From Opitutia bacterium (lineage in GTDB: Bacteria; Verrucomicrobiota; Verrucomicrobiia; Opitutales; Opitutaceae): DNA of 64,000 nucleotides. A model generated the notes under the pieces. The model was not told where the DNA came from and made no database searches. It saw nothing but the letters and a program-made list of their open reading frames with translations. The position numbers and the translations under genes were made by a program. Location of the stretch: assembly GCA_947474365.1 (NCBI GenBank), contig CANJIU010000012.1, positions 1 through 64,000 of the forward strand. The letters run 5' to 3'. Every line of letters begins with the position of its first letter. Within the stretch, counting starts at the first letter, position 1. Shown here in pieces: positions 1-64,000 of this stretch.

Positions 1-280
1 GTTTGGCTGCGCGCGTTATGCGCGGAGGTTGCCCGCCACACCCTGCCCAGGCGGCGCAAGCCACGGCCGAACGAGCCCCGGCTCGTTCGCCACCGACGCC
101 ACAAATTCCCTCCACTCAGAGGCAGCAGAGCCGCCGCGCGCGCCCGCTATGCGACAACGAAATCTTTGTGACATTGGCCGCGACGCCCTCGTCGCGTCCC
201 CAGGAGTTGGAAATTGAGATGCGAGCGTCACAGCGGCGCTCTGACGGAGAGCAGCAAAGCCATCCGCCGAAGGCGTCACC
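1..280. other. Gene-free left edge with a repeat fragment
   Basis: I see no convincing gene. Short open frames run on both strands, as expected at this GC content, and none resembles a protein family. The stretch holds a perfect 9-bp inverted repeat with a 2-nt loop at 69-88 (GAACGAGCC / GGCTCGTTC) and, at about 180-223, a truncated copy of the dispersed palindromic repeat described below. It lies downstream of the FMN-binding protein gene, which is read towards it. Confidence 0.6.
180..223 (+). repeat. Dispersed MITE-like repeat, truncated copy
   Basis: The segment carries GACGCCCTCGTCGCG followed by GTCCCCAG and GGAAATTGAGATGCG. That is the right-hand part of the element seen complete at 26285-26424 and 57048-57188. 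The left terminal part and the second palindrome arm are missing. Confidence 0.6.
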
Positions 281-1588
281 TCACGCCACGCCCTTCACCC
301 ACGTAAGCAGCGGCAGGTAATTCCAATTTAATGCGACCGCGACTGCGACCAACAGCAGCGCCGCCCCGTCGCGCCGCGAGAAGCGATCCGACGCGCCGCG
401 CGCCCGCACGAAATTGAGCAGGGCACCCGTCGGGCAGCCAAACCGACAATAGGCCTGCGGCACAAAAAATGAGGCCACCAATCCCACCGCCGCGATCGTC
501 AGCGTCGCCCAGCCAGCCGATCGCACCACGTACGCCGCAAACGGTTCGAGGCCGGCCAGGTCGAGCGGCACGGCGAGCATCGCCACCGTCAGGCCGAGCA
601 GGAGCAGACCGAAGGGCAAGATTTCCAAGCCGTGCACCGCGCCCGATGGCAGCATCAGAGGAGCGCGGCCCGCCCGGGCGCTCCCATCCGGCTGCGGGCG
701 AACCGCCCGCGCTCCCGCAATCTGCCAGATCAACTCCTGCGCGGCGCCGTGCGGACAGATCTGGTGACAGTAAATCGGTTTCCTCGTCGCCCAAGGCACC
801 ACCAGCGCGGCGGCGGTCAACAGCACCAGCCCGGGCGCCGTGCTCCACGGCACTCCGGAACGCGCCCAGCCGGCGAGCGATTTCATTGCGATCAAATCTC
901 CGGCCACGAACCCGACATAGACCACGAGCAGCACCTGATACGGCCGCTTCCAGCGATGCCGCCACTCCGACGGCCCAAACGCCAGCAGAGCCGCGAGGGC
1001 GAGGACGACGAGCATGCCGACGTCCCGCCAGCCGACCTGAAGCTCCGGCCGCCCCACGATTTCGTTTCGGTTCATCTGCAGCCGGGCCTTTACGCTGCGC
1101 GCAATCGCCATGCTCGTCATCGTCGCGCCCGAGACGCCCTCGATCCCCGCCTTCGCCAGATCGAGGTCTGCCGCCGCGCCCCAAGTGAGCCCGTTCCACT
1201 TCTTCAGAAAGCGCCGGTCGATCGCGATGTTCTTCACGTAGTCCTGCGTGTCCTCCGACGAATGGATTTTTACGCCGACGATCTTCCAATCCCGGTCGAG
1301 CACGACCAGCGCATCGGTCACTCCGGCGTAGCCGAGGATGTCGCGACACTGCGGCTGCGTACGCACGACATAGCCCAGTTCCCCACCCGCCCGACCGATG
1401 ACAAATAGTCCGTCCCGCGCCGAATCGTCGGGACGCAGACCTACCGCCTCTGGAAAAAAGACCTTCACCTCATCGACCACAATCGGCGAGTCGCCGTGCG
1501 TGCGCTGCCGAACCGCCACATCGCGGATCAGCCAGGCGATGACGCCAACGACGACGAGACGGTAGAGTTGGAGCAAAACCTGTTTCAT
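281..1588 (-). CDS. NosR/NapH-like FMN-binding, 4Fe-4S membrane protein
   Basis: A 435-residue protein that probably moves electrons across or along the inner membrane. Seen: an N-terminal membrane anchor (about residues 5-22); a periplasmic FMN-binding domain ending in SGATMTS (about 153-159), the motif in which a Thr carries covalent FMN in the NosR/RnfG/NqrC families; then about six membrane segments with two CxxxCP motifs, CHQICP (274-279) and CRFGCP (381-386), as in the NosR and NapH membrane parts. The NosR/NapH ferredoxin-type CxxCxxCxxxCP clusters are absent, so it is a minimal member. No nitrous-oxide or nitrate reductase gene is nearby, so the partner is unknown. I chose ATG at 1588 because GGAG lies 8 nt upstream; a GTG at 1597 would overlap that site. 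A MITE-like repeat starts 16 nt upstream of the start. Confidence 0.75.
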   Translation of the reverse strand: MKQVLLQLYRLVVVGVIAWLIRDVAVRQRTHGDSPIVVDEVKVFFPEAVGLRPDDSARDGLFVIGRAGGELGYVVRTQPQCRDILGYAGVTDALVVLDRDWKIVGVKIHSSEDTQDYVKNIAIDRRFLKKWNGLTWGAAADLDLAKAGIEGVSGATMTSMAIARSVKARLQMNRNEIVGRPELQVGWRDVGMLVVLALAALLAFGPSEWRHRWKRPYQVLLVVYVGFVAGDLIAMKSLAGWARSGVPWSTAPGLVLLTAAALVVPWATRKPIYCHQICPHGAAQELIWQIAGARAVRPQPDGSARAGRAPLMLPSGAVHGLEILPFGLLLLGLTVAMLAVPLDLAGLEPFAAYVVRSAGWATLTIAAVGLVASFFVPQAYCRFGCPTGALLNFVRARGASDRFSRRDGAALLLVAVAVALNWNYLPLLTWVKGVA

Positions 1589-1604
1589 CACGACCACTCC
1601 GCCG

Positions 1605-1743
1605 GACGCATCCTGGCACTTTCAGCTCGCGAACGACGGGAGAGTCCTAGGTTACGCTCGCTGGAGCCGCGAAGCCCTCGTCGCGGTTTCGAGCCACGCG
1701 ACGAAGGCGTCGCGTCCCCAAGGTCCAGAAACTGAGCTGCGTC
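1605..1743 (+). repeat. Dispersed MITE-like repeat, full-length copy
   Basis: About 139 bp with diverged ends GACGCATCC (left) and CTGCGTC (right), which are inverted relative to each other. The internal imperfect palindrome is CCCTCGTCGCG, a short loop GTTTCGAGCCAC, then GCGACGAAGGCGTCGCG. The right part GTCCAGAAACTGAGCTGCG matches the copies at 26.4 and 57.1 kb. It fills the space between the DUF1501 gene and the FMN-binding gene. Confidence 0.7.
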
Positions 1744-1781
1744 ACGGCTCTCCCTCGCTCCCACCATTCCCGGGCCAATCC

Positions 1782-3257
1782 TCACGCCAGAATTGCTTTC
1801 ACCACCTGGGCGGGCTCGACTCCTGACAACCGCATGTCGAGTCCCTGCGACTTGAACGTGAACCGCGAGTGATCGATGCCCAGGCAGTGCAGGATCGTCG
1901 CGTTGAGATCGTGCAGGCTCACGCCGTCCTTCACCACGTTGTAGGAATAATCGTCCGTCTCGCCGTGAACCACACCGCCCTTCACTCCACCGCCGGCGAG
2001 CCAGACGCTGAAGCAGCGCGGATGGTGATCGCGCCCGTAATTCGTTTTTGTGAGCGTGCCCTGGCTGTAGACCGTGCGCCCAAACTCACCGGCCCACACG
2101 ACAAGGGTGTCGTCCAGCAGCCCGCGCTGTTTCAAGTCGGCAATCAATCCGGCACACCCCTGATCGGTGTCGTTGCACTGGATCTTGAGATGTTCCGGGA
2201 GGGTGCCGTGCTGGTCCCAGCCGCGATGGAGAATCTGCACCACGCGCACGTTGCGCTCCGCCAGGCGCCGGGCGAGCAGACAGCTCGCGGCAAACGACCC
2301 CGGCTCCTTCACCCGCGGACCATAAAGATCGAGCGTCGCCTTGGACTCGTTGCTGAAATCCGTCAGCTCCGGCACGCTCGTCTGCATGCGGAACGCCATT
2401 TCGTACTGTGCGATCCGGGTCAGTGTCTCCGGGTCGCCGTAACGATCATGGGACAGCTGGTTGAACTTCCCGAGCGAATCGAGCATCGCGCGTCGCGTGC
2501 CGGCATCGACGCCGTTCGGGTTTTCCAGAAACAGCACCGGGTCGCCCTGCGCCCGGAGGGCGACGCCATTGTGCTTCGTCGGCAGCGGCCCGCTGCTCCA
2601 CATCCGCGTGAAGAGCGCCTGAGCCGCGACCTTCGCCGAAAACTTCGGGGTGAGCACGACAAAGGACGGCAGGTCGTTGTTCTCGCTGCCGAGCCCGTAC
2701 GACAGCCACGAGCCGATGCTCGCCCGACCGGGGATTTCGCTGCCCGTCATCAGAAACGTGCACGCCGGATCGTGGTTGATCGCGTTCGTGCTCACGCTGC
2801 GCACGATCGCGAGCTCATCGACCATCTTGGCGGTATGCGGCAGCAGTTCACTCACCCACGCCCGGCTCTGCCCGTGCTGGGCGAACTTGAAAATCGACGG
2901 CGCAACGGGAAACCGCGTCTGCCCGCTCGTCATCGTCGTGATGCGCTGCCCCTGCCGAATCGACTCCGGCAGATCCTGATCGAATCGTTCCTGCAGCCCC
3001 GGCTTGTAGTCGAACGTGTCGAGCTGCGAGGGCCCGCCGTTCATGTGCAGGTAGATGATCCGTTTTGCCTTCGGCGCGAAGTGCGGAAACCCCGCGAGCG
3101 GTGGATGCACCCGGGCGTTGAGTGCGTCATTGGTGAGACCCACCGCGCCCAGCCGCGGCGCCAGCCAGTTGAGGGCGACTCCGCCCATCGCCAGTCCGGC
3201 CCCGGAAAAGAACTGCCGGCGGGTGAGATGGTTCAGGTATTCGTGGCAGGGATTCAT
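1782..3257 (-). CDS. DUF1501 family protein (Tat-exported)
   Basis: A 491-residue protein of the DUF1501 family, related in fold to alkaline phosphatases and sulfatases and very common in Planctomycetes and Verrucomicrobia. The biochemical role is not established. The N-terminus has a twin-arginine signal, RRQFF at residues 13-17, followed by a hydrophobic stretch, so a folded protein is probably exported. Family-typical stretches are visible: [20 protein letters not shown] near residue 68, [20 protein letters not shown] and, near the C-terminus, [10 protein letters not shown] and GRDHHP. The gene starts 1 nt after the DUF1549/DUF1553 gene stops, so the two are almost certainly translationally coupled; this pairing is the usual arrangement. 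Length is normal for the family. Confidence 0.88.
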
Positions 3258-3258
3258 C

Positions 3259-6200
3259 TCAGTTGCGGGTTATCGTCTCGTCGAGATTCAGCAGCAGGTT
3301 CGTGACCATCGTCCAGGCGGCGAACTCGCCCACAGGGAATTTCGCCGAGGGTTTCGATTCACCGTTGGCGATGATCTGGCTGGCCGCCTCGGCGTCTTTC
3401 TCAAAATGCGCCCGATGGGTGGCGAGCGTCTGCGCGAGCAGCGTCCGTTCCTCCCTGGTCGGGACGCGCGCGGTCGCGCAGCGAAACGCATAGGCGAGCC
3501 GCTCCGGTTCGGCGCTCGTGCGGGCGAGCAGTCGCTCCGCAAAGCCGCGCGCGGCCTCGAATTGCTGCACGTCGTTCATCAGGGCGAGCGCCTGCAGCGG
3601 GGTGTTCGATCGCCCGCGCGCGACGCAGAAATTCTCCCGCGAGGGCGCGTCGAAGTTTGCCATCGAGGGTGCGGGCGCTGTGCGCTTCCAAAACGAATAG
3701 AGGCTCCGCCGATAGAGCGCGTTGCCATGGTCCTGGACGTAGACCTTGGTGTTGCTGCCGCCAAACGCCACCGGCTCCCAGATGTTGACCGGCTGGTAGG
3801 GCCGGACCGGCGGACCGCCCATCTCTGGGCGGAGGAGCCCGCCCAACGCGAGCGCCTGATCGCGGAGCACTTCCGCGTCGAGCCGCAGCCGGGGACCGCG
3901 CGCGAGAAGCTTGTTGGCCGGATCCAGGTCCAACAGGCGGGGCGTGGCGTGTGAGTCCTGCCGATACGCGCGCGACGTGACGAGCAGCCGCACCAGCCTT
4001 TTCACGTCCCAGCCGTGGCGCATGAAGTCGCTCGCCAGCCAGTCGAGCAACTCGGGATGCGTCGGCGTTTCTCCCTGGGCGCCAAAATCGGCCGGCGTAC
4101 GCACGATGCCCGCGCCAAAAAGCTGCAGCCAGAAACGGTTCACCGTCACCCGCGACGTCAGCGGATGCTTCGGACTCACCAGCCAGCGGGCAAAATCCAG
4201 CCGCGTGACGCGTTCGCCGGACTTTTCGATTGGCGGCAGGAACGACGGCGTGCCGGCCTGCACCAGGTCGCCCGGCTTGTCGTACTGCCCGCGAATCATG
4301 ATGCGCGCCGGCAGCGGTTCGGCCCGCTCGCCGGAGACGAGTGTCACAGGGAAAGTCATTTCGTAGTGCACCTGCTCCGCCAGCAATCGCCGCGCGGCGT
4401 GCACTTCCGGTTCCAGGGCACCCCGCAGCGGTGCGTAGATGAAATCGCGGTGCCAGGTTGCGATGCGGGATTTTTCTTCCTCGTTCTGCTGCGTGCCGGA
4501 GAGTCCGATGAGAAAATTCACATCATGCCGGATCGGCACGGCGTCAAACGCCCGTGCGCCGGTCCGGAGCGACCGCGCCCAAGCATCCCGGGACAGGAGC
4601 GGATCATCCGATGCGCTCGAACTCGTGATCACGGCGCCCATGTGGTCCCACCAGGCGCCGCCGTTGCTCTGGGCGATCCGGATGCCAGTGTAGGTCTTCC
4701 CTTCCGCCACACCACATTCGCAGGCGTTGATCTGCAGACGGGCATACTTGCCGGCCGCCGGCATAGGGCCCGCGAGGATCGCGGTCTTGGCCACCTCGGG
4801 GCCGAAAGCGCTCTTGTCGCCCCAAATCACGCGCTTTGTCTTCGCCTCGCTGACAAACTCGACGCTAATGGCCCGGGGCAGATTGGCCGGGTCCGGGTAA
4901 ACGTTTACAAAGGGCTTCACGTCGCCCTTCACGGTCAGGATGACGTCGCCAGCGGTAAACGCGATCGCCCGTTCGAGGTTTCCCTCCAGGCGCAACGCCT
5001 TCTGACCGCCCACCACCGGCACGCCAGCCCCGCCGCGCCATTCGCCGGCGACGGCGGGCCGCAGGAAATTCTCCGGCGTTGGCAGATCGGAATCTTCAGC
5101 CCAAACCGCTTCGTACGTGACCGCGCCCTTGGGCAGTTTCATCAACGGACTTCCGTTAGCCACTAGTTCTTCCGCGCGCTTCGTCACGGCCGCTTCCAAC
5201 GGCTTGATCGCCGCGGTGATTTCGTCGACCCGCTTTTGTTTCGCCGGGGTGTCGGCAATCACCGCCACCGGACCCGACAACCGCACGTTGCCGTCCCACG
5301 GCCGATCGGCGAGTCCCTTGAAGATGGCACCGAGCGAATAGTATTCCCGCTGCGTCAGCGGATCGAATTTGTGATCGTGACACGAGGCGCAATTGGCGGT
5401 CATCCCCATCCACACCGCCGCCGTCGTGTCGGTGCGGTCCGCGGTGTTGCGCATCTCGGCCTCGGCTTCGATCGCGCCGCCTTCGGAGGTGGAGAGGTGA
5501 TTCCGGTTGTAGCCGGTCGCCACCACCTGGTCGATGTTTGCATTGGGGAGCATGTCGCCCGCCAGCTGCTCCACCGTGAATCGGTCGTAGGAGAGATTGC
5601 GGTTGAACGCACCAACGACCCAATCGCGGTACGGCCAGATTTGGCGGACGTTGTCGAGGTGCAGGCCGTGCGTGTCGGCGTAACGCACCGCGTCGAGCCA
5701 GTAGCGGCCAAAGTGTTCGCCATAGCGCGGTGACGCGAGCAGACGATCGACTGCGCGCTCGTAGGCGCCGGGTTTTCGGTCGGCGAGATAAGCGTCAACC
5801 TCCTCCGGCGTTGGCGGCAGGCCGGCGAGGTCGAGCGTCACACGCCGCAACAGGATCTCCGGCGACGCCTCTTTCGCGAGTGAGAGGGCGTTCGCTGCCA
5901 ATTTCACGCCGATGAAACGATCGACCGGATGCTCGCCCGCGCCACCCGCCGCCAGCGGCACCGTTGGCGATGAAACGGGTTCGTAGGACCAGTGCCGCTG
6001 ATAGACGGCGCCCTGCTCAATCCACTTCTTGATCAGAGCGCGCTGGGCCGGCTTGAGCGGCGCCTTGTGCGAATCGGGCGGCGGCATCACCTCGTCTTCG
6101 TCGGAACTGATGATGCGCTGCCACAATTCGGAGTTTTCCGGACTGCCCGGCACGATCGCACGGAAGCCCTCGCGGTCAGCGGTGACGGATTCGAACTGGT

Positions 6201-6360
6201 CGAGACGGAGTTTCGCTTTGCGGTGGCCGGCGTCGGCGCCGTGGCACGCCAGACAATTGTCCGAAAGAATCGGCCGGATGTGCTCGTTGAAGGACAGTTT
6301 CTCCTCTGCGAGCGCAGCAGAGGCACCAAGAAGGCCGAGGATCAGCAGGCGGGAACTCAT
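3259..6360 (-). CDS. PSCyt1-DUF1549-DUF1553 cytochrome-like protein
   Basis: A secreted protein of 1033 residues. Domains in order: signal peptide (cleavage near Ala18-Glu19); planctomycete cytochrome c domain with heme motif CLACH (36-40); DUF1549 with a second heme motif CASCH followed by [14 protein letters not shown]; a middle domain of about 250 residues, possibly carbohydrate-binding; and a C-terminal DUF1553 domain ([20 protein letters not shown], then [20 protein letters not shown]). These proteins are always paired with DUF1501 proteins, as here with a 1-nt gap, and are proposed to act in polymer breakdown or electron transfer at the cell surface, without firm proof. I prefer ATG at 6360, which gives a clean signal peptide; an in-frame GTG lies at 6372. 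No Shine-Dalgarno sequence is visible for either. It is divergent from the sulfatase across 168 bp. Confidence 0.88.
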
Positions 6361-6528
6361 GCGGTGGGTCACGGAGCGTCACGAAAGGACGGCCGGAATG
6401 CAATGAAGTCGTCACCGTACGTCAATCCGTCGGTAAGATACGGCCTTCCGCTCGCCGCGATTCGCATCGGAAGGACTTGTTGTCGTGCCGGCAGAGGTCC
6501 ACTAAAGCCCCGGCCTGCCCCGAATCCC

Positions 6529-8181
6529 ATGAACCACTCCTCCGCGTTCCTCGCCGCCGTCCTCTTGATGTCGCTGGCCGTGTTACCCGCCGCCGAGAGC
6601 CCGAAGCCGGCAAAACCGAACATCATCTACATCATGTCAGACGACCACACGTCGCAGGCCATCGGCGCCTACGGCGGACGTTTGGCGAAACTGAACCCCA
6701 CGCCGACGATCGACCGCCTGGCGAAGGAAGGCATGCTGTTTGAAAACTGCTTTGTCACAAATTCCATCTGCACCCCGAGCCGCGCCTGCGTGCTGACCGG
6801 CCAGTACAATCACGTTAACAAGGTCTATGATCTCAACGGCCGGCTGGAACCCGCCCGGCAGTCGCTGCCCGCAGAGATGAAGAAAGCCGGGTATCAGACG
6901 GCGATGATCGGCAAGTGGCACCTGGTGGAGGAGCCGGCCACGTTCGATTACTACTGCGTGCTCCCTGGGCAGGGTGCGTACTTCGATCCGACGTTCCTGA
7001 CGCGAGGCAGCGGCCCGTGGCCAAGAAATGTAATCGAACGCAAGGGCCAGCATGTCACCGACGCGATTCTCAATCTCGTGCTGGAGTGGATGAAGACGCA
7101 GCGCGACCCGGACAAACCGTTCTTCCTCATGTATCACAACAAGGCGCCCCACGACATGTTCGAGTATGCGCCGCGCTATGAGGAATACCTGAAGAACGTT
7201 GCCATCCCCGAGCCGGCAAGCCTGTGGTCGCAACCGACGTTTGGTTCCCTCGCCACGCGGGGCTACCACGACGAACTTCTCCCTTACATTGGCACGTCGA
7301 TCGGCACCCGCAACCCGCGACGCAATTACGTCAAGGAGTGGAATCATGGAGCGCTGCCCGACGAGGAGCAGCGAAAGCGCGTCGCCTACAACGATTATCT
7401 CAAGCGCTACCTGCGTTGCGTGAAGGGGGTGGATGACAGCCTGGCGATCTTCTTTGATTACCTGCGATCGGCCGGGCTGATGGACAACACCGTCATCATT
7501 TATACCAGCGATCAGGGCATGATGCTGGGCGAGCACGACTACATGGACAAGCGGTGGATGTACGACGAATCCGAGCGCATGCCGTTCATCATCCGGTATC
7601 CGCGCGGGATCAAACCCGGCACGCGCACCGATGCCATCGTGGAAAACGTTGATTTCGCCCCGACGCTGCTCGACTTCGCTGGAGCCCGGTCGCCGGGTTC
7701 GATGCAGGGCCGCAGTTTCAAATCGATCTGTGAAACGAGCCGCGAACCGGCCGACTGGAAAAAAGCCGCCTATTACCGCTACTGGATGCACCTGGCGCAT
7801 CACGACAACCCGGGAAACCTGGGCCTTCGCACCAAGGACTACAAACTGATCTTCTATTATGGCATGGGCCGTGATGAAAAATCATTCCGCACGCCGCCCG
7901 GCTGGGAACTCTACGATCTGAAGAAGGATCCCCTCGAGGTGGTCAACGTCTATGACCATCCCGCCTACGCCAGTGTCGTCACCGACTTGAAAAAGCAACT
8001 CGCCGAACGCCGCCGGGCGATTGGCGATGACGGCAGGGACTACCCGCAAATCGAGGCGGTGGTGCAGGAGTTTTGGGATTACGACGCCACTGCCCGCGCC
8101 AAAGCGGAACAGATTTCACACGGCTATCGCGCGAAGATGGAAGCGCCGCCGGCCCCGCCGGCGAAGAAGAAAAAGTCGTGA
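6529..8181 (+). CDS. Secreted sulfatase (formylglycine type)
   Basis: A 550-residue sulfatase, expected to cleave sulfate esters from a glycan or similar substrate outside the cytoplasm. An N-terminal signal peptide ends near Ala22. Metal ligands lie in IYIMSDDH (34-41). The catalytic motif is CTPSR (81-85) followed by ACVLTG; Cys81 would be oxidised to formylglycine. MIGKWHL and VIIYTSDQGMMLGEHDYMDK are further family motifs. The C-terminus ends in a Lys-rich run after a Pro/Ala stretch. The open frame continues about 180 codons upstream, but that part has no family similarity and the ATG at 6529 starts the signal peptide. No formylglycine-generating enzyme is in the window. The cytochrome-like gene is divergent. 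The exact substrate cannot be told from sequence. Confidence 0.9.
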   Translation: MNHSSAFLAAVLLMSLAVLPAAESPKPAKPNIIYIMSDDHTSQAIGAYGGRLAKLNPTPTIDRLAKEGMLFENCFVTNSICTPSRACVLTGQYNHVNKVYDLNGRLEPARQSLPAEMKKAGYQTAMIGKWHLVEEPATFDYYCVLPGQGAYFDPTFLTRGSGPWPRNVIERKGQHVTDAILNLVLEWMKTQRDPDKPFFLMYHNKAPHDMFEYAPRYEEYLKNVAIPEPASLWSQPTFGSLATRGYHDELLPYIGTSIGTRNPRRNYVKEWNHGALPDEEQRKRVAYNDYLKRYLRCVKGVDDSLAIFFDYLRSAGLMDNTVIIYTSDQGMMLGEHDYMDKRWMYDESERMPFIIRYPRGIKPGTRTDAIVENVDFAPTLLDFAGARSPGSMQGRSFKSICETSREPADWKKAAYYRYWMHLAHHDNPGNLGLRTKDYKLIFYYGMGRDEKSFRTPPGWELYDLKKDPLEVVNVYDHPAYASVVTDLKKQLAERRRAIGDDGRDYPQIEAVVQEFWDYDATARAKAEQISHGYRAKMEAPPAPPAKKKKS

Positions 8182-8524
8182 CGGTTTAGGCAACCACCGG
8201 GCGAACGGGGAGCCGGCCGGCCGTTTGCGCAGATCGCGTGCGGGTCCCCCTCGCATTCTTGCCGATGCGAATCTGACCTTTTCGGGCTTCGCCGCATTCA
8301 CGGTCCCTCCGCGCCCCTCGCCCGCCATCGCCCCATCGGGCCACGCCTCCTTCACCCGCCGCGGCTACGATCAGCCCCTCACATACTCGGTCAACGACTG
8401 GGTGGTTCCGCCGATCGAGACTTTCAACAGCCCTATGGGTGGATGTCGTCAACCCCGGAGGACGGGCGATCAGCCGCGTGGTGAGCCTTTTGGTCTCGCG
8501 CGACCGGAATGCGGCGCGCTTTTG
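8182..8524. other. Intergenic stretch, nothing recognised
   Basis: 343 bp between the convergent ends of the sulfatase and the SRPBCC gene. It is GC-rich, with no tRNA, terminator with T-run, or family-like protein. Short frames here read as Pro/Arg-rich nonsense. Confidence 0.5.
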
Positions 8525-8941
8525 CTACTTCCTCGCTTCCACATATCGAGCAAAGCGATCGAGGATCGCCTGCCATCCATGGCGCTGCTGCTCGATGGAA
8601 TGGCTGGTTTCGGCGTCGAATGATTGCCGGATCGCCGTGCCGCCCTCCCTCAGTTCAAATTCCACCACTGCGGTGCGTGCGCCAAAGGCAGTCTCGATCC
8701 GTTGATGAGGGAGGATGTGCGTGTAGGTGCCAGCGAAGTCGAAACCCATGCTTCCGTCCTTCGCTTCCATTCGAAAGGAAAACGCGCCTCCCACTCGCAG
8801 ATCAACGGTCGCAGCCGTTGTATGCCAGTCATCAGACGCAGCATTCCACTGCTTGATATCGGCCGGCGTCGTCCAGGCGTTCCATACCGCCTCGATCGGC
8901 GCCGCTGCCAAGGCCTCCACGGTGATTTTTGTCGGTTTCAT
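8525..8941 (-). CDS. SRPBCC / AHSA1-family protein
   Basis: A 138-residue cytoplasmic protein of the SRPBCC superfamily, AHSA1-like subgroup (also called activator of Hsp90 ATPase homologues in bacteria). Seen: an N-terminal strand followed by APIEAVWNAWTTPADIKQW, then GGAFSFRMEAKDGSMGFDF and, at the end, the helix HGWQAILDRFARYVEARK, all standard for this fold. Bacterial members bind small hydrophobic ligands; the specific ligand is unknown. The gene stands alone, with 266 bp of featureless DNA separating it from the esterase-family gene on the same strand. Confidence 0.85.
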   Translation of the reverse strand: MKPTKITVEALAAAPIEAVWNAWTTPADIKQWNAASDDWHTTAATVDLRVGGAFSFRMEAKDGSMGFDFAGTYTHILPHQRIETAFGARTAVVEFELREGGTAIRQSFDAETSHSIEQQRHGWQAILDRFARYVEARK

Positions 8942-9207
8942 GAGTGTCGGTTAGTTTCTGGGTTCACCGGATCAACGATTCAAGCCTCACGCAGCGGACA
9001 TCGGCCGGCAACTTTCCGACGCGCCCGGCGAGCAGCCAGTACAACCGCACGTTTCATCCAACCGCACGAAGATTTCCCAGCGGGCCAGGCGGGCACATGT
9101 TCGCAATCATCTCGGGCGAGCGAGCAGGTTCCCGTTACTGACGCTCTCGGTTTTTCCCCTCCCCCGGACTTTCTCTGTTCTTTGGCGCCGCGACACCCCT
9201 CGTCGGT
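8942..9207. other. Intergenic stretch, nothing recognised
   Basis: 266 bp between two minus-strand genes, presumably containing the promoter of the SRPBCC gene. I found no convincing promoter, attC-like site or RNA gene. A short string near 9187-9207 (CCGCGACACCCCTCGTCGG) vaguely resembles the dispersed palindrome but is too diverged to call. Confidence 0.4.
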
Positions 9208-10536
9208 TCACGGGAGACTTGGGGTGAGCACATCGAGAAACACGCAGGCATCATAGGCCATGCCAGGCGAAACCACGCTGTAGCTGGAAAAATTTGCGCG
9301 CCACGGTCGGCGCTCAGATAGCCAGTCCACCACCAGCGGATCGGCTGGGCGCGACCGAAGATTCAGCAGAAATCGCGACAAGCCAACTTTCGCCAGTGCC
9401 GAGTCTACGCTGTTCGGTTCCGCTGACGCGGCAGGGAGATCCTTCGCATTAGCGCCAGAACTGACGCCGATGACGGCGATTCCGCCGCCAAGTACTTCCT
9501 TGAGGTACTGCCCCATGGCGAACGCCGGCCGCTCCAGAGGTGTCCACCAGCCGCCCTCGGTCGGTGCATTCTTAACGTGCCCATTGTGAGCGAAAATGAG
9601 GATCCGACCTTCCGCTCCCTCCTGCTCCAGCGCCCACAGCGCATTTTCCGCCATGGCCGAATCGCGCGCGTTCATCGCCCGCCAAGCCCCAGGGGGGATA
9701 GCGTTCCCACCTTCGCTCGGTTGGACTCTGACGACGCGAAATTCCTGGCGTGCAACAATCGCACAACGAAGAGCCCACGCATAGTCCGTGGCTGGCAGCA
9801 AGGTTGTGTAGGCCAGCCGCTCGCGCTCCAACTGGGCGATCAGATCATCCAGCGCCGCCATTTCGCCATCCGAGGGAAAGCCCGGCGGGGCCGCCGGCGT
9901 CGCCAATCGAGCCAAGATGGGTTGGAAAACGTCTCGCTGCCTACGCGCCGATTCCGGGTCAACTCGGTCGAGGTAGGAAAGGACATCTCTCAGCGCCGTC
10001 GGCTCGGGCTTGCTGAAGTTCGGTCCCGCCAAACCGACATCAATGCCATAAAGTCGGACTTTGCGACGATGAGTATCGTCTCGATTGTAGTCACGAATCC
10101 ATCGCAGCAATTCGGCATTTTCCGGATAGGCGCCAAATCCCCAGCTGAAATTCTTGCGCGCGATCGCCTGGGCGTCGCCTGCGCCACCGGCGACAAAATC
10201 AGCGAGTCGACGTGATTGTGGTAAGGCGCTTTCGATAGCGATCGCCGTGAATCCGAGTTCCTCGACCAGGAAACGGAACAGCCGGTTGCGGAATGCCAGC
10301 GGTTCGTGTGCGCCATGCGCCGGCTCGCCGAGCGAAACGACCCGGGCCTGGCCAATGATTTTTTGCAATGGCCGCAAGTCGGCCAGATCAGCTTGCAGTT
10401 CCACCCCGCCAAGCGGCTTGGCCTCGGCTTTCGCCCACGCGATGAAGCGCTCGTCGCGCTCCTGCGCGGTGCCAGCAGCGAACGCGGACGCCACCAGGCC
10501 GACCATCAACACCGCGCTTGGGATATACTTGTTCAT
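9208..10536 (-). CDS. Erythromycin esterase family protein, secreted
   Basis: A 442-residue protein with a signal peptide (cleavage near Ala20-Ala21). Family motifs: GEPAHGAHE (70-78), the metal and catalytic-base region of erythromycin esterases and succinoglycan-biosynthesis (EreA/ChaN-like) proteins; AIAIESALPQSRRLADFV; ARDSAMAENALW; and FAHNGHVKN near residue 316. Known EreA and EreB hydrolyse the macrolide lactone, but most chromosomal members have no known substrate and the export signal is unlike the cytoplasmic resistance enzymes. I would therefore not call it a resistance gene. It is a single gene with about 1 kb of gene-free DNA upstream. Confidence 0.85.
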   Translation of the reverse strand: MNKYIPSAVLMVGLVASAFAAGTAQERDERFIAWAKAEAKPLGGVELQADLADLRPLQKIIGQARVVSLGEPAHGAHEPLAFRNRLFRFLVEELGFTAIAIESALPQSRRLADFVAGGAGDAQAIARKNFSWGFGAYPENAELLRWIRDYNRDDTHRRKVRLYGIDVGLAGPNFSKPEPTALRDVLSYLDRVDPESARRQRDVFQPILARLATPAAPPGFPSDGEMAALDDLIAQLERERLAYTTLLPATDYAWALRCAIVARQEFRVVRVQPSEGGNAIPPGAWRAMNARDSAMAENALWALEQEGAEGRILIFAHNGHVKNAPTEGGWWTPLERPAFAMGQYLKEVLGGGIAVIGVSSGANAKDLPAASAEPNSVDSALAKVGLSRFLLNLRSRPADPLVVDWLSERRPWRANFSSYSVVSPGMAYDACVFLDVLTPSLP

Positions 10537-10981
10537 CGTCGCAGGCTTCTTCGCCCAAAAGGGTTATTCGGTCCAATCAAGTTTCACCAACCGCCTCCCC
10601 AAACGAGGGGGAGATGATGGCCTGCCAGGTTACACGGTGGACATTTCTGGTCCGACACAGGGGGCGGTCGAAAACGCGTTTCATGATTTCCATCGAGGAC
10701 AACGAATGTCCGGCGAGGGGCAAACTCGAGTTGCTTGAACGTCCGGAGCCGTCGGGACGGGCGGACCGTTTCTGGCTGATCGCCCGGTGGGAATACCGAG
10801 AGACCGGTCCCCAGATGGCGGTAACCGGAGCGACTGAATCCGGCGAACATCGATTGGCGCACGCCAGCCACTCGCCGGCCGGTCAAGGCAGGCGCAGTTG
10901 AGTTACAACTTTGATGACGCCCTTGCCCATTTCGCCTCCTGATCGACCGGAATCGGCCGAGCACGACCGCCCTGCCGGCTC

Positions 10982-11014
10982 CTTGCCGTGTCTATGCCGT
11001 GTCCTTGCCGTGTC
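10982..11014. repeat. Tandem repeat, 3 x 11 bp
   Basis: Three head-to-tail 11-bp units: CTTGCCGTGTC, TATGCCGTGTC, CTTGCCGTGTC. Only the first two bases vary in the middle unit. Confidence 0.8.
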
Positions 11015-11137
11015 CCTTCTGGGCGATTTCCGGCGCCCGGCCGGGTTTCGGCGCCCAGATTCGTGCCGAACCGCCATCCTCTGGCGCCCGATCGGACCGC
11101 CACTCAACCTTCACTGTCGGTATACTGCCGGGATACT

Positions 11138-11181
11138 CATCACCCACAGATTACCCACACATCACCCGCACATCACCCACA
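11138..11181. repeat. Tandem repeat, 4 x 11 bp
   Basis: Four head-to-tail 11-bp units: CATCACCCACA, GATTACCCACA, CATCACCCGCA, CATCACCCACA. The period equals that of the array about 125 bp to the left, though the sequence differs. There are no spacers, so this is not CRISPR. Confidence 0.85.
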
Positions 11182-11463
11182 GCGGTCGTTTCCCGTCGGG
11201 TGGACCCGCCACGCGCCCAAGCGGGCCGCGCGGCACTGCCTCCACCCGCGTCTGGCAACCGCCTCCTGGCCGTTGCATCGACGACGTGACACGAAGTCAC
11301 GTTCATCTACCTCACACTATAGCCAGACGCGCTGCGCCGCGGAAGGGGAAATTTGGCTCGTGCGTGCAAGTCGTTGCCGTGATCGAAGCGTAGTCCTTTT
11401 TTTTGCCCCGCGGTTCAGAACATAAATTCCTCGCCCCAAAGGGCGTCGAAACTGCCCGCGGCC

Positions 11464-11549
11464 GGTAGGGACGCACCTTCGGAGGTGGCCCCGTTTTTGG
11501 ACCGAGTTTCGTACCGGTCCTGCGGACGGCTCGGAGAGCCGTCCCTACC
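11464..11549. repeat. 86-bp element with terminal inverted repeats
   Basis: The ends are GGTAGGGACG and its exact complement CGTCCCTACC. Inside are two hairpins: ACCT-TCGG-AGGT (11475-11486) and GGACGGCTC-GGA-GAGCCGTCC (11524-11544). A run of T follows on the plus strand. It sits 12 nt beyond the 3' end of the oxidoreductase gene. It differs in sequence from the 140-bp repeat family. Confidence 0.65.
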
Positions 11550-11561
11550 TTTTTCGATCCC

Positions 11562-13007
11562 TCAGGCCAGCCACTTCTTGCGCTGCGGGAGATGCACCCA
11601 CCGTTCGGCGGCGGGGCAGCCTTTCGCGACAAGATTGGCGCTGTCCCATTCAATCGGCTGACCGACGCGGAGGGCGACCATCCCCGTCATCGCGAACTCC
11701 GCCGCGCGGGCCGCGATGTCGAACGGCTGGAAGGTGGCCGCGCCGCCTTTGCAGGCGTCGAGAAACTCCTTCATGTGATCCTGCCCGGGGGCGCGCGGAT
11801 ACCGGACGGCGAGCGGCTTGGCCGCCTCGTGGTCGAGCACGCCGCGGCACTTCGGGCTGCTGTCTGTTTTCAACCGGATCACGCCACCCTTGCCCCACGC
11901 GTCCGACAGCAAAATGCCCTTGTCACCGACGAACAGGCAGCCATTGGTGGGCACCTTGCCATACGTGGCACGGATGTCGGCCGTCACGTGTTCCGGCGGG
12001 CCGGCATTCGGGCCGTCGATCCACCACACCGTGACCGGGTCGAATTTGCCGCGCGCCGCGAACTTCCACTGGAATTTGTTTTCCGCCGGGTAACTGTCCT
12101 TCGCCGCCTCGGACGATTCCACGGAGATGTGGATGGGTGGCCCGAGTTCCAGCGCGCGCAACGGCAGGTTGTGCGCGTGGGCGCCCATGTCCGCCAGATG
12201 CCCGTCGCCGTAATCGAGCCAGCGGCCCCACGAGAGACAGCCGCCGAGATAATAGTCCTTGAACGGATGGACCGGCGACGGCCCGCACCAGGCGTCCCAG
12301 TTCAATCCCGTGGGAATGCGATCCGCGGCTTGCGAGATTCCCTCGCTCGGCGGGAACGTGCGGTCCATCCAGCAATAGACGTCGCGCACCTGCCCGATGA
12401 GTCCGGCCTGGATGACCTCCATGCTGCGGCGGAACGTGTCGGTGGCGCCGCCCTGCGTGCCGATCTGCGTGATTTGTTTTCGGCCGCGCATGAACTGCGC
12501 CATGTCGCGGGCCTCGGACACGCTGTGGGCGAGCGGTTTTTCGCAATAAACATGTTTCCCCGCCTGCAGCGCCGCCTTGCTGATCGGCATGTGCCAGCGC
12601 TGGCCCGTCGCGATGATCACGACGTCGACGGATTTTTCCCGTTCGAGGAGTCGGCGGAAATCGTCGTAAACGGTCGCCTTCGCAAATGCCGCCGTCAGAG
12701 CCGCGGGCAGCTTGCTGCCTTTTTTCGGCCGGCGGTCGCGCGGATTGGGCTGACCCGATTTGAAGCTCGCGATCGCACCGGGGTCGACGTCGCACATCGC
12801 GACGATGTTGTCGCCCTGCTCGATTACGGCGGGAAGAATCTGCGTGCTCCGATTGCCGCAGCCGATGAGCGCGACGTTCAGTTTGCCATTGGCCGAGTTG
12901 GCCCCGAACGCACGGGAGGAAAGCAATTGCGGAAAGGCGACCATCGAGGCGCCCGCCAGACCCGACTTGAGGAAAGTACGGCGTGAAAACGGAGTTTGAG
13001 TGCTCAT
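11562..13007 (-). CDS. Gfo/Idh/MocA family oxidoreductase, Tat-exported
   Basis: A 481-residue NAD(P)-dependent oxidoreductase of the Gfo/Idh/MocA family, expected to act on sugars or sugar derivatives. The N-terminus carries a twin-arginine signal (SRRTFLKSG, residues 8-16), so the cofactor-loaded enzyme is probably exported, as in glucose-fructose oxidoreductase. The dinucleotide-binding loop is VALIGCGNRS. The family motif EKPLAHS follows VYC, and the C-terminal half contains the beta-sheet substrate domain (WCGPSPVHPFKDYYLGG, DYGDGHLADMGAHAHNLPLR). ATG at 13007 starts the signal; upstream in-frame codons do not look like protein. No Shine-Dalgarno sequence is visible. The gene stands alone, and its substrate is unknown. 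Confidence 0.87.
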   Translation of the reverse strand: MSTQTPFSRRTFLKSGLAGASMVAFPQLLSSRAFGANSANGKLNVALIGCGNRSTQILPAVIEQGDNIVAMCDVDPGAIASFKSGQPNPRDRRPKKGSKLPAALTAAFAKATVYDDFRRLLEREKSVDVVIIATGQRWHMPISKAALQAGKHVYCEKPLAHSVSEARDMAQFMRGRKQITQIGTQGGATDTFRRSMEVIQAGLIGQVRDVYCWMDRTFPPSEGISQAADRIPTGLNWDAWCGPSPVHPFKDYYLGGCLSWGRWLDYGDGHLADMGAHAHNLPLRALELGPPIHISVESSEAAKDSYPAENKFQWKFAARGKFDPVTVWWIDGPNAGPPEHVTADIRATYGKVPTNGCLFVGDKGILLSDAWGKGGVIRLKTDSSPKCRGVLDHEAAKPLAVRYPRAPGQDHMKEFLDACKGGAATFQPFDIAARAAEFAMTGMVALRVGQPIEWDSANLVAKGCPAAERWVHLPQRKKWLA

Positions 13008-13109
13008 GTTTTTTGGGGTGCCGCATACGCGCGGCGCGTAGATCAAACGCTACCAACAGCCAGCTGTGTCGGCAAGGACGGATCTTCGGACGATGAAGGA
13101 CACCACTCC

Positions 13110-13240
13110 AGCGTCGGCTTTGGGGACAGGCGAAAAACACCGCCGAGGAAATCGAGGTAGCGCTGGGGACGCGACGCCCTCGTCGCGTTTTCGAACCACG
13201 CGACGAGGGCGTCGCGTCCCCAGTGGAATACAGAAAAGAG
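13110..13240 (+). repeat. Dispersed MITE-like repeat, copy with perfect 24-bp stem
   Basis: GGACAGGCGAAAAACACCG on the left matches the other copies. The core is a perfect inverted repeat: 13163-13186 pairs with 13200-13223 (CTGGGGACGCGACGCC... against its complement), with a 13-nt loop containing TTTCGAACCAC. The terminal inverted repeats are degraded in this copy, so the outer limits are approximate. Confidence 0.75.
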
Positions 13241-13301
13241 GGATTAGCGTATCCGGGATTTGGAACGCCGTGGACACCCACTCAGCCGCGACCATGCAGT
13301 C

Positions 13302-13429
13302 GAGAGCCCAGAGCGAAGAGCTGAGAGCCCAATCTCCAGAGCAGACACGCGCGCCGCCCGACCCGAAACCGAAGTTCACCGTTTGGCTTGCCCGCCTCTG
13401 GCGGGTTTTGCTCTCAGCTCTCGGCTCTC
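13302..13429. repeat. Imperfect inverted repeat of GAGAGC-rich arms
   Basis: The left arm at 13302-13328 is made of GAGAGCC, AGAGC and GAGCTGAGAGC. The right arm at 13410-13429 is GCTCTCAGCTCTCGGCTCTC, its near complement. The 81-nt space between contains a small hairpin CCCGCC-TCT-GGCGGG followed by TTTT on the plus strand. It lies just beyond the 3' end of the SDR epimerase gene. Confidence 0.55.
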
Positions 13430-13453
13430 CGCTATCGACTGAATTTCTACGGC

Positions 13454-14848
13454 TCAGGCCTGCGCCGGACGCTTCCGTCCCAGCGTGTGGCACAACGCTT
13501 CCTCCATCGTCGGTTGGCGGAAAACATAGCCGGTCTCGATCAAACGCTTCGGGCTCACCCGCGTGCTCGCGAGCAACGTGCCGTCCGCCATCTCGCCTAG
13601 GAGTGCGCGCAGGAAAATCGACGGCACCGGCAATACCGCCGGCCGGGCCAGGACCGACCCGAGAATCTTCGTAAACGCCGCGTTCATCAGCCGCTGCGGC
13701 GCCACCACATTGACCGCGCCCCGGAGCCGCGGGTCGACGATCGCGTGGTAGAGTGCGCCCACCGCGTCATCGATACTAATCCAACTCATCCATTGTGCAC
13801 CGGAACCGACGCGACCGCCGAGCCCGAGCCGAAACAACGGAAGCATCTTCGCCAGCGCGCCACCAGCCGGAGTCATCACGACGCCAAAACGCGCCAACAC
13901 GGTGCGCACACCTGACCGGGCCGCGCCCTCTGCGTGCGTTTCCCACGCGAGGCACACCTCGGGCAGAAACCCGTGACCGATCACTGAGTTCTCATCCAGA
14001 ATCTCGTCGCCGCGGTCGCCGTAGAAACCCACCGCCGACGCACTCACAAAGACGGCCGGCTTGCGCCGCATCTTTTGGAGGGCAACCACCAGTGTGCGAG
14101 TGGCATCGGTGCGGCTGCGTAGAATCGCATCCTTTCGGGTGGCGGTCCAACGACCCGCGCCAACATTCTCGCCCGACAGGTTCACGATCGCATCGACGCC
14201 CTCGAGTTTGGCCGCATCGAGCGCGCCGGTTGCCGGATCCCACGACACTTCGTCGTCCGCCGCCCCCGCCCGCCGCACGAGCCGCAGCACTGAATGTCCC
14301 TGCGTCTGCAGGAACGCCCCCAGCGCGCGCCCCACCAGCCCGGAGGCTCCCGCGATGAGGATCCGTTGCGAAGGGACCACTCCGTAGCGCGAGGCAATTT
14401 CCGTGTCCGCCTTCGTCATTGCGTGGCGCCAGGCAAAGAGGCCCTGCAGTTTTCCGCGCACAATTCCCCCGGCCAAGGCGCGGCCGATGGCGCCGCCCGG
14501 GAGTCGATACGAAATCTCGTCGGTCAGGGTGCACGCCTTCGGACCGTCGGGCGAGATGCGGTGCAGGTGCTCCCACGCAGCGAACGGCCCCGCCAGCTGC
14601 ACGTCTCGAAACTGGCGCCCGGCCACGTAGTCGCGGTGCTCCATCTGCCAACTCATCCAGAAAGGACCGACCTTGTTGCGAACTGTCACCCGGGCGCCGT
14701 CCCGCACGCCTCCGGTCGCTGAAACCAATTCGACCCGTTCCCACGGGGGACAAAGCCGTCCCAACGCGCCGGGCCGTTCATGCCACGCAAAAACCTCCTC
14801 CGCCGGCCGCTCAATCCGGGTCGTGAGGGAAAATGTTTCGTTGCTCAT
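13454..14848 (-). CDS. SRPBCC-SDR fusion, TIGR01777 family epimerase
   Basis: A 464-residue protein with two parts. Residues about 1-150 form an SRPBCC ligand-binding domain (TTRIERPAEEVFAWHERPGA). Residues about 160-464 are an NAD(P)-binding SDR of the TIGR01777/YfcH family: ILIAGASGLVGRALGAFL, then DAIVNLSGENVGAGRWT, RTDATRTLV, and the C-terminal extension with RVSPKRLIETGYVFRQPTMEEAL. The reaction is not known; such proteins are often labelled cell-division inhibitor or nucleoside-diphosphate-sugar epimerase without proof. ATG at 14848 has GGAG 7 nt upstream and matches the domain start; in-frame codons further up lie inside the photolyase gene. It begins 4 nt after the photolyase stop, so the two are in one operon. 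Confidence 0.88.
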   Translation of the reverse strand: MSNETFSLTTRIERPAEEVFAWHERPGALGRLCPPWERVELVSATGGVRDGARVTVRNKVGPFWMSWQMEHRDYVAGRQFRDVQLAGPFAAWEHLHRISPDGPKACTLTDEISYRLPGGAIGRALAGGIVRGKLQGLFAWRHAMTKADTEIASRYGVVPSQRILIAGASGLVGRALGAFLQTQGHSVLRLVRRAGAADDEVSWDPATGALDAAKLEGVDAIVNLSGENVGAGRWTATRKDAILRSRTDATRTLVVALQKMRRKPAVFVSASAVGFYGDRGDEILDENSVIGHGFLPEVCLAWETHAEGAARSGVRTVLARFGVVMTPAGGALAKMLPLFRLGLGGRVGSGAQWMSWISIDDAVGALYHAIVDPRLRGAVNVVAPQRLMNAAFTKILGSVLARPAVLPVPSIFLRALLGEMADGTLLASTRVSPKRLIETGYVFRQPTMEEALCHTLGRKRPAQA

Positions 14849-14852
14849 TTGG

Positions 14853-16316
14853 TCACTCCGCACTCCCCGCCGGAGTTCGAATCGATTTGAGCGCGGCGAG
14901 GGCAGCGTTGCGTGCCGCGGTGTGCTCCACGATGGGAGACGGATACGTTTCGCCGAGGCGAATCCCCGCCTTCGCCAGCACGCCAGGCGGCGCCTCCCAC
15001 GGCGCATGAAGGTGTTCGGAAGGAAGGTGCGCGAGTTCGGGAATCCACCGCCGGACATAACTCCCCTCGGAGTCGAACTTCAATCCCTGCAACACCGGGG
15101 CGAAAATCCGGAAATAAGGCGCCGCATCCGCGCCGCACCCGGCCGACCATTGCCAGCCGAGCGTGTTGGACGCCAGATCAGCGTCGACCAGCGTGTCCCA
15201 AAACCACGCTGCACCGGCCGTCCACGAGAGCCGGAGATGTTTCACGAGAAACGAGCCGACGATCATGCGCACGCGATTGTGCATCCAACCCGTGTGCCAG
15301 AGTTGCCGCATGCCGGCGTCGACAATCGGATAGCCGGTGCGCCCCTTTTGCCAGGCGCGCAGCATCGTGCCGTGCGGGTCGCGGGCCCAGGGGAAACGTG
15401 CGAAGTCCTCTCGGAGCGGCCGCTCCGGCGTGTGGTTGAAGTGAAACAGCAATTGGTGCGCGAATTCGCGCCACCCCACTTCGCTCAGGAAGACGCCCGC
15501 GCCTTTGCTGGGCGGAAACACTCCGCTGTCCCGCGATTCGGCCTGCACCGCGGCCCACACCTGGCGCGGTCCGATTTCACCAAAATGCAAATGGGGCGAA
15601 AGCATCGACGTCCCGTCCACCGCCGGGAAGTTCCGCTTGTCGGAGTAGCTCTCCATCGCCCCGGCAACAAACGACTTCACCCGCTTCGCTGCGCCCGCTT
15701 CGCCGGGTGTCCACACCTCGCCGAATCCGGCGGCCCAGGGTCGGGTTGGCAACAGCCCGAGTTCCTCCAGTGCGAGCGACTCCGGCCAGCGCGACGGTGC
15801 CGCGAAGCGGGCGTGGATCAGCTTGGTCGGCGCCTCGACGGGCAGCGTCAGGCAATGCCGCCAATAGGGCGTGAACACCTGGAACGGATTTCCCTGCTTG
15901 TTTGAAACCGTGTGCGGCTCGTTGAGCAGCGCGGCGTTGAAACTCTTCGCCTCGATCCCCGCGGCGTTGAAGCTTTTCTTGAGCCCGGCATCCCGCGCGA
16001 TGATCGCGGGTTCGTAGCGTCGGTTCCAATAAATCGCGTCGCTCCCAGTTGACTCGACCAGAGTTTGCAACACCGCCTCCGACGAACCGCGAGCGATCAC
16101 GAGCCGCGAGCCTCGACTCCGCAGGCTGGCATCGAGACTGGTCAACGACTGGTGCAGCCACCAGCGGGACGCCCCGCCCGGCCGCCAACGTCCCTCACCC
16201 TCGTCGTCGAGGATGAATACCGGCACGACGGCGCCCCCGCGCGCAATCGCGGCGGCGAGGGCCGGATTGTCCTGCAGGCGCAGGTCTTGTCGGAACCAGA
16301 GGAGCGTTGATTTCAT
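14853..16316 (-). CDS. phrB: Deoxyribodipyrimidine photo-lyase, class I type
   Basis: A 487-residue enzyme that repairs UV-induced pyrimidine dimers with blue light, using FADH-. The N-terminal antenna-binding domain begins LLWFRQDLRLQDNPAL. The C-terminal FAD-binding domain has the family run WQKGRTGYPIVDAGMRQL, GWMHNRVRMIVGSFLVKHL, WFWDTLVDADLASNTLGWQW and GCGADAAPYFRIF, followed by YVRRWIPEL. These match class I CPD photolyases better than the DASH or class II types; separating CPD from related cryptochromes would need a tree. ATG at 16316 starts the conserved strand. It is the first gene of a two-gene operon with the SDR fusion protein and follows glycogen synthase on the same strand after 75 bp. 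Confidence 0.92.
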   Translation of the reverse strand: MKSTLLWFRQDLRLQDNPALAAAIARGGAVVPVFILDDEGEGRWRPGGASRWWLHQSLTSLDASLRSRGSRLVIARGSSEAVLQTLVESTGSDAIYWNRRYEPAIIARDAGLKKSFNAAGIEAKSFNAALLNEPHTVSNKQGNPFQVFTPYWRHCLTLPVEAPTKLIHARFAAPSRWPESLALEELGLLPTRPWAAGFGEVWTPGEAGAAKRVKSFVAGAMESYSDKRNFPAVDGTSMLSPHLHFGEIGPRQVWAAVQAESRDSGVFPPSKGAGVFLSEVGWREFAHQLLFHFNHTPERPLREDFARFPWARDPHGTMLRAWQKGRTGYPIVDAGMRQLWHTGWMHNRVRMIVGSFLVKHLRLSWTAGAAWFWDTLVDADLASNTLGWQWSAGCGADAAPYFRIFAPVLQGLKFDSEGSYVRRWIPELAHLPSEHLHAPWEAPPGVLAKAGIRLGETYPSPIVEHTAARNAALAALKSIRTPAGSAE

Positions 16317-16391
16317 CGTGAGGGCCCACGGCGGGCGGGCGGCGTCCTCCATTACGCCCGGAAGGTCCCGGCGGACGCCGGGATTTACCGA

Positions 16392-17834
16392 TTACAGCGA
16401 ATCCTGATACAGCCGTTCGTAGCCCGCCGCGGCCACTTTCCAGCTGAAGTCCTTGGCCATGCCGCGCTGCTGGGTGGCGGCGTAGCGCGGCCGGTCAGCA
16501 AAAAGGACCAGCGCCCGCTGCAGCGCGTGGCGCAAACTCAGCGCACTCGGCTCGCACATCAGTCCAGTGCCGTGCGCGGGATCATCGTCGACATCAACGA
16601 CCGTGTCGGCGAGCCCGCCCACCCGGCTGACCACGGGAAGGGTCCCGTAGACCTGGGAATACATCTGGTTTAGTCCACACGGTTCGAACACCGAGGGCAT
16701 GATGAAGAAATCACTTCCCGCCTCGATCAAATGGCTCATCGCCTCGTCGAGCTTGGTGGAGACGGAGATCTTCTGCGGTGCGGCGGCAGCGAGTTCGCGC
16801 AGTTCTTCTTCCATCCGTCGACTGCCCGAGCCCAGCACGACCAGACGCACGTCCTGAGTCAGAAAGAAGTCCCGATTCTCCAAAACGAAATCGATGCCCT
16901 TCTGCTCGGTGAGACGCGCCACTACGCCGAAGATCGGGCTCTTCGCGTCAGACGACAGGCCGGTCCGCTTCAACAATTCGGCTCGGCACACGGCCTTTCC
17001 CGCGAGATTGACGGCAGAATAGCGCGCGGGGATGAGGGAATCGACGGCGGGATTCCACACGGCGTTGTCGACGCCGTTGAGGAGGCCGACGATGTCATCC
17101 GCCCGCGTCTGCACCACGCCTTCCAGGCCGCAGCCAAATTCCGGGGTCTGGATTTCCTTGGCGTAGCGCGGACTGACCGTCGTGACGCGATCCGCGAACA
17201 TGATTCCGCCCTTCATCAGGTTGATCTGCGAATAATACTCGAGACCGTCCATCTGGTTGAGTTCGTCGGGCAGATTGGTGCGCGCAAACGTCTTGGAGGG
17301 AAACACGCCCTGATAGGCGATGTTGTGAATCGTAAAGATGGTCTTCAACGCGAGCGTGACCCCGTGGCGCCGCTCGGCTTCCCGCAGCCACACGGGCAGC
17401 AGCGCAGCCTGCCAGTCGTGGCAATGGACGACATCCGCCTGCAGCTCACCGAGCCGCAGCATCTCGACGACCGCCTTGCAGAAGAAGATGAAGCGGTCGG
17501 AATTATCCTCATAATCGCGCTCACCGTTCCCGTAGGGCTGGCGGCGATCGAAGAATTCCTCGCGGCAGATGAGGTACACCTTCAGGTTCTTGCGCGGAGA
17601 AAACACGCGGACATCGCCGGAGAGGAAGTCGTTCGCCATCTCGACCTTGAGGCGCATCTTGCGCTCGGCGCCCGACGCATCGGGGTGTTCGAGCGCCGCC
17701 CGGTAGCCAGGCAGGAATACGGACAACTCGTGACCGTTCTCCGCCAGGGCAGAGCACAGCGCACTCACGGCGTCGGCCAGACCGCCGGTCTTCATGTAAG
17801 GGAACATCTCGCTCGCCACGTGGACGATTTTCAT
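16392..17834 (-). CDS. glgA: Glycogen (starch) synthase, GT5 family
   Basis: A 480-residue ADP-glucose:alpha-glucan glucosyltransferase that elongates glycogen in the cytoplasm. The N-terminal GT5 domain has the ADP-glucose-binding KTGGLAD motif at residues 15-21, then HCHDWQAALLPVWL and TIHNIAYQGVFP. The GT1-like C-terminal half has FGVVARLTEQKGIDFVLE, DFFIMPSVFEPCGLNQMYSQ and YGTLPVVSRVGGLADTV, which hold the catalytic glutamate and the nucleotide site. Length is normal. No other glycogen gene (glgB, glgC, glgP) is in the window. The gene is divergent from RNase R with 76 bp between starts; no Shine-Dalgarno sequence is visible. Confidence 0.95.
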   Translation of the reverse strand: MKIVHVASEMFPYMKTGGLADAVSALCSALAENGHELSVFLPGYRAALEHPDASGAERKMRLKVEMANDFLSGDVRVFSPRKNLKVYLICREEFFDRRQPYGNGERDYEDNSDRFIFFCKAVVEMLRLGELQADVVHCHDWQAALLPVWLREAERRHGVTLALKTIFTIHNIAYQGVFPSKTFARTNLPDELNQMDGLEYYSQINLMKGGIMFADRVTTVSPRYAKEIQTPEFGCGLEGVVQTRADDIVGLLNGVDNAVWNPAVDSLIPARYSAVNLAGKAVCRAELLKRTGLSSDAKSPIFGVVARLTEQKGIDFVLENRDFFLTQDVRLVVLGSGSRRMEEELRELAAAAPQKISVSTKLDEAMSHLIEAGSDFFIMPSVFEPCGLNQMYSQVYGTLPVVSRVGGLADTVVDVDDDPAHGTGLMCEPSALSLRHALQRALVLFADRPRYAATQQRGMAKDFSWKVAAAGYERLYQDSL

Positions 17835-17910
17835 CGCCGGTAGCTAACCCGGACTGTTTCGTCAGTCCAATCACAAAGCACGGGCCACGACCGCGCATCC
17901 TTATCCATCT

Positions 17911-20472
17911 ATGTCACTCCGAGACCGTTTGCTCGCGCTCCTCCGCGACCCGGCCTATTCACCCGGCAACGAGTTCGAGCTTTCCCGTCGCCTTCAGCTG
18001 AAGAAAAAAGATCGGGGCAACCTCGCCCATGAGGTCCGATTGATCCTTAAAAGCGGCCACTATGCGCGCGGCGGCAACGGGCGGATCGCCCGGGTCGGAG
18101 AGGAAGCACCGCGGAAAGAGGCTCACCAGGGGCGGGGTGTTTTCGTTCCCACCCGGCGTGGCCCGACGATGCCACCGCCCGAGGACAAGGCAAACAGCCC
18201 GGTGTTGGGCATCCCGCCGCCGGTCCGGGAGTCTCGCCTGGGTGCCCGCGGGGCGAAAAAAAACGCCCCCCAGACTCAGCCGTCCCGCGAACACCGTGCG
18301 GCCGGCCGCGGAGCTGGTCGTTCCTCCCATTCGTCGGCGGCCCCCGCCCCCACCCACTCTCCCGCCGCCCCGGTCCACGCCCCCACCCCGGCCCCTGAAA
18401 CCGCTCCGACTACGCCGGCGAAACCAAAACTGCGCGCGGGTGAACTTGTCGGGCGGATTCAGTTTCGCGCCGGCGGTTCCGCCTTCATCGTGCGCGAGAG
18501 CGTCGCCGGCGAGATGGCGGAGCCCGCGTTGCAGGTTTTCCCCGAGGACACCGGCGTGGCGCTCCCCGGCGATCGGGTGCTCGCCCGCGAGTTCCCTGGC
18601 CGCAAGGGCAAACGCGCAGGGGAGAAAATCGGTGGCGTGGTCCGCGTGCTCGAGCGCGGGCGCGACACGATCATCGGCGAATTGCGCGAAGGACGGCGCG
18701 GCTACGTCGTCCAGCCGGACGATCCCCGGTTCAGTCACGAGATCAAGGTCGACGATCCCACGAAGGGCGGCCTCGTGCCGACGCCGAAACCCGGCGACAA
18801 GGTCGTCGTAGAACTCGGCGAGTGGCTCCGGCGGGAGCAGCCGCTCACGGGCAAGGTCACGGCGCGGCTCGGTCGCACGTTCGAGCCGAGCGCCGAGCTG
18901 CTCGGTATTTTTCTCAAGTACGATTTATCGCGGCAATTTCCCGAGGCGGTTGAACGCGAGGCGGCGGCCATTCCCAACCAGGTGCAACCGCGCGAACTCG
19001 AGGGCCGGCTCGATTACCGGGACAAGGTGGTCTTCACGATCGACCCGGATGATGCCAAGGATTTTGACGACGCGCTTTCCTACGAGGTGCTGGACGGTGG
19101 CGAGGTCCGCGTGGGAATCCACATCGCCGATGTCTCGACGTACGTGCGGCCGGATTCCGCGCTCGATCGCGAGGCACAGCGCCGGGGCAACTCCACCTAT
19201 CTCGTCGGCGTCGTCGTGCCGATGCTGCCGGAGAAACTGTCCAACGGACTTTGTTCGCTCGTCGAGGCGCAGGACCGGCTCGGCAAGGCCGTCTTCCTGA
19301 CCTTTGACCGGAAGGGGCGCATCAAGGACACCGGCTACGCCAACACGGTCATCCGCAGCCGCAAGCGTCTTACTTACAAGCAGGCCTACGCGTTCATCTT
19401 CGAGGACGACATCGAGAAGATCCGCGCCCTGCCGCTGCCGCCAAAACATCAGACCGGATCGACCGGGCGGGCGCTGCGCGACTTGAGCGACGCCGAACTG
19501 CGCGACTTGCAGACGTGGAACCGCGCGCTGTGGAAGATTGCCTCTAAACTCCGCCAAGACCGGATGGCGCACGGCAGCCTCGATCTCGACATGCCCGAGA
19601 CAAAAATCTTCGTCGACGAAAAGGGTTATGCGGATCGGCTGGAACGAATCGAGCACGACGAAAGTCACCAGCTGATCGAGGAGTTCATGCTCGCCGCGAA
19701 TGAAGCCGTCGCACGGCTGACGCGCACCGACAAGCTGCCGTCGTTGTATCGCGTCCACGACGAGCCGGATATCGAGAAACTGCAGGAGTATCGATCGCTG
19801 CTCGCGACGTTCGGCATCAAGGTGAGCGACCTGACCCGGCGCGAGGAACTGGTTCGACTCCTCGAGTTGCTCCGCACGCATCCGCAGGGCTATACGTTGC
19901 GCACCCAATTGCTGCGCAGCCTCAAGAAGGCCGTCTACCGTCACACGGCGGACGGGCATTTCGGGCTGAGCAAGAAGGACTACACGCACTTCACCTCTCC
20001 CATCCGCCGCTATGCCGACCTGGTGGTCCACCGGGTGTTTGAGCACCACCTCGCGAAACACGGCGGCTCCGCCGGTCATGGTCCGGGCTACGATCTGCCC
20101 AAGGTGACGCGCCTCGGCGAGCACCTCAGTCTCACGGAGGTCAACAGCGCCGAAGCCGAGCGGGACAGCGTGAAGGTGAAATTGCTGGAGTATTTCGAAC
20201 GCGAACTCGACAAGCAGCCGAGGACCCGGTTCGCCGCCATCATCACCGATGTCCGGTCGAACGGGTTCTTCATCGAGCTGACCGAGTCGATGACGTTCGG
20301 CTTTGTCGCGGCCAGTGCGCTGGGCGACGACTATTACGCGCTGAACACGGCGGGGACGGCCTTGGTCGGGCGCAAGAAGAAGAAGCGCTTCGAGGCCAAC
20401 GCCCGGCTCGAGGTGGTCGTGGACAAAGTCGATCGGTACAAACGCTTGATCGATTTCCTCCCGGTGGCTTGA
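17911..20472 (+). CDS. rnr: Ribonuclease R with a long low-complexity insert
   Basis: An 853-residue 3'-5' exoribonuclease that degrades structured RNA. Order: N-terminal winged-helix-like region (about 1-65); a Pro/Ala/Arg-rich, probably disordered stretch (about 66-175), absent from typical RNase R; cold-shock domains (about 176-340); the RNB catalytic domain with the metal-binding run DPDDAKDFDDALS near residue 376 and later HFTSPIRRYADLVVHR; and a C-terminal S1 domain (FAAIITDVRSNGFFIELTES). The Lys-rich C-terminal tail of the E. coli enzyme is missing; the protein ends after IDFLPVA. The start has no Shine-Dalgarno sequence and is preceded by a pyrimidine-rich leader. The DUF5069 gene follows 23 bp downstream. 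Confidence 0.93.
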   Translation: MSLRDRLLALLRDPAYSPGNEFELSRRLQLKKKDRGNLAHEVRLILKSGHYARGGNGRIARVGEEAPRKEAHQGRGVFVPTRRGPTMPPPEDKANSPVLGIPPPVRESRLGARGAKKNAPQTQPSREHRAAGRGAGRSSHSSAAPAPTHSPAAPVHAPTPAPETAPTTPAKPKLRAGELVGRIQFRAGGSAFIVRESVAGEMAEPALQVFPEDTGVALPGDRVLAREFPGRKGKRAGEKIGGVVRVLERGRDTIIGELREGRRGYVVQPDDPRFSHEIKVDDPTKGGLVPTPKPGDKVVVELGEWLRREQPLTGKVTARLGRTFEPSAELLGIFLKYDLSRQFPEAVEREAAAIPNQVQPRELEGRLDYRDKVVFTIDPDDAKDFDDALSYEVLDGGEVRVGIHIADVSTYVRPDSALDREAQRRGNSTYLVGVVVPMLPEKLSNGLCSLVEAQDRLGKAVFLTFDRKGRIKDTGYANTVIRSRKRLTYKQAYAFIFEDDIEKIRALPLPPKHQTGSTGRALRDLSDAELRDLQTWNRALWKIASKLRQDRMAHGSLDLDMPETKIFVDEKGYADRLERIEHDESHQLIEEFMLAANEAVARLTRTDKLPSLYRVHDEPDIEKLQEYRSLLATFGIKVSDLTRREELVRLLELLRTHPQGYTLRTQLLRSLKKAVYRHTADGHFGLSKKDYTHFTSPIRRYADLVVHRVFEHHLAKHGGSAGHGPGYDLPKVTRLGEHLSLTEVNSAEAERDSVKVKLLEYFERELDKQPRTRFAAIITDVRSNGFFIELTESMTFGFVAASALGDDYYALNTAGTALVGRKKKKRFEANARLEVVVDKVDRYKRLIDFLPVA

Positions 20473-20495
20473 ACGGGAGGCCGTTTTTCGACGCC

Positions 20496-21041
20496 ATGAA
20501 GCACTTCGAATTTCCCGCCCGTTTTCGCTCCGTTTACGACCAGGCGGTCAAGCTCTACGCGAGCGGCCAACGAGGACCGCAGACGTTTTTCTCCGCGGAC
20601 GAACGCGCGTTTCTCGCCGCGAACGGCATCAGCCCGCAGAACGTCTATGATTACGCCGAGGATCATCTGGGCTACGACGGCGAACCCGGGTTCGAGCATG
20701 CGCTCACGATCGAAACGGTGCGGCGAGATTACTTCCTGAACGTCCAGCACGGCCGCGCGTCTTCCGTCGTTCTCGACCTGGCGACACTACCGGGCAAGTC
20801 GGAGACCGTGCGCGGCATCGCGTGGCTGCCGCGGCTGATGCCCAAGGCACTGGCCAAACTCCGGGGCGAACTGCCGTCCACGTTGATGTATTGCTGCGGA
20901 GGGGATCGGAATTTCTTCCAGCAGCACAACATTCTTCCCGCGGAGTTTCTCTCCTTGGTCTGGCGGCACGAAGACGACCTCGGCGCGATTCCGGCTTGGG
21001 TCGAGCAGCGCCGCCTTGCGCAGGGGCAAGCCGGGCAGTGA
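20496..21041 (+). CDS. DUF5069-like protein
   Basis: A 181-residue soluble protein, probably of the DUF5069 family found in Verrucomicrobia and relatives. Its function is unknown. The recognisable part is the central and C-terminal segment: VRGIAWLPRLMPKALAKLRG, ELPSTLMYCCGGDRNFF and FLSLVWRHEDDLGAIPAWVE. The N-terminal half starts KHFEFPARFRSVYDQAVKLY. I start at ATG 20496, not at the earlier in-frame TTG at 20469, because the latter overlaps the end of rnr; a GGGAGG lies 15 nt upstream, rather far. It lies between rnr and the carbamoyltransferase gene with gaps of 23 and 7 bp, so it is probably co-transcribed with both. Confidence 0.7.
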   Translation: MKHFEFPARFRSVYDQAVKLYASGQRGPQTFFSADERAFLAANGISPQNVYDYAEDHLGYDGEPGFEHALTIETVRRDYFLNVQHGRASSVVLDLATLPGKSETVRGIAWLPRLMPKALAKLRGELPSTLMYCCGGDRNFFQQHNILPAEFLSLVWRHEDDLGAIPAWVEQRRLAQGQAGQ

Positions 21042-21048
21042 CGGTGGG

Positions 21049-22899
21049 ATGAGGACCCCGGTCATATTGGGAATCTCGGGGTATTACCACGACAGTGCAG
21101 CCTGTCTGGTCTGCGGCGGAGAAATCGTGGCGGCGGCGCAGGAGGAGCGGTTCACGCGGATCAAACACGATGCGGATTTTCCCACGCAAGCGGTGGAGTA
21201 CGTGCTGCGCGAAGGCGGCGTGACTCCGGAGGATTTGGACTACGTCGTGTTCTACGACAAACCGTTCCTCAAATTCGACCGACTCCTGGAGACCTATCTC
21301 GCCTATGCGCCGGCGGGATTGCGGTCGTTCATGATGGCGATGCCGCTGTGGCTGCGGACGAAGCTCCACCTGCCCCGGGAAATCAGCCGGGCCCTGGACG
21401 GGCGCTATCGAAAAGGAATCGTTTTCACCGGCCACCACGAGTCGCACGCAGCGAGCGCGTTCTTTCCCTCGCCCTTCGAGGAGGCCGCGATTCTGACGAT
21501 CGATGGAGTCGGCGAATGGGACACCGCCGCGATCGGACACGGCAAGGGCAACCGGCTGGAATTGCTCAAAACCCTCCGCTTCCCTCATTCGCTGGGGCTG
21601 CTTTACAGCGCGGTGACGTATTTCTGCGGCTTCAAGGTCAACTCCGGCGAATACAAGCTCATGGGCCTCGCACCCTATGGCGAACCGCGGTTTGCGAAGG
21701 AGATTCTGGAAACCCTGGTTGATCTCAAGGAAGACGGTTCGCTGGCGATGGACATGAGTTATTTCGACTATCCCGCGGGACTGAGGATGACGTCGAAAAA
21801 ACTGGAGGCGTTGTTTGGCGGGCCGCCGCGGAAACCGGAAGCCAAGATCATGCAGCGCGAAATGGATTTGGCCGCTTCGATCCAGCAGGTGACGGAGGAG
21901 GCCGTGCTGCGCATGGCGCGCACCGCGCAAAAGCTGACGGGAGCGCGGACGTTGTGCCTGGCCGGAGGCGTGGCGCTCAACTGTGTCGCGAACGGAAAAC
22001 TGGCGCGGGCGGGAATTTTTGACGACATCTTCGTCCAACCCGCGCCGGGCGATGCCGGGTGCGCGCTCGGGGCGGCGCTGTTTGTGCATCACCAATTGCT
22101 GGGCAAACCCCGCGCGCCCGGCGGTCGCGACGGAATGCGCGGGTCGCTCCTTGGACCGTCCTTCCGAAACGAGGAAATCACGGCGACGCTGGACCGGCTG
22201 GGGCTCCCGTATAAGGCAATCCACGAAGAGGCGGAATTGCTGCGCGTGGTGGCAGCGGCGGTTGCGGCCGGTCAAGTGGTGGGCTGGTTTCAGGGTCGGA
22301 TGGAATTCGGACCGCGATCGTTGGGCGCCCGCAGCATTCTCGGCGATGCCCGCGATCCCGGAATGCAGGCGAAAATGAACCTGCGCATCAAATTCCGGGA
22401 GTCATTTCGGCCGTTCGCCCCGGCGGTGCTGGCGGAGGACGCGGCGCGGTTCTTCGAGTTGGATCGAGAGTCGCCCTACATGCTGCTGGTAGCCCCGGTG
22501 CGGGCGGAATTGAGGCGTGTCGTCACGGCGGAAGAGGCTCCGTCGATGACCGATCCGGACCTGCGCAAACGGGTCAACGTGCCGCGCTCGACCCTCCCGG
22601 CCGTGACGCACGTCGACATGTCGGCGCGCGTGCAAACGGTGGACGCGGAGCGGCATGGTCGGTTTTATCGGCTGCTGCAGGAATTCAGACGGCAAACCGG
22701 CTGCGGCGTCATGATCAATACGAGCTTCAATATTCGCGGCGAGCCCATCGTCTGCACCCCGGAGGACGCCTGCCGGTGTTTCTTGGCGACCGAGATGGAC
22801 CTGCTCGTGCTGGAGAATTGTGTGCTGCAGCAGTCAGAGCAGCGCGTCACGAGCGCGGAGGAGCAGCAACAGTACGTTGCCAGCTTCGAACTCGATTGA
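21049..22899 (+). CDS. Carbamoyltransferase, NodU/CmcH/TobZ family
   Basis: A 616-residue O-carbamoyltransferase, a family that transfers a carbamoyl group from carbamoyl phosphate, through carbamoyl-AMP, to a hydroxyl of a sugar or secondary metabolite. The N-terminal Kae1-like domain has GISGYYHDSAACLV, the metal-binding GHHESHAASAFFPS, and DGVGEWDTAA. The C-terminal YrdC-like domain has GRMEFGPRSLGARSIL and VMINTSFNIRGEPIVCTPEDA, the latter family-diagnostic. ATG at 21049 fits the fold; GGTGGG directly precedes it. The next two genes encode SxtJ-like and DUF5989 membrane proteins with gaps of 13 and 8 bp, so the product probably acts at the inner face of the membrane. No sugar biosynthesis genes are adjacent, and the acceptor is unknown. 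Confidence 0.9.
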   Translation: MRTPVILGISGYYHDSAACLVCGGEIVAAAQEERFTRIKHDADFPTQAVEYVLREGGVTPEDLDYVVFYDKPFLKFDRLLETYLAYAPAGLRSFMMAMPLWLRTKLHLPREISRALDGRYRKGIVFTGHHESHAASAFFPSPFEEAAILTIDGVGEWDTAAIGHGKGNRLELLKTLRFPHSLGLLYSAVTYFCGFKVNSGEYKLMGLAPYGEPRFAKEILETLVDLKEDGSLAMDMSYFDYPAGLRMTSKKLEALFGGPPRKPEAKIMQREMDLAASIQQVTEEAVLRMARTAQKLTGARTLCLAGGVALNCVANGKLARAGIFDDIFVQPAPGDAGCALGAALFVHHQLLGKPRAPGGRDGMRGSLLGPSFRNEEITATLDRLGLPYKAIHEEAELLRVVAAAVAAGQVVGWFQGRMEFGPRSLGARSILGDARDPGMQAKMNLRIKFRESFRPFAPAVLAEDAARFFELDRESPYMLLVAPVRAELRRVVTAEEAPSMTDPDLRKRVNVPRSTLPAVTHVDMSARVQTVDAERHGRFYRLLQEFRRQTGCGVMINTSFNIRGEPIVCTPEDACRCFLATEMDLLVLENCVLQQSEQRVTSAEEQQQYVASFELD

Positions 22900-22912
22900 A
22901 GGGATTCGCGTC

Positions 22913-23353
22913 ATGGTAAATCCGTTCAATGAGGTGAATTGGAAGCCCGGTCGGTCAGAGCGGCGCAAATTCGCCGTGAGCCTGATGATCGGATTTCCGG
23001 CGATCGCGGTCGGGCTGCTCCTGGCCGGGCGACTGAACGGAGGTAGTTGGCGCATTGAACTGCCACTGGCGGTGGGAGGAATCGGACTGGCCGCGGGACT
23101 TGTGTTCTGGGCGTTGCCGCAAATCGTCCGGCCGTTCTACCTCGGATGGTATGCAGTCGCGTGCTCCATCGGCTTCGTCATTGGGAACGCGGCACTCGCA
23201 GCCGTCTATTTGTTGCTGTTTACGCCAATCGGTCTCGTGCGGCGCGCCTTCGGTCGGCAGACGTTCAGCAAGGGCTTCGACCGGGGAGCCACGACCTATT
23301 GGCGAGAGGCACGGAAGACGGTCGACCTGACAAAGTACTACCGCCAGTTTTGA
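22913..23353 (+). CDS. SxtJ family membrane protein
   Basis: A 146-residue membrane protein resembling the SxtJ family, named after a saxitoxin-cluster gene of unknown function that sits next to the carbamoyltransferase sxtI. Seen: a short polar N-terminus (NPFNEVNWKPGRSERRKF), three hydrophobic segments (about 22-40, 51-70 and 78-104), and a basic C-terminal tail ending in WREARKTVDLTKYYRQF. A good ribosome-binding sequence, AAGGG, lies about 10 nt before ATG 22913, unusual for this window. The close spacing with the carbamoyltransferase and DUF5989 genes supports one transcription unit and possibly one complex. Confidence 0.8.
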   Translation: MVNPFNEVNWKPGRSERRKFAVSLMIGFPAIAVGLLLAGRLNGGSWRIELPLAVGGIGLAAGLVFWALPQIVRPFYLGWYAVACSIGFVIGNAALAAVYLLLFTPIGLVRRAFGRQTFSKGFDRGATTYWREARKTVDLTKYYRQF

Positions 23354-23361
23354 AATCGACG

Positions 23362-23562
23362 ATGAACGACGACGAGAAGGCACGGGCATTTGAACAGGCG
23401 GGCAAGCGGACGCGAACCGGCGTGGCCGGGGAATTCATCCTGTTCCTGAAGGAGAACAAGAAATTCTGGCTGATCCCGCCGCTGGTGGCGCTGCTGCTGC
23501 TCGGCCTGTTGGTGCTGCTCGGCGGGACTGCGGCGGCGCCGTTCATCTACACGCTTTTTTGA
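23362..23562 (+). CDS. DUF5989-like small membrane protein
   Basis: A 66-residue protein with a charged N-terminal half (MNDDEKARAFEQAGKR), the conserved-looking GEFILFLKENKKFWLIP, and a single C-terminal membrane helix (about 41-63) ending YTLF. This is the pattern of the DUF5989 family, small proteins found beside SxtJ-type and carbamoyltransferase genes. It occupies the place of sxtK in the saxitoxin cluster, but whether it is the same family needs a profile search. It starts 8 bp after the SxtJ-like gene. It is the last gene of the operon, followed 49 bp later by the convergent end of the pentapeptide gene. Confidence 0.72.
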   Translation: MNDDEKARAFEQAGKRTRTGVAGEFILFLKENKKFWLIPPLVALLLLGLLVLLGGTAAAPFIYTLF

Positions 23563-23611
23563 AGGCGGGACATGCCGTCCGCTCGGAGCGGGACCCTTTT
23601 CCGCGCCCGAC

Positions 23612-24451
23612 TCACTTCGCCGCCCCGTCCCCGGACCACCGCAGATAATCCTGTTTGAACGCCGGGTCGGCGCTGTCGTTCGGCGGAAATTTCTTCTTCA
23701 ACAGCGCGACCTGCTCGGTCGTGAGCCCGCGCGCGCACCACCAATTGGAATTGGTGAAGTCAGCATCCGTCAGATCGGCACCGTCGAGGCGCGCCAGCGA
23801 GAGATTGGCGCCTCTCAGGATGGCCGACTCCAATTTCGCACCGGAGAGATTTGCACCCATCAGTTTTGCGCCGGTCAGGTTTGCCATCAGGCAGTCGACG
23901 TCGGAGAGATCCGCGACCGCAAAATCGGCGTTCTCCGCCTGCACCTGCTCAATCGTGCCGGCACTCAGGCTGGCCCGCCGCAGCGTCGCCCCTTTGAGGA
24001 TGGCATGCAGCAACCGCGCCTCCGTCAGATTGGCCTGGCTGAGATCGGCTCCGGTGAGATCGGCCAACTCGAATGACGTGCGCGAGAGTTTGGCCGCGTT
24101 GAGATTGGCTCCGGTCAGATTGGCTCGCTGGAACCCGGCGCTTTGCACGTCCACGCCCGGCATCACGATTCCAGCCAAACTCAACCCGCGGAGATCGGCG
24201 GCCCGCCACTCCCGGTTTCCGGCCGCGACGAGATGACGAAACGCGGACTCACGCTCCCCCGGCGTGGAGCCCGGCTGACACAGCGCCCAGAAATCGTGCT
24301 CCCGCGATCCGCTTTGCTGCTGTTGAATCAACCTGCTCGTCAGCCAGACGTTCGCCGTCAACAGCGCGAGGACGGCCACGACCACCACGGGCAGGGCGAT
24401 TTGGAACCATCGCGCCGGGCCGCGCTCGGATGGACTTGAATTTTCGTTCAT
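23612..24451 (-). CDS. Membrane-anchored pentapeptide-repeat protein
   Basis: A 279-residue protein with one N-terminal membrane helix (about 16-38) and then a pentapeptide-repeat domain (about 80-240) of the A(D/N)Lxx type, forming a right-handed four-sided beta-helix: examples are LTGANLNAAKLSRTSFELAD and LTGAKLMGANLSGAKLESAI. About 30 repeats are visible. The C-terminus (TTEQVALLKKKFPPND) is a short helix. With the helix first, the repeat domain probably faces the periplasm. Roles of such proteins vary and none can be assigned here; this is not a Qnr-type protein, which lacks a membrane anchor. It is divergent from the SGNH protein gene with 64 bp between starts and convergent with the DUF5989 gene. 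Confidence 0.88.
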   Translation of the reverse strand: MNENSSPSERGPARWFQIALPVVVVAVLALLTANVWLTSRLIQQQQSGSREHDFWALCQPGSTPGERESAFRHLVAAGNREWRAADLRGLSLAGIVMPGVDVQSAGFQRANLTGANLNAAKLSRTSFELADLTGADLSQANLTEARLLHAILKGATLRRASLSAGTIEQVQAENADFAVADLSDVDCLMANLTGAKLMGANLSGAKLESAILRGANLSLARLDGADLTDADFTNSNWWCARGLTTEQVALLKKKFPPNDSADPAFKQDYLRWSGDGAAK

Positions 24452-24515
24452 GATGACGTGCTAATCACTTGGGGTTTATGCTCCATCGGGCCAAAGCCGT
24501 GACGACCGGATATTG

Positions 24516-26240
24516 ATGAACGACCGAAATACAACCACTGAAAATGCCACCGGTGCGCCCCCGCCATCGGAAGGGCGACGCTCGGCTCGCGGTCGCGCGC
24601 GTCGCATTTTATTCACCTTCGGAGCAATCCTCGCCAGCCTGCTGCCACTGCTCGTCGTCGAGGGAGGGCTCCGGCTTTTCGGGATTGGCCGGCCGGTCGA
24701 CACCCCTGATCCATTCGCCGGTTTCAACCGCAACTTTCCCCTCTTTGAACGGCAGGGCGCGGTCTATCGGACGTCGCGCAACCGGGCGCCGTTCGTCGCC
24801 TCCCAGGAATTTTTGGCGGAAAAGCCCCGCAACGGCTTCCGGATCTTTTGCTTTGGCGGCTCAACGGTCTACGGCCACCCTTATCTTGGCGACACCGCGT
24901 TTCCCAAGTGGCTCGAACTGGAGCTGAAGGGCGTTGATCCCACGCGTTCGTGGCAGGCGATCAATTGCGGCGGCGTTTCCTACGCCAGTTATCGCATCGT
25001 CCCGCTCGCCAAGGAGGTGCTGCAATACAAACCCGACCTGATCATCGTGGCAACGGGGCACAACGAGTTTCTGGAGGACCGAACTTACACGTCGCTCAAA
25101 TCGCGTTCCGCCGGCTGGGCCTGGCTCCAAGGCAAGGCCTCCTCCCTTCACACGGTGACCCTCGCCCGAAACTGGTGGGTTCGCGTACGACCGCCCGCCA
25201 GCCCAGCCGACGCCGCGCCCGGGAAAGAGGTCGAACTAGGTCCGGGAGTGAACACGCGGCTCGACAATGCCAGCGGTTACGCGTCCTACCGCCGCGATGA
25301 CGCGTGGCATCAGCGCGTCCTCGCGCAGTACGACGAGTCGGTTCGCTCGATCGTCGCCAACTGTCAGGCCGCGCACGTTCCGATTCTCCTGGTCAAACTG
25401 GGGTCCAACCTGCGCGACTGCCCTCCTTTCAAATCCGAACACCGCACGGGTTTGGCACCGGAGCCGGAGTCCGACTGGCAGGCGGCGTTCGACATTGCGA
25501 CGGCCGCCGAGAAAATCGACCCGGCGCGCGCCCTGCGCTATTATCAGGAAGCCGCGGCCATCGACGGCGAGCACGCGTTACTCAGTTACCGGATCGCACG
25601 CGTCCTGGATCGGATGGGACGCAGACCGGAGGCGCTGACTTATTATCAGCGAGCGAGGGATGCCGATATCTGCCCGCTGCGCATCATGGCACCGTTCGAA
25701 CAGGCGCTGGTCCGCATCGCCGGAGAGACCCGAACGCCGTTGGTGGACGCCGAACGCTTGCTGGCCGCGCGAAGTTTCGACGGCATCCCCGGCTTCGACT
25801 GGTATGTTGATCACGTTCATCCGACGATCGGCGGGCATCAATTGATCGCCGGAGCGCTTGCGGTGCAGATGCGCGAGAGCGGACTCGTGGCCCGTTCCGC
25901 GGTCTGGCCCGACGATAAACGCGTGGCCACTTACGCGCGCCATCTGCAGGAACTCGGGCCGGCGTATTTTGCCGACGGCGAGCGGAGGGTCGGCTGGCTT
26001 GAGCATTGGGCGCAGCGCCAACGCCTCGCAGCGGAGACGATTCCGAACGACGCGCCCGGCTATGCCCGTTTGGGTTTTCGCCGGCTCGACCTGGGCGAAG
26101 ACAACGCCGCTTGGGAATCCCTCGGCGACGCGCTCAAGCGCGATCCCGGTGTGCGCGGCATGATTCAAGGACGGGCGAAGGATCTGGTGGCCGAAGGCCG
26201 GCCGGATCGCGCCGCGGCCCTCCTGCAACACGCAAACTGA
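24516..26240 (+). CDS. Membrane-anchored SGNH-type hydrolase with TPR-like region
   Basis: A 574-residue protein. After a basic cytoplasmic tail and one membrane helix (about 31-50), an SGNH/GDSL-like domain follows: GGST (114-117, Ser116 as nucleophile), NCGGVSYASYR with the Gly of block II, GHNEF (181-185, Asn183) and DHVH (432-435, the Asp/His pair). A segment of TPR-like helices (about 320-385, including YYQEAAAIDGEHALLSYRIA) is inserted between blocks, and a helical C-terminal region follows. It may remove or transfer acyl or other ester groups on an envelope polysaccharide. SGNH proteins of this type often accompany SxtJ/DUF5989 clusters, which fits its position. ATG 24516 is preferred over an adjacent TTG. 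Confidence 0.8.
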   Translation: MNDRNTTTENATGAPPPSEGRRSARGRARRILFTFGAILASLLPLLVVEGGLRLFGIGRPVDTPDPFAGFNRNFPLFERQGAVYRTSRNRAPFVASQEFLAEKPRNGFRIFCFGGSTVYGHPYLGDTAFPKWLELELKGVDPTRSWQAINCGGVSYASYRIVPLAKEVLQYKPDLIIVATGHNEFLEDRTYTSLKSRSAGWAWLQGKASSLHTVTLARNWWVRVRPPASPADAAPGKEVELGPGVNTRLDNASGYASYRRDDAWHQRVLAQYDESVRSIVANCQAAHVPILLVKLGSNLRDCPPFKSEHRTGLAPEPESDWQAAFDIATAAEKIDPARALRYYQEAAAIDGEHALLSYRIARVLDRMGRRPEALTYYQRARDADICPLRIMAPFEQALVRIAGETRTPLVDAERLLAARSFDGIPGFDWYVDHVHPTIGGHQLIAGALAVQMRESGLVARSAVWPDDKRVATYARHLQELGPAYFADGERRVGWLEHWAQRQRLAAETIPNDAPGYARLGFRRLDLGEDNAAWESLGDALKRDPGVRGMIQGRAKDLVAEGRPDRAAALLQHAN

Positions 26241-26556
26241 ACTGCAATCCCCACGACGGGGAATCATTCCGATTTCTGGTTGTCGGGCGCATCCCGTTTT
26301 TGGACAGGCGAAACACGCATCGATCACCATCGTGCAACCGCTGGAGCCGTGACGCCCCCGTCGCGGTTTCGAACCACGCGACGGGGCGTCGCGTCCCCAG
26401 TGTCCAGAAATTGAGATACGCCCCTGATTGTCGCCGAAAAGACTGGGCTCCTGAAATCCTTTCTTTCGGGTCAGGGGATCCCCTTCCGCGGCAACGCGGT
26501 GTCGGTTTACTCGCCGCGTCATCCAGCGGGACCGTCCGACGCAATCGTTATCGGAC
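26241..26556. other. Intergenic stretch with a MITE-like repeat
   Basis: 316 bp between the SGNH gene and the convergent PspB-like gene. Positions 26285-26424 are a full copy of the dispersed repeat; the rest shows no gene or terminator. Confidence 0.6.
26285..26424 (+). repeat. Dispersed MITE-like repeat, full-length reference copy
   Basis: 140 bp. The left end GGGCGCATCCC...TTTTTGGACA and the right end TGTCCAGAAATTGAGATACGCCCC are imperfect inverted repeats of about 22 bp. The core is a palindrome around TTTCGAACCACGCGACG, with arms GACGCCCCCGTCGCG and CGCGACGGGGCGTC (one bulged base), followed by GCGTCCCCAG. Confidence 0.8.
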
Positions 26557-26823
26557 TCAGGGTAGGCCGGCGCCTTTACTGCTGTTCGCCAATTGGCCCG
26601 CGGCCGTGTTCAGCTCGGTGGCAATTCCTGAGATCATCTCCCCACCCCAGTTCTCGCGGCGTGCCACCTCAAGGCGTTGTTCCAGCCACGCGACATGCTC
26701 GCGCAGCCGCGCGGCTTCGTCAGCCGGATTGGTGTTGGCCGGGTTGCGGGTGTGCAGCCAGGCGCCCAACCAAGAAAACAAGGCAACAGCGAGGACTCCA
26801 AGGACGACTAGAGCTTCGGGCAT
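26557..26823 (-). CDS. PspB-like small membrane protein
   Basis: An 88-residue protein with one N-terminal membrane helix (about 4-21) followed by a coiled-coil-like segment, ADEAARLREHVAWLEQRLEV, then RRENW. E. coli PspB has the same layout and a closely similar stretch (DEAKRMRERIQALESIL, then HPNW). PspB with PspC senses envelope stress and recruits PspA. This similarity is my own reading and needs a profile search. No pspA, pspC or pspF is nearby, so it may be an orphan. The tail after residue 50 differs from PspB. ATG 26823 is chosen because the upstream part of the open frame is not protein-like; there is no clear ribosome-binding site. Confidence 0.5.
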   Translation of the reverse strand: MPEALVVLGVLAVALFSWLGAWLHTRNPANTNPADEAARLREHVAWLEQRLEVARRENWGGEMISGIATELNTAAGQLANSSKGAGLP

Positions 26824-26993
26824 GGGAATGGGAATTCGAGACCAAGCTACCAAAATGGGTGCGAGAGCACCATTCGCCTTCCGGCCCAGGTCTTCACTAT
26901 TTCGATTCATTCGCCCGCGTGCCGGGGAGCTAATGGGGCGATTTCCCAGCTGACGCCGGCGGTTCGAGCCGTTTCGTTGTCACTACCCTCCTC

Positions 26994-27734
26994 ATGCGTT
27001 CCGCCTGCCACGCGTTGATCCTCAGCGCGCTCCTGCTCATTCCGATCTCGGCCCGCCTCGTCGGCGCCGAGGTCGCGGTGCGCCCTGCCGGAAAAATCCT
27101 CTTTCAGCCACAGCTCCTCTGGTCGAATTCGATGACGACGCTGCAGGGCACCGGATATTTGATCGAGCACGGCGGAAAATGCTTTGGTGTGACGGCGGTG
27201 AACTATCTCGACTTCAACGCCGGGGGACTCGGCTCCGCGACATGGCTCGACGTGTATTCGGAGCGGCCCGTCGCCACGTTTCGGTCGAGCCTGGGCCGGC
27301 CGATGCGGACCACGTTCACGCGACCGGGCGACACCGTGGATGATTTTCTTCTGCTCCCCTGCAACCATCCCCCCGAGGAGGGCATCCCGCTGCAAATCGA
27401 AAACGTGCCCCGCTACGAGCCAGGCACCCGGCTTTGGTTTCCCAACAAGAGCCGCGAGGTCGAGATCGGGCATGAGTGGATCGACGCCACCGTCGTCGAA
27501 GATCTCGGCTACCTGATCAAGGTGCGGCTGCAGGATCCGATTTCCCTGCAAACCCAAAGCGGCAGCCCCGTGCTCAATGCCGATACGGGGAAAGTCATCG
27601 GCATGGTGCACGATGGCGAGGAGCTGAACGGAAAACTCATCCTCACGCTCTGCCCAGCGCGATCGCTCGCCCGCCACTTGGGCCGGCGTCAGGTGACCGT
27701 GTCACTGCTTTCGAGCATCGCCCGGCGCCGTTGA
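26994..27734 (+). CDS. Secreted trypsin-like protein lacking the catalytic His
   Basis: A 246-residue protein with a signal peptide (cleavage near Ala25) and the layout of a compact trypsin-like (S1, HtrA-like) domain. The expected serine region is QSGSPVL (188-194, Ser191) followed by GKVIGMVH, and the Asp region is DTVDDFLLL (113-121). At the place of the TAAH motif it reads FGVTAVNYLD, so the catalytic His would be replaced by Asn70. If this alignment is right the protein is a pseudoprotease, perhaps a binding protein. No PDZ domain is present. The next gene starts 14 bp downstream, suggesting an operon. The fold assignment rests on motif spacing only. Confidence 0.55.
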   Translation: MRSACHALILSALLLIPISARLVGAEVAVRPAGKILFQPQLLWSNSMTTLQGTGYLIEHGGKCFGVTAVNYLDFNAGGLGSATWLDVYSERPVATFRSSLGRPMRTTFTRPGDTVDDFLLLPCNHPPEEGIPLQIENVPRYEPGTRLWFPNKSREVEIGHEWIDATVVEDLGYLIKVRLQDPISLQTQSGSPVLNADTGKVIGMVHDGEELNGKLILTLCPARSLARHLGRRQVTVSLLSSIARRR

Positions 27735-27748
27735 ACGCGCGCCCCCAA

Positions 27749-28744
27749 ATGAAACCGAAGTTGTTTTCCATCGCGTCCGTTTGCACCGCGCTGCTCGGGG
27801 CAACGATGGGGTTTGGGGCGGACAGCGGGGCTGCGCCGCCGACCAAGGTTCCGAAAAAGGCGTCTTCCGAGTGGGTTTTCGAGCTCCTGCCGAAGTCGAT
27901 GCAAAAGAACCCGCGGCTCGATTTGACGGTTATCACTGAGATGACCGAAGCCGGAAAGAAACTTCCGCCGGTCTCAGCGCAGGCGCCGGCCTATTTCGAG
28001 ATCTTCTCTCCCGGTCCCAAACACCTCGGGCATTCGCAGGGAAACGAAGTGACGCTTAAGCCCGAAGAAATCGATCGCCTGTTGAAGCGTGCCCTCGCCA
28101 CCAATGGCTATCTTCCGGCCAGCCCGCCGGCACTGCCGCCGTCGCTTCTGATCGTTTATACCTGGGGCTCTCATTCCTTGCTGACCGAAGGCGACGACGA
28201 GAATCCCGTGCTCTCAGGCAATCAGGTCGCCCGCAACCTCCTCGACCGCGCTGCCTTGGTTGGCGGCGAGAAGTTCGCCAAGAACCTGCTCGACCTCTTC
28301 ACCCAGGCCGACGCGATGAGCCTCGCCTCGAGCGCCCGCACCACGCCCGGGAGCGAACCGGTCATCACCCCGGCGCTGGCGGAATTCATGAATCCCGTGA
28401 GCATGTTCAAGCGCGCCTCGGCTAAAAACGAGTTCCTCGTCGATCAGGCGGCCAGCAACGTCTACTACGTGGTCGCCTCCGCCTACGACCGCCACTCCGT
28501 CACGGAGAAAAAGCGTCTGCTCCTCTGGCGCACGCGGATGACAGTCGCCGCCGAGGGCGTTTCCCAGGTTCAAACCCTGCCGACCTTGGTGCTGAGTGCG
28601 GCGCCCTACTTTGGCCGCGAAATGACCGAACCCGAGATCCTGTCAAAGCGCGCCCTCCGCGAAGGGACCGTCGAAGTCGGAACTCCAACGGTGGTCGAGC
28701 CCACCCCAACTCCCGCATCGCCGAAGGCCGAGCCAAGAAACTAG
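27749..28744 (+). CDS. Secreted protein of unknown function
   Basis: A 331-residue protein that I do not recognise. It has a signal peptide (cleavage after the region ending GFGA, about residue 23), a mature part with mixed helix and strand propensity, and a Pro/Thr-rich C-terminal tail (VVEPTPTPASPKAEPRN). Notable strings are PPSLLIVYTWGSHSLL and VYYVVASAYDR; the second looks like a buried strand. No catalytic motif, heme motif or lipobox is apparent. The open frame extends far upstream, but that part overlaps the trypsin-like gene, and ATG 27749 begins the signal peptide. Probably co-transcribed with the trypsin-like gene. Confidence 0.75.
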   Translation: MKPKLFSIASVCTALLGATMGFGADSGAAPPTKVPKKASSEWVFELLPKSMQKNPRLDLTVITEMTEAGKKLPPVSAQAPAYFEIFSPGPKHLGHSQGNEVTLKPEEIDRLLKRALATNGYLPASPPALPPSLLIVYTWGSHSLLTEGDDENPVLSGNQVARNLLDRAALVGGEKFAKNLLDLFTQADAMSLASSARTTPGSEPVITPALAEFMNPVSMFKRASAKNEFLVDQAASNVYYVVASAYDRHSVTEKKRLLLWRTRMTVAAEGVSQVQTLPTLVLSAAPYFGREMTEPEILSKRALREGTVEVGTPTVVEPTPTPASPKAEPRN

Positions 28745-28942
28745 GCGGATCGCCCCCCCACGGTTACCTCAGTCGGGACCAGCGGTTCGTCAGTAGGTGG
28801 ACTCGCTGCCAATCAATGGGAAAGTGATAACCACTCCAGTCGGAGCCCGGACGTCCGTTGGAAGTGGAAACGCGTTTGCACGTCATTCTGGCGCATGCCT
28901 TGCTGACAGGCTCTGCGCCAAATTCGGCAAACCTCTTTCTGC

Positions 28943-31900
28943 ATGGCCACGACTCTTCCTCCCTCCCAATCCTCTGCTTACACCGGCGAAGCCGACTCCC
29001 AGCTGATTGCGTACCTTAACCTGAAGTTGCGTGAAATCGGCCAACCGGGCCTGACCCCGGCCGGCGGAGACGCCGATGGCCTGGCGCCCCTCGTCGATCA
29101 CTTTCTTGCTCTGAGCCGGGAAAAGGACCGCGCACTCGCCCGCCATCTTTGTCCGGTCGACCAGCGTCTCCAGAACTTCCTGTACGACAATTTGGAGTCA
29201 GCCACAACGAGTGGCGGCGACGTCCCCCGTCTGCCGGCAACGACCCTCGTCCTCGACCGCCCCGGCCTCGCGCGGGTGCTTTCACTTCCTCCCGGCTCCG
29301 ACCGGCACCAGAGCGATATTCTCGCCTCGCACCGCGTACGCCAGGGCGTCCTCCACAACCCGCGCAGTGACCGCCGCACCACGCAGGGAATCTTCCACAT
29401 CGCTGATTTCGGGCTGCCCGTTCCGGATGACAAGAAAGCCGTGCCGGCCGCGGTCTTCCGCCGGCTGTTGCATCACGCGCTGACTCCACCGACCGAACTC
29501 CTCCGGCTGCCTTTCACCGCCGGTGCCGGCACGCCGGCCGAGTGCTTTGTCTCGTTGCATCTCCGCCCGGTCGTGTGTCCGCCCGTGCCGGGCTTCACGT
29601 CACAACGGGCGATGGAGACCCGTTTTTTCGTGCCCGGAGCGCTCGTCGCGAATCTCGATTTCGTCGAACGCATCTTCGGCAACGCCGGCGATCCGCACCT
29701 GCCGGAAAATGACGCCGCGCTGGACCCCGAGCACTGGTCCGGCCACACCGGCTGCGTCATCCTCGCGACGCACCTCAACCGCTTCACGAAAAGCGAACTC
29801 GGGCTGCCCGCGTGGGACGACGCCACGCCGCGCCAACGTCGCGACGGCATGTGCTGGAAGAAATCGGAAGAACTCTACAATGACGGCGTCGCGTTCAAGC
29901 TCTCCGCACGCGACACGACCGGGGTCATCGTCACATTGATTTCCGACAATTATTTCGGTTACTGCAAAAAGGAGGTGAAGGCCCAGATCAGCTTCGCCGC
30001 CAACCTCGGTGGACAATGCGAGGAGGAACACGCCGGTGGCGCGATTGTTTTTCCGAGCTACGATCTCGGCGAGGACTTTCAGCTCAGCAAGCACCTCGCG
30101 ATCGTCGACCACACGTTTGCCGAGGCGATGACGCAGCTCGGCGAACGCGCCGAACCGCAGCCGGGCGGCTGGGCCCGCGATCGACAGTATCCGGACATCT
30201 GTTATGTCCCGCAGGACGCGTTCTTCGCGCTGCGCGCCCAGACGATCACCTGGAAGGACAAGGCCGGCGCAAGCCATTCGATCAAACTCGTGCCGCAGCA
30301 CACCTACGTGCTGCCGTCCGGCTACAAGGTGGAGATGGTGAAGCCCGAGGACGGCCGCCGCTGGCGCCTCCGCGGCACGACCGCGGAGGGCGTGCTCTGC
30401 CACAAACCCTGCACCGTGTCTGGTGGCGGCAAGTCGGAAATCTCGAAATCGATCGCCGACGCGATCTTCACCGCGCCCAATTTCGTCAGCGATCTTGCGG
30501 CCGACTTCGACGCCATCGACGCGATTCTTAAACGCGAGTATGGTCAGCGTTTCCGCGATCCTGCGCGCAACAAGCCGAAAGGCCGGCCGCTGCTCAGCCC
30601 CGAGCGCTCCCTCGGATCCGTCGTCAAGCTCCTGAGCCGGAGCCCGGACTACACCGAAAGTTACAACACCTGGCTCGGCAGCATCCCTCGCTACATTCTT
30701 GACCTCGTGCTGCTCATCAAGCGCGTCTACAAACCCGAGTGGGGTGACAACTGGCGCAAGCACTTCACCGTCGACACGATCAACGGCCGGCCCGGCAACG
30801 AGCTGAAATTCCTGCGCGAAAAGGCGATGACGCACTTCCTCCGCGTCGGGTTCACCCCTGACGGCGGCTGGCGCACCTTCAGCCTGCGGAAGGATTTTCA
30901 TCCGGCCGTGAAGATTCAGGCCGAGGACGACATCACCGCATCGATCGTCGTCCCCGCCGCAAATCTCGCCGGCCTGTCGGCCGCCGCCGAAAAAAGCGGC
31001 GGATCCTTGAAGTTCGTGCACAACTGCGAGGCGGCGCTCTTCCAGCGGCCGGACGAGGCGATTCACCGTGGTTACGACCGGCGGACCGAACGGGATTTTT
31101 CGCGTCCGGGGAATTTTTTCTCGAACTACGAGCCGCTGAACCACGACGCCGCGAGAGCGATCGTGGAGGATGCGATCGGGTTCGATGCCTTCACCGAACC
31201 GATTCGCGCGCTCTTCGCGGAGTTTGTCGGCACCGATCATCCGGATTATCTCGCCTCCCCGGCCCATCCGCGCCTGGTCGAGGGCAAGCCCTCAAAAAAC
31301 CCCCGCTACCTGCAGTTGCGCCCGGACCTGGAGGACCCGCGCACGACCTATCTCGCCCAAGTGGGCGCGCAACTCTACCGCCGGGCACCAACCGGCGCAC
31401 CGGCGCTGTTTCCGGTTGGCGCCGTACTCGCCGGCCGCCGGCTCAACCCGCCGGAGCCCGGCGTGAAGCCGATGTGTGTTTTCGGCCCCGTGCACTATCA
31501 GGAGCTGCCCGAGGCGTTCATGGATTTCATCGCCAGCCTCACCGGCAAGTCTCCCTCGACGACCGGGGCGGGCTCCGAAGGCGCCCTGACCAAGGGCCCC
31601 TTTAACGCCCTGCCACCGATTCACGATCTCAACGCGGCGTTTGTCTCGTACGCGCTGACCGACCTTCCCGTGTTCTCGTCCGCCGCCGGTTGGGTTGGAC
31701 CTCGCTGCCGGGTTGACCACGACATCAGCCTGCTTGTCCCGGAAATCTGGGCGCGCATGTCGCCGGAGGAGCGCACACCGCGCTTCCTGATCGACAACGG
31801 CTACCTCGAGCGCTGCATCGACTGGGAACACGAGGGCAAGCCGGTGCTCGCCAGCCGGCTTGGCTGGCGCGTGACCTCGCGATTCGTCCAAACCTTCTGT

Positions 31901-32416
31901 GGACGCGTACTCGGAAATCCCAGCACGCTGTTCGACGAGGAATTACTCCGGCCCGAATTGCAGGACCGCGCCGTCTTCGCGGAAGGCATGGAAAACATCG
32001 TGCTCGCGATGCGCACGGCCGCTCAGTGCTACTTCTCCGACGGCTCGATCGAAAACGCCGTGCCCCCGCTCTCCGCGCTGCTACACCTGATGCGCGACCG
32101 CTCCTGGCATGGCGGCGATGCTTCGGCCCCGGAATTCCGCGCCCTTTTCACCCGCGATGCGGTGCTAGCCAGCGACTGGTACCGGGCGCGCCTTGAAGCC
32201 CAGCAGCGGGGCGACATCGCCAAACGGGAAGGCCACGTCGAATACCTGCGACGCTTTCTCTCGCGGCAGAACTATGCCGACGTAGCAGTGCGTTTCGGGA
32301 TCCGCGAACGCTTGGAGATCGCAGAGTCCGCCCTCGCCAAGGCGCTGGCTCCGGACTATCCGGCGAAGCTTGTCGGCACGCTCGGGGTCGACCCGACGCT
32401 TGTGCCCGTCGGGTAG
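28943..32416 (+). CDS. Large cytosolic protein, possibly PPi-type PEP carboxykinase
   Basis: A 1157-residue soluble protein with no signal peptide or membrane helix. Length and several stretches fit my recollection of the diphosphate-dependent PEP carboxykinase family (EC 4.1.1.38; Propionibacterium and Entamoeba enzymes are about 1140 residues), which interconverts oxaloacetate and phosphoenolpyruvate using PPi/Pi. Supporting: a P-loop-like VSGGGKSEISKS near residues 492-503, reminiscent of the SGTGKTT loop of ATP-type PEPCK, and long conserved-looking runs such as RRTTQGIFHIADFGLPVPDD, NYFGYCKKEVKAQISF and EEEHAGGAIVFPSYDLGEDF. I cannot confirm the family without a search; the safe call is a conserved large protein of unknown function. 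It is a single gene preceded by 198 bp without another gene, and its start has a pyrimidine-rich leader and no Shine-Dalgarno sequence. Confidence 0.5.
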   Translation: MATTLPPSQSSAYTGEADSQLIAYLNLKLREIGQPGLTPAGGDADGLAPLVDHFLALSREKDRALARHLCPVDQRLQNFLYDNLESATTSGGDVPRLPATTLVLDRPGLARVLSLPPGSDRHQSDILASHRVRQGVLHNPRSDRRTTQGIFHIADFGLPVPDDKKAVPAAVFRRLLHHALTPPTELLRLPFTAGAGTPAECFVSLHLRPVVCPPVPGFTSQRAMETRFFVPGALVANLDFVERIFGNAGDPHLPENDAALDPEHWSGHTGCVILATHLNRFTKSELGLPAWDDATPRQRRDGMCWKKSEELYNDGVAFKLSARDTTGVIVTLISDNYFGYCKKEVKAQISFAANLGGQCEEEHAGGAIVFPSYDLGEDFQLSKHLAIVDHTFAEAMTQLGERAEPQPGGWARDRQYPDICYVPQDAFFALRAQTITWKDKAGASHSIKLVPQHTYVLPSGYKVEMVKPEDGRRWRLRGTTAEGVLCHKPCTVSGGGKSEISKSIADAIFTAPNFVSDLAADFDAIDAILKREYGQRFRDPARNKPKGRPLLSPERSLGSVVKLLSRSPDYTESYNTWLGSIPRYILDLVLLIKRVYKPEWGDNWRKHFTVDTINGRPGNELKFLREKAMTHFLRVGFTPDGGWRTFSLRKDFHPAVKIQAEDDITASIVVPAANLAGLSAAAEKSGGSLKFVHNCEAALFQRPDEAIHRGYDRRTERDFSRPGNFFSNYEPLNHDAARAIVEDAIGFDAFTEPIRALFAEFVGTDHPDYLASPAHPRLVEGKPSKNPRYLQLRPDLEDPRTTYLAQVGAQLYRRAPTGAPALFPVGAVLAGRRLNPPEPGVKPMCVFGPVHYQELPEAFMDFIASLTGKSPSTTGAGSEGALTKGPFNALPPIHDLNAAFVSYALTDLPVFSSAAGWVGPRCRVDHDISLLVPEIWARMSPEERTPRFLIDNGYLERCIDWEHEGKPVLASRLGWRVTSRFVQTFCGRVLGNPSTLFDEELLRPELQDRAVFAEGMENIVLAMRTAAQCYFSDGSIENAVPPLSALLHLMRDRSWHGGDASAPEFRALFTRDAVLASDWYRARLEAQQRGDIAKREGHVEYLRRFLSRQNYADVAVRFGIRERLEIAESALAKALAPDYPAKLVGTLGVDPTLVPVG

Positions 32417-32427
32417 GACGTGGCCTT

Positions 32428-32464
32428 GCGCGGAGCGCCGCCTCCTCGTTCGGGGCGCCCGCGC
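32428..32464 (+). terminator. Possible stem-loop after the large cytosolic protein gene
   Basis: GCGCGGAGCGCC can pair with GGCGCCCGCGC (one bulged A), 12 nt after the stop codon. There is no T-run directly behind it, so intrinsic termination is uncertain. Confidence 0.3.
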
Positions 32465-32616
32465 CTTGGTTCCCGCCCTTGGTTTTCACTGCGATTCCCG
32501 TCGCCGGACGATGAATGTCTGTTCCGTCAGGAGTAGTTTTCAGGCGGAATGACTTCCTGTGTCACAGACAAAACCCGTCATTGCCAGCCGCGTTGGAGCC
32601 CTCTTTTGTCCCACCG

Positions 32617-35409
32617 ATGATCTCTACCCCCCTCCCGTTTCGACGCCTCGCGTTGGTCCTCACCGCGTTGGTCGCAACTTCCACCGTCGTCAGCGTTTCG
32701 GCCCAGCCGGCCCGCAAGCGCAATGGCAAGGCGGAGACACCGCCCGCACTGGAACCCACCACGCCGCCGCCGATGCCGCCCAACATGGCCGAGCCTCCGG
32801 CGCCGTTTGTACCCACCGACATGTTTGCCCTGCCCGATGACCTTGAGGTCACGCTCTGGGCCAAGACCCCACTCTTCCGCAACCCGTCGAACATCGACAT
32901 CGACGCGCAGGGCCGGGTCTGGATCGCGGAGGCGTATAATTACCGGCGTCACGCGGGCCGCGATCCCGAGGGCGACCGCATCATGGTCATCGAGGATTCG
33001 AACGGAGACGGGGTCGCCGACAAGAGCACGGTGTTCGTGCAGGAAAAAAGCCTGCTCGCGCCCCTCGGTGTCGCGGTCATCGACAACAAGATTTACGTTT
33101 CCTGTGCGCCCGACCTGATCGTTTATACCGACGTCAACCGCGACGGCAAATTCGATCCGGCCGTCGACAAGCGTGAGGTGCTGCTAACCGGCTTTGATGG
33201 CCGCAACCACGACCATTCGCTGCATTCGGTGACGTTCGGTCCCGACGGCAAACTCTACTTCAACCACGGCAACGCGGGCGCCAAGTTCACCGACCGCTCG
33301 GGTCGGACCTTCCGCGACGGCAGCCACTATGACCCGGGCAAGAGCGGTGGCGGCATCCCCCAGAACGACCAGCGTCCGCCCGAATACGCCGGTCAGGCGA
33401 GCGATGACGGTCACGTGTATGTGGGCGGCACCGCCTTCCGCATGAATCCGGACGGCACCAACGTCGAGCCGATCGGTTTCAATTTCCGCAATTCCTACGA
33501 ACAGACCGTGACTTCGTTTGGCGACGTGTTTCACAACGACAACGACGACCCGCCGGCCGCCCGCACGTCGTTCCTGCAGGAGTACGGCAACCTCGGGTTC
33601 AACTCCCGCTCCGGGGTGCGCAGTTGGGCGGCTGACAAACGGCCCGGACAAACGACCCAGATCGCCGAGTGGCGCCAGGAAGACCCCGGCACCGTGCCGG
33701 CCGGCGACGTCTACGGCAACGGCGCTCCTACCGGCATCGTCAGCTACGAGGGTGATGCGCTGGGAGCAAAATGGAGGGGCGTTCTGCTGAGCTGCGAAAC
33801 GTCGCGCAATGTCGTCTTCGGCTACTTCCCCAAGGTCGATGGCGCGGGCTACAAGCTCGAACGCTTCAGCTTTTTCACCACGAACAAGACGGAGGACTTC
33901 GCCGGCATTGACTCCTCCAAGGGCAAGCTTCGTCCCGACGATCTCAAGACCTGGTTCCGTCCGTCAGACGTCGCCGTCGGTCCCGACGGTGCCATTTATG
34001 TTGCCGACTGGTTTGATCCCCGCACCGGTGGTCACGCCGCACTCGACACCAGTTTTGCCGGCGCCATCTACCGGATTGCACCCAAGGGCAAGAAACTCAC
34101 GACACCCAAGCTCGACGTGAGCACCACCGCGGGCCAAATCGCCGCACTCAAGAGCCCCGCCATAAACGTCCGCGCGCTCGGCTTCATGAAGCTCCAGGCA
34201 GGAGGCGCCGCCTCCGTCACTCCCGTGGCGGCCCTGCTGAACGACAGCAACCCCTATGTCCGCGGTCGCGCAGTCTTTCTCCTCTCCCAGCTCGGCCCCA
34301 AGGGAATCGCCAAGACCGAGGAACAACTGCGCAATCCGGACCCGATGCTCCGCATCGCCGCGTTTCGCGCCCTGCGCCGGGTAAACCACAAGGTGATCGA
34401 ACACGCGAGAAAGCTCGCCAGCGACTCGTCACCGGCGGTCCGCCGCGAGGTGGCGATCGCGATGCGCGATGTCCAGCTCGACGGCGCGCGTGACGTCCTT
34501 CTCAAGGTGGCGGAGGGTTACAATGGCTCCGATCGCGCCTATCTTGAGGCGTGGGGCACCGGTTGCTCTGGCAAGGAAGCCGATATCTATCGGGCGCTCG
34601 CAGCCAAGGCGCCCAACAAGGACGCCGCGAAATGGCCCGCCAGCTACGCCAATCTCATCTGGCGACTGACTCCCGCCGGCGCCGAGGCCGCGTTCTCGAC
34701 CCGCGCCACCGCGCCGAGCCTCACGGAAAAGGAGCGGATTTCGTCGGTAACCGCACTCGGTTTCATCTCAACCAAAGCCGCTGCGAACGCCCTCCTCGAG
34801 ATCGCCCAGAAGTCGACCGGCATGGTCAAGGCCCAGGCGATGTGGTGGCTCCTCAACTACAAGGATATCCGCTGGAAGGACGCCGGCGTCGACGCCGCGC
34901 TGAAGGACAGCGGACTTTACGACCCCGCAACCGTGAGCATCACGCCGAGCGTGGTCCCGGAGCCCGCCCCGTCCACGATGCCTCCGGTGGCGGAAATCGC
35001 CCGGATGCGCGGCGACGCCAAGAAGGGGGCCTCGACCGCCCAGGCGTGCCTGCTGTGCCACAACATCGCCGGGAAGGGCAATGACTACGGCCCGGCCCTC
35101 GGTGGATTCGCCAAGGCTCAGACCACCGAGACGGTGATCACCGCGATCGTGAATCCATCCGCCGAAATTTCTCATGGCTTCGACGGCACCATCATCAGCC
35201 TCAAGGACGGTGGTCAGATCCACGGCATCCTCCTGAGCACGGGCGACCCGGTGATCATCCAGTCGATGGGAGGCCAGACCCAGATGATTCCGTCCGGCAA
35301 GATTCGCAGCCGCCAGCCGCTTGGACGCTCCCTGATGTTGAGCGCGGAGCAACTCAGTTTGTCGGCACAGGACGTGGCCGACATCGTCGCGTTCCTGAAA
35401 ACCCAGTAA
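32617..35409 (+). CDS. PVC-type heme-binding CxxCH protein
   Basis: A 930-residue secreted protein with a signal peptide ending near SAQPA and a Pro-rich linker (about 40-65). A six-bladed beta-propeller follows (about 70-470; repeated phrases such as RNPSNIDIDAQGRVWIAEAY, SVTFGPDGKLYFNHGN and SDVAVGPDGAIYVADWFDP). Then come HEAT-like helices (about 500-760) and a C-terminal cytochrome c domain with CLLCH at 811-815 and a possible axial Met further on. This is the PVC-type heme-binding family, abundant in Verrucomicrobia and Planctomycetes and thought to oxidise sugars or related substrates at the cell surface, though few are tested. ATG 32617 is chosen for its signal peptide. A strong terminator follows 33 nt after the stop. 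Confidence 0.9.
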   Translation: MISTPLPFRRLALVLTALVATSTVVSVSAQPARKRNGKAETPPALEPTTPPPMPPNMAEPPAPFVPTDMFALPDDLEVTLWAKTPLFRNPSNIDIDAQGRVWIAEAYNYRRHAGRDPEGDRIMVIEDSNGDGVADKSTVFVQEKSLLAPLGVAVIDNKIYVSCAPDLIVYTDVNRDGKFDPAVDKREVLLTGFDGRNHDHSLHSVTFGPDGKLYFNHGNAGAKFTDRSGRTFRDGSHYDPGKSGGGIPQNDQRPPEYAGQASDDGHVYVGGTAFRMNPDGTNVEPIGFNFRNSYEQTVTSFGDVFHNDNDDPPAARTSFLQEYGNLGFNSRSGVRSWAADKRPGQTTQIAEWRQEDPGTVPAGDVYGNGAPTGIVSYEGDALGAKWRGVLLSCETSRNVVFGYFPKVDGAGYKLERFSFFTTNKTEDFAGIDSSKGKLRPDDLKTWFRPSDVAVGPDGAIYVADWFDPRTGGHAALDTSFAGAIYRIAPKGKKLTTPKLDVSTTAGQIAALKSPAINVRALGFMKLQAGGAASVTPVAALLNDSNPYVRGRAVFLLSQLGPKGIAKTEEQLRNPDPMLRIAAFRALRRVNHKVIEHARKLASDSSPAVRREVAIAMRDVQLDGARDVLLKVAEGYNGSDRAYLEAWGTGCSGKEADIYRALAAKAPNKDAAKWPASYANLIWRLTPAGAEAAFSTRATAPSLTEKERISSVTALGFISTKAAANALLEIAQKSTGMVKAQAMWWLLNYKDIRWKDAGVDAALKDSGLYDPATVSITPSVVPEPAPSTMPPVAEIARMRGDAKKGASTAQACLLCHNIAGKGNDYGPALGGFAKAQTTETVITAIVNPSAEISHGFDGTIISLKDGGQIHGILLSTGDPVIIQSMGGQTQMIPSGKIRSRQPLGRSLMLSAEQLSLSAQDVADIVAFLKTQ

Positions 35410-35442
35410 GCCCGACTCCGGCCGCTGCGGCCGGTCGGGTGG

Positions 35443-35487
35443 AAAAAACCGGGAAGCGCGGGCCGATTCCGCCTTCCCGGTTTTTTT
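35443..35487. terminator. Bidirectional intrinsic terminator
   Basis: A-run, stem CCGGGAAG(G)CG, loop, stem CGCCTTCCCGG and T-run (TTTTTTT). It sits between convergent genes, the PVC heme protein and the hybrid kinase, and has A/T runs on both sides, so it can stop transcription in both directions. Confidence 0.88.
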
Positions 35488-35490
35488 GCG

Positions 35491-38400
35491 TCAGGCCGCC
35501 ACTGATACCGCGCAGCGCGACGGTGTCGCCCGCAACGCCCGCTGCAGGTCCGCCGTCCGGACCGGCTTCGTCAAAAATTCTTCCATTCCCGCGGCGAAGC
35601 ACCCATCGCGGTCCTCGTTCGTGGCGTTGGCGGTCATCGCCACGATGCGGGGACGGGCGTTGGCAGGATGCCGCAGGCAAATTTCCCGCGCCGCCTGCAA
35701 GCCGTCCATCTCGGGCATCTGCATGTCCATCAGAACAAGGTCGTACGGGCGCCGCGCGACGGCCGCACAGGCCTCCCTGCCGTTTTCCGCAATGTCGGCG
35801 CCATAACCGAGCCGTTTCAACATCAACAAGGCCACCCGCCGGTTCACGGGGTTGTCTTCCGCCACAAGGATCGCGAGAGGGTGTTCCTCCGCCATCGCCG
35901 CGCCTTCCGTCACCGGGGCCGGCCGCTCCGCCCGCTGACCGTGCATTGCCTCCATGAGAACATCAAAGAGCACGCCGGCCTTGACCGGCTTGCCGACAAA
36001 TCCGGCGACCCCCGCGTCCTCGGTCCCACGTGACCAGCCTGGTCGGGTCAGCAACGCGACGGGGAGCGGGCACGTGGATTGGGCGCGGCGAATTTGGGTG
36101 ACGGCTTCCGGGGCGCCTGAATCCGGCATCTCCACGTCGACCAGGGCGAAATCAAACGCCCCTTCGCGAGCAATCACGGCCGAAGCTTCGCTCACCGTGG
36201 CGACCGCCCGTGGAACAAGTCCCCAGCCGATAAACTGCTGGCAGAGCACGCGGCAACTCGTCGCATTGTCATCCAAGATGAGCACGCGTTTGCCGGCCAG
36301 CGACGACACACGGCCGACCGAAAACCGGCGCGGCTCGAAGGCCACCGGTTTGGCTTCGATTTCGAACTGAAAGACGCTGCCCAGCCCTGTGGAACTTTCC
36401 GCCCAGATCCGGCCGTTCATCAAGCCGACGATGCGTTTGCAGATCGCGAGGCCAAGACCGGTGCCGCCGAATTGCCGATGGGTCGACGCGTCAACCTGGC
36501 TGAAGGTTTTGAAGAGGCGGTCCATGCCTTCGGGCGGAATGCCGATACCAGAATCGTGGATGGCGAACTTCAATCGAACTCCGTCACCGTCGCTGCCTAC
36601 CGCCGAGACGGACAGGAGCACTTCACCCCTCGCAGTGAATTTTACCGCGTTGCTCAGCAGATTAACCAAGACTTGGCGCAGCCTGGTCTCGTCGCCCTGA
36701 ATCATCTCCGGCACGCCACTTTGGATCGCGCACAGCACATCGATCCGCTTCTCCGCCGCGCGGCCCGCCAGGACGTCCAGCGCCGACTCGACGCAAACGC
36801 GCAGATCAAACGATCGCTGCTCGAGCTCGAGCCGACCCGACTCAATCTCGGTATAGTCGAGGATGTCGTTGATCAGTGCGAGCAAGCCGTCGCCGCTGGA
36901 ACGAATGGTCTCGGAAAACTCCCTCTGCTCGTCCGTCAGGTTTGTCCCGAGCAAGAATCCGCTCATGCCGATAATCGCGTTGAGCGGGGTGCGGATTTCG
37001 TGGCTCATGTTCGCCAGAAACTCTGACTTGGCGACGGTCGCCGCCGCCGCATCCTGCGCGAGCAGGTTGGCCCGGCTGAGCGCGTCTTCGAGCTGGCCGT
37101 TCAGGTCCACAGCGGCAGCATGCGATCGTGCAACCTCCGCCTGCGCCCGGCGCTCGGCGGTCACGTCCCAATTTACCCCGACCATGCGAAGGGGGTGTCC
37201 CTCGGGATCCCGCTGCAATTGCGCGCTGGCGCAAATCTCGCGCTCCTCCCCGTCCGGCCGAACGATGCGAAACGATGTTGTGAACTCCGCCCTGCCCTCC
37301 ATCGCCTCCCGTTGTTCTCGACCGACCCTCGCCACGTCGTCTGGGTGAATCCGCCCGAGCCAGGTTTGGCATCGGCCGTCAAATTCCGCCGGGGTGAGCC
37401 CATAGAGACTGTACATGCGTTGGTCCCACACGAGGAGGTCGCCCCGGATGTCATGATCCCATATTCCCACCTGCGCCGCATCGGTGGCGAGTTGCAGGCG
37501 CTCGGTGAGTGACTGGAGACGAAGCTCGATGACCTTGCGGTCGGTGATATCGACCGAGTGCCCCACCAGGCGCACAACCCGCCCGCTGGAATCGCGCGAC
37601 GCAGTGAGCCGCGTATGCCACCAGCGCGGACCTCCCTCCGCCAGGAACGACTCCTCAGCTTCCATCGGCCCAATCGATTGCACTCCGAGGCGGAAACACG
37701 TGCACAGACTCTCCGCCAATTCTTCGGAAATCTGCGGCCTGAGTTCATGCGGCGTCCGGCCGTGCATGTCGTCGGCCTGGATGCCGGTGAGGCGTTCGTA
37801 GGCCGGATTTACCGCGAGGAATCGGAATTCCCCCCCGGCAGTGACGTCGATCACGAATACGCCGAGATCCGCTCCCGAAAATACATTCCGCAGAAGCATC
37901 CGGCTCTCTTCATTCGACTGGTTCGCCAGCTTCTCGTTGGTGACGTCGTTGATCACACCGTACCAGAGGACCGCACCGTCAGCCGGTCGCTCCGTCGTCG
38001 CATCGCCACAGTGCCACCGCACCGTACCGTCGGCCAACTGGATCCGGTATTCGCAGTGCCAAGGTGAAACCGTGCGGGCGGAGTCATCAAGAGCGCGCCC
38101 CACCCGCTCGACGTCTCCCGGATGAATCCGGTTCCACACCGCGGAAAAATCCACGATTGCCGGACTCGCTCCCATCCCGAAAACCTCGCGGATCCGCTCG
38201 CTCACATAGAGGAAGCTGCGCCTCCCATCCGGCTCCTGTCTCAGTTGGAACTGCATGCCAGCAACGTTCGCCGCGATCTGCAAGGAACGGTGCTCAAGCT
38301 CCCGGGAGCGCTCCTCTGCGATCTCCCGCTGGCGACACTCGTGTGCGAGGCGCGCCTTCCAGCGGCGGTTGGCCCGCACGATCAAGCCTCCGGCGACCAC

Positions 38401-38526
38401 GAGCGCTCCTGCGCCCAAGGTCACCCAGAGTGACAGGTTTTGGATGATCGCAATCAATGAAAGGTAGCAATGAAGAGGGTCCGGGGTCTCCTTCGCCCCT
38501 CCCTCATCGGCACGCGCCCATCCCAC
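35491..38526 (-). CDS. Hybrid sensor histidine kinase with two receiver domains
   Basis: A 1011-residue signalling protein. One membrane helix (about 29-50) is followed by three PAS domains (about 85-195, 205-335 and 345-470), a coiled linker, HisKA with phospho-acceptor His509 in SHEIRTPLNAI, HATPase_c (N box LVNLLSNAVKF, then DSGIGIP and FGGTGLGLAI), and two C-terminal receivers with predicted phospho-acceptors Asp797 (LVDVEMPDSG) and Asp934 (LMDMQMPEMDG). It has no output domain and no Hpt, so it would pass phosphate to a partner encoded elsewhere. With only a short N-terminal tail, sensing is probably cytoplasmic through the PAS domains. The start is a GTG; a later start is possible. It is divergent from the second kinase across 240 bp. 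Confidence 0.92.
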   Translation of the reverse strand: MGWARADEGGAKETPDPLHCYLSLIAIIQNLSLWVTLGAGALVVAGGLIVRANRRWKARLAHECRQREIAEERSRELEHRSLQIAANVAGMQFQLRQEPDGRRSFLYVSERIREVFGMGASPAIVDFSAVWNRIHPGDVERVGRALDDSARTVSPWHCEYRIQLADGTVRWHCGDATTERPADGAVLWYGVINDVTNEKLANQSNEESRMLLRNVFSGADLGVFVIDVTAGGEFRFLAVNPAYERLTGIQADDMHGRTPHELRPQISEELAESLCTCFRLGVQSIGPMEAEESFLAEGGPRWWHTRLTASRDSSGRVVRLVGHSVDITDRKVIELRLQSLTERLQLATDAAQVGIWDHDIRGDLLVWDQRMYSLYGLTPAEFDGRCQTWLGRIHPDDVARVGREQREAMEGRAEFTTSFRIVRPDGEEREICASAQLQRDPEGHPLRMVGVNWDVTAERRAQAEVARSHAAAVDLNGQLEDALSRANLLAQDAAAATVAKSEFLANMSHEIRTPLNAIIGMSGFLLGTNLTDEQREFSETIRSSGDGLLALINDILDYTEIESGRLELEQRSFDLRVCVESALDVLAGRAAEKRIDVLCAIQSGVPEMIQGDETRLRQVLVNLLSNAVKFTARGEVLLSVSAVGSDGDGVRLKFAIHDSGIGIPPEGMDRLFKTFSQVDASTHRQFGGTGLGLAICKRIVGLMNGRIWAESSTGLGSVFQFEIEAKPVAFEPRRFSVGRVSSLAGKRVLILDDNATSCRVLCQQFIGWGLVPRAVATVSEASAVIAREGAFDFALVDVEMPDSGAPEAVTQIRRAQSTCPLPVALLTRPGWSRGTEDAGVAGFVGKPVKAGVLFDVLMEAMHGQRAERPAPVTEGAAMAEEHPLAILVAEDNPVNRRVALLMLKRLGYGADIAENGREACAAVARRPYDLVLMDMQMPEMDGLQAAREICLRHPANARPRIVAMTANATNEDRDGCFAAGMEEFLTKPVRTADLQRALRATPSRCAVSVAA

Positions 38527-38555
38527 CTTAACCCGGAGACGTCACAAAGTTTTCG

Positions 38556-38574
38556 GTAAAAGCCGGGGCTTTAC
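38556..38574. promoter_or_regulatory. Near-palindrome between the divergent kinase genes
   Basis: GTAAAAGCC-GG-GGCTTTAC, an inverted repeat with one extra A in the left arm. It lies 30 nt upstream of the minus-strand kinase start and within the 240-bp divergent region, so it could be an operator; this is inference only. Confidence 0.35.
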
Positions 38575-38631
38575 GGCGCTCGTTCCTCGTTGTTCGCCGG
38601 CCAATCCTTCCATCCTCTCCCCAATTTTTTC

Positions 38632-38658
38632 TCAAGTCCGGCCCGGAGTGTCCGATCA
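38632..38658 (+). promoter_or_regulatory. Possible sigma-28 (FliA)-type promoter
   Basis: TCAAGTCC, 11 nt, then TCCGATCA. The bacterial sigma-28 consensus is TAAAGTTT (TCAAG in several species), 11 nt, GCCGATAA. Spacing is exact and the core elements TCAAG and CCGAT are present. It points towards the plus-strand kinase, with a leader of about 100 nt, and would link that kinase to the flagellar regulon. A chance match remains possible. Confidence 0.4.
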
Positions 38659-38766
38659 CCGGGGATGATACCCGAATTGCAGGCATTTGTCCCCGACCGA
38701 CGCCCAAACGATTCCCGTTTCATTGCCCTTGCCCCGGCGGAGCCCTAGGCGCTTTCATTGGTGCTG

Positions 38767-41700
38767 ATGTCGCTCGAAGACAAACTTCGCCGGACCGCGG
38801 GCTGGCTCGGCGCCCTTGTCAGCGTGGTCGGACTGATTGCGCTGCTCGGCGGACTGGCCGGCTTGGACCCGCTCGGTCACTTGCGTCCGTCGCTGTTGCC
38901 GATGAAACTGACCACGGCGATGTGCCTCGCCCTGGCGGGGGCCGCGCTTTTTCTGCGAACTCAGCGCCGGCTCGCCGCCGCCACACGAGTCACCGCCGTC
39001 GCTTCATTGGCGATTGCACTCATTGCGTTACTTGCTGGGTCGCTGCCCGCGCTTTCTGACTTCGGGGTCGCACTGCTGGGTCTCATGGGGCGCCCCGCGA
39101 ACCTGCCAGCGGCGGCCAATATTAGCACCCGCCTGGCGGTTGCCCTTACCGCCATTACCATTGCGGTCGTTCTGCTGCATCAACAGCACCCTTTCCACCA
39201 GCGGATCGCTGCGTGGCTGGCCAACTTCGTCCTTGCCGCCGCCGTCGCCGGACTGATCGGGCGCGAGCTGATTGGGTTCCCCGGGGTTACGGATCCCTTT
39301 CGTTACGGTCTGCACGAGGGACTGGCGTTGATTTTCCTGAGCATAGCGACGATTCTGGCCCGGCCGGAAGCGACGCACGTCCACACCCTCTTTTCCGAAT
39401 CGCCTGCCGGCCTGTTTGCCCGGCGTCTCTTTCTAGGCGTCGCGATCGTGCCACTTGGCCTCGCCGTCCTGTTTGTGTTGGTACTGAATCGAAATCTGCT
39501 TGGCGCGTCCGATGCCGTCGCGCTCCTCGCCATCGGTCTCGTTTTCGCCGGTTTCGTCGTCTCACTTTTTTCCATCGGCGCGATCGTCGATGTGCAGGAG
39601 GAACGCGAATCGTCGGAACGGGCGCGGTTGCTGTTGACCGCTCGCCTGCAGGATCAGGCGGCCCAGCTGCACGAGACCGTGAGCCGCCGCACCCAGGAAT
39701 TGCGCGACGCCAACGCCAGCCTGCGGGCCGCGGCCGAATCAAACGCGCTGCTCGCCCTGGTCGCACAGCACAGCACGAACGGCGTGATCATCACGGATGC
39801 GGACGGGCGCATCGAATGGGTGAACGCGGCGTTTACGGTGATAACCGGATTTGAGCTCGAGGAAATCCGCGGACGAAAACCCGGTCATTTCCTGCAGGGG
39901 CCGGAGACCGATCCGGCGGCCGTCAGGCGGCTGCGGGAGGCCGAGTCCCGCGGCACCGCATGCCGGGTCGAGATCCTCAATTACCGGAAAAACGGAACCA
40001 CGTTCTGGCAGATCGTCGACATGCAGCCCGTGCGAGACCATTCGGGCCGGTTGATCAATTTCGTTGCGAACCAAACCGACATCACCTCGGAACGTCTGCA
40101 CCAAGGCCGGTTGCAGCACTTGAACCAGCGGTTTTCCCTCGCGACCCGCGCCGCCGAACTCGGTGTCTGGGAATGGGACGCCGTGACCCAACAGCACAGC
40201 TGGGACGAGCGCACCCTGGAAATCTACGGGATTCGGGCGGCGGATTTCAAAGGCACCTTCGAGGAGTGGTCGCGCCGTCTTCACCCCCAGGATTTCGCGG
40301 CGGCCGCGGCCCAGATGCATGCGATCATGGCTGTTGGCGACAATTACGAGCACGAGTTTCGCATCCTTCGGGCCAACGACGGCGCCGAGCGGCAGATCCA
40401 GTCGCGCGCCATCGCCCAACGCGACGAGCACGGCAAGCTCCTCCGCATCACTGGCACGGATCGCGATGTGACCGCGGAACGCGAAGCGACCCAAAAAATC
40501 AACGTCCTGAACGAACGCCTGCGCCTCGCCCTCCGCTCGTCGAACTACGGCGTTTGGGAATATGATATCCTGACCGGGCGGCGGAACTGGGATGAACGTG
40601 TGCTTGAAATTTTCGGACGCACCGCCTCCGAGTTTGACGGATCCGTCGACTTCTGGCTGAACGCCCTGCATCCCGACGACCGGGCTCCGGCCGCCCTGCA
40701 CCTCCGACAGGTCGTGACCGGCGAACTGCCCGACTACAAGGCGGAGTTCCGCGTTGTCCGCCCGGACGGCACCGTGCGTCACGTCGAATCAAACGGTTAC
40801 GTACAACGCGACGCGCGCGGAAAACCCGTGCGGCTGGTCGGCCTGAAACGCGACGTGACGGAGGCCAGACAAATGGCTCAGGCACTGGAGCTCGCCGAGC
40901 AACGCTGGCAACTGGCAATCGAAGGCACCAACGATTCGATTTGGGACTGGTCCATTGAAACGGGGCACATTTATCACGACGAGCGCTGGGCGCACATGCT
41001 CGGCTATCCCTCCGATGGGCTGAAGAGCACCATCGATGGATGGAAATCCCTCGTCCATCCCGACGACGCCGCCGCCAACGAGGAGGCGTTGGCGGAACAT
41101 CTGGCGGGACTGGCCTCGTTCTACCAGCACGAACTCCGGATGCGGGCAAAGGATGGTACGTGGCGTTGGATTCTCGATCGGGGCAAGGTCGTGCAACGCA
41201 CCGCTGAGGGAAGGCCCCTTCGCATGGTGGGCACCCACACCGACATCACCGCGCGCAAGGAACTTGAGGAGCGCCTGCAGAAAACCGAGGCGCTGGCCAA
41301 CGAGGTGAGCCACCTCGCTCAAATCGGTGGATGGGAGTTCGATTTTGTAGAGTCACGGGTGACGTGGACGGAAGGTGCCCGGCGGATTTTTCAGGTTGAA
41401 GACGATTTTCAACCCACATTGGCGAGCGCCGGAGTGTTTTTCCCGCCGGAAGCGTTCGCGTTGCTACAAGCGACGTTTGCACGGGCAACGCCGGAGGAGC
41501 CGTCGATCGACGTGGTGGTTCCACTTCTGACCGCGAAGGCGCGGCAACGCTGGGTGCGCATCCTCGGTCGCCATGAATTCCGAATCCGTCGGGCGATCCG
41601 GGTGCACGGCGCCATTCAAGATGTGACCGAGCAGCACGAGGGCGAGTCCTCGCGGCGCGAATTGGAGTCTCAGTTGTTCCAGGCGCAGAAAATGGAGACA

Positions 41701-42828
41701 CTCGGCACGCTGGCCGGCGGCATCGCGCACGACTTCAACAATCTGCTCACCGGGATCATCGGATATCACGAATTAGCCGCCGACTCGGTGCCCGACGATC
41801 ATCCGGCGCGGCTCTGCCTGAGTGAAGCCCGCAATGCCAGCCTGCGCGCCCGGGAGCTGGTTGAACAAATCCTCACCTTTGGACGGCAGGGTGCCGGAGT
41901 CGACCATGGGCCCCTCGACCTTGCGGTGGTCGTAGAGGAGGCGCGCCGCTTCCTGCGCTCCACCGTCCCGACCAACATCACCATCGACGTCGCCTGCACA
42001 CCGGAGTGCGGCCTGGTTCTGGCCGACGCCACCCAGATCCACCAGGTACTGCTAAACCTGGGCTCAAACGCCGCGCACGCGATGCGCGAACATGGCGGCT
42101 CCCTGCGGATCGCACTCGCGCCGGCGGGGATCAGCTCCGAGCTCGCACTTTCGCTCGGGGCGGCGCCGGCAAACCGGTACGTTTGCCTGTCCGTCAGCGA
42201 CACCGGCCACGGCATGGACGAATCGACCCGCCGCCGCATCTTCGATCCGTTTTTTACCACGAAGAACTCGCGGGAGGGCACCGGCTTGGGCCTGGCAGTC
42301 GTGCACGGCATCGTGCGGTCCCACCGCGGCGCCATCGACGTCGAAAGCGCGCCCGGCCAGGGTGCGACCTTTCACATCTATCTGCCAACCGCCGACGACC
42401 ATGATCCCAAGGGCAATCTGGCCGTCGAAAGCGCGCCCTTCGGCGAGGGCGAATTCGTGTGTGTGGTCGACGACGAAGAGGTGGTTGCCAGCTGCACCAA
42501 GTTGGTTCTCGAAAATCGCGGCTACCGCGCCCTCGTCTTTGACTCCGCCGAACAATGTCTCGCGGCGCTGCAAACGAATTCCCGCCTTTGCTCCGTGCTG
42601 CTTACGGATCAAACAATGCCGGGAATGCAGGGAACCCAACTGGCCGCCGAGATGCGCCGGACAATCCCGGACCTCCCGGTGGTGATCATGTCAGGCTATT
42701 TCTCGAAGATTTCACCGCAGGCCCTCGACGAACTCGGGCAGGTGGAGCTGCTCGCGAAACCGTTCACGACCGATGAACTCGGCCACGCAATTCACCGCGC
42801 GCTCCATCCGCCTCCCACCCCGGCCTGA
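38767..42828 (+). CDS. Membrane hybrid histidine kinase, five PAS domains and receiver
   Basis: A 1353-residue protein. The N-terminus is an integral membrane module of about eight helices (about 10-275), then a short coiled coil and five PAS domains (about 325-440, 450-570, 575-695, 700-820 and 830-955). HisKA follows with His988 in GGIAHDFNNLLTGIIGYHEL, then HATPase_c (QVLLNLGSNAAHAM, GTGLGLAVVHGIV) and one receiver with Asp1281 (LLTDQTMPGMQG). The HDFNN-type H box is common in kinases carrying an attached receiver. The first PAS resembles a LOV domain (GHFLQGPETD) but lacks the photoactive Cys. ATG 38767 is preferred; three in-frame codons upstream (TTG, GTG, CTG) are less likely. It is convergent with the MFS gene, 11 bp apart. 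Confidence 0.92.
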   Translation: MSLEDKLRRTAGWLGALVSVVGLIALLGGLAGLDPLGHLRPSLLPMKLTTAMCLALAGAALFLRTQRRLAAATRVTAVASLAIALIALLAGSLPALSDFGVALLGLMGRPANLPAAANISTRLAVALTAITIAVVLLHQQHPFHQRIAAWLANFVLAAAVAGLIGRELIGFPGVTDPFRYGLHEGLALIFLSIATILARPEATHVHTLFSESPAGLFARRLFLGVAIVPLGLAVLFVLVLNRNLLGASDAVALLAIGLVFAGFVVSLFSIGAIVDVQEERESSERARLLLTARLQDQAAQLHETVSRRTQELRDANASLRAAAESNALLALVAQHSTNGVIITDADGRIEWVNAAFTVITGFELEEIRGRKPGHFLQGPETDPAAVRRLREAESRGTACRVEILNYRKNGTTFWQIVDMQPVRDHSGRLINFVANQTDITSERLHQGRLQHLNQRFSLATRAAELGVWEWDAVTQQHSWDERTLEIYGIRAADFKGTFEEWSRRLHPQDFAAAAAQMHAIMAVGDNYEHEFRILRANDGAERQIQSRAIAQRDEHGKLLRITGTDRDVTAEREATQKINVLNERLRLALRSSNYGVWEYDILTGRRNWDERVLEIFGRTASEFDGSVDFWLNALHPDDRAPAALHLRQVVTGELPDYKAEFRVVRPDGTVRHVESNGYVQRDARGKPVRLVGLKRDVTEARQMAQALELAEQRWQLAIEGTNDSIWDWSIETGHIYHDERWAHMLGYPSDGLKSTIDGWKSLVHPDDAAANEEALAEHLAGLASFYQHELRMRAKDGTWRWILDRGKVVQRTAEGRPLRMVGTHTDITARKELEERLQKTEALANEVSHLAQIGGWEFDFVESRVTWTEGARRIFQVEDDFQPTLASAGVFFPPEAFALLQATFARATPEEPSIDVVVPLLTAKARQRWVRILGRHEFRIRRAIRVHGAIQDVTEQHEGESSRRELESQLFQAQKMETLGTLAGGIAHDFNNLLTGIIGYHELAADSVPDDHPARLCLSEARNASLRARELVEQILTFGRQGAGVDHGPLDLAVVVEEARRFLRSTVPTNITIDVACTPECGLVLADATQIHQVLLNLGSNAAHAMREHGGSLRIALAPAGISSELALSLGAAPANRYVCLSVSDTGHGMDESTRRRIFDPFFTTKNSREGTGLGLAVVHGIVRSHRGAIDVESAPGQGATFHIYLPTADDHDPKGNLAVESAPFGEGEFVCVVDDEEVVASCTKLVLENRGYRALVFDSAEQCLAALQTNSRLCSVLLTDQTMPGMQGTQLAAEMRRTIPDLPVVIMSGYFSKISPQALDELGQVELLAKPFTTDELGHAIHRALHPPPTPA

Positions 42829-42839
42829 CCGGGACCGGT

Positions 42840-44093
42840 CTATTGCGGCAGCGGTTTCCCCTTGGTCTCGGGAGCAAACCAGATGACGACGAGACCCAAG
42901 GCGTAGATCAGAGTGATGACCGCGCCGGCCTTGGCATAGCTGCCGTCAAATGTCTGCATCAGCACTCCCATCTGGAGCGCGCCGATGGCGGCAAAAATCC
43001 GGCCCGCATTGTACGACAATCCCTGCCCGGTCGCCCGCACCCGCGTCGGGAAGAGCTCCGGCAGGTAGAGCGGCAGCCATCCGTAAAATGCCGCCGTCAG
43101 GCCTCCCACCACAAACGTGAGCGCGAGAAACGGAGTGCCGTAGGAGTCGATCCCGCGGAACAGCCACGCACACGAGAGCAGCGACCCGAGACAGAGGAGA
43201 AAATACGCCAGCCGCCGGCTGATAAATCCGCCGATCCACGCGCCGAGCAAACAGCCGACCACGGCGCCCACCGCCGAACTCGCCTGCGTGTAGGCCTTCG
43301 CCGTTGGCACCGCGCCGTTCGTCATCTTGTCCGCCCAGAGCGGCAGCCATTGCACGGATCCCCAGGTGCCAATCAATGCGATCGACGAAAGCAGGATCGC
43401 CATCAGCGTCCACTTCAGCAACGGCGGCGACATCACCTCGGTGAGCGGACGGTTCGGCGTGGTGCTGTTCTTCACCGAGTCCTGCCATTTCTCGGACTCA
43501 TGCACAAACATGCTGATCGCCAGCGTCAGCAGCGCCGGCGCCGCGCCGACCAGCGCGACCCACCGCCACGATTCGATCGTTACCTTGAAAAAGAGCCCGA
43601 TCACCGCGATCGAGGCGAAGCCTACGTTGGCCGCCGCGCCGATGATTCCCGCCATGAGCGGGCGGTGCTTCTCCGGCCACACCTCCATCACGAGCGCCAC
43701 GCCGAGCGACCACTCCCCGCCCATGCCGAGTGCTGCAACGAACCGGCTGCCAGCGAGGTGCCATGGCTCGGTCGCGAAATAGATCAGACCGGTAAAGACC
43801 GAGTAGCAAAGGATGCTGAGCGACATCGCGCGTACCCGCCCAATTTTGTCCCCCAGCCAGCCAAAGACGACGCCACCCAGGGCTGCACCGATTAGAAAGG
43901 CGAACGTCGCATAGCTCATCCATTTGCCGATGAACACGTCCGTGACGGTCAGCCCGTGGGCCGCTTGAATCTGCTGCAAGGCGGGCCGCGCGATGAGCGG
44001 GAAAATGCCCATCTCCAGTCCGTCAAACATCCAGCCGAGAAAGGCGGCGGCCAGGACGGTGTAGAGCCGTAGATTGTCGTTCTTTTTTTCCAT
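42840..44093 (-). CDS. MFS transporter (sugar/acid symporter type)
   Basis: A 417-residue inner-membrane transporter of the major facilitator superfamily with 12 predicted helices. Family motifs: the loop 2-3 motif GWLGDKIGRVRAMSLSIL, the region ALGMGGEWSLGVALVME in helix 4, and the repeated motif in the second half (YLPELFPTRVRATGQGLSYN). This pattern fits the metabolite:H+ / sugar-porter-like subgroup that includes sialate and aromatic-acid carriers; the substrate cannot be read from sequence. The DUF6807 gene is immediately upstream on the same strand (42 bp), so the two are probably co-transcribed and the solute may relate to that protein's target. There is no Shine-Dalgarno sequence; the leader is pyrimidine-rich. 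Confidence 0.88.
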   Translation of the reverse strand: MEKKNDNLRLYTVLAAAFLGWMFDGLEMGIFPLIARPALQQIQAAHGLTVTDVFIGKWMSYATFAFLIGAALGGVVFGWLGDKIGRVRAMSLSILCYSVFTGLIYFATEPWHLAGSRFVAALGMGGEWSLGVALVMEVWPEKHRPLMAGIIGAAANVGFASIAVIGLFFKVTIESWRWVALVGAAPALLTLAISMFVHESEKWQDSVKNSTTPNRPLTEVMSPPLLKWTLMAILLSSIALIGTWGSVQWLPLWADKMTNGAVPTAKAYTQASSAVGAVVGCLLGAWIGGFISRRLAYFLLCLGSLLSCAWLFRGIDSYGTPFLALTFVVGGLTAAFYGWLPLYLPELFPTRVRATGQGLSYNAGRIFAAIGALQMGVLMQTFDGSYAKAGAVITLIYALGLVVIWFAPETKGKPLPQ

Positions 44094-44135
44094 GATGAGG
44101 GAGGGGCGATGGCGGGGGTGGTGAGTGGCGAAAAA

Positions 44136-45350
44136 TCAGCGCGCGGCTTCCAGCTTCACCTCAGGTTGCAGCGCATAACCGTTCCAATAAGCGTCGATCG
44201 CCCGCTGGTCCGGGGCTCCATCGCTGGCGACGAAGCGGAACCGCACTACGTAGGGCTTGCCCGGTTCAATCGCGAAGTCGCCGAGTTGCTGCGGGACATA
44301 CGACAGGTACGGCATGTTGGGATGCAGCCGCATGGGCTGCGGTGCCCGAAAATTCCCCGGATGCCCGAGAACCGCCGTGCCGGCGACGGCGCCACCGATC
44401 TGCCCGCCCAAGTAGCACCACCGCCCGCGGGTCGCGTTGCCTTTCACCCGATCAGTCTCCCCTTCCGAGGTAAGGAAAACCGCCCCGCTCTCGCCGTTCC
44501 ACTCCGCCGCCCCGCGAAAACCGAAACCACCATAATGGTACTTCGGCAGCAGCAGCGGATCGTTCGTCGCGCAAGTCTGGGTCACTTCGAGATCGAAAAC
44601 CGTTGCCGGCACACCGCCACCACCCGCCACCAGGTAGGCCGTCACTCTCCACGTCTCGTTCAGCACCGTCACCGGCGCCGGCCCTGAGAGATCGACCATC
44701 TTCAGGCGGGATTCAAAACCACCGTGCACCGGTCCACTCCAGGTCCGATCCAACGCGACGAAATCTTCCGCGCCGGTCTTCGCCTGCATGTTCCAAAAAT
44801 CCGGACTCCGTCCCTGGAAGCTCGTCTTGGTCCACGGCGACCAGATTCCGTGGTGATGGACGTGGTTCGAGGGGTAGTCATCGGTCACAATCTTTCCCGC
44901 CGGGCTGTACACCGGATGGATGTAGCCGGCGCGTTTGAACTCCGGCGCGATGTCCGCGCGCGGCAACGCTTCCCTGTCCATCTGGTAATCGAAAGCGGGC
45001 CGGCCGGCCACCAACACGCGAACGCGCTGCCGATCGGACGTCACGGCAACCCCACCGGATGCTTTCGCGGGGGCAGCCTGCAGCTGGAATTCCAGCGACT
45101 GGCCGGCCTTTTGCGCCGGCACGACCAATCGGGCGGTACCGTCACTGTCGACCTGGAGCGGATACACACCGTCCGAACCGCGCGCGCTCGTCGCCCCGCG
45201 GGCGTCAGGGGGGAGCTTCACGACAATCACCTGAGCCGCGCGATCGACGCCAACCGGCGCAACCGTCAGGCGGTAATCCCTGGCAAACGCGGACGAAACG
45301 ATGAGGGCTGCGACGGCGAGTGAGGCGGCCAGACGTCGGAAATTTTCCAT
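44136..45350 (-). CDS. DUF6807 (PmoA-family) secreted protein
   Basis: A 404-residue protein with a signal peptide (cleavage after the region ending SSAFA, about residue 23). The first 100 residues form a beta-rich domain, followed by the DUF6807/PmoA-family region with the motif DDYPSNHVHHHGIWSPW, the segment WNMQAKTGAEDF and WNGESGAVFLTSEGETDR. The family is common beside sugar-catabolism genes in Verrucomicrobia and Planctomycetes; the old name 'methane oxygenase PmoA' is misleading, and the function is unknown. The His cluster could bind metal. It is first in a likely two-gene operon with the MFS transporter. ATG 45350 gives the signal peptide; a longer open frame upstream is not protein-like. 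Confidence 0.82.
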   Translation of the reverse strand: MENFRRLAASLAVAALIVSSAFARDYRLTVAPVGVDRAAQVIVVKLPPDARGATSARGSDGVYPLQVDSDGTARLVVPAQKAGQSLEFQLQAAPAKASGGVAVTSDRQRVRVLVAGRPAFDYQMDREALPRADIAPEFKRAGYIHPVYSPAGKIVTDDYPSNHVHHHGIWSPWTKTSFQGRSPDFWNMQAKTGAEDFVALDRTWSGPVHGGFESRLKMVDLSGPAPVTVLNETWRVTAYLVAGGGGVPATVFDLEVTQTCATNDPLLLPKYHYGGFGFRGAAEWNGESGAVFLTSEGETDRVKGNATRGRWCYLGGQIGGAVAGTAVLGHPGNFRAPQPMRLHPNMPYLSYVPQQLGDFAIEPGKPYVVRFRFVASDGAPDQRAIDAYWNGYALQPEVKLEAAR

Positions 45351-45451
45351 GGAGTAGGCGACGAGCAAACCTCCACGAAGCCAGACGCCCAAGTCACATG
45401 CAAGCCTCCGCACGCGTCGATGCCCGCGCTGGGTCAGCCGCCCACTGTCTC

Positions 45452-45530
45452 GACACTGGGGACGCGACGCCACCGTCGCGTGGGCTCAAACCGCAACTTG
45501 GCCGTCACGCCCCCAAGCGCAACCGCCCAT
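45452..45530 (-). repeat. Dispersed MITE-like repeat, partial copy (inverted)
   Basis: Read on the minus strand it contains GGGGGCGTGACGG, then CCCACGCGACGGTGGCGTCGCG, split here as CCACGCGACGG and TGGCGTCGCG, and GTCCCCAGTGTCGAG. The terminal repeats are not clear. It lies between the flagellin gene's 3' end and the DUF6807 gene's 5' end. Confidence 0.6.
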
Positions 45531-45544
45531 CGGGACAGTTGCGC
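45517..45544 (-). terminator. Possible stem-loop after flagellin
   Basis: On the minus strand GCGCAAC pairs with GTTGCGC around a 14-nt loop, starting 15 nt after the flagellin stop codon. There is no T-run, so it may act as a 3'-end stabiliser and not an intrinsic terminator. Confidence 0.35.
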
Positions 45545-45558
45545 AACGCTTCACCCCA

Positions 45559-46737
45559 TCAGCTCTGCAGGAGTTTCAGCACGGAGTTCGGCATCTGGTT
45601 CGCCTGCGCAAGCATCGCCGTGCCAGACTGGACGAGGATGTTGTACTTCGCGTATTGGGTGGACTCCTCCGCGACATCGACGTCGCGGATCCGCGAAATC
45701 GCGGACGAAAGGTTTTCGTATTCCACCTGCAGGGTGCTTGAGGCGAGCTCGAGTCGGGATTGGGAGGCGCCGAGTGACGCGCGCTCGTTGGCAACGTCCT
45801 GAATCGCATTGGTGATCTGCCCTGTCACGCCGTCAGTGGTAATGGAGAGGGTGTAGTTGCCCGCAGCATCTTGGCCGATGATATTGAGCATATCGCCATC
45901 ACGCAGGTTGATCGTCGGAATCGTCATGGTCTGACCGACCGCCTGACCGACTGTGACCGTCAGGCCCGTGCTACCAGAGGCCGACCCGGTGGCGCCGACG
46001 ACGGTTCCATCGGGAATTGGATCCGTACTATTGATCACTGCGCCCGGCTGGATCGTGACGTTGTTCCCGATAACTGCACCCGGGCACACATAGGCGTTGG
46101 CCCCAACGACGGTCCCATCGCCCACAGAGGCTGAATCGCCGATCCGTGCGCCCGCGCCCACCGTAACACCGTCCCCGAAGGTTACGCCGGAACCAATGAT
46201 CGCCCCAGCCTGCACCGTCATATTCAGGCCGGCAGTATAGGAACCGGCGGTGACACTCGGCGGGCTAATGGCGTCATCGCCAAACAGCTTGATTCCGTTG
46301 AACATTCCCAGCGGTGTCGTGATATCCTGCGCGCCGCCAATCTGGCTCTTTGTCCCGCCGATCGTCTGGCGAAGCTGGTCCTGCAACGACGAGAACTCTT
46401 TTTGGTAGAGCGCAACATCGGACGAGTTCTTGGTCACGTCCTTGGCGAGGATCGCAAGCTCACTCATGCGAGAGAGGATCTTGGTCATGCCACTCATGAA
46501 ACCGTCTGAAGTCTGGACGAGGGAGACCGCGTTCTGGACATTGGTGGTGGCGGCGCGCACCCTTTTGTTTTGGGCATCCAGTTTTTCGGAAACGGCGAGT
46601 CCGGCCGCATCGTCCGAGGGATTCACGATCTTCGAACCTGAAGAAAGCCGGCTGAGGGCGCGGCCGAGCATCTCCTGGCTGCGGTTCAAATTGCGGGCGC
46701 CGGTGATGGCCTGGATGTTGGTATTGATGACACTCAT
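45559..46737 (-). CDS. fliC: Flagellin with a hexapeptide (beta-helix-like) middle domain
   Basis: The 392-residue filament subunit. The conserved ends are normal: N-terminal D0/D1 (residues 1-145, including LSRLSSGSKIVNPSDDAAGL) and C-terminal D1/D0 (about 305-392, ending QANQMPNSVLKLLQS). The surface-exposed middle is not. Residues 173-250 form 13 uninterrupted hexapeptides (VTFGDG-VTVGAG-ARIGDS and so on) with I/V at position 3, mostly G at position 4 and A/V/T at position 1, the signature of left-handed beta-helix proteins such as LpxA. A short domain (about 256-300) follows. The gene starts 21 bp after csrA, in one operon with fliW and csrA. The leader has neither a Shine-Dalgarno sequence nor a GGA motif. 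Confidence 0.93.
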   Translation of the reverse strand: MSVINTNIQAITGARNLNRSQEMLGRALSRLSSGSKIVNPSDDAAGLAVSEKLDAQNKRVRAATTNVQNAVSLVQTSDGFMSGMTKILSRMSELAILAKDVTKNSSDVALYQKEFSSLQDQLRQTIGGTKSQIGGAQDITTPLGMFNGIKLFGDDAISPPSVTAGSYTAGLNMTVQAGAIIGSGVTFGDGVTVGAGARIGDSASVGDGTVVGANAYVCPGAVIGNNVTIQPGAVINSTDPIPDGTVVGATGSASGSTGLTVTVGQAVGQTMTIPTINLRDGDMLNIIGQDAAGNYTLSITTDGVTGQITNAIQDVANERASLGASQSRLELASSTLQVEYENLSSAISRIRDVDVAEESTQYAKYNILVQSGTAMLAQANQMPNSVLKLLQS

Positions 46738-46758
46738 GGTGAAAGTTGGTTGGATATC

Positions 46759-47067
46759 TTACGGTTGAGGAGTAAGCGTTTTCGCCGTGGCCACGTTTGC
46801 CACAGGCTTGGAGGGCAGAATACCCGGCGCCGCGTTGGCGGCAGGTTTGGACGGAAGCAACGGCAGCACGCCGGGCTTCGTGTGCCGCACGGCGGCGGCC
46901 TGATTGCTGGCGGCGATGTCGGCGAGGACCTCCTTGCGGAAGATCGCAATCTCGCGCGGGGCGGCGATGCCGATCTTCACCACATCACCTTCAATACGCG
47001 TGATTCGGATCTCGATCGAATCACCGATGACAATCGCTTCGTTTACCCGACGGGAAAGTACAAGCAT
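46759..47067 (-). CDS. csrA: CsrA translational regulator with C-terminal extension
   Basis: A 102-residue CsrA/RsmA-type RNA-binding regulator. Residues 1-60 are a normal CsrA ([20 protein letters not shown], then [18 protein letters not shown]), a dimer that binds GGA motifs in mRNA leaders. Typical CsrA is 60-75 residues; here about 40 more residues follow, rich in Ala, Pro and Lys, with a duplicated unit [10 protein letters not shown] / [10 protein letters not shown]. In Bacillus subtilis CsrA represses flagellin translation and is held in check by FliW; the order fliW-csrA-flagellin here, with gaps of 9 and 21 bp, suggests the same circuit. No GGA site is visible in the flagellin leader, so the target may be elsewhere. 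Confidence 0.93.
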
Positions 47068-47076
47068 GGCGGGGAG

Positions 47077-47550
47077 TCAGGCTGTGCGGGCGAGCGCGGG
47101 CGCCTGCGAGTTTTCGACGAGGGAGTGATGCGCGCTGTAGCGCGAGTAGTTGGCGATGACGAGCTGGCGGCCGATCCGGGTGCGTCGGTTGACAATCAGC
47201 GGCCCGATGAGGTTGGCGGTCGCCTCGACCGGGTGCTGCCGCTGCAGCGTGACGATGTTGAGCACCATCGCCTCGGCGGGATCGCGCAGATCCAATTGTT
47301 CCGCGTCGCCATCGAAAATCTCCGGTTCATAGCCGGGCACGATTCCACCGGGCTCAATCACGATGAAATGGAGCTGATCGTGTTCCGTCGGCCCCTGGAG
47401 CTTCATCCAGAGAAACGGCAGGTGATCAGGGAGGTAGAGGAGCTCGGCCCGCTTGTACTGGGCAAAGCCAATCAGTCCGTACGGCAGTTCGAGTTCATTG
47501 GCGGGCGGAATGTCGAGGTCGGTCGGATAGAGTTCAGGCAGGACTTTCAT
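47077..47550 (-). CDS. fliW: Flagellar assembly factor FliW
   Basis: A 157-residue cytoplasmic protein that binds flagellin and, when free, binds CsrA and blocks its repression. Typical FliW features are LPYGLIGFAQYKRAELLYL near residue 23, FLWMKLQGP, FIVIEPGGIVPGYEPEI and the C-terminal ATANLIGPLIVNRRTRIGRQ. The C-terminal tail after about residue 145 (SQAPALARTA) is probably flexible. It is placed between flgL (48 bp upstream) and csrA (9 bp downstream). Length is normal for the family. Confidence 0.93.
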   Translation of the reverse strand: MKVLPELYPTDLDIPPANELELPYGLIGFAQYKRAELLYLPDHLPFLWMKLQGPTEHDQLHFIVIEPGGIVPGYEPEIFDGDAEQLDLRDPAEAMVLNIVTLQRQHPVEATANLIGPLIVNRRTRIGRQLVIANYSRYSAHHSLVENSQAPALARTA

Positions 47551-47598
47551 GGGTGGAAGAGTGGCGGGGTTTCGAATCGCAGGGATGAGCCGGTTTCG

Positions 47599-48495
47599 TT
47601 ACTTGATGTAGTCGAGCAGCGAAATGCGCATGATGTTGGCGGCCGATTGCAGCGCGGCCTGATACGCCGTCTGGTTCTGGTTGAGCCGGACGATGGTGGA
47701 CGGAAGATCGGCGTCGGTCTCGGTGGAAACCAACGTTTCGAGGCTGTCGCCCCGTTGTTGAAGTTGGGCGCGGCTCGCCTGGATCCGGGTCTGAATTCCA
47801 CCGTGATCCGCGATGGCGGAAACGAGACCATCCTCGCTCGCCACCAATCCGGTTTGGATGTCGGCAAGTTGAGACGAGTTTCCGGACGAGAGTGAATCCC
47901 GCAGGGCGGCCAAATGATTGAGGAAATCTCCCAGGCCACGATTCATCGTTCCCGGCGAACCCGGGGTGACGCTGGCATTGTTGGAGAGTTGAATCGGCGC
48001 TTGATTGTCATTTCCCACATAGCTCACTGCAGTGACATTTCCCTGCGCGTCGCGCGTGGCCGCAAAGGGTGTCGCGTCCACCGCGGTGCCGGCAAAAAGT
48101 GAGTCGTTGCGAAATTTTGTATTGGAGAGTTCCAGCGTCTGACCGATTAACTGATTGACCTCGGCGGCGTAGGCACGGGACGACTCGGGACTGATGATAC
48201 CGCCGGCGAGCGTGCCGATCTCGGTCGCACGGTCGCAGACTTTCTTGATTTCTTGGAGCGTGGAATAGGTCGCCTGACTCAACTCAAGCGCGTGATCCGC
48301 GTTGCTCGTGAACTGCGCGACTTGGCGTTGCTCGCTTTCGAGTCCCAGCACGCGGCCCACGGCCGCCGGATCATCCTCGGCCTGGAATAGCTTCTGCCCT
48401 GTCGCAACCTGGGTCTGCAGCTTGGACTGATTCTCGCTCAAATGCTGGATTTGCCGGACAATGCCCTCGGAAAGCGTGTTGTTGGTGATGCGCAT
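47599..48495 (-). CDS. flgL: Flagellar hook-filament junction protein FlgL
   Basis: The 298-residue hook-associated protein 3, which joins the hook to the filament together with FlgK. It has the flagellin-like N-terminal helix (MRITNNTLSEGIVRQIQHLS), SKLQTQVATGQKLFQAEDDP, and a C-terminal helix ending IMRISLLDYIK. It is shorter than E. coli FlgL (317) but within range. It follows flgK after 69 bp and precedes fliW. It is secreted by the flagellar export apparatus, so no signal peptide is expected or seen. Confidence 0.92.
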   Translation of the reverse strand: MRITNNTLSEGIVRQIQHLSENQSKLQTQVATGQKLFQAEDDPAAVGRVLGLESEQRQVAQFTSNADHALELSQATYSTLQEIKKVCDRATEIGTLAGGIISPESSRAYAAEVNQLIGQTLELSNTKFRNDSLFAGTAVDATPFAATRDAQGNVTAVSYVGNDNQAPIQLSNNASVTPGSPGTMNRGLGDFLNHLAALRDSLSSGNSSQLADIQTGLVASEDGLVSAIADHGGIQTRIQASRAQLQQRGDSLETLVSTETDADLPSTIVRLNQNQTAYQAALQSAANIMRISLLDYIK

Positions 48496-48564
48496 TTGAG
48501 GAAGTGGTTGACGGTAGCGAAATGGAGTCAGGCTGGCTGGTCAGGGGATTGCACCGGTGGTTTT

Positions 48565-49977
48565 TCAGCGACTCAACCGGTTGACGACAACGTCGAGAAG
48601 GTCATCCATCACGGTAAAAACGCGCGAGGAAGCCTGGAAGGCGCGCTGGTACTTCATCAGGTCCGCCATCTCCTCATCGAGCGAAACGCCGCTCACACCA
48701 TCGCGCTGGGTCCGAACCAATTGCTCGATGTTCGACTGGTCATCGACCCGGGAGTTGGCGGCGGAAAGCGCCTGCCCGAGCTTGCTGACGGAGTTGGAGA
48801 AGTGGCTGGAAAACGTGCCGTCGATATGATCTCCATTCGCGGTGGAGAATTGGTGATCCGCCAGCCGCGCCACCGCGAGCGCGATGCTGTTGTCGCCGGC
48901 GACACCGCTGTCGTTGGCCTTCAGTGTGCTCGCGGTGACAGTGTTGACGACCGAGATTGCGCCCGCGGAGGTACCGGTGGATTTGAAGAAGTCTCCGGTC
49001 GTACCTGTCGGATTGTAGGTGGCATTCACCGACGTGACGAGTTGGCGGGCAAGTTGATCGAGATCGTTCCGCAGCGTCTGCACCGCCCCATCCCGCGCCG
49101 CAATCGCACCCTTGATTGAACCGGAACTCGGGTCGAGCTGGACGGCGGCGTCACCCGCAGTGAGCCGGGTGCCATCGAAGGCGATTTTTCCCGTCACGGC
49201 AGTCAAATCAACCAGCAGCGTGTCGCTGCCGTTGGTGTCCTTCGCCACAATCTGGACTTCGCCGTTGGAAGAATTCCGGACCTCGACCGGGAGTTTGGCT
49301 GACAGGGCTTCGATTTGCGCCTGGCGCTGATCCCGCAGGTCGACCGCGGATCCGGGGGCGTTGACCTCGAAGCGCCCGATCTGCGCGTTCAGTTCGGCGA
49401 TGGCAGTCAGACGGCGGTTGACCTCGTCGACGTCGATCGCGGCCGCGGAATTGAGGTCACTTTGAACCTGGGCCAGTCGGGTGTCGGCGAGTTGAAAACG
49501 ATCGGTGAGAATCGCCGCTTTCTGCAACAACGTCTCCCGCTCGCCGTCATCGGTCGGTCGCGAAGCGAAACTTTGAAAGCTGTTGAAGAAGTCGTCCAAC
49601 GACGCGGCGAGTCCGGTTCCGGCGTTCGAACCCACGCCCGTGGTGGCGGAGGAGCGGTCGATGCTCTGTCCGAGACCGGCCTGGGCGCGTTGATACCCGC
49701 TCTGCTCCGCCAGGTAGGAGGATTTCAACGCCACCTCGCGGCAGACCTGCTGATCGAGCAGCGCATCCCGGATTTGGGTGACGCCGAGCGCCTCCAACCC
49801 GAGACTTTCGGCGCCCGTTGCCGTGACGACCGTGCCGCGATCGCCGTACAGGACCCGCTGGCGCGCGTAGTCTGCGTTGTTCACATTCGCGAGATTTTTA
49901 CCCGCAATCTCAATCGCGCGACTGTGGGCAGTGAGCGCTTTGACGGACGAATTGAGACTGGAGAAAAGACCGGACAC
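48565..49977 (-). CDS. flgK: Flagellar hook-filament junction protein FlgK
   Basis: The 470-residue hook-associated protein 1. The N-terminal signature is SLNSSVKALTAHSRAIEIAG, then KNLANVNNADYARQRV, and the C-terminal helix is MADLMKYQRAFQASSRVFTV followed by MDDLLDVVVNRL, both standard. The middle is variable. The start codon is GTG at 49977 without a Shine-Dalgarno sequence. It is 34 bp downstream of flgN, whose product is its export chaperone. Confidence 0.93.
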   Translation of the reverse strand: MSGLFSSLNSSVKALTAHSRAIEIAGKNLANVNNADYARQRVLYGDRGTVVTATGAESLGLEALGVTQIRDALLDQQVCREVALKSSYLAEQSGYQRAQAGLGQSIDRSSATTGVGSNAGTGLAASLDDFFNSFQSFASRPTDDGERETLLQKAAILTDRFQLADTRLAQVQSDLNSAAAIDVDEVNRRLTAIAELNAQIGRFEVNAPGSAVDLRDQRQAQIEALSAKLPVEVRNSSNGEVQIVAKDTNGSDTLLVDLTAVTGKIAFDGTRLTAGDAAVQLDPSSGSIKGAIAARDGAVQTLRNDLDQLARQLVTSVNATYNPTGTTGDFFKSTGTSAGAISVVNTVTASTLKANDSGVAGDNSIALAVARLADHQFSTANGDHIDGTFSSHFSNSVSKLGQALSAANSRVDDQSNIEQLVRTQRDGVSGVSLDEEMADLMKYQRAFQASSRVFTVMDDLLDVVVNRLSR

Positions 49978-50011
49978 GGTGAAGAAAAGTCAGGGGTGTT
50001 AACGGTGGCGC

Positions 50012-50518
50012 TCAGCCGGCGGCGCGGAGCGCCACGGCGGGTTGAGCGGTGGCAATCGAAACGCGGCCCGCCGGAGAATATGTCTTGGTAAACGCGTTGG
50101 GCCGGAGTTGGCGCAACGTTTCCTGATGCACTTCCACGGCGCGGGACAACAGGAGGTGGTTATGCCGGCTCGTCTTCCGCACCCGATGAATCAAAAGGTT
50201 CACTTCGTTGATCAGAGCCTCAAGCAACGGCCGGGCGTCGGCGTCGACCAGTGGAAGCATGGCGCGAAGCGAGGAATTCGAAGGACGGCCGTTCTCCACG
50301 GCGAAAGCCTCGACCGCCCGCTCGCGTTCGAGACGCGAGGTGGCGACGGCGAAGGCGTGCTGCTCGATTTCGTTCGCCAGCCGCAGCACGGTGTCGGGAT
50401 CCCGACCGAAAAGAGCACGCTGTTGCGACTCGAAAAGGTGCAACAACCCGCCGTAGTCACTCAGTTCGGAGCGGAGGCAGTCGGCGATGAACTCCCAGGA
50501 GATGGACATGGCATTCAT
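50012..50518 (-). CDS. flgN: FlgN-like flagellar export chaperone
   Basis: A 168-residue, mostly helical cytoplasmic protein placed directly upstream of flgK, where FlgN, the chaperone for FlgK and FlgL, is expected. The sequence fits: long amphipathic helices (ISWEFIADCLRSELSDYGGL, then LHLFESQQRALFGRDPDTVL) and a C-terminal segment ending in the FlgK/L-binding type helix SRAVEVHQETLRQLRPN. Similarity between FlgN proteins is low, so context carries much of this call. Its ATG at 50518 overlaps the flgJ stop by 4 nt (ATGA); a second ATG at 50509 is possible. Confidence 0.8.
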   Translation of the reverse strand: MNAMSISWEFIADCLRSELSDYGGLLHLFESQQRALFGRDPDTVLRLANEIEQHAFAVATSRLERERAVEAFAVENGRPSNSSLRAMLPLVDADARPLLEALINEVNLLIHRVRKTSRHNHLLLSRAVEVHQETLRQLRPNAFTKTYSPAGRVSIATAQPAVALRAAG

Positions 50519-50886
50519 GACGGGGGACGGCCGGCGGCCGGAGTTTGCTCTCCCTTGGGGGTCAGTTGCTGTTCGATAAACCGACCAAAGCCCAGACCGG
50601 GGCCGGAGGTCAATTGGTTCGCCATCGACTCGGCGAGCATGTCGCCATAGACGCTGCCCGCGACACCACCTTCCGTTCCGCCCAACATCGACTTCATTGT
50701 GGGTCCGAGAAATTGCCGGACGAGGATCGCTTCAAACTGGGCGGCCACTCCGGCGCGTTGCTCCGCTGGATCCGCGTTGCGCAGGGCCGCACCCTTGAGC
50801 GCCGCGGTCTTGGCGCGTGCCACTCCGGGAAGGTCGGACATCTGGCCCGCTCCCGGCATCGAGGAGGAGATGGGAGAAACACTCAT
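50515..50886 (-). CDS. flgJ: FlgJ-like rod-binding protein without muramidase domain
   Basis: A 123-residue protein corresponding to the N-terminal rod-capping half of FlgJ (AAQFEAILVRQFLGPTMKSM, then GGVAGSVYGDMLAESMANQL and GFGRFIEQQL). The peptidoglycan-hydrolase half of enterobacterial FlgJ is absent, as in many other phyla, so a separate lytic enzyme must open the wall. It is 72 bp downstream of flgI and overlaps flgN by 4 nt. Confidence 0.88.
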   Translation of the reverse strand: MSVSPISSSMPGAGQMSDLPGVARAKTAALKGAALRNADPAEQRAGVAAQFEAILVRQFLGPTMKSMLGGTEGGVAGSVYGDMLAESMANQLTSGPGLGFGRFIEQQLTPKGEQTPAAGRPPS

Positions 50887-50958
50887 GGTGTCGCCTTTTC
50901 TGTTGGGGCGGTCCGCTGCGCCCGGCCTTGATTGGAGGTTGGGGTGTGGTGGGTCATG

Positions 50959-52113
50959 TCAGTTGATCACGAGCTCGGCCTGGAGTGCGCCGGAACGTTT
51001 GAGGGTTTGGAAAATCGCCATCATCTCGCGGGTCGAGACTCCGAGGGCGTTCAGAGCCGACGCCAGCCGCTCGATCGTGGGAGGATCGTTGACGATCTGG
51101 AAGCCGCCCTTGGTCTCATTCACGTCCGTCTGCGTGCTGCGCACCGGGGTGGTCTTGCCGGAATTGTTGAATGAGTTCGGCTGGCTCACCCCCATGTTAC
51201 TGCTGACGGTGATGGTGAGGGAACCGTGGGCGATTGCGACCTGGGAGAGCCGCACGGTCGAGGTGGCGACGATCGTTCCCGTCCGCTCGTTAATCACGAT
51301 TCGCGCGAGGGTGTCCGGAATGGCTTCGATCTCGCCGAGATCCGCGATAAAGGCGACATCCCGTCCACGATAGGTCGCCGGGAGCGAGACGGCGATTGTG
51401 GCGGAATCAATCGGGTTCGCCGACGAAGCCCACTTCGCATTGATCGCTTCGGCCATGCGCGAGGCAGAGGTGAAATCGGGATTGTGGAGCAGGAGGCGCA
51501 CCGTGTTGTCGCGGACAAAGGCCGCGGGGATTTCGCGCTCCACGATGGCGCCGCTCGAAATGTTGCCCACCGTCGGGTGGTTCTTTTGCACGGTGGCGCC
51601 ACCGCTGCCACCCGCACCACCCAGAAATCCACCGATGGCCACGGGACCCTGCGCCACGGCATAGACCCGACCATCGCCACCGATCAAAGGCGCCTGCAGC
51701 AGCACGCCGCCCTGCAGGCTCTTCGCATCCCCCATCGAGGCGACGTTCACGTCGATCCGCGCGCCCGGTTTCAGGAAGGCACCAATCTCCGTCGTCAACA
51801 TGACTGCCGCGACATTCTTCGCCTTGATGTCCGCAGGATTGACCGTGAGGCCGTAGCGTTGGAGGACGTTGGCGACGCTGCGGAGCGTGGAAATCGCACT
51901 GCTGTCACCATCACCAGCGAGGCCGACCACGAGGCCGTAGCCGACCAGTTGGTTGTCCCGCCCGCCTTCGATGATAGTGAGGTCCTTCAGGCGGGACGCC
52001 TGGAGCGGAGCGCTTGCCAGCAGCGAAACCAGTATGGCCACCAGACAACATCCGCCGCTCCGCCGGAGTTTACCGGGGCGCATCCACTGAGTGGCTGGAC
52101 TGTTGAACATCAT
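50959..52113 (-). CDS. flgI: Flagellar P-ring protein FlgI
   Basis: A 384-residue periplasmic protein that forms the P-ring around the rod in the peptidoglycan layer. After a signal peptide (cleavage near LQAS, about residue 40) come the family motifs RLKDLTIIEGGRDNQLVGYG, LVVGLAGDGDSSAISTLRSV, DINVASMGDAKSLQGGVLLQ written here in part as DVNVASMGDAKSLQGGVLLQ, and near the C-terminus NALGVSTREMMAIFQTLKRS. A later ATG (residue 11) would give a more usual signal length. It follows flgH after 42 bp. Presence of P- and L-rings shows a Gram-negative envelope. Confidence 0.95.
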   Translation of the reverse strand: MMFNSPATQWMRPGKLRRSGGCCLVAILVSLLASAPLQASRLKDLTIIEGGRDNQLVGYGLVVGLAGDGDSSAISTLRSVANVLQRYGLTVNPADIKAKNVAAVMLTTEIGAFLKPGARIDVNVASMGDAKSLQGGVLLQAPLIGGDGRVYAVAQGPVAIGGFLGGAGGSGGATVQKNHPTVGNISSGAIVEREIPAAFVRDNTVRLLLHNPDFTSASRMAEAINAKWASSANPIDSATIAVSLPATYRGRDVAFIADLGEIEAIPDTLARIVINERTGTIVATSTVRLSQVAIAHGSLTITVSSNMGVSQPNSFNNSGKTTPVRSTQTDVNETKGGFQIVNDPPTIERLASALNALGVSTREMMAIFQTLKRSGALQAELVIN

Positions 52114-52155
52114 GTTCGGTGGAATCCTTTCCAGTATCCAAAAATCAAGTCTCGT

Positions 52156-52809
52156 TCAGATCGGCCTTAACTTCTCGTAAACGGAGGCGAGCCATCCGCG
52201 TTTCTGGGCATCGGTGATCGCACCCTCCGCGTAAAACTGCACCCGCGCCTCGGCGATGTTGGTGGAAACGACGCTGTTGTCGGGCGCGATGTCGTCGCCG
52301 CGCACGATCCCGCGCAGCACGACGTACTGCGTCTCACCAGAGAAGGTCACCACCCGCACGCCCTCGATCACGAGGTTTCCGTTGGGCAGCACGTCGGTGA
52401 CGAGCACGGCCGCCCGCGCCGAAATGCTCTGGGAATTGCTCACATCGCCCCCGCCCGAATAACCGGTCTTTCCGGTCGCCGCGGTACCCGGCATCGCACC
52501 TTTGTGCATCCCATAGCCCGGAAACACAAAACGAGACACCGAGTCCTCCAGCGAGGAATCGCGGGCGGAACTCTTCTTCTGCGAGCTCTGCGCCACGGCC
52601 GATTCGGCCACCACGATGGTAAGGATGTCTCCGACCGAGGTCGCCTTGCGATCCGCCACCATGCTCTTGGCCGCGGAGTTTCCCGCCGGCCAGAGTGAGT
52701 CCGCGCGGCCGTTGTCCACCAGACAAGCAACCGCCAGTGCGGTCAGGCCGACCAGCGAGGGACGGCGGAGGGCGTGTACCTTAGAATCGGACTTGAACAC
52801 GGTTTTCAT
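52156..52809 (-). CDS. flgH: Flagellar L-ring protein FlgH
   Basis: A 217-residue outer-membrane protein forming the L-ring. The N-terminus has a hydrophobic export signal with a weak lipobox-like LAVAC, then the family motifs SLWPAGNSAAKSMVADRKAT, SVGDILTIVVAESAVAQSSQ, LPNGNLVIEGVRVVTFSGET and VVLRGIVRGDDIAPDNSV. ATG 52809 starts inside the 3' end of flgA (29-nt overlap), suggesting coupled translation. Length is close to E. coli FlgH (232). Confidence 0.93.
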   Translation of the reverse strand: MKTVFKSDSKVHALRRPSLVGLTALAVACLVDNGRADSLWPAGNSAAKSMVADRKATSVGDILTIVVAESAVAQSSQKKSSARDSSLEDSVSRFVFPGYGMHKGAMPGTAATGKTGYSGGGDVSNSQSISARAAVLVTDVLPNGNLVIEGVRVVTFSGETQYVVLRGIVRGDDIAPDNSVVSTNIAEARVQFYAEGAITDAQKRGWLASVYEKLRPI

Positions 52810-53581
52810 CGATGACCATTGCGGCAAAATCTTTGCGCGACTCGGGGTTGCGAACGGTGACGGTGTCGCCCTGCGCGCCATTCTCCATGGCGAGCGCCTT
52901 CATCGTGACGATGAGCGCGCCTTCCGAAGCGGAGACCTCGACCAAGTCGCCCTTCTTGACGAGGGGACGGCGGGCGATGTCGCGCCACGTCAGCAGCCGG
53001 CCCGGCTGGACGGCCCGGGAAAAAACATAGGAGCGGTCGCCGACCGCTGCCGGCAGCGCGTCGCGCTCGCGGAGCAAGTCGATCTTCCTCGCTTCGAGGA
53101 GAGAGGGATCAAAGGTCGCGCCCATTGTGAGGGGCTGGCGGGTGGACCACGCGTCGCGCCAGAGTTGCGCCCGCACTACGAGCGTGGCGTCCGCGACGGG
53201 CGCATGATCCGCGATCACGCGGCAACGCAGGATCATCGAACTTGCGACCACGGTAGGAAACTCGATCACCTGCATCTCCCACGCCGAGGCCAGCCGCGCG
53301 GGCGGGGCCCAAGCCCGGAGCAGATCGATCTGCAGGTCGCCCTCGAGGTTGAAATGGGAGACCAACGACTGCGCGATCGAATCCAGCACCTGATCGCGGG
53401 TGAAGGGAGTCCGGGCGGGGACGGCTGAGGCATCCGCGTCCTTTTCCCCTCCGCTCAGCGGCACCACCGTCGCCACGGTTCGGATATCTCCGGCATGCAG
53501 CAAGCACGCACCGGCCAGAATCGCCGCGGCCATGGCGAACAGGAGGAGCGTGCGGACCTGGTGGGTTTGCAGCGAGTTCAT
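52781..53581 (-). CDS. flgA: P-ring assembly chaperone FlgA
   Basis: A 266-residue periplasmic protein needed for P-ring assembly from FlgI. It has an N-terminal membrane signal (about 10-30) and a C-terminal SAF-type domain with the FlgA pattern: REARKI-like LLEARKIDLL, AVQPGRLLTWRDIARRPLVK, KGDLVEVSASEGALIVTMKA and GAQGDTVTVRNPESRKDFAA. The start overlaps the flgG stop by one base (TGATG) and the end overlaps flgH, so flgG-flgA-flgH are tightly coupled. Confidence 0.9.
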   Translation of the reverse strand: MNSLQTHQVRTLLLFAMAAAILAGACLLHAGDIRTVATVVPLSGGEKDADASAVPARTPFTRDQVLDSIAQSLVSHFNLEGDLQIDLLRAWAPPARLASAWEMQVIEFPTVVASSMILRCRVIADHAPVADATLVVRAQLWRDAWSTRQPLTMGATFDPSLLEARKIDLLRERDALPAAVGDRSYVFSRAVQPGRLLTWRDIARRPLVKKGDLVEVSASEGALIVTMKALAMENGAQGDTVTVRNPESRKDFAAMVIDENRVQVRF

Positions 53582-54363
53582 CAGCGTTTCATGTTCGCGA
53601 TGTTCTGGAGCATCTCGTCCGAGGTCTGGATGGACTTGGAATTGATTTCGTACGCGCGCTGCGCGACGATGAGGTTCACCATCTCCTCGACGATGTTCAC
53701 GTTGGAGGCCTCGACGTAGCCCTGAATGGTGCGTCCGAAGCCCTGTTCGCTCGGTTTGCCGATGTCGGGAGTGCCGCTTGCCGCGGTCTCTTCGTACAAA
53801 TTGCCGCCGAGGCTCCGCAGGCCGGCGGGATTGGCAAAACGCGCGAGCGTGAGGGAAAAGGTCTGCGAGCCATTCGCGGTCTGCACCGTAACCTGTCCGT
53901 TTTCCGCGATGCTGATGGAACTGGCACCGGGAGGGATGGGTTGAAACCCGCTTTTCACCGGCAGTCCGTCGACGTTCACGACCTGACCCTGCGCATTCAA
54001 CTTGAACGAACCGTCGCGGGTGAAGCCGAGCGTGCCGTCGGCCCGTTGCACCTCGAAGAACCCGTCGCCCTGGATGGCAATGTCGAGTTTCTCACCGCTG
54101 TTGGTCAGCTGTCCCTGCGTGAACACCTTCGAGGTCGCGGCGACCCGCGAGCCATTTCCCACCTCAACTCCCGTCGGCACGAGATTGCCGCCACCGGAGT
54201 CGGTGCCCGAGGCGCGGGGTTTTTGATAGAGCAGATCCTGGAACTCGATCTTGCTGCGCTTGAAACCCGGCGTGTTCACGTTCGCGAGGTTGTTCGCAAT
54301 CGTGTTAAGGTTGAGCTGCTGCGCCTCCATGCCCGTGGCGGCGGAATAGAGTGAAAGGTTCAT
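53581..54363 (-). CDS. flgG: Flagellar distal rod protein FlgG
   Basis: A 260-residue rod protein. The N-terminal motif is LYSAATGMEAQQLNLNTIAN followed by NLANVNTPGFKRSKIEFQDL. The middle has LDIAIQGDGFFEVQ, and the C-terminus NVNIVEEMVNLIVAQRAYEI, then NSKSIQTSDEMLQNIANMKR. All fit FlgG, and the length is identical to the usual 260. ATG 54363 is the family start. It is downstream of flgF with a 160-bp gap holding a stable hairpin. Confidence 0.95.
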   Translation of the reverse strand: MNLSLYSAATGMEAQQLNLNTIANNLANVNTPGFKRSKIEFQDLLYQKPRASGTDSGGGNLVPTGVEVGNGSRVAATSKVFTQGQLTNSGEKLDIAIQGDGFFEVQRADGTLGFTRDGSFKLNAQGQVVNVDGLPVKSGFQPIPPGASSISIAENGQVTVQTANGSQTFSLTLARFANPAGLRSLGGNLYEETAASGTPDIGKPSEQGFGRTIQGYVEASNVNIVEEMVNLIVAQRAYEINSKSIQTSDEMLQNIANMKR

Positions 54364-54430
54364 GAGGCGGCGGGAAACTGGCGGTTGGGGACAAAACGCG
54401 GAAAGCTTGAGGCCACCCAACCAACCGGGG

Positions 54431-54455
54431 CCGGCGCGCCTCCAGAGCGCGCCGG
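54431..54455 (-). other. Perfect 9-bp hairpin between flgF and flgG
   Basis: CCGGCGCGC and GCGCGCCGG around a 7-nt loop, about 70 nt after the flgF stop. No T-run follows on the minus strand, so it is not a standard terminator; an mRNA-processing or attenuating structure is possible. Confidence 0.5.
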
Positions 54456-54523
54456 ACCGTGCAGTTGTGATGGCTGTACTCTAACAAGGAAATTCATGGG
54501 GGTCTTCAGCGTGTCCGCGCCGC

Positions 54524-55270
54524 TTAGCCAAGCGCGTTGAGCGTTTTCTCCATCTCCTGGTCGACCGTGGTGATGATCTTCTGGTTGGCCTCGTACGCGC
54601 GTGAGATGAGAACGAGGTCGACCATCTCACGGAGCGGCGCGACGTTGCTTCCTTCCAGGTAACCCTGCAGCAGTTCGGGCTCGCTCACCGCCTCCGGTTT
54701 CGCCTGCCCGGGAGTAAAGTAACCGCCCGCAATCGGGATCAGTTGCGACATGTCGGCGAACCGCTGCACCGAGAGTTTGCCGAGAGAGGTGTCACCTTGG
54801 AAGATCGTGCCGTTCCGGTTGATGTTAACCGGTCCTCCACCAGGCAGGAGTAGAATGGGCGATCCGCTTTCATTCATAACCTCATTGCCGCTCGAGGTCA
54901 CAAGCACGCGGTCGGCCCGCATCCGAAATTCGCCGCTCCGTGTGTAGACTTTACTCCCGTCCTCACGCTGGATCTCGAAGAAACCGTCGCCTTGCAGCGC
55001 CACGTCGAGTTCCCGCCGCGTCGGCTGGGTCTCTCCGATCATGAAGTTGATCCCGCCATTAACCTTCGGGAAATACATCGGCATCGACGCCTCGTGACCG
55101 ATCCGTGACCGCGGATCGGTTTGCAGCTCGCCCGCCTGCTGCGACGAAAAACTAATCGTCCGCTTGCGATAGGCCGCCGTCTGGCTGGACGTGATGTTCT
55201 GAGAAACCGTATCCTGCCAACGCTCCAAGGCCGAGAGGGCCGATGCGCTTTGGTAGAGTCCGATATTCAT
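54524..55270 (-). CDS. flgF: Flagellar proximal rod protein FlgF
   Basis: A 248-residue rod protein of the FlgF/FlgG type and the first gene of the flagellar block. The N-terminus is NIGLYQSASALSALERWQDT, then VSQNITSSQTAAYRKRTISF; the middle LDVALQGDGFFEIQ; the C-terminus SNVAPLREMVDLVLISRAYE, then ANQKIITTVDQEMEKTLNAL. ANNLAN is replaced by SQNITS, so it is FlgF-like and not a second FlgG. ATG 55270 has GGTGAAG a few bases upstream. The name flgF follows position and overall similarity. Confidence 0.87.
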   Translation of the reverse strand: MNIGLYQSASALSALERWQDTVSQNITSSQTAAYRKRTISFSSQQAGELQTDPRSRIGHEASMPMYFPKVNGGINFMIGETQPTRRELDVALQGDGFFEIQREDGSKVYTRSGEFRMRADRVLVTSSGNEVMNESGSPILLLPGGGPVNINRNGTIFQGDTSLGKLSVQRFADMSQLIPIAGGYFTPGQAKPEAVSEPELLQGYLEGSNVAPLREMVDLVLISRAYEANQKIITTVDQEMEKTLNALG

Positions 55271-55566
55271 GGGCACTTCACCTAAGCCATCCTTGTGCCC
55301 ACCCGAGAATCTCAGGCTCAAACCGTTTTCCCACAACGGATTAAAATTTTAGAAAATCACCCTGGAAAACTTTTCCGCGTGCCGATCTCAAGCCCGGTGC
55401 CCGATCGGCAGGAATTGCCGTCCGTGTGGAGGACCGAGCTCGGACCATCCCTTGAACCATGGCAGCCCCGGCCGGCCGTTCCACCCGCCGCATGGCAATC
55501 GGCACACCGTGCGCCGGACTGAAATAATGTTCGCCGCAGTCGGAATCGCCGCGCGCCACCAACACT
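55271..55566. other. Intergenic region upstream of the flagellar block
   Basis: 296 bp between the sulfatase 3' end and flgF. It should contain the main promoter of the flagellar operon. An AT-rich patch lies at about 55340-55375. I found no site that satisfies both sequence and position for sigma-54 or sigma-28. Confidence 0.45.
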
Positions 55567-56961
55567 TCACTTCGTCGCGGCCTTCTTCTTGCCGCCACTC
55601 TTGCGGACCGATGCTTCCGCGGGCGCATCATAATGGGGGGATGGCACGTGCTCGCGCGCCATGATCGCGACGATCGACTTCACCTCTTCCGGATGCTGCG
55701 AGGCGACATTCTTCGTCTCGGCAAAATCGGTTTCCAAATCGTAAAGTTCCAGCGGCGCCTTCGTGCCCGTACGATAACCTTTCCACCTTCCCATGCGTAC
55801 CGCCTGCTGAAACGGCGAGGGCCCCTCGTAAATTTCCCAATAGAGAAACTCATGCTTCGCGGACTGCGGTCGGCCCAGCAACGTCGGCACAATCGACAAC
55901 CCGTCATTGCGCGGCGCGGTGGTTGACGCGAGCTCGGCAAACGTCGCCATCAGGTCGAGTTGCCCTGTCAGCAGATCACTGCCAACGTTGGCGGCAATCC
56001 GCCCAGGCCAGCGCACGATGAAAGGCGCCCGGATACCTCCCTCGTAAAGGTAGCGCTTGTAACCGCGCAATCCCGCGGTCGCGTTGAAGGTCTCCCGTCC
56101 GGGCCCCTCGGCACCGTTGTCGCTCGAAAAAACGACCAGGGTATTTCGATCGATGCCGAGTTCCTTCAGCTTGGCCATTACGCGACCGACGCCCGTGTCC
56201 AACCGCGCGATCATCGCGGCGTGAATCTTTACGTTTTCGGGCCAGGGCTTGTCGGCAAAGTTGGCGTACGAGGGAATCTCATAGCTCCCGTGGGGCAGCG
56301 TCCACGCCGCGTAGCAGAAAAACGGCTTCCCGCCCTTCGCTCCCGCCTCGATGAACTTGAGGGTCTCCGCCTCGATGAGATCGTGCGAATACTGCGAACC
56401 CTTTCCGTTCTTGTTACCAGGGAGTTTCTCTCGCACGCCGTTGCGCGTCAGGTCATCGGGATAATAGCTGTGCGCGTGCACCTGGTCGTAGTAGCCATAG
56501 AAGATATCGAAGCCCTGTTTCTCGGCCGCCCCACTGGTACCTTCGTTGCCCAGGCCCCATTTGCCAAAGCCGCCGGTCGCGTAGCCCGCGTTGCGCAGCA
56601 TGCGTGCGGTGGTCATCGTATCGGTCGCGAGTGCCAGCAAGCCGATCTTGCTTTGATTGGCGCGACGGAGTTCGTGTCCCGGATGCTGCCCGGTCATAAT
56701 CACACAGCGGGTCGGAGCGCACACTGCGTTGCCGCTGTAGGCGCGGGAAAACGTCATGCCCTCCGCCGCAAGCCGATCTACATTGGGCGTCGGAATCACC
56801 TTGCCGCCGTAGCAGCCAAATTCACCGAGTCCGGAATCGTCGGCCAGAATAAAGACGATGTTGGGCTTCGCTTCGGCGGCAGTGCTCCTGGTGATCGCCA
56901 CTAGTGCAAACAGCAAACCAAGGACGACGAAACGGGAGGAGCGAGGCGGACGGGAGGACAT
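55567..56961 (-). CDS. Secreted sulfatase (formylglycine type)
   Basis: A 464-residue arylsulfatase-like enzyme with a signal peptide (cleavage near TAAEA, residues 27-31). Metal-binding NIVFILADDSGLGEFGCYGG, catalytic CAPTR at 81-85 (Cys81 to formylglycine; Thr replaces the more usual Ser), FGKWGLGNEG, and the later LVVFSSDNGAEGPG are present. The C-terminus ends in a basic GGKKKAATK tail after a short linker. This subtype resembles family S1 sulfatases of Bacteroidetes and Planctomycetes that act on glycans. It lies next to two TonB-dependent receptors and 296 bp from the flagellar block. The substrate is not predictable. Confidence 0.9.
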   Translation of the reverse strand: MSSRPPRSSRFVVLGLLFALVAITRSTAAEAKPNIVFILADDSGLGEFGCYGGKVIPTPNVDRLAAEGMTFSRAYSGNAVCAPTRCVIMTGQHPGHELRRANQSKIGLLALATDTMTTARMLRNAGYATGGFGKWGLGNEGTSGAAEKQGFDIFYGYYDQVHAHSYYPDDLTRNGVREKLPGNKNGKGSQYSHDLIEAETLKFIEAGAKGGKPFFCYAAWTLPHGSYEIPSYANFADKPWPENVKIHAAMIARLDTGVGRVMAKLKELGIDRNTLVVFSSDNGAEGPGRETFNATAGLRGYKRYLYEGGIRAPFIVRWPGRIAANVGSDLLTGQLDLMATFAELASTTAPRNDGLSIVPTLLGRPQSAKHEFLYWEIYEGPSPFQQAVRMGRWKGYRTGTKAPLELYDLETDFAETKNVASQHPEEVKSIVAIMAREHVPSPHYDAPAEASVRKSGGKKKAATK

Positions 56962-57047
56962 GGATTATTTTGGGGAAACCGAAGTGCCGCCCATTGACGC
57001 CCGACCGGACAGGCACGGCGACGAAAAAATCGCCGGCAGGCCACGAC

Positions 57048-57188
57048 GGGCGCATCCGGCTTTTGGACAGGCGGAACATGCCATCGACCACCATCGTGCG
57101 TTTGCTGGAGCCGCGGCGCCCTGATACCAGTTCCGAACCACGTGACGAGGGCGTCGCGTCCCCAGTGTCCAGAAATTAAGCTGCGCCC
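57048..57188 (+). repeat. Dispersed MITE-like repeat, full-length copy
   Basis: 141 bp. The ends GGGCGCATCC and GCTGCGCCC are inverted repeats, with TTTTGGACAGGCGGAACA on the left and GTGTCCAGAAATTAAG on the right as in the copy at 26.3 kb. The left palindrome arm has decayed (GGCGCCCTGATACC) while the right arm (GACGAGGGCGTCGCG) is intact. Confidence 0.8.
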
Positions 57189-57210
57189 GAGACGCCGACG
57201 ATCCGTTCGA

Positions 57211-60200
57211 TCAAAACTCCACCGCAAACGTCAGCATCGTCGTCCGCGAGTCGACGGTCGCTAACCGCGAGATCGCTCCGGTAGTGAGCGCACCAACCGG
57301 AATGGGGTCGTTTTCGTTGAGCGCATTGCGGATATTCAGCTGCAGTCGGTAATTGAATCCACCAAACGCGGTCATCTTCCCGCGATAAGCGGCCAACAGA
57401 TCGAGGTACGACTCCGTCTTTCCATGGTACGCCTTGTCGAGGTCGAGTACGACGGTGCCGCCCGGGCTTGTCTTCACCCCGTAGCCGATGACCGGCGCGG
57501 AACGCCAGCGGACGGCACCACCCACATTGAAACCCTTCAGTCGCCCCTCGGCGAAGCGGTAGTTTGCAATCAGGTTGGCCCGGCTGCCGCGGGCCGTCGC
57601 AGTCGCTCGACCGTCAGCGGCGGTCATGAACGCCATCGCCTGCCCAATCAAAGCGCTGTTGTAATATTGTTCGAGCGACTGGCCCGTGGGCGCGGAAGCG
57701 CTGAACGGTGCCGTCTTCCAGGTGACCGGCTGGCCCGCGCTGTCGCGCTCGCCGTTCTTCGCGACGACTCCTTGCCACACTGGCAGGCGCGCATCGCGCC
57801 ACGCATACCATGGGCCGCCGATATTCGACTCGACGGCCTCGGACTTCGCGCCGTTGACCCGGATGTTCCAGCTGCGCGTCGGGGAGAAGTTCAACTCGGC
57901 CTCGTAGCCCTCGGAGTTGAAGTCCGACATGATGAAATAGTTCGGCCGGCCCGCCGTGCGGTAGCCACGCTTGTTGCCGTTGGTCACGTTGATCGTCGGT
58001 GCATTGGGATCGAGGGCCAGCACCCGCTGCTCGATATTGAAGAAGATGTCGCGAAACTGGTTGATCTGGTTCGAGGCGCGCTGCGGCCCAAGGGCGTTGG
58101 TGTACTTGTTCACACGCAGGGTCAGCTTGTCGCCCAGGAGGTCGAAGCGGATGCCATAGTCGCGTCCGTCGCCGCCCGCGCCGGGGATGTCGTTACCGAA
58201 GGGATCGTAGCGACCGATGTTGAGATCGAAGGTCGTCGACTTGTTGTAGAAAAACGAAACCCACTTGAATGGCCGGAGCACGATGCCGATGTTGCGGTTG
58301 ATGCCGCTTTGCGAGGGCCCATAATCGGCATAGCGCGCGTCCCACAGCAGGGGGAAAAGTCCGGAAAAATCCGCCGCGGTCGAGGCCGCATCGAGGTTGG
58401 CGGATCGGGCGGTGTCCTTGCGATAACCATACGTCAAAACCAGCCGGTCGTGCCGCTCCTTGTCCGGGAGAAAGAAACCCTGCCAGGCAAAAATAGTGGC
58501 GTCGGATTTGTTCAGACTGCCGCTCGCCACCTGACCGCTACCGAGGCGCTTGCCGTCCGTCGTGCGCAATGGCGTGTCGTAGAGGTAAAGCGTATACGGC
58601 CGACCGTTCGCGTCGTTCATCGTCCAATCGCCGGTCATCGAACCGGCCGCGGTCGTCGGCTCGTAGGGATTGGTGAAATAGTGCCGGAACTGCGGCACCC
58701 GCGTCCCGTGAATCGCCCAACCGGAAATCGTCCGGGGCTGCAACGTCACGCCGGGTATGACTGGATCCTCCAGGATGCGTCGGTCAGAATTCTGCTGCAC
58801 CAGATCATTTGACTTCGAACCCGTGTAGAGCCCGGAAATCCGGTGGCGTCCGAGCCATTTCCCCAAGCGACCGCGCGATGACAACTTGCGCGCCAAATCA
58901 AGTTCGTACGAGAGCGTGGCGCGCCAGTCATCCCGATCGTGATATTCGAGCGTATTCGAGGCGCTGCCCTGATAATAGAGCTGACCGACGTTCGGATTCG
59001 GGATCGTGGTGCCTGGAACGAAACGGTTGGCGTCGACGTTGAGAATAAAATCGCTGCTCCCGGACGTCGCGCCGCCGCTGAGCTTGTGGTTGATTGAGAA
59101 TTCCCGATTGAACGCGAGCTCGAGGAAGAGCGAGTCCACGAGCTTCTGCTCAAGGATCACGGTCTTGGTGTTGCCACCGAGTGCGCTCGTACGTCCGCTG
59201 CCCACAATGTTCACGTCGAACGGAAACACCTTGGGATCGAGCACCGTGAATCCGCCACCCGCGTCGAAGGTCTGATCAACCCCCGGCAGCGAACCCGGGC
59301 TCCGCACCGTGACAGACTGGTTCCAACTGCGCGTCGCTACGGAACCGCCCTGGACGACTACCGGGGCATTCCCGCCCTGTGCGAAGATGCGGTTGGTGCC
59401 AATGTTGGTGATGGTTGTGTTATCGTAGATCGGCTTCGGCGCGGTGTAGCCGCTGCCCGCCACTTTGTCGGCGATGAGCCACGGGCTGAACATGTCGGTC
59501 GGCACAATACGGCCCGCGCGGTTCCAGTTGCGCGAGTCCTTCTCGTACTGAAGCACGAGCGTCGTATCCTTGAACGGCTTAAACGTCAGCGCCCCATAGA
59601 TCCGCTCGTCGCGATCAAGGTTGGGCATCTTCTCGGTGTACTCGCGCTTCGACATCCCCATGAAGCGGAGCGCGAGCTTCTGCGGAACCACGACGACGTT
59701 GGCGTCGAAAGCGCCGCGGCGGGAGTTCTCGGAATCGTACTGGAGTTCGAAACCGTACCGATTGCGCATCTGGGCGCGTGCAGGTGACGCGTCGAGAATG
59801 CCGGCGGGGCTGCCGAGACCAAAGAGGATGGCGTTGGGACCGCTCGCAATCGTGGCCCGCTCGATGTTGAAATTATCCGTCGGATTCAGGACCTTGAAAA
59901 AATTCCGGGTGAGCGTCCCGGTACCGATCCCACGGACGCGTCCGCCGAGGCCCGGATCGGAAACCTGACTGCCCGCCGTGCCGGGCACGTAATCCATGGA
60001 ATTTTCGACATTCGCGGTATAAATCAACGCCTGATCGAGGCTCGTCAGCCCGAGATCCTGCATGAAGTCCTTCGTGAACGTCTCGATCTGATTCGGCACA
60101 TCCTTGAAGTCGGTTCGCAGTCGGCTCCCAGCGAGCGTTTCGGTCGCCAACCATCCTGCCTCGCTCGACGAGGAGATCACGAACGGCGAAAGTTCGACCG

Positions 60201-60327
60201 CTTGATCTCCGGTAGCAGTCGTACGCTTGGCGGCGGTCGTCGGTACGACCTGGGCGAAGGACGGGAGCGATAGGGCAACGACGACCGTCAGGGAAGAACA
60301 AAACCCGAATAGGGGGCGTGAAGTCAT
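57211..60327 (-). CDS. TonB-dependent receptor
   Basis: A 1038-residue outer-membrane receptor. Signal peptide (cleavage near SFAQ, about residue 25), then the N-terminal TonB-box-like VELSPFVIS (44-52) typical of Opitutaceae receptors. A plug domain follows (LKD-type FKDVPNQIETFTKDFMQDLG, then GRVRGIGTGTLTRNFFKV and IERATIASGPNAILFGLGSP) and a large beta-barrel ending in the aromatic C-terminus TMLTFAVEF. It imports an unknown ligand with energy from TonB-ExbBD, not encoded here. No SusD-like partner is present. ATG 60327 begins the signal peptide. It lies downstream of the second receptor gene with a 308-bp gap. Confidence 0.92.
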   Translation of the reverse strand: MTSRPLFGFCSSLTVVVALSLPSFAQVVPTTAAKRTTATGDQAVELSPFVISSSSEAGWLATETLAGSRLRTDFKDVPNQIETFTKDFMQDLGLTSLDQALIYTANVENSMDYVPGTAGSQVSDPGLGGRVRGIGTGTLTRNFFKVLNPTDNFNIERATIASGPNAILFGLGSPAGILDASPARAQMRNRYGFELQYDSENSRRGAFDANVVVVPQKLALRFMGMSKREYTEKMPNLDRDERIYGALTFKPFKDTTLVLQYEKDSRNWNRAGRIVPTDMFSPWLIADKVAGSGYTAPKPIYDNTTITNIGTNRIFAQGGNAPVVVQGGSVATRSWNQSVTVRSPGSLPGVDQTFDAGGGFTVLDPKVFPFDVNIVGSGRTSALGGNTKTVILEQKLVDSLFLELAFNREFSINHKLSGGATSGSSDFILNVDANRFVPGTTIPNPNVGQLYYQGSASNTLEYHDRDDWRATLSYELDLARKLSSRGRLGKWLGRHRISGLYTGSKSNDLVQQNSDRRILEDPVIPGVTLQPRTISGWAIHGTRVPQFRHYFTNPYEPTTAAGSMTGDWTMNDANGRPYTLYLYDTPLRTTDGKRLGSGQVASGSLNKSDATIFAWQGFFLPDKERHDRLVLTYGYRKDTARSANLDAASTAADFSGLFPLLWDARYADYGPSQSGINRNIGIVLRPFKWVSFFYNKSTTFDLNIGRYDPFGNDIPGAGGDGRDYGIRFDLLGDKLTLRVNKYTNALGPQRASNQINQFRDIFFNIEQRVLALDPNAPTINVTNGNKRGYRTAGRPNYFIMSDFNSEGYEAELNFSPTRSWNIRVNGAKSEAVESNIGGPWYAWRDARLPVWQGVVAKNGERDSAGQPVTWKTAPFSASAPTGQSLEQYYNSALIGQAMAFMTAADGRATATARGSRANLIANYRFAEGRLKGFNVGGAVRWRSAPVIGYGVKTSPGGTVVLDLDKAYHGKTESYLDLLAAYRGKMTAFGGFNYRLQLNIRNALNENDPIPVGALTTGAISRLATVDSRTTMLTFAVEF

Positions 60328-60635
60328 AGTTGGAGGGGCGGGAAGATACCGACAATAGGTCAGGACCGGATTTCGGCGGGGAAGAAACGCGGCCGAGGCG
60401 GGGGATAGCCTCGACCTTCCTACTCTAAACGCTGCCAGCATCGGAATGCATCAACATTCTACGAATATCGTACCGTTTGGGGGCATCGCAATTTCCGGAC
60501 ACTGGGGACGCGACGCCCCCCGTCGCGTTTCTCCGGCGACGGGGGCGTCGCCGCTCCAGAAATCTCACGATTGCAACCGCTGGCGTTGTTCGTTTTTGTA
60601 AAAAGCGGAATGCGCCCGAGCGGTTCCGGCCCCGC
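60328..60635. other. Intergenic region between the two receptor genes
   Basis: 308 bp, containing an inverted full copy of the dispersed repeat at 60479-60617. The remaining 150 bp presumably hold the promoter of the 57.2-60.3 kb receptor; no clear promoter elements are seen. Confidence 0.5.
60479..60617 (-). repeat. Dispersed MITE-like repeat, full-length inverted copy
   Basis: 139 bp in opposite orientation to the copies at 1.6, 26.3 and 57.0 kb. On the plus strand it starts GGGGGCATCGC and ends GGAATGCGCCC. The palindrome arms are GACGCGACGCCCCCCGTCGC and GCGACGGGGGCGTCGC, with a short loop. It lies between the two TonB-receptor genes. Confidence 0.78.
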
Positions 60636-63600
60636 TCAGAAACTGATCGTGTTCGTCCACGAATAAACGCGCGGCTGCTGGTACCACGTGGCGTTGATCG
60701 CGCTGAGCGTGTTGAAACCCGACGTCGCATTCGGCACGAGGCGGATCGCGTAGCGGTTGAAGAGGTTGTTCACATTGACCTGCGTGCTCCAGTGGAAGCG
60801 GCCGAATTTGCGTCCGTATCCGGTGATCAGATTTACCTGCTGCGTGTTCGGCGTGTAGAGCAGCGTACGCTGCAGGGTGAGCGCGTTGGCGGCGGTCAGC
60901 GGAGTGGCATAATAATAGTAGGCGCGGTTCTTCCAACCGAGCGACACCGTGCCGCCGATGCTAAAGCCGCGCAGCCAAGTTTCCGAAAACGTGTAGACGT
61001 TGGTGACGTTGAAACTCTGTTCCGGATAACCGGACGTTTTGTCACCGACCCGCGTCGCGACGATCGTGCCCGGCGTGGTGACGCTCGCGAGCCGCGGGTT
61101 GAGCTGGAGATTCGAGATGGGCAGGGCGGTCGCGCCGGTGAGAATCGGACCGTGCGCAGCAAGATTCGCGGCGTCATTGGTGCCACGCAGGATGTTGGCG
61201 GCGACGGAACCGGTCGCGATCGCGCCGGAGATCTGGTTGGGGTTTGACCAGTAGAGGCTCGTCGGCGTGCTGATCATGTCGATCGTCAGCGGTGTCGCAT
61301 TGGCCGCAGTAGCGGCGACGACCGTAGCCTGGGCAGCAGTGGTGGCGCTGCCATTCACCGTCACCCGCGTGCCGTCCTTGTAGGTGATCTGCCCGGCGGC
61401 GTTGGCGTAAAACTGGTCATTGTAGAGCTGGGCGTAGGACTTCGCCGTGCCGATCTTTCCATCCAGCGTCGAAGCACTGAGGCGAACGCGCCAGTTGCGC
61501 GTCGGCGAAGCGGTCAGTTGGAACTGGAATCCGCTGGTCCGACGATCAACATTCACAGTCGAGCCGCCGCCACCGCCATTGAGTCCGGCGGGGTTGATCT
61601 CGGAGCTGATCGTAGCGTTGACACTGTAAAGGTCGTTTTGCGCCTGGGTCTTGAAGTACGCGAGCGAGCCAGAGATGCCCAAGCGATCGACATTGAACTT
61701 CACCCCGGTTTCTCCGCCCACGCCGTGCGAAGCGGCCGGCGGGTTGTTGTAGGGGTCGGCGGAGTTCGCCAGGAACGGCGGCTGGACCGAGTCCGAGTAG
61801 TTGACGTAGGGGTGCAGCCAGGACGTCGGGCTGTAGTCGAGGCCGACGTTGAAATTCGTCTTCGTGGCGACGGTCAGCCAACGAGCGATGCCGGCGACCG
61901 GCTGCTGGAATCGATCCGAAATGTAAGTGCCGCGGCGGAAGCCGACGAGAGTGTTGAGCTTTCCGTCAAGCCACTGCGTGTAATTCATCCCGTACACCCC
62001 GCGGTTGAAGATCTTTGTCAAAATGTAGTTTCCGGCGAGAGGCACGCCCAGCGGATTCACCGGCGTTACGAGGCTCGCCTGTGGCTGGTTCGCGAGGGCG
62101 CGCACATATTTCTGGCCGCCATAGATCGCGCGGTCCTGCGAAGGATCCGCGAACGGATAGAGCACCGGGCCGTCAGTAACCGACCATCGCTGCTGCCCGA
62201 GCGTGGTGCGACCGGAGTTTGCCGAGGTGAAAGTGGAATTGGCTGCGACCACGGGCTTCCAATTGTCGTCGGCGAGAAACCAATTGTAGCCGATCTGCCC
62301 AAAATCGGTCCGGATGAAGTCGGCCCCAAGAAGCGTCTGGGTCTTGGCTCGGTCGCCCCACAGATTCTTCGTCACGAGCGCCGCGACGCGACCGCCCTTG
62401 GTGCGGGCGGGCTGCCACGAATCGGACGGCGTCACGCCTGCCGACCAGTTGCCCGTGGTGTTGGCGCCGGCATTGGGCGCGAAAAACGAAAACCCGGGAT
62501 TGATGCGGCGGTCGGTGTAATTGTCGTAGCCCGCCGCCACCTGCGTCGTGAGCCAGCTGCTCCACTTCGTGTCGGTCGTGATGCTGTAGTACTGGTTGCT
62601 CACCGGCTCCTGAAACGCGTAGCCGGCGCCAAAGGAGTCGACGTTGCTCCAATTGAGCTTGCCGCCGAGAATCGCCCCCGCCGCGTAGGGAGCGCCGGTC
62701 ACCGGGTTGGTCGCACCTTCCTGGTGCGTCGCGAGAATGTAGTGCAGCAGGAGGCCGTTGCGCGTGTCGGCCGCCGGTGCCGTGAACGTGGTCGAGGCGA
62801 CCAAACGGCGGCGATTGAAGGTGGCCGAACCGCTCAGGCGAACCGTGGTCGGCGCGGTGTTCTCAAAAAAGCGGAAGGCGACCTGGCCGAACTGGCCGTT
62901 GGTCAGTCCGCCGATGTTGATGCGACGGCTCGACAGGCTTTCGCGCATGAAGCTGAAGCGGGCCGCGACGCGTTTCGAACCGAAACCATAGTCAAACTCG
63001 CCGCGCTTCGTGCCGTATTGGTCGGTGCGAAACAACACACTCCCGCGCCGCTTACCGTCAAACCGCGCCTGTTTCGACGTGATGTTGATCACGCCGCCCG
63101 CGCCGCCGCCGCCGTAGAGCAACGCCTGGGGCCCGTTGATCACCTCGACGCGCTCCAGATCGAAATTGTCCGTACGCCCGACCGCCGTGGATCCGGGATT
63201 GCCGAACGCGCCGACCGGCATGAAACCATCGCGCTGCATCGACGGCGTGTTCATGCCGCGGAGCTGGATGTAGGCGTTGCCGTTGCGATCACCCGGCTGG
63301 TTCGACGCACCGGAGGAACTGCCATTGTCGGTGCCCGAGGCGTAGCCCGCCCCCGCGGAGTAGCCCTGCACGACGTCCTCGACTGAGGTCACCGCGAGAT
63401 CCTTCATGAAGGTCTCGGTGAAGATGTCCGCCGAGACGGGCATCTTTTCCATTTCGACGTTGAAGCGCGTAATCGAGGCCGAGTTGAGCGCACCGTAGCT
63501 CGAATCGGAATCGGCCTGCACCTCGAACGCACTCAGCGCGACAATTTCGCCCCCGGAGGCGCCGGTTCCTGGTTTTGCTTTCGAGGCAGGCGCAGCGGCG

Positions 63601-63716
63601 GACAACGCCTGGGCGTCGAGTTTGGCCGGAGCCAGTGCAAGACCGCCCAGCGCAACCGTAGCCGCGAGGACGGCCTGGCGCTGATTCGCGCGAAGGATCG
63701 AGAGGGAAACGAACAT
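60636..63716 (-). CDS. TonB-dependent receptor
   Basis: A 1026-residue outer-membrane receptor of the same type as its neighbour but clearly different in sequence. A signal peptide (cleavage near LDAQA, about residue 36) and a low-complexity Ala/Pro stretch are followed by EIVALSAFEV (57-66) as TonB-box-like motif. The plug has ADIFTETFMKDLAVTSVEDV, VQGYSAG, YIQLRGMNTP and the strong IERVEV-type stretch LERVEVINGPQALLYGGGGA then GGVINITSK. The barrel ends WTNTISF. ATG 63716 starts the signal; the longer open frame upstream is unlikely. With the sulfatase and the other receptor it may serve uptake of a glycan or a metal chelate. Confidence 0.92.
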   Translation of the reverse strand: MFVSLSILRANQRQAVLAATVALGGLALAPAKLDAQALSAAAPASKAKPGTGASGGEIVALSAFEVQADSDSSYGALNSASITRFNVEMEKMPVSADIFTETFMKDLAVTSVEDVVQGYSAGAGYASGTDNGSSSGASNQPGDRNGNAYIQLRGMNTPSMQRDGFMPVGAFGNPGSTAVGRTDNFDLERVEVINGPQALLYGGGGAGGVINITSKQARFDGKRRGSVLFRTDQYGTKRGEFDYGFGSKRVAARFSFMRESLSSRRINIGGLTNGQFGQVAFRFFENTAPTTVRLSGSATFNRRRLVASTTFTAPAADTRNGLLLHYILATHQEGATNPVTGAPYAAGAILGGKLNWSNVDSFGAGYAFQEPVSNQYYSITTDTKWSSWLTTQVAAGYDNYTDRRINPGFSFFAPNAGANTTGNWSAGVTPSDSWQPARTKGGRVAALVTKNLWGDRAKTQTLLGADFIRTDFGQIGYNWFLADDNWKPVVAANSTFTSANSGRTTLGQQRWSVTDGPVLYPFADPSQDRAIYGGQKYVRALANQPQASLVTPVNPLGVPLAGNYILTKIFNRGVYGMNYTQWLDGKLNTLVGFRRGTYISDRFQQPVAGIARWLTVATKTNFNVGLDYSPTSWLHPYVNYSDSVQPPFLANSADPYNNPPAASHGVGGETGVKFNVDRLGISGSLAYFKTQAQNDLYSVNATISSEINPAGLNGGGGGSTVNVDRRTSGFQFQLTASPTRNWRVRLSASTLDGKIGTAKSYAQLYNDQFYANAAGQITYKDGTRVTVNGSATTAAQATVVAATAANATPLTIDMISTPTSLYWSNPNQISGAIATGSVAANILRGTNDAANLAAHGPILTGATALPISNLQLNPRLASVTTPGTIVATRVGDKTSGYPEQSFNVTNVYTFSETWLRGFSIGGTVSLGWKNRAYYYYATPLTAANALTLQRTLLYTPNTQQVNLITGYGRKFGRFHWSTQVNVNNLFNRYAIRLVPNATSGFNTLSAINATWYQQPRVYSWTNTISF

Positions 63717-63855
63717 GGGTGCGGGTTTGAGAGTGGGGTCGACCGCGAAATCCGCGGCGGCGAAGGGCGAACAGGGAGCGAACCAAATAAAGATGCAATC
63801 TGGAATAACGCGTCGCCTTGTGCGTCCGCCTCCCTCATTGATTTCCCATCGCCCC

Positions 63856-64000
63856 ATGCCATTTCGACTCGTCCTCGCCCTTCCCCTCGCGCTGGTCCTC
63901 GCCCTCGCCGCCGTCCCGGATCCGCGGCTGCAGGAATTGCTCAAACGTTATCCGGAGGCCGACACGAACAAGGACGGCGTCCTCTCAATGGAGGAGGCAC
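63856..64000 (+). CDS. Secreted EF-hand protein, 5' end only
   Basis: The start of a gene cut by the window end; 48 codons are visible. It has a signal peptide (PFRLVLALPLALVLALAA), then PDPRLQELLKRYPEADTNKD and GVLSMEEA, an EF-hand-like calcium loop (DTNKDGVLSMEE). In related bacteria this start often leads into a secreted alpha/beta-hydrolase or sulfatase-like enzyme, but the rest is not here, so no function is assigned. It is divergent from the TonB-receptor gene across 139 bp. Confidence 0.65.
   Translation, partial: MPFRLVLALPLALVLALAAVPDPRLQELLKRYPEADTNKDGVLSMEEA

Follow-up and report, generated by a model that had tools for sequence, protein, structure and literature searches.

The window, that is the whole analysed stretch of 64,000 nucleotides from an Opitutia bacterium, carries a row of flagellar genes on one strand (−), as identified by Pfam. 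In order, these are flgK (48565–49977; FlgK_D1, 5.1e-38), a flgL-like gene (47599–48495; Flagellin_N, 9.6e-13) named from its position and its Flagellin_N match, fliW (47077–47550; FliW, 4.3e-28), csrA (46759–47067; CsrA, 1.2e-21) and, following csrA as the last of the row, a fliC-type flagellin gene with an inserted hexapeptide domain (45559–46737). Since genes for a DUF6807 protein (44136–45473) and an MFS transporter (42840–44093) come next on the same strand, the flagellar row ends at fliC. A csrA-like start upstream of the flagellin was also detected with a crude motif in 12 of the 20 loci L035–L054; in L047 it lies about 1 kb upstream.

The fliC gene starts with ATG and encodes 392 residues. 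Both ends of the protein scored above the Pfam cut-offs, with Flagellin_N at residues 4–124 (1.2e-23, 84.2 bits, cut-off 26.6) and Flagellin_C at residues 307–390 (4.8e-27, 94.5 bits, cut-off 23), and it is thus a bacterial flagellin. Between these ends lie two stretches that match Hexapep (1.1e-13, 50.6 bits, cut-off 27). Two more flagellins are encoded on another contig (C133) of the genome, with lengths of 270 residues and, for the one that runs off the contig end, at least 265; neither of them contains a hexad run. A lone flagellin C-terminal piece was observed in genome G000 (contig C26, 98037–98189, −; a 54-residue frame with 69% identity to query residues 341–391). It is perhaps a relic.

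The window protein was aligned with 18 close orthologues from among L035–L055. These D0/D1-only flagellins of Opitutaceae and kin are 282–297 residues long and 62–81% identical to the window protein but, unlike it, have no outer domain. In the orthologues, a few residues separate the LFG region from GLTVTIGQ or a similar motif; at this place the window protein is longer by about 97 residues. The N-terminal D0/D1 half (residues 1–155; 46273–46737, −) and the C-terminal D1/D0 half (residues 255–392; 45562–45975, −) each align as a single block, the first ending at residues ~154–157 and the second starting at ~252–260. The inserted segment, including its linkers, comprises residues 156–254 (45976–46272, −) and is missing in all 18 orthologues. 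The family search gave the same picture, since orthologues with both halves passing E 1e-40 appeared as adjoining blocks, the first ending at about 155 and the second starting at about 255. The Pfam ends and the orthologue alignment bear out the statement of an earlier note on this DNA that the flanking D0/D1 domains are those of a standard flagellin. In Bacillota flagellins that possess an outer region (L056, L060), the additional residues fall into the same alignment columns as the insert. In a tree of the core, the window protein belongs to a group of 35 rows that is supported (95/85) and otherwise consists of insert-less orthologues; its branch is long (0.27) and its exact neighbours are not resolved. 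Because the close orthologues lack the segment, a single domain gain on the lineage of the window protein would be the simplest account.

The earlier note had described the middle domain as 13 hexapeptides at residues 173–250, and the coordinates (45988–46221, −) match exactly. Starting at residue 173, the first seven units are MTVQAG, AIIGSG, VTFGDG, VTVGAG, ARIGDS, ASVGDG and TVVGAN, followed without a gap by AYVCPG, AVIGNN, VTIQPG, AVINST, DPIPDG and TVVGAT, which ends at residue 250. In 12 of the 13 hexads the third position is V or I, and in the remaining one it is F; the fourth is G in 8 hexads and the first is A, V or T in 11, in agreement with the profile that the note had given. The 100-residue insert (residues 156–255) was shuffled 200,000 times with its composition preserved. 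A 6-periodic hydrophobic run of 13 was reached by none of these shuffles, the maximum being 10. By a second statistic, which counts hydrophobic residues with G as the next residue in one phase, the observed value of 8 was reached by a single shuffle in 200,000. With tandem hexads that carry I, V or L every six residues and a Hexapep score above the cut-off, the segment is a hexapeptide domain. The label "perfect" for these hexads was slightly generous: the 13 gapless units stand, but DPIPDG is a poor hexad and the full-length structural model forms bridges only over residues ~174–235.

On the DNA level, the hexads are not repeats, because their codons vary and the only family of direct repeats reported in 45850–46350 is a 26-nt pair (45987–46012 and 46095–46120). 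The two copies are 85% identical and lie 108 nt, or six hexads, apart. This pair may reflect a small duplication within the last part of the helix, from which the tail DGTVVGAT would derive. Tandem growth of the hexads was considered as well and is unsupported, the one 26-nt direct repeat being all that was reported. The G+C content is 64.0% in the insert, 57.4% and 59.9% in the flanks and 63.3% in the window. The largest difference is at codon position 2 (60.6% in the insert versus 42.6% and 43.5% in the flanks), an excess that is expected because the insert contains many Gly and Ala; at codon position 3 the insert (68.7%) lies below the flanks (76.1% and 77.5%).

An assembly artefact might produce such a gene if a piece of a hexapeptide-enzyme gene had been misjoined into fliC. 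The genome is fragmented (275 contigs, contamination estimate 7.44%) and the case is single, but both joints are in frame and without stops and the G+C content of the insert is near that of the window. Moreover, the nearest other hexapeptide gene in the genome shares just 46% identity with part of the insert (E 4.1e-6). We regard a misjoining as very improbable. Since no closer match exists in the genome than this one, no resident gene was copied in, and a resident gene as recent donor was rejected.

The fold of the insert was predicted, the note having proposed a left-handed beta-helix of about four coils that should appear in a model of the monomer. Folded alone and without homologues, the insert gave a left-handed beta-helix with a mean pLDDT of 89.5 in the best of five models, which ranged from 70.7 to 89.5. 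In this model the helix covers residues ~167–247, with a bridge already at 167–168. The full-length model was weaker. Its six-residue-spaced bridges correspond to about 11 formed hexads, with pLDDT ~65 in the helix region and below 50 in the linkers and in residues 237–256. Accordingly, the linkers of the prism are predicted to be flexible, and the Gly/Ser-rich stretch 251–257 may return the chain to D1. The 13 hexads equal 4.3 coils. The coils of left-handed beta-helices are spaced by ~4.8 Å, so that with about four coils the helix ends in the insert-alone model would lie ~20 Å apart. A structural search of the PDB with the insert returned hexapeptide enzymes as best matches, and a viral structure library returned hexapeptide and acetyltransferase entries, among others. 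The triangular left-handed coil is thus found as a prediction, in the insert-alone model and in its structural matches. Together with the Hexapep score, the confident insert-alone model and the enzyme matches support the proposed fold and size. A standard flagellin D2/D3 domain, which would have spoken against this fold, does not appear among the Pfam matches of the window protein up to E 10. A second structural search (VIA-align) showed no flagellin among the 50 matches listed, which excludes nothing.

The insert shares its hexad pattern and fold (0.9 Å over 71 columns) with the hexapeptide acyltransferases, of which LpxD is the best match, followed by LpxA and NeuD, and its left-handed beta-helix with gamma-carbonic anhydrases (1v3w and others). 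Acyltransferases are the usual setting of this fold. Both kinds of enzyme depend on histidine, as a base or as a zinc ligand; LpxD has a catalytic histidine and gamma-carbonic anhydrase has three zinc-binding histidines. In contrast, there is no histidine in the whole 392-residue window protein, so that neither the catalytic histidine nor the zinc ligands are present and no active-site motif of this kind was kept in the inserted domain. The insert also lacks lysine and glutamate, and charged or aromatic side chains are scarce in it (5 D, 1 R, 2 Y, 1 F). Cysteine occurs once in the protein, as C218 in hexad AYVCPG of the prism; counted from the start of the gene at 46737, its codon is 46084–46086 (−). 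Because the protein is histidine-free, catalysis of the acyltransferase or gamma-carbonic anhydrase kind is very unlikely. An active enzyme displayed on the flagellum would fit the sequence and fold matches, and enzymatic flagellins exist, namely the proteolytic ones (PMC5595980). Against this stand the missing histidine and scores far under the cut-offs of all enzyme models, and we consider a displayed enzyme to be extremely improbable.

The source of the insert was addressed with NCBIfam models. LpxD ranked first (PRK00892 with 54.2 bits in a gap-free alignment of 79 residues; TIGR01853 with 48.0), then LpxA (45.5 bits) and NeuD (38.9), every enzyme model being far below its cut-off (207 for PRK00892 and 242.5 for TIGR01853). 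Compared with LpxD, the insert represents part of the helix only, and the LpxD N-terminal domain (PF04613) is absent from the Pfam matches of the window protein up to E 10. The order of the hexads was tested by permutation. Against 24 LpxD-like sequences, a biased set since it had been retrieved by searches with the insert itself, the insert scored 60.3 bits and none of 1000 permutations scored as high (maximum 55.5). Against 30 LpxD loci picked by PF04613 it scored 28.8 bits, a value reached by 255 of 1000 permutations, and against 30 LpxA loci picked by PF13720 it scored 26.3 bits, reached by 8 of 1000. Descent from the LpxD of the family, favoured by the biased set, is therefore unsupported by the set chosen by PF04613, and LpxA fared slightly better. 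The insert is a member of the hexapeptide superfamily and may derive from LpxD, LpxA or another member.

We then looked for other flagellins with hexads. Among 252 genomes of the family, 82 of them with a match at 1e-40 (own genome included), there was no second hexad flagellin; six matches other than the window protein span the insert region and none of them is a hexad protein (G030, G068, G085, G158, G134, G199). The 372 genomes of the order, a set overlapping that of the family, gave no second case either (at 1e-30, 42 of them matched, counting the own genome), and three further spanning matches (G668, G152, G053) are all without hexads. Pfam found Hexapep in 1 of 76 flagellins, which is the query itself. 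The other 75 came from 78 named loci among the best 80 of 352 relatives, three loci being left out because of short frames (L082, 102 aa; L095, 151 aa; L112, 99 aa). All loci fetched together yield 167 distinct flagellin-like frames, some of which come from partial genes or from repeated ones. Among these, the 6-periodic hydrophobic run of 13 in the window protein is the longest; two frames of one locus (L104) come next with 7, and the others have at most 5.

The insert alone matched in 35 of 387 genomes of the phylum at E 1e-8 and in 15 of 150 genomes of the family at 1e-6, own genome included in both. The loci from these searches and from the search for hexapeptide genes in the own genome (L117–L168, L191–L204) contain a flagellin-like frame only in L118, L131 and L144, all three being the window gene; matches of the 387-genome search beyond these loci were judged by frame lengths only. 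Hence, among the genomes covered, no flagellin of the family other than that of the window was found to carry an insert like the one described in the earlier note. All searches started from the window protein, so a weakly similar hexapeptide flagellin of independent origin could escape them. Some other flagellins of the family (L205, L206, L209, L281, L285) have a different middle of ~130–150 residues, rich in Ser/Thr and Gly, with motifs that appear similar across the five by eye; in the two of these that were scanned, Pfam found the flagellin ends only. Within the same order, L116 (G053, contig C154) has an 816-residue frame in which a very large middle separates the flagellin ends.

Flagellins with a foreign domain at the site of the outer domain are a known kind. 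A survey of 26,587 flagellins counted 61 inserted domain types, and no hexapeptide domain is among the ten commonest given in its Table 1 (PMC5595980). By the definition used there, the window protein is an inserted-domain flagellin, as Pfam and the alignment place a foreign domain between conserved ends. The metallopeptidase flagellins of the same survey likewise carry a foreign in-frame domain in the hypervariable region but, in contrast to the window flagellin, have active-site residues (PMC5595980). Outer domains are described as variable in sequence and size, missing in some species and swapped by recombination (PMC12445082, PMC7018530). In a limited literature search, which took in a minority of the subscription journals, no description of a left-handed beta-helix as flagellin outer domain was found.

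We therefore read the anatomy, with considerable confidence, as an inserted, non-catalytic outer domain with a left-handed beta-helix fold. A D0/D1-only flagellin would have gained ~97–99 residues in frame on its own lineage, in the outer loop of D1, the place of D2/D3 in other flagellins. This segment would fold into a short, flexibly linked prism about four coils long, which has the hexapeptide scaffold but no histidine and is thus not an enzyme of the known hexapeptide types. Known filaments have the outer loop of D1 turned towards the medium, so exposure of the prism is most likely. From flagellin architecture we infer that it would be exported and polymerised with the flagellin, giving one prism per such subunit on the filament surface. 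Flagellins accept foreign domains in the outer loop, and the folds able to cross the channel unfolded and refold on the filament are still being mapped. A beta-helix of four coils is small, rigid and easily altered. If really displayed, it would be a natural test case for the export of a beta-solenoid and its folding at the filament tip, and would show the acquisition of an outer domain in one step by a lineage with bare filaments.

For the function of the prism we tentatively favour a passive surface role, in which it would alter the shape, the contacts and the recognisability of the filament towards phages, predators, surfaces or other filaments. The insert is carried by one genome only and thus offers no conservation to show selection. 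The insertion could also be tolerated without any function. Its occurrence in a single genome agrees with this, as does the motility of E. coli without outer domains (PMC12445082). However, the hexads are intact despite differing codons, which would be unexpected if the stretch had long been neutral. A functionless insert appears doubtful.

Alternatively, the prism might bind a specific ligand such as a polysaccharide, a mineral or a host surface, making the flagellum an adhesin. Flagella are generally known to adhere, and the prism would offer an exposed, repetitive beta surface. In addition, another large predicted extracellular protein in a genome of the family (L165; G033, contig C338, 1653-residue frame) has aspartate-rich, calcium-binding-like repeats and, after them, a long series of hexapeptide-like ones, so that hexapeptide coils appear to occur there in a non-enzymatic and probably extracellular setting. 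On the other hand, the insert matched no known binding family apart from hexapeptide models, has few charged or aromatic residues and lacks relatives that could reveal a conserved patch. Specific binding is thus unlikely, yet deserves consideration next to the passive surface role.

Finally, prisms in mutual contact might build up an ordered layer by which the filament is stiffened or shaped. Trimers are common among hexapeptide enzymes, and the prism has a cysteine. In other flagellins outer domains dimerise or tetramerise, resulting in screw-like surfaces (PMC12445082). Such a layer is rather improbable, since the linkers are predicted to be flexible in the full-length model and the two insert-less flagellins of the genome may dilute the array. 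It is likewise improbable that the filament is coated by a regular array of left-handed beta-helix prisms, in which an enzyme scaffold, either inert or binding a ligand, would serve as building block of an extracellular polymer and the prisms might form an ordered sheath. C218 could, in principle, cross-link neighbouring prisms.
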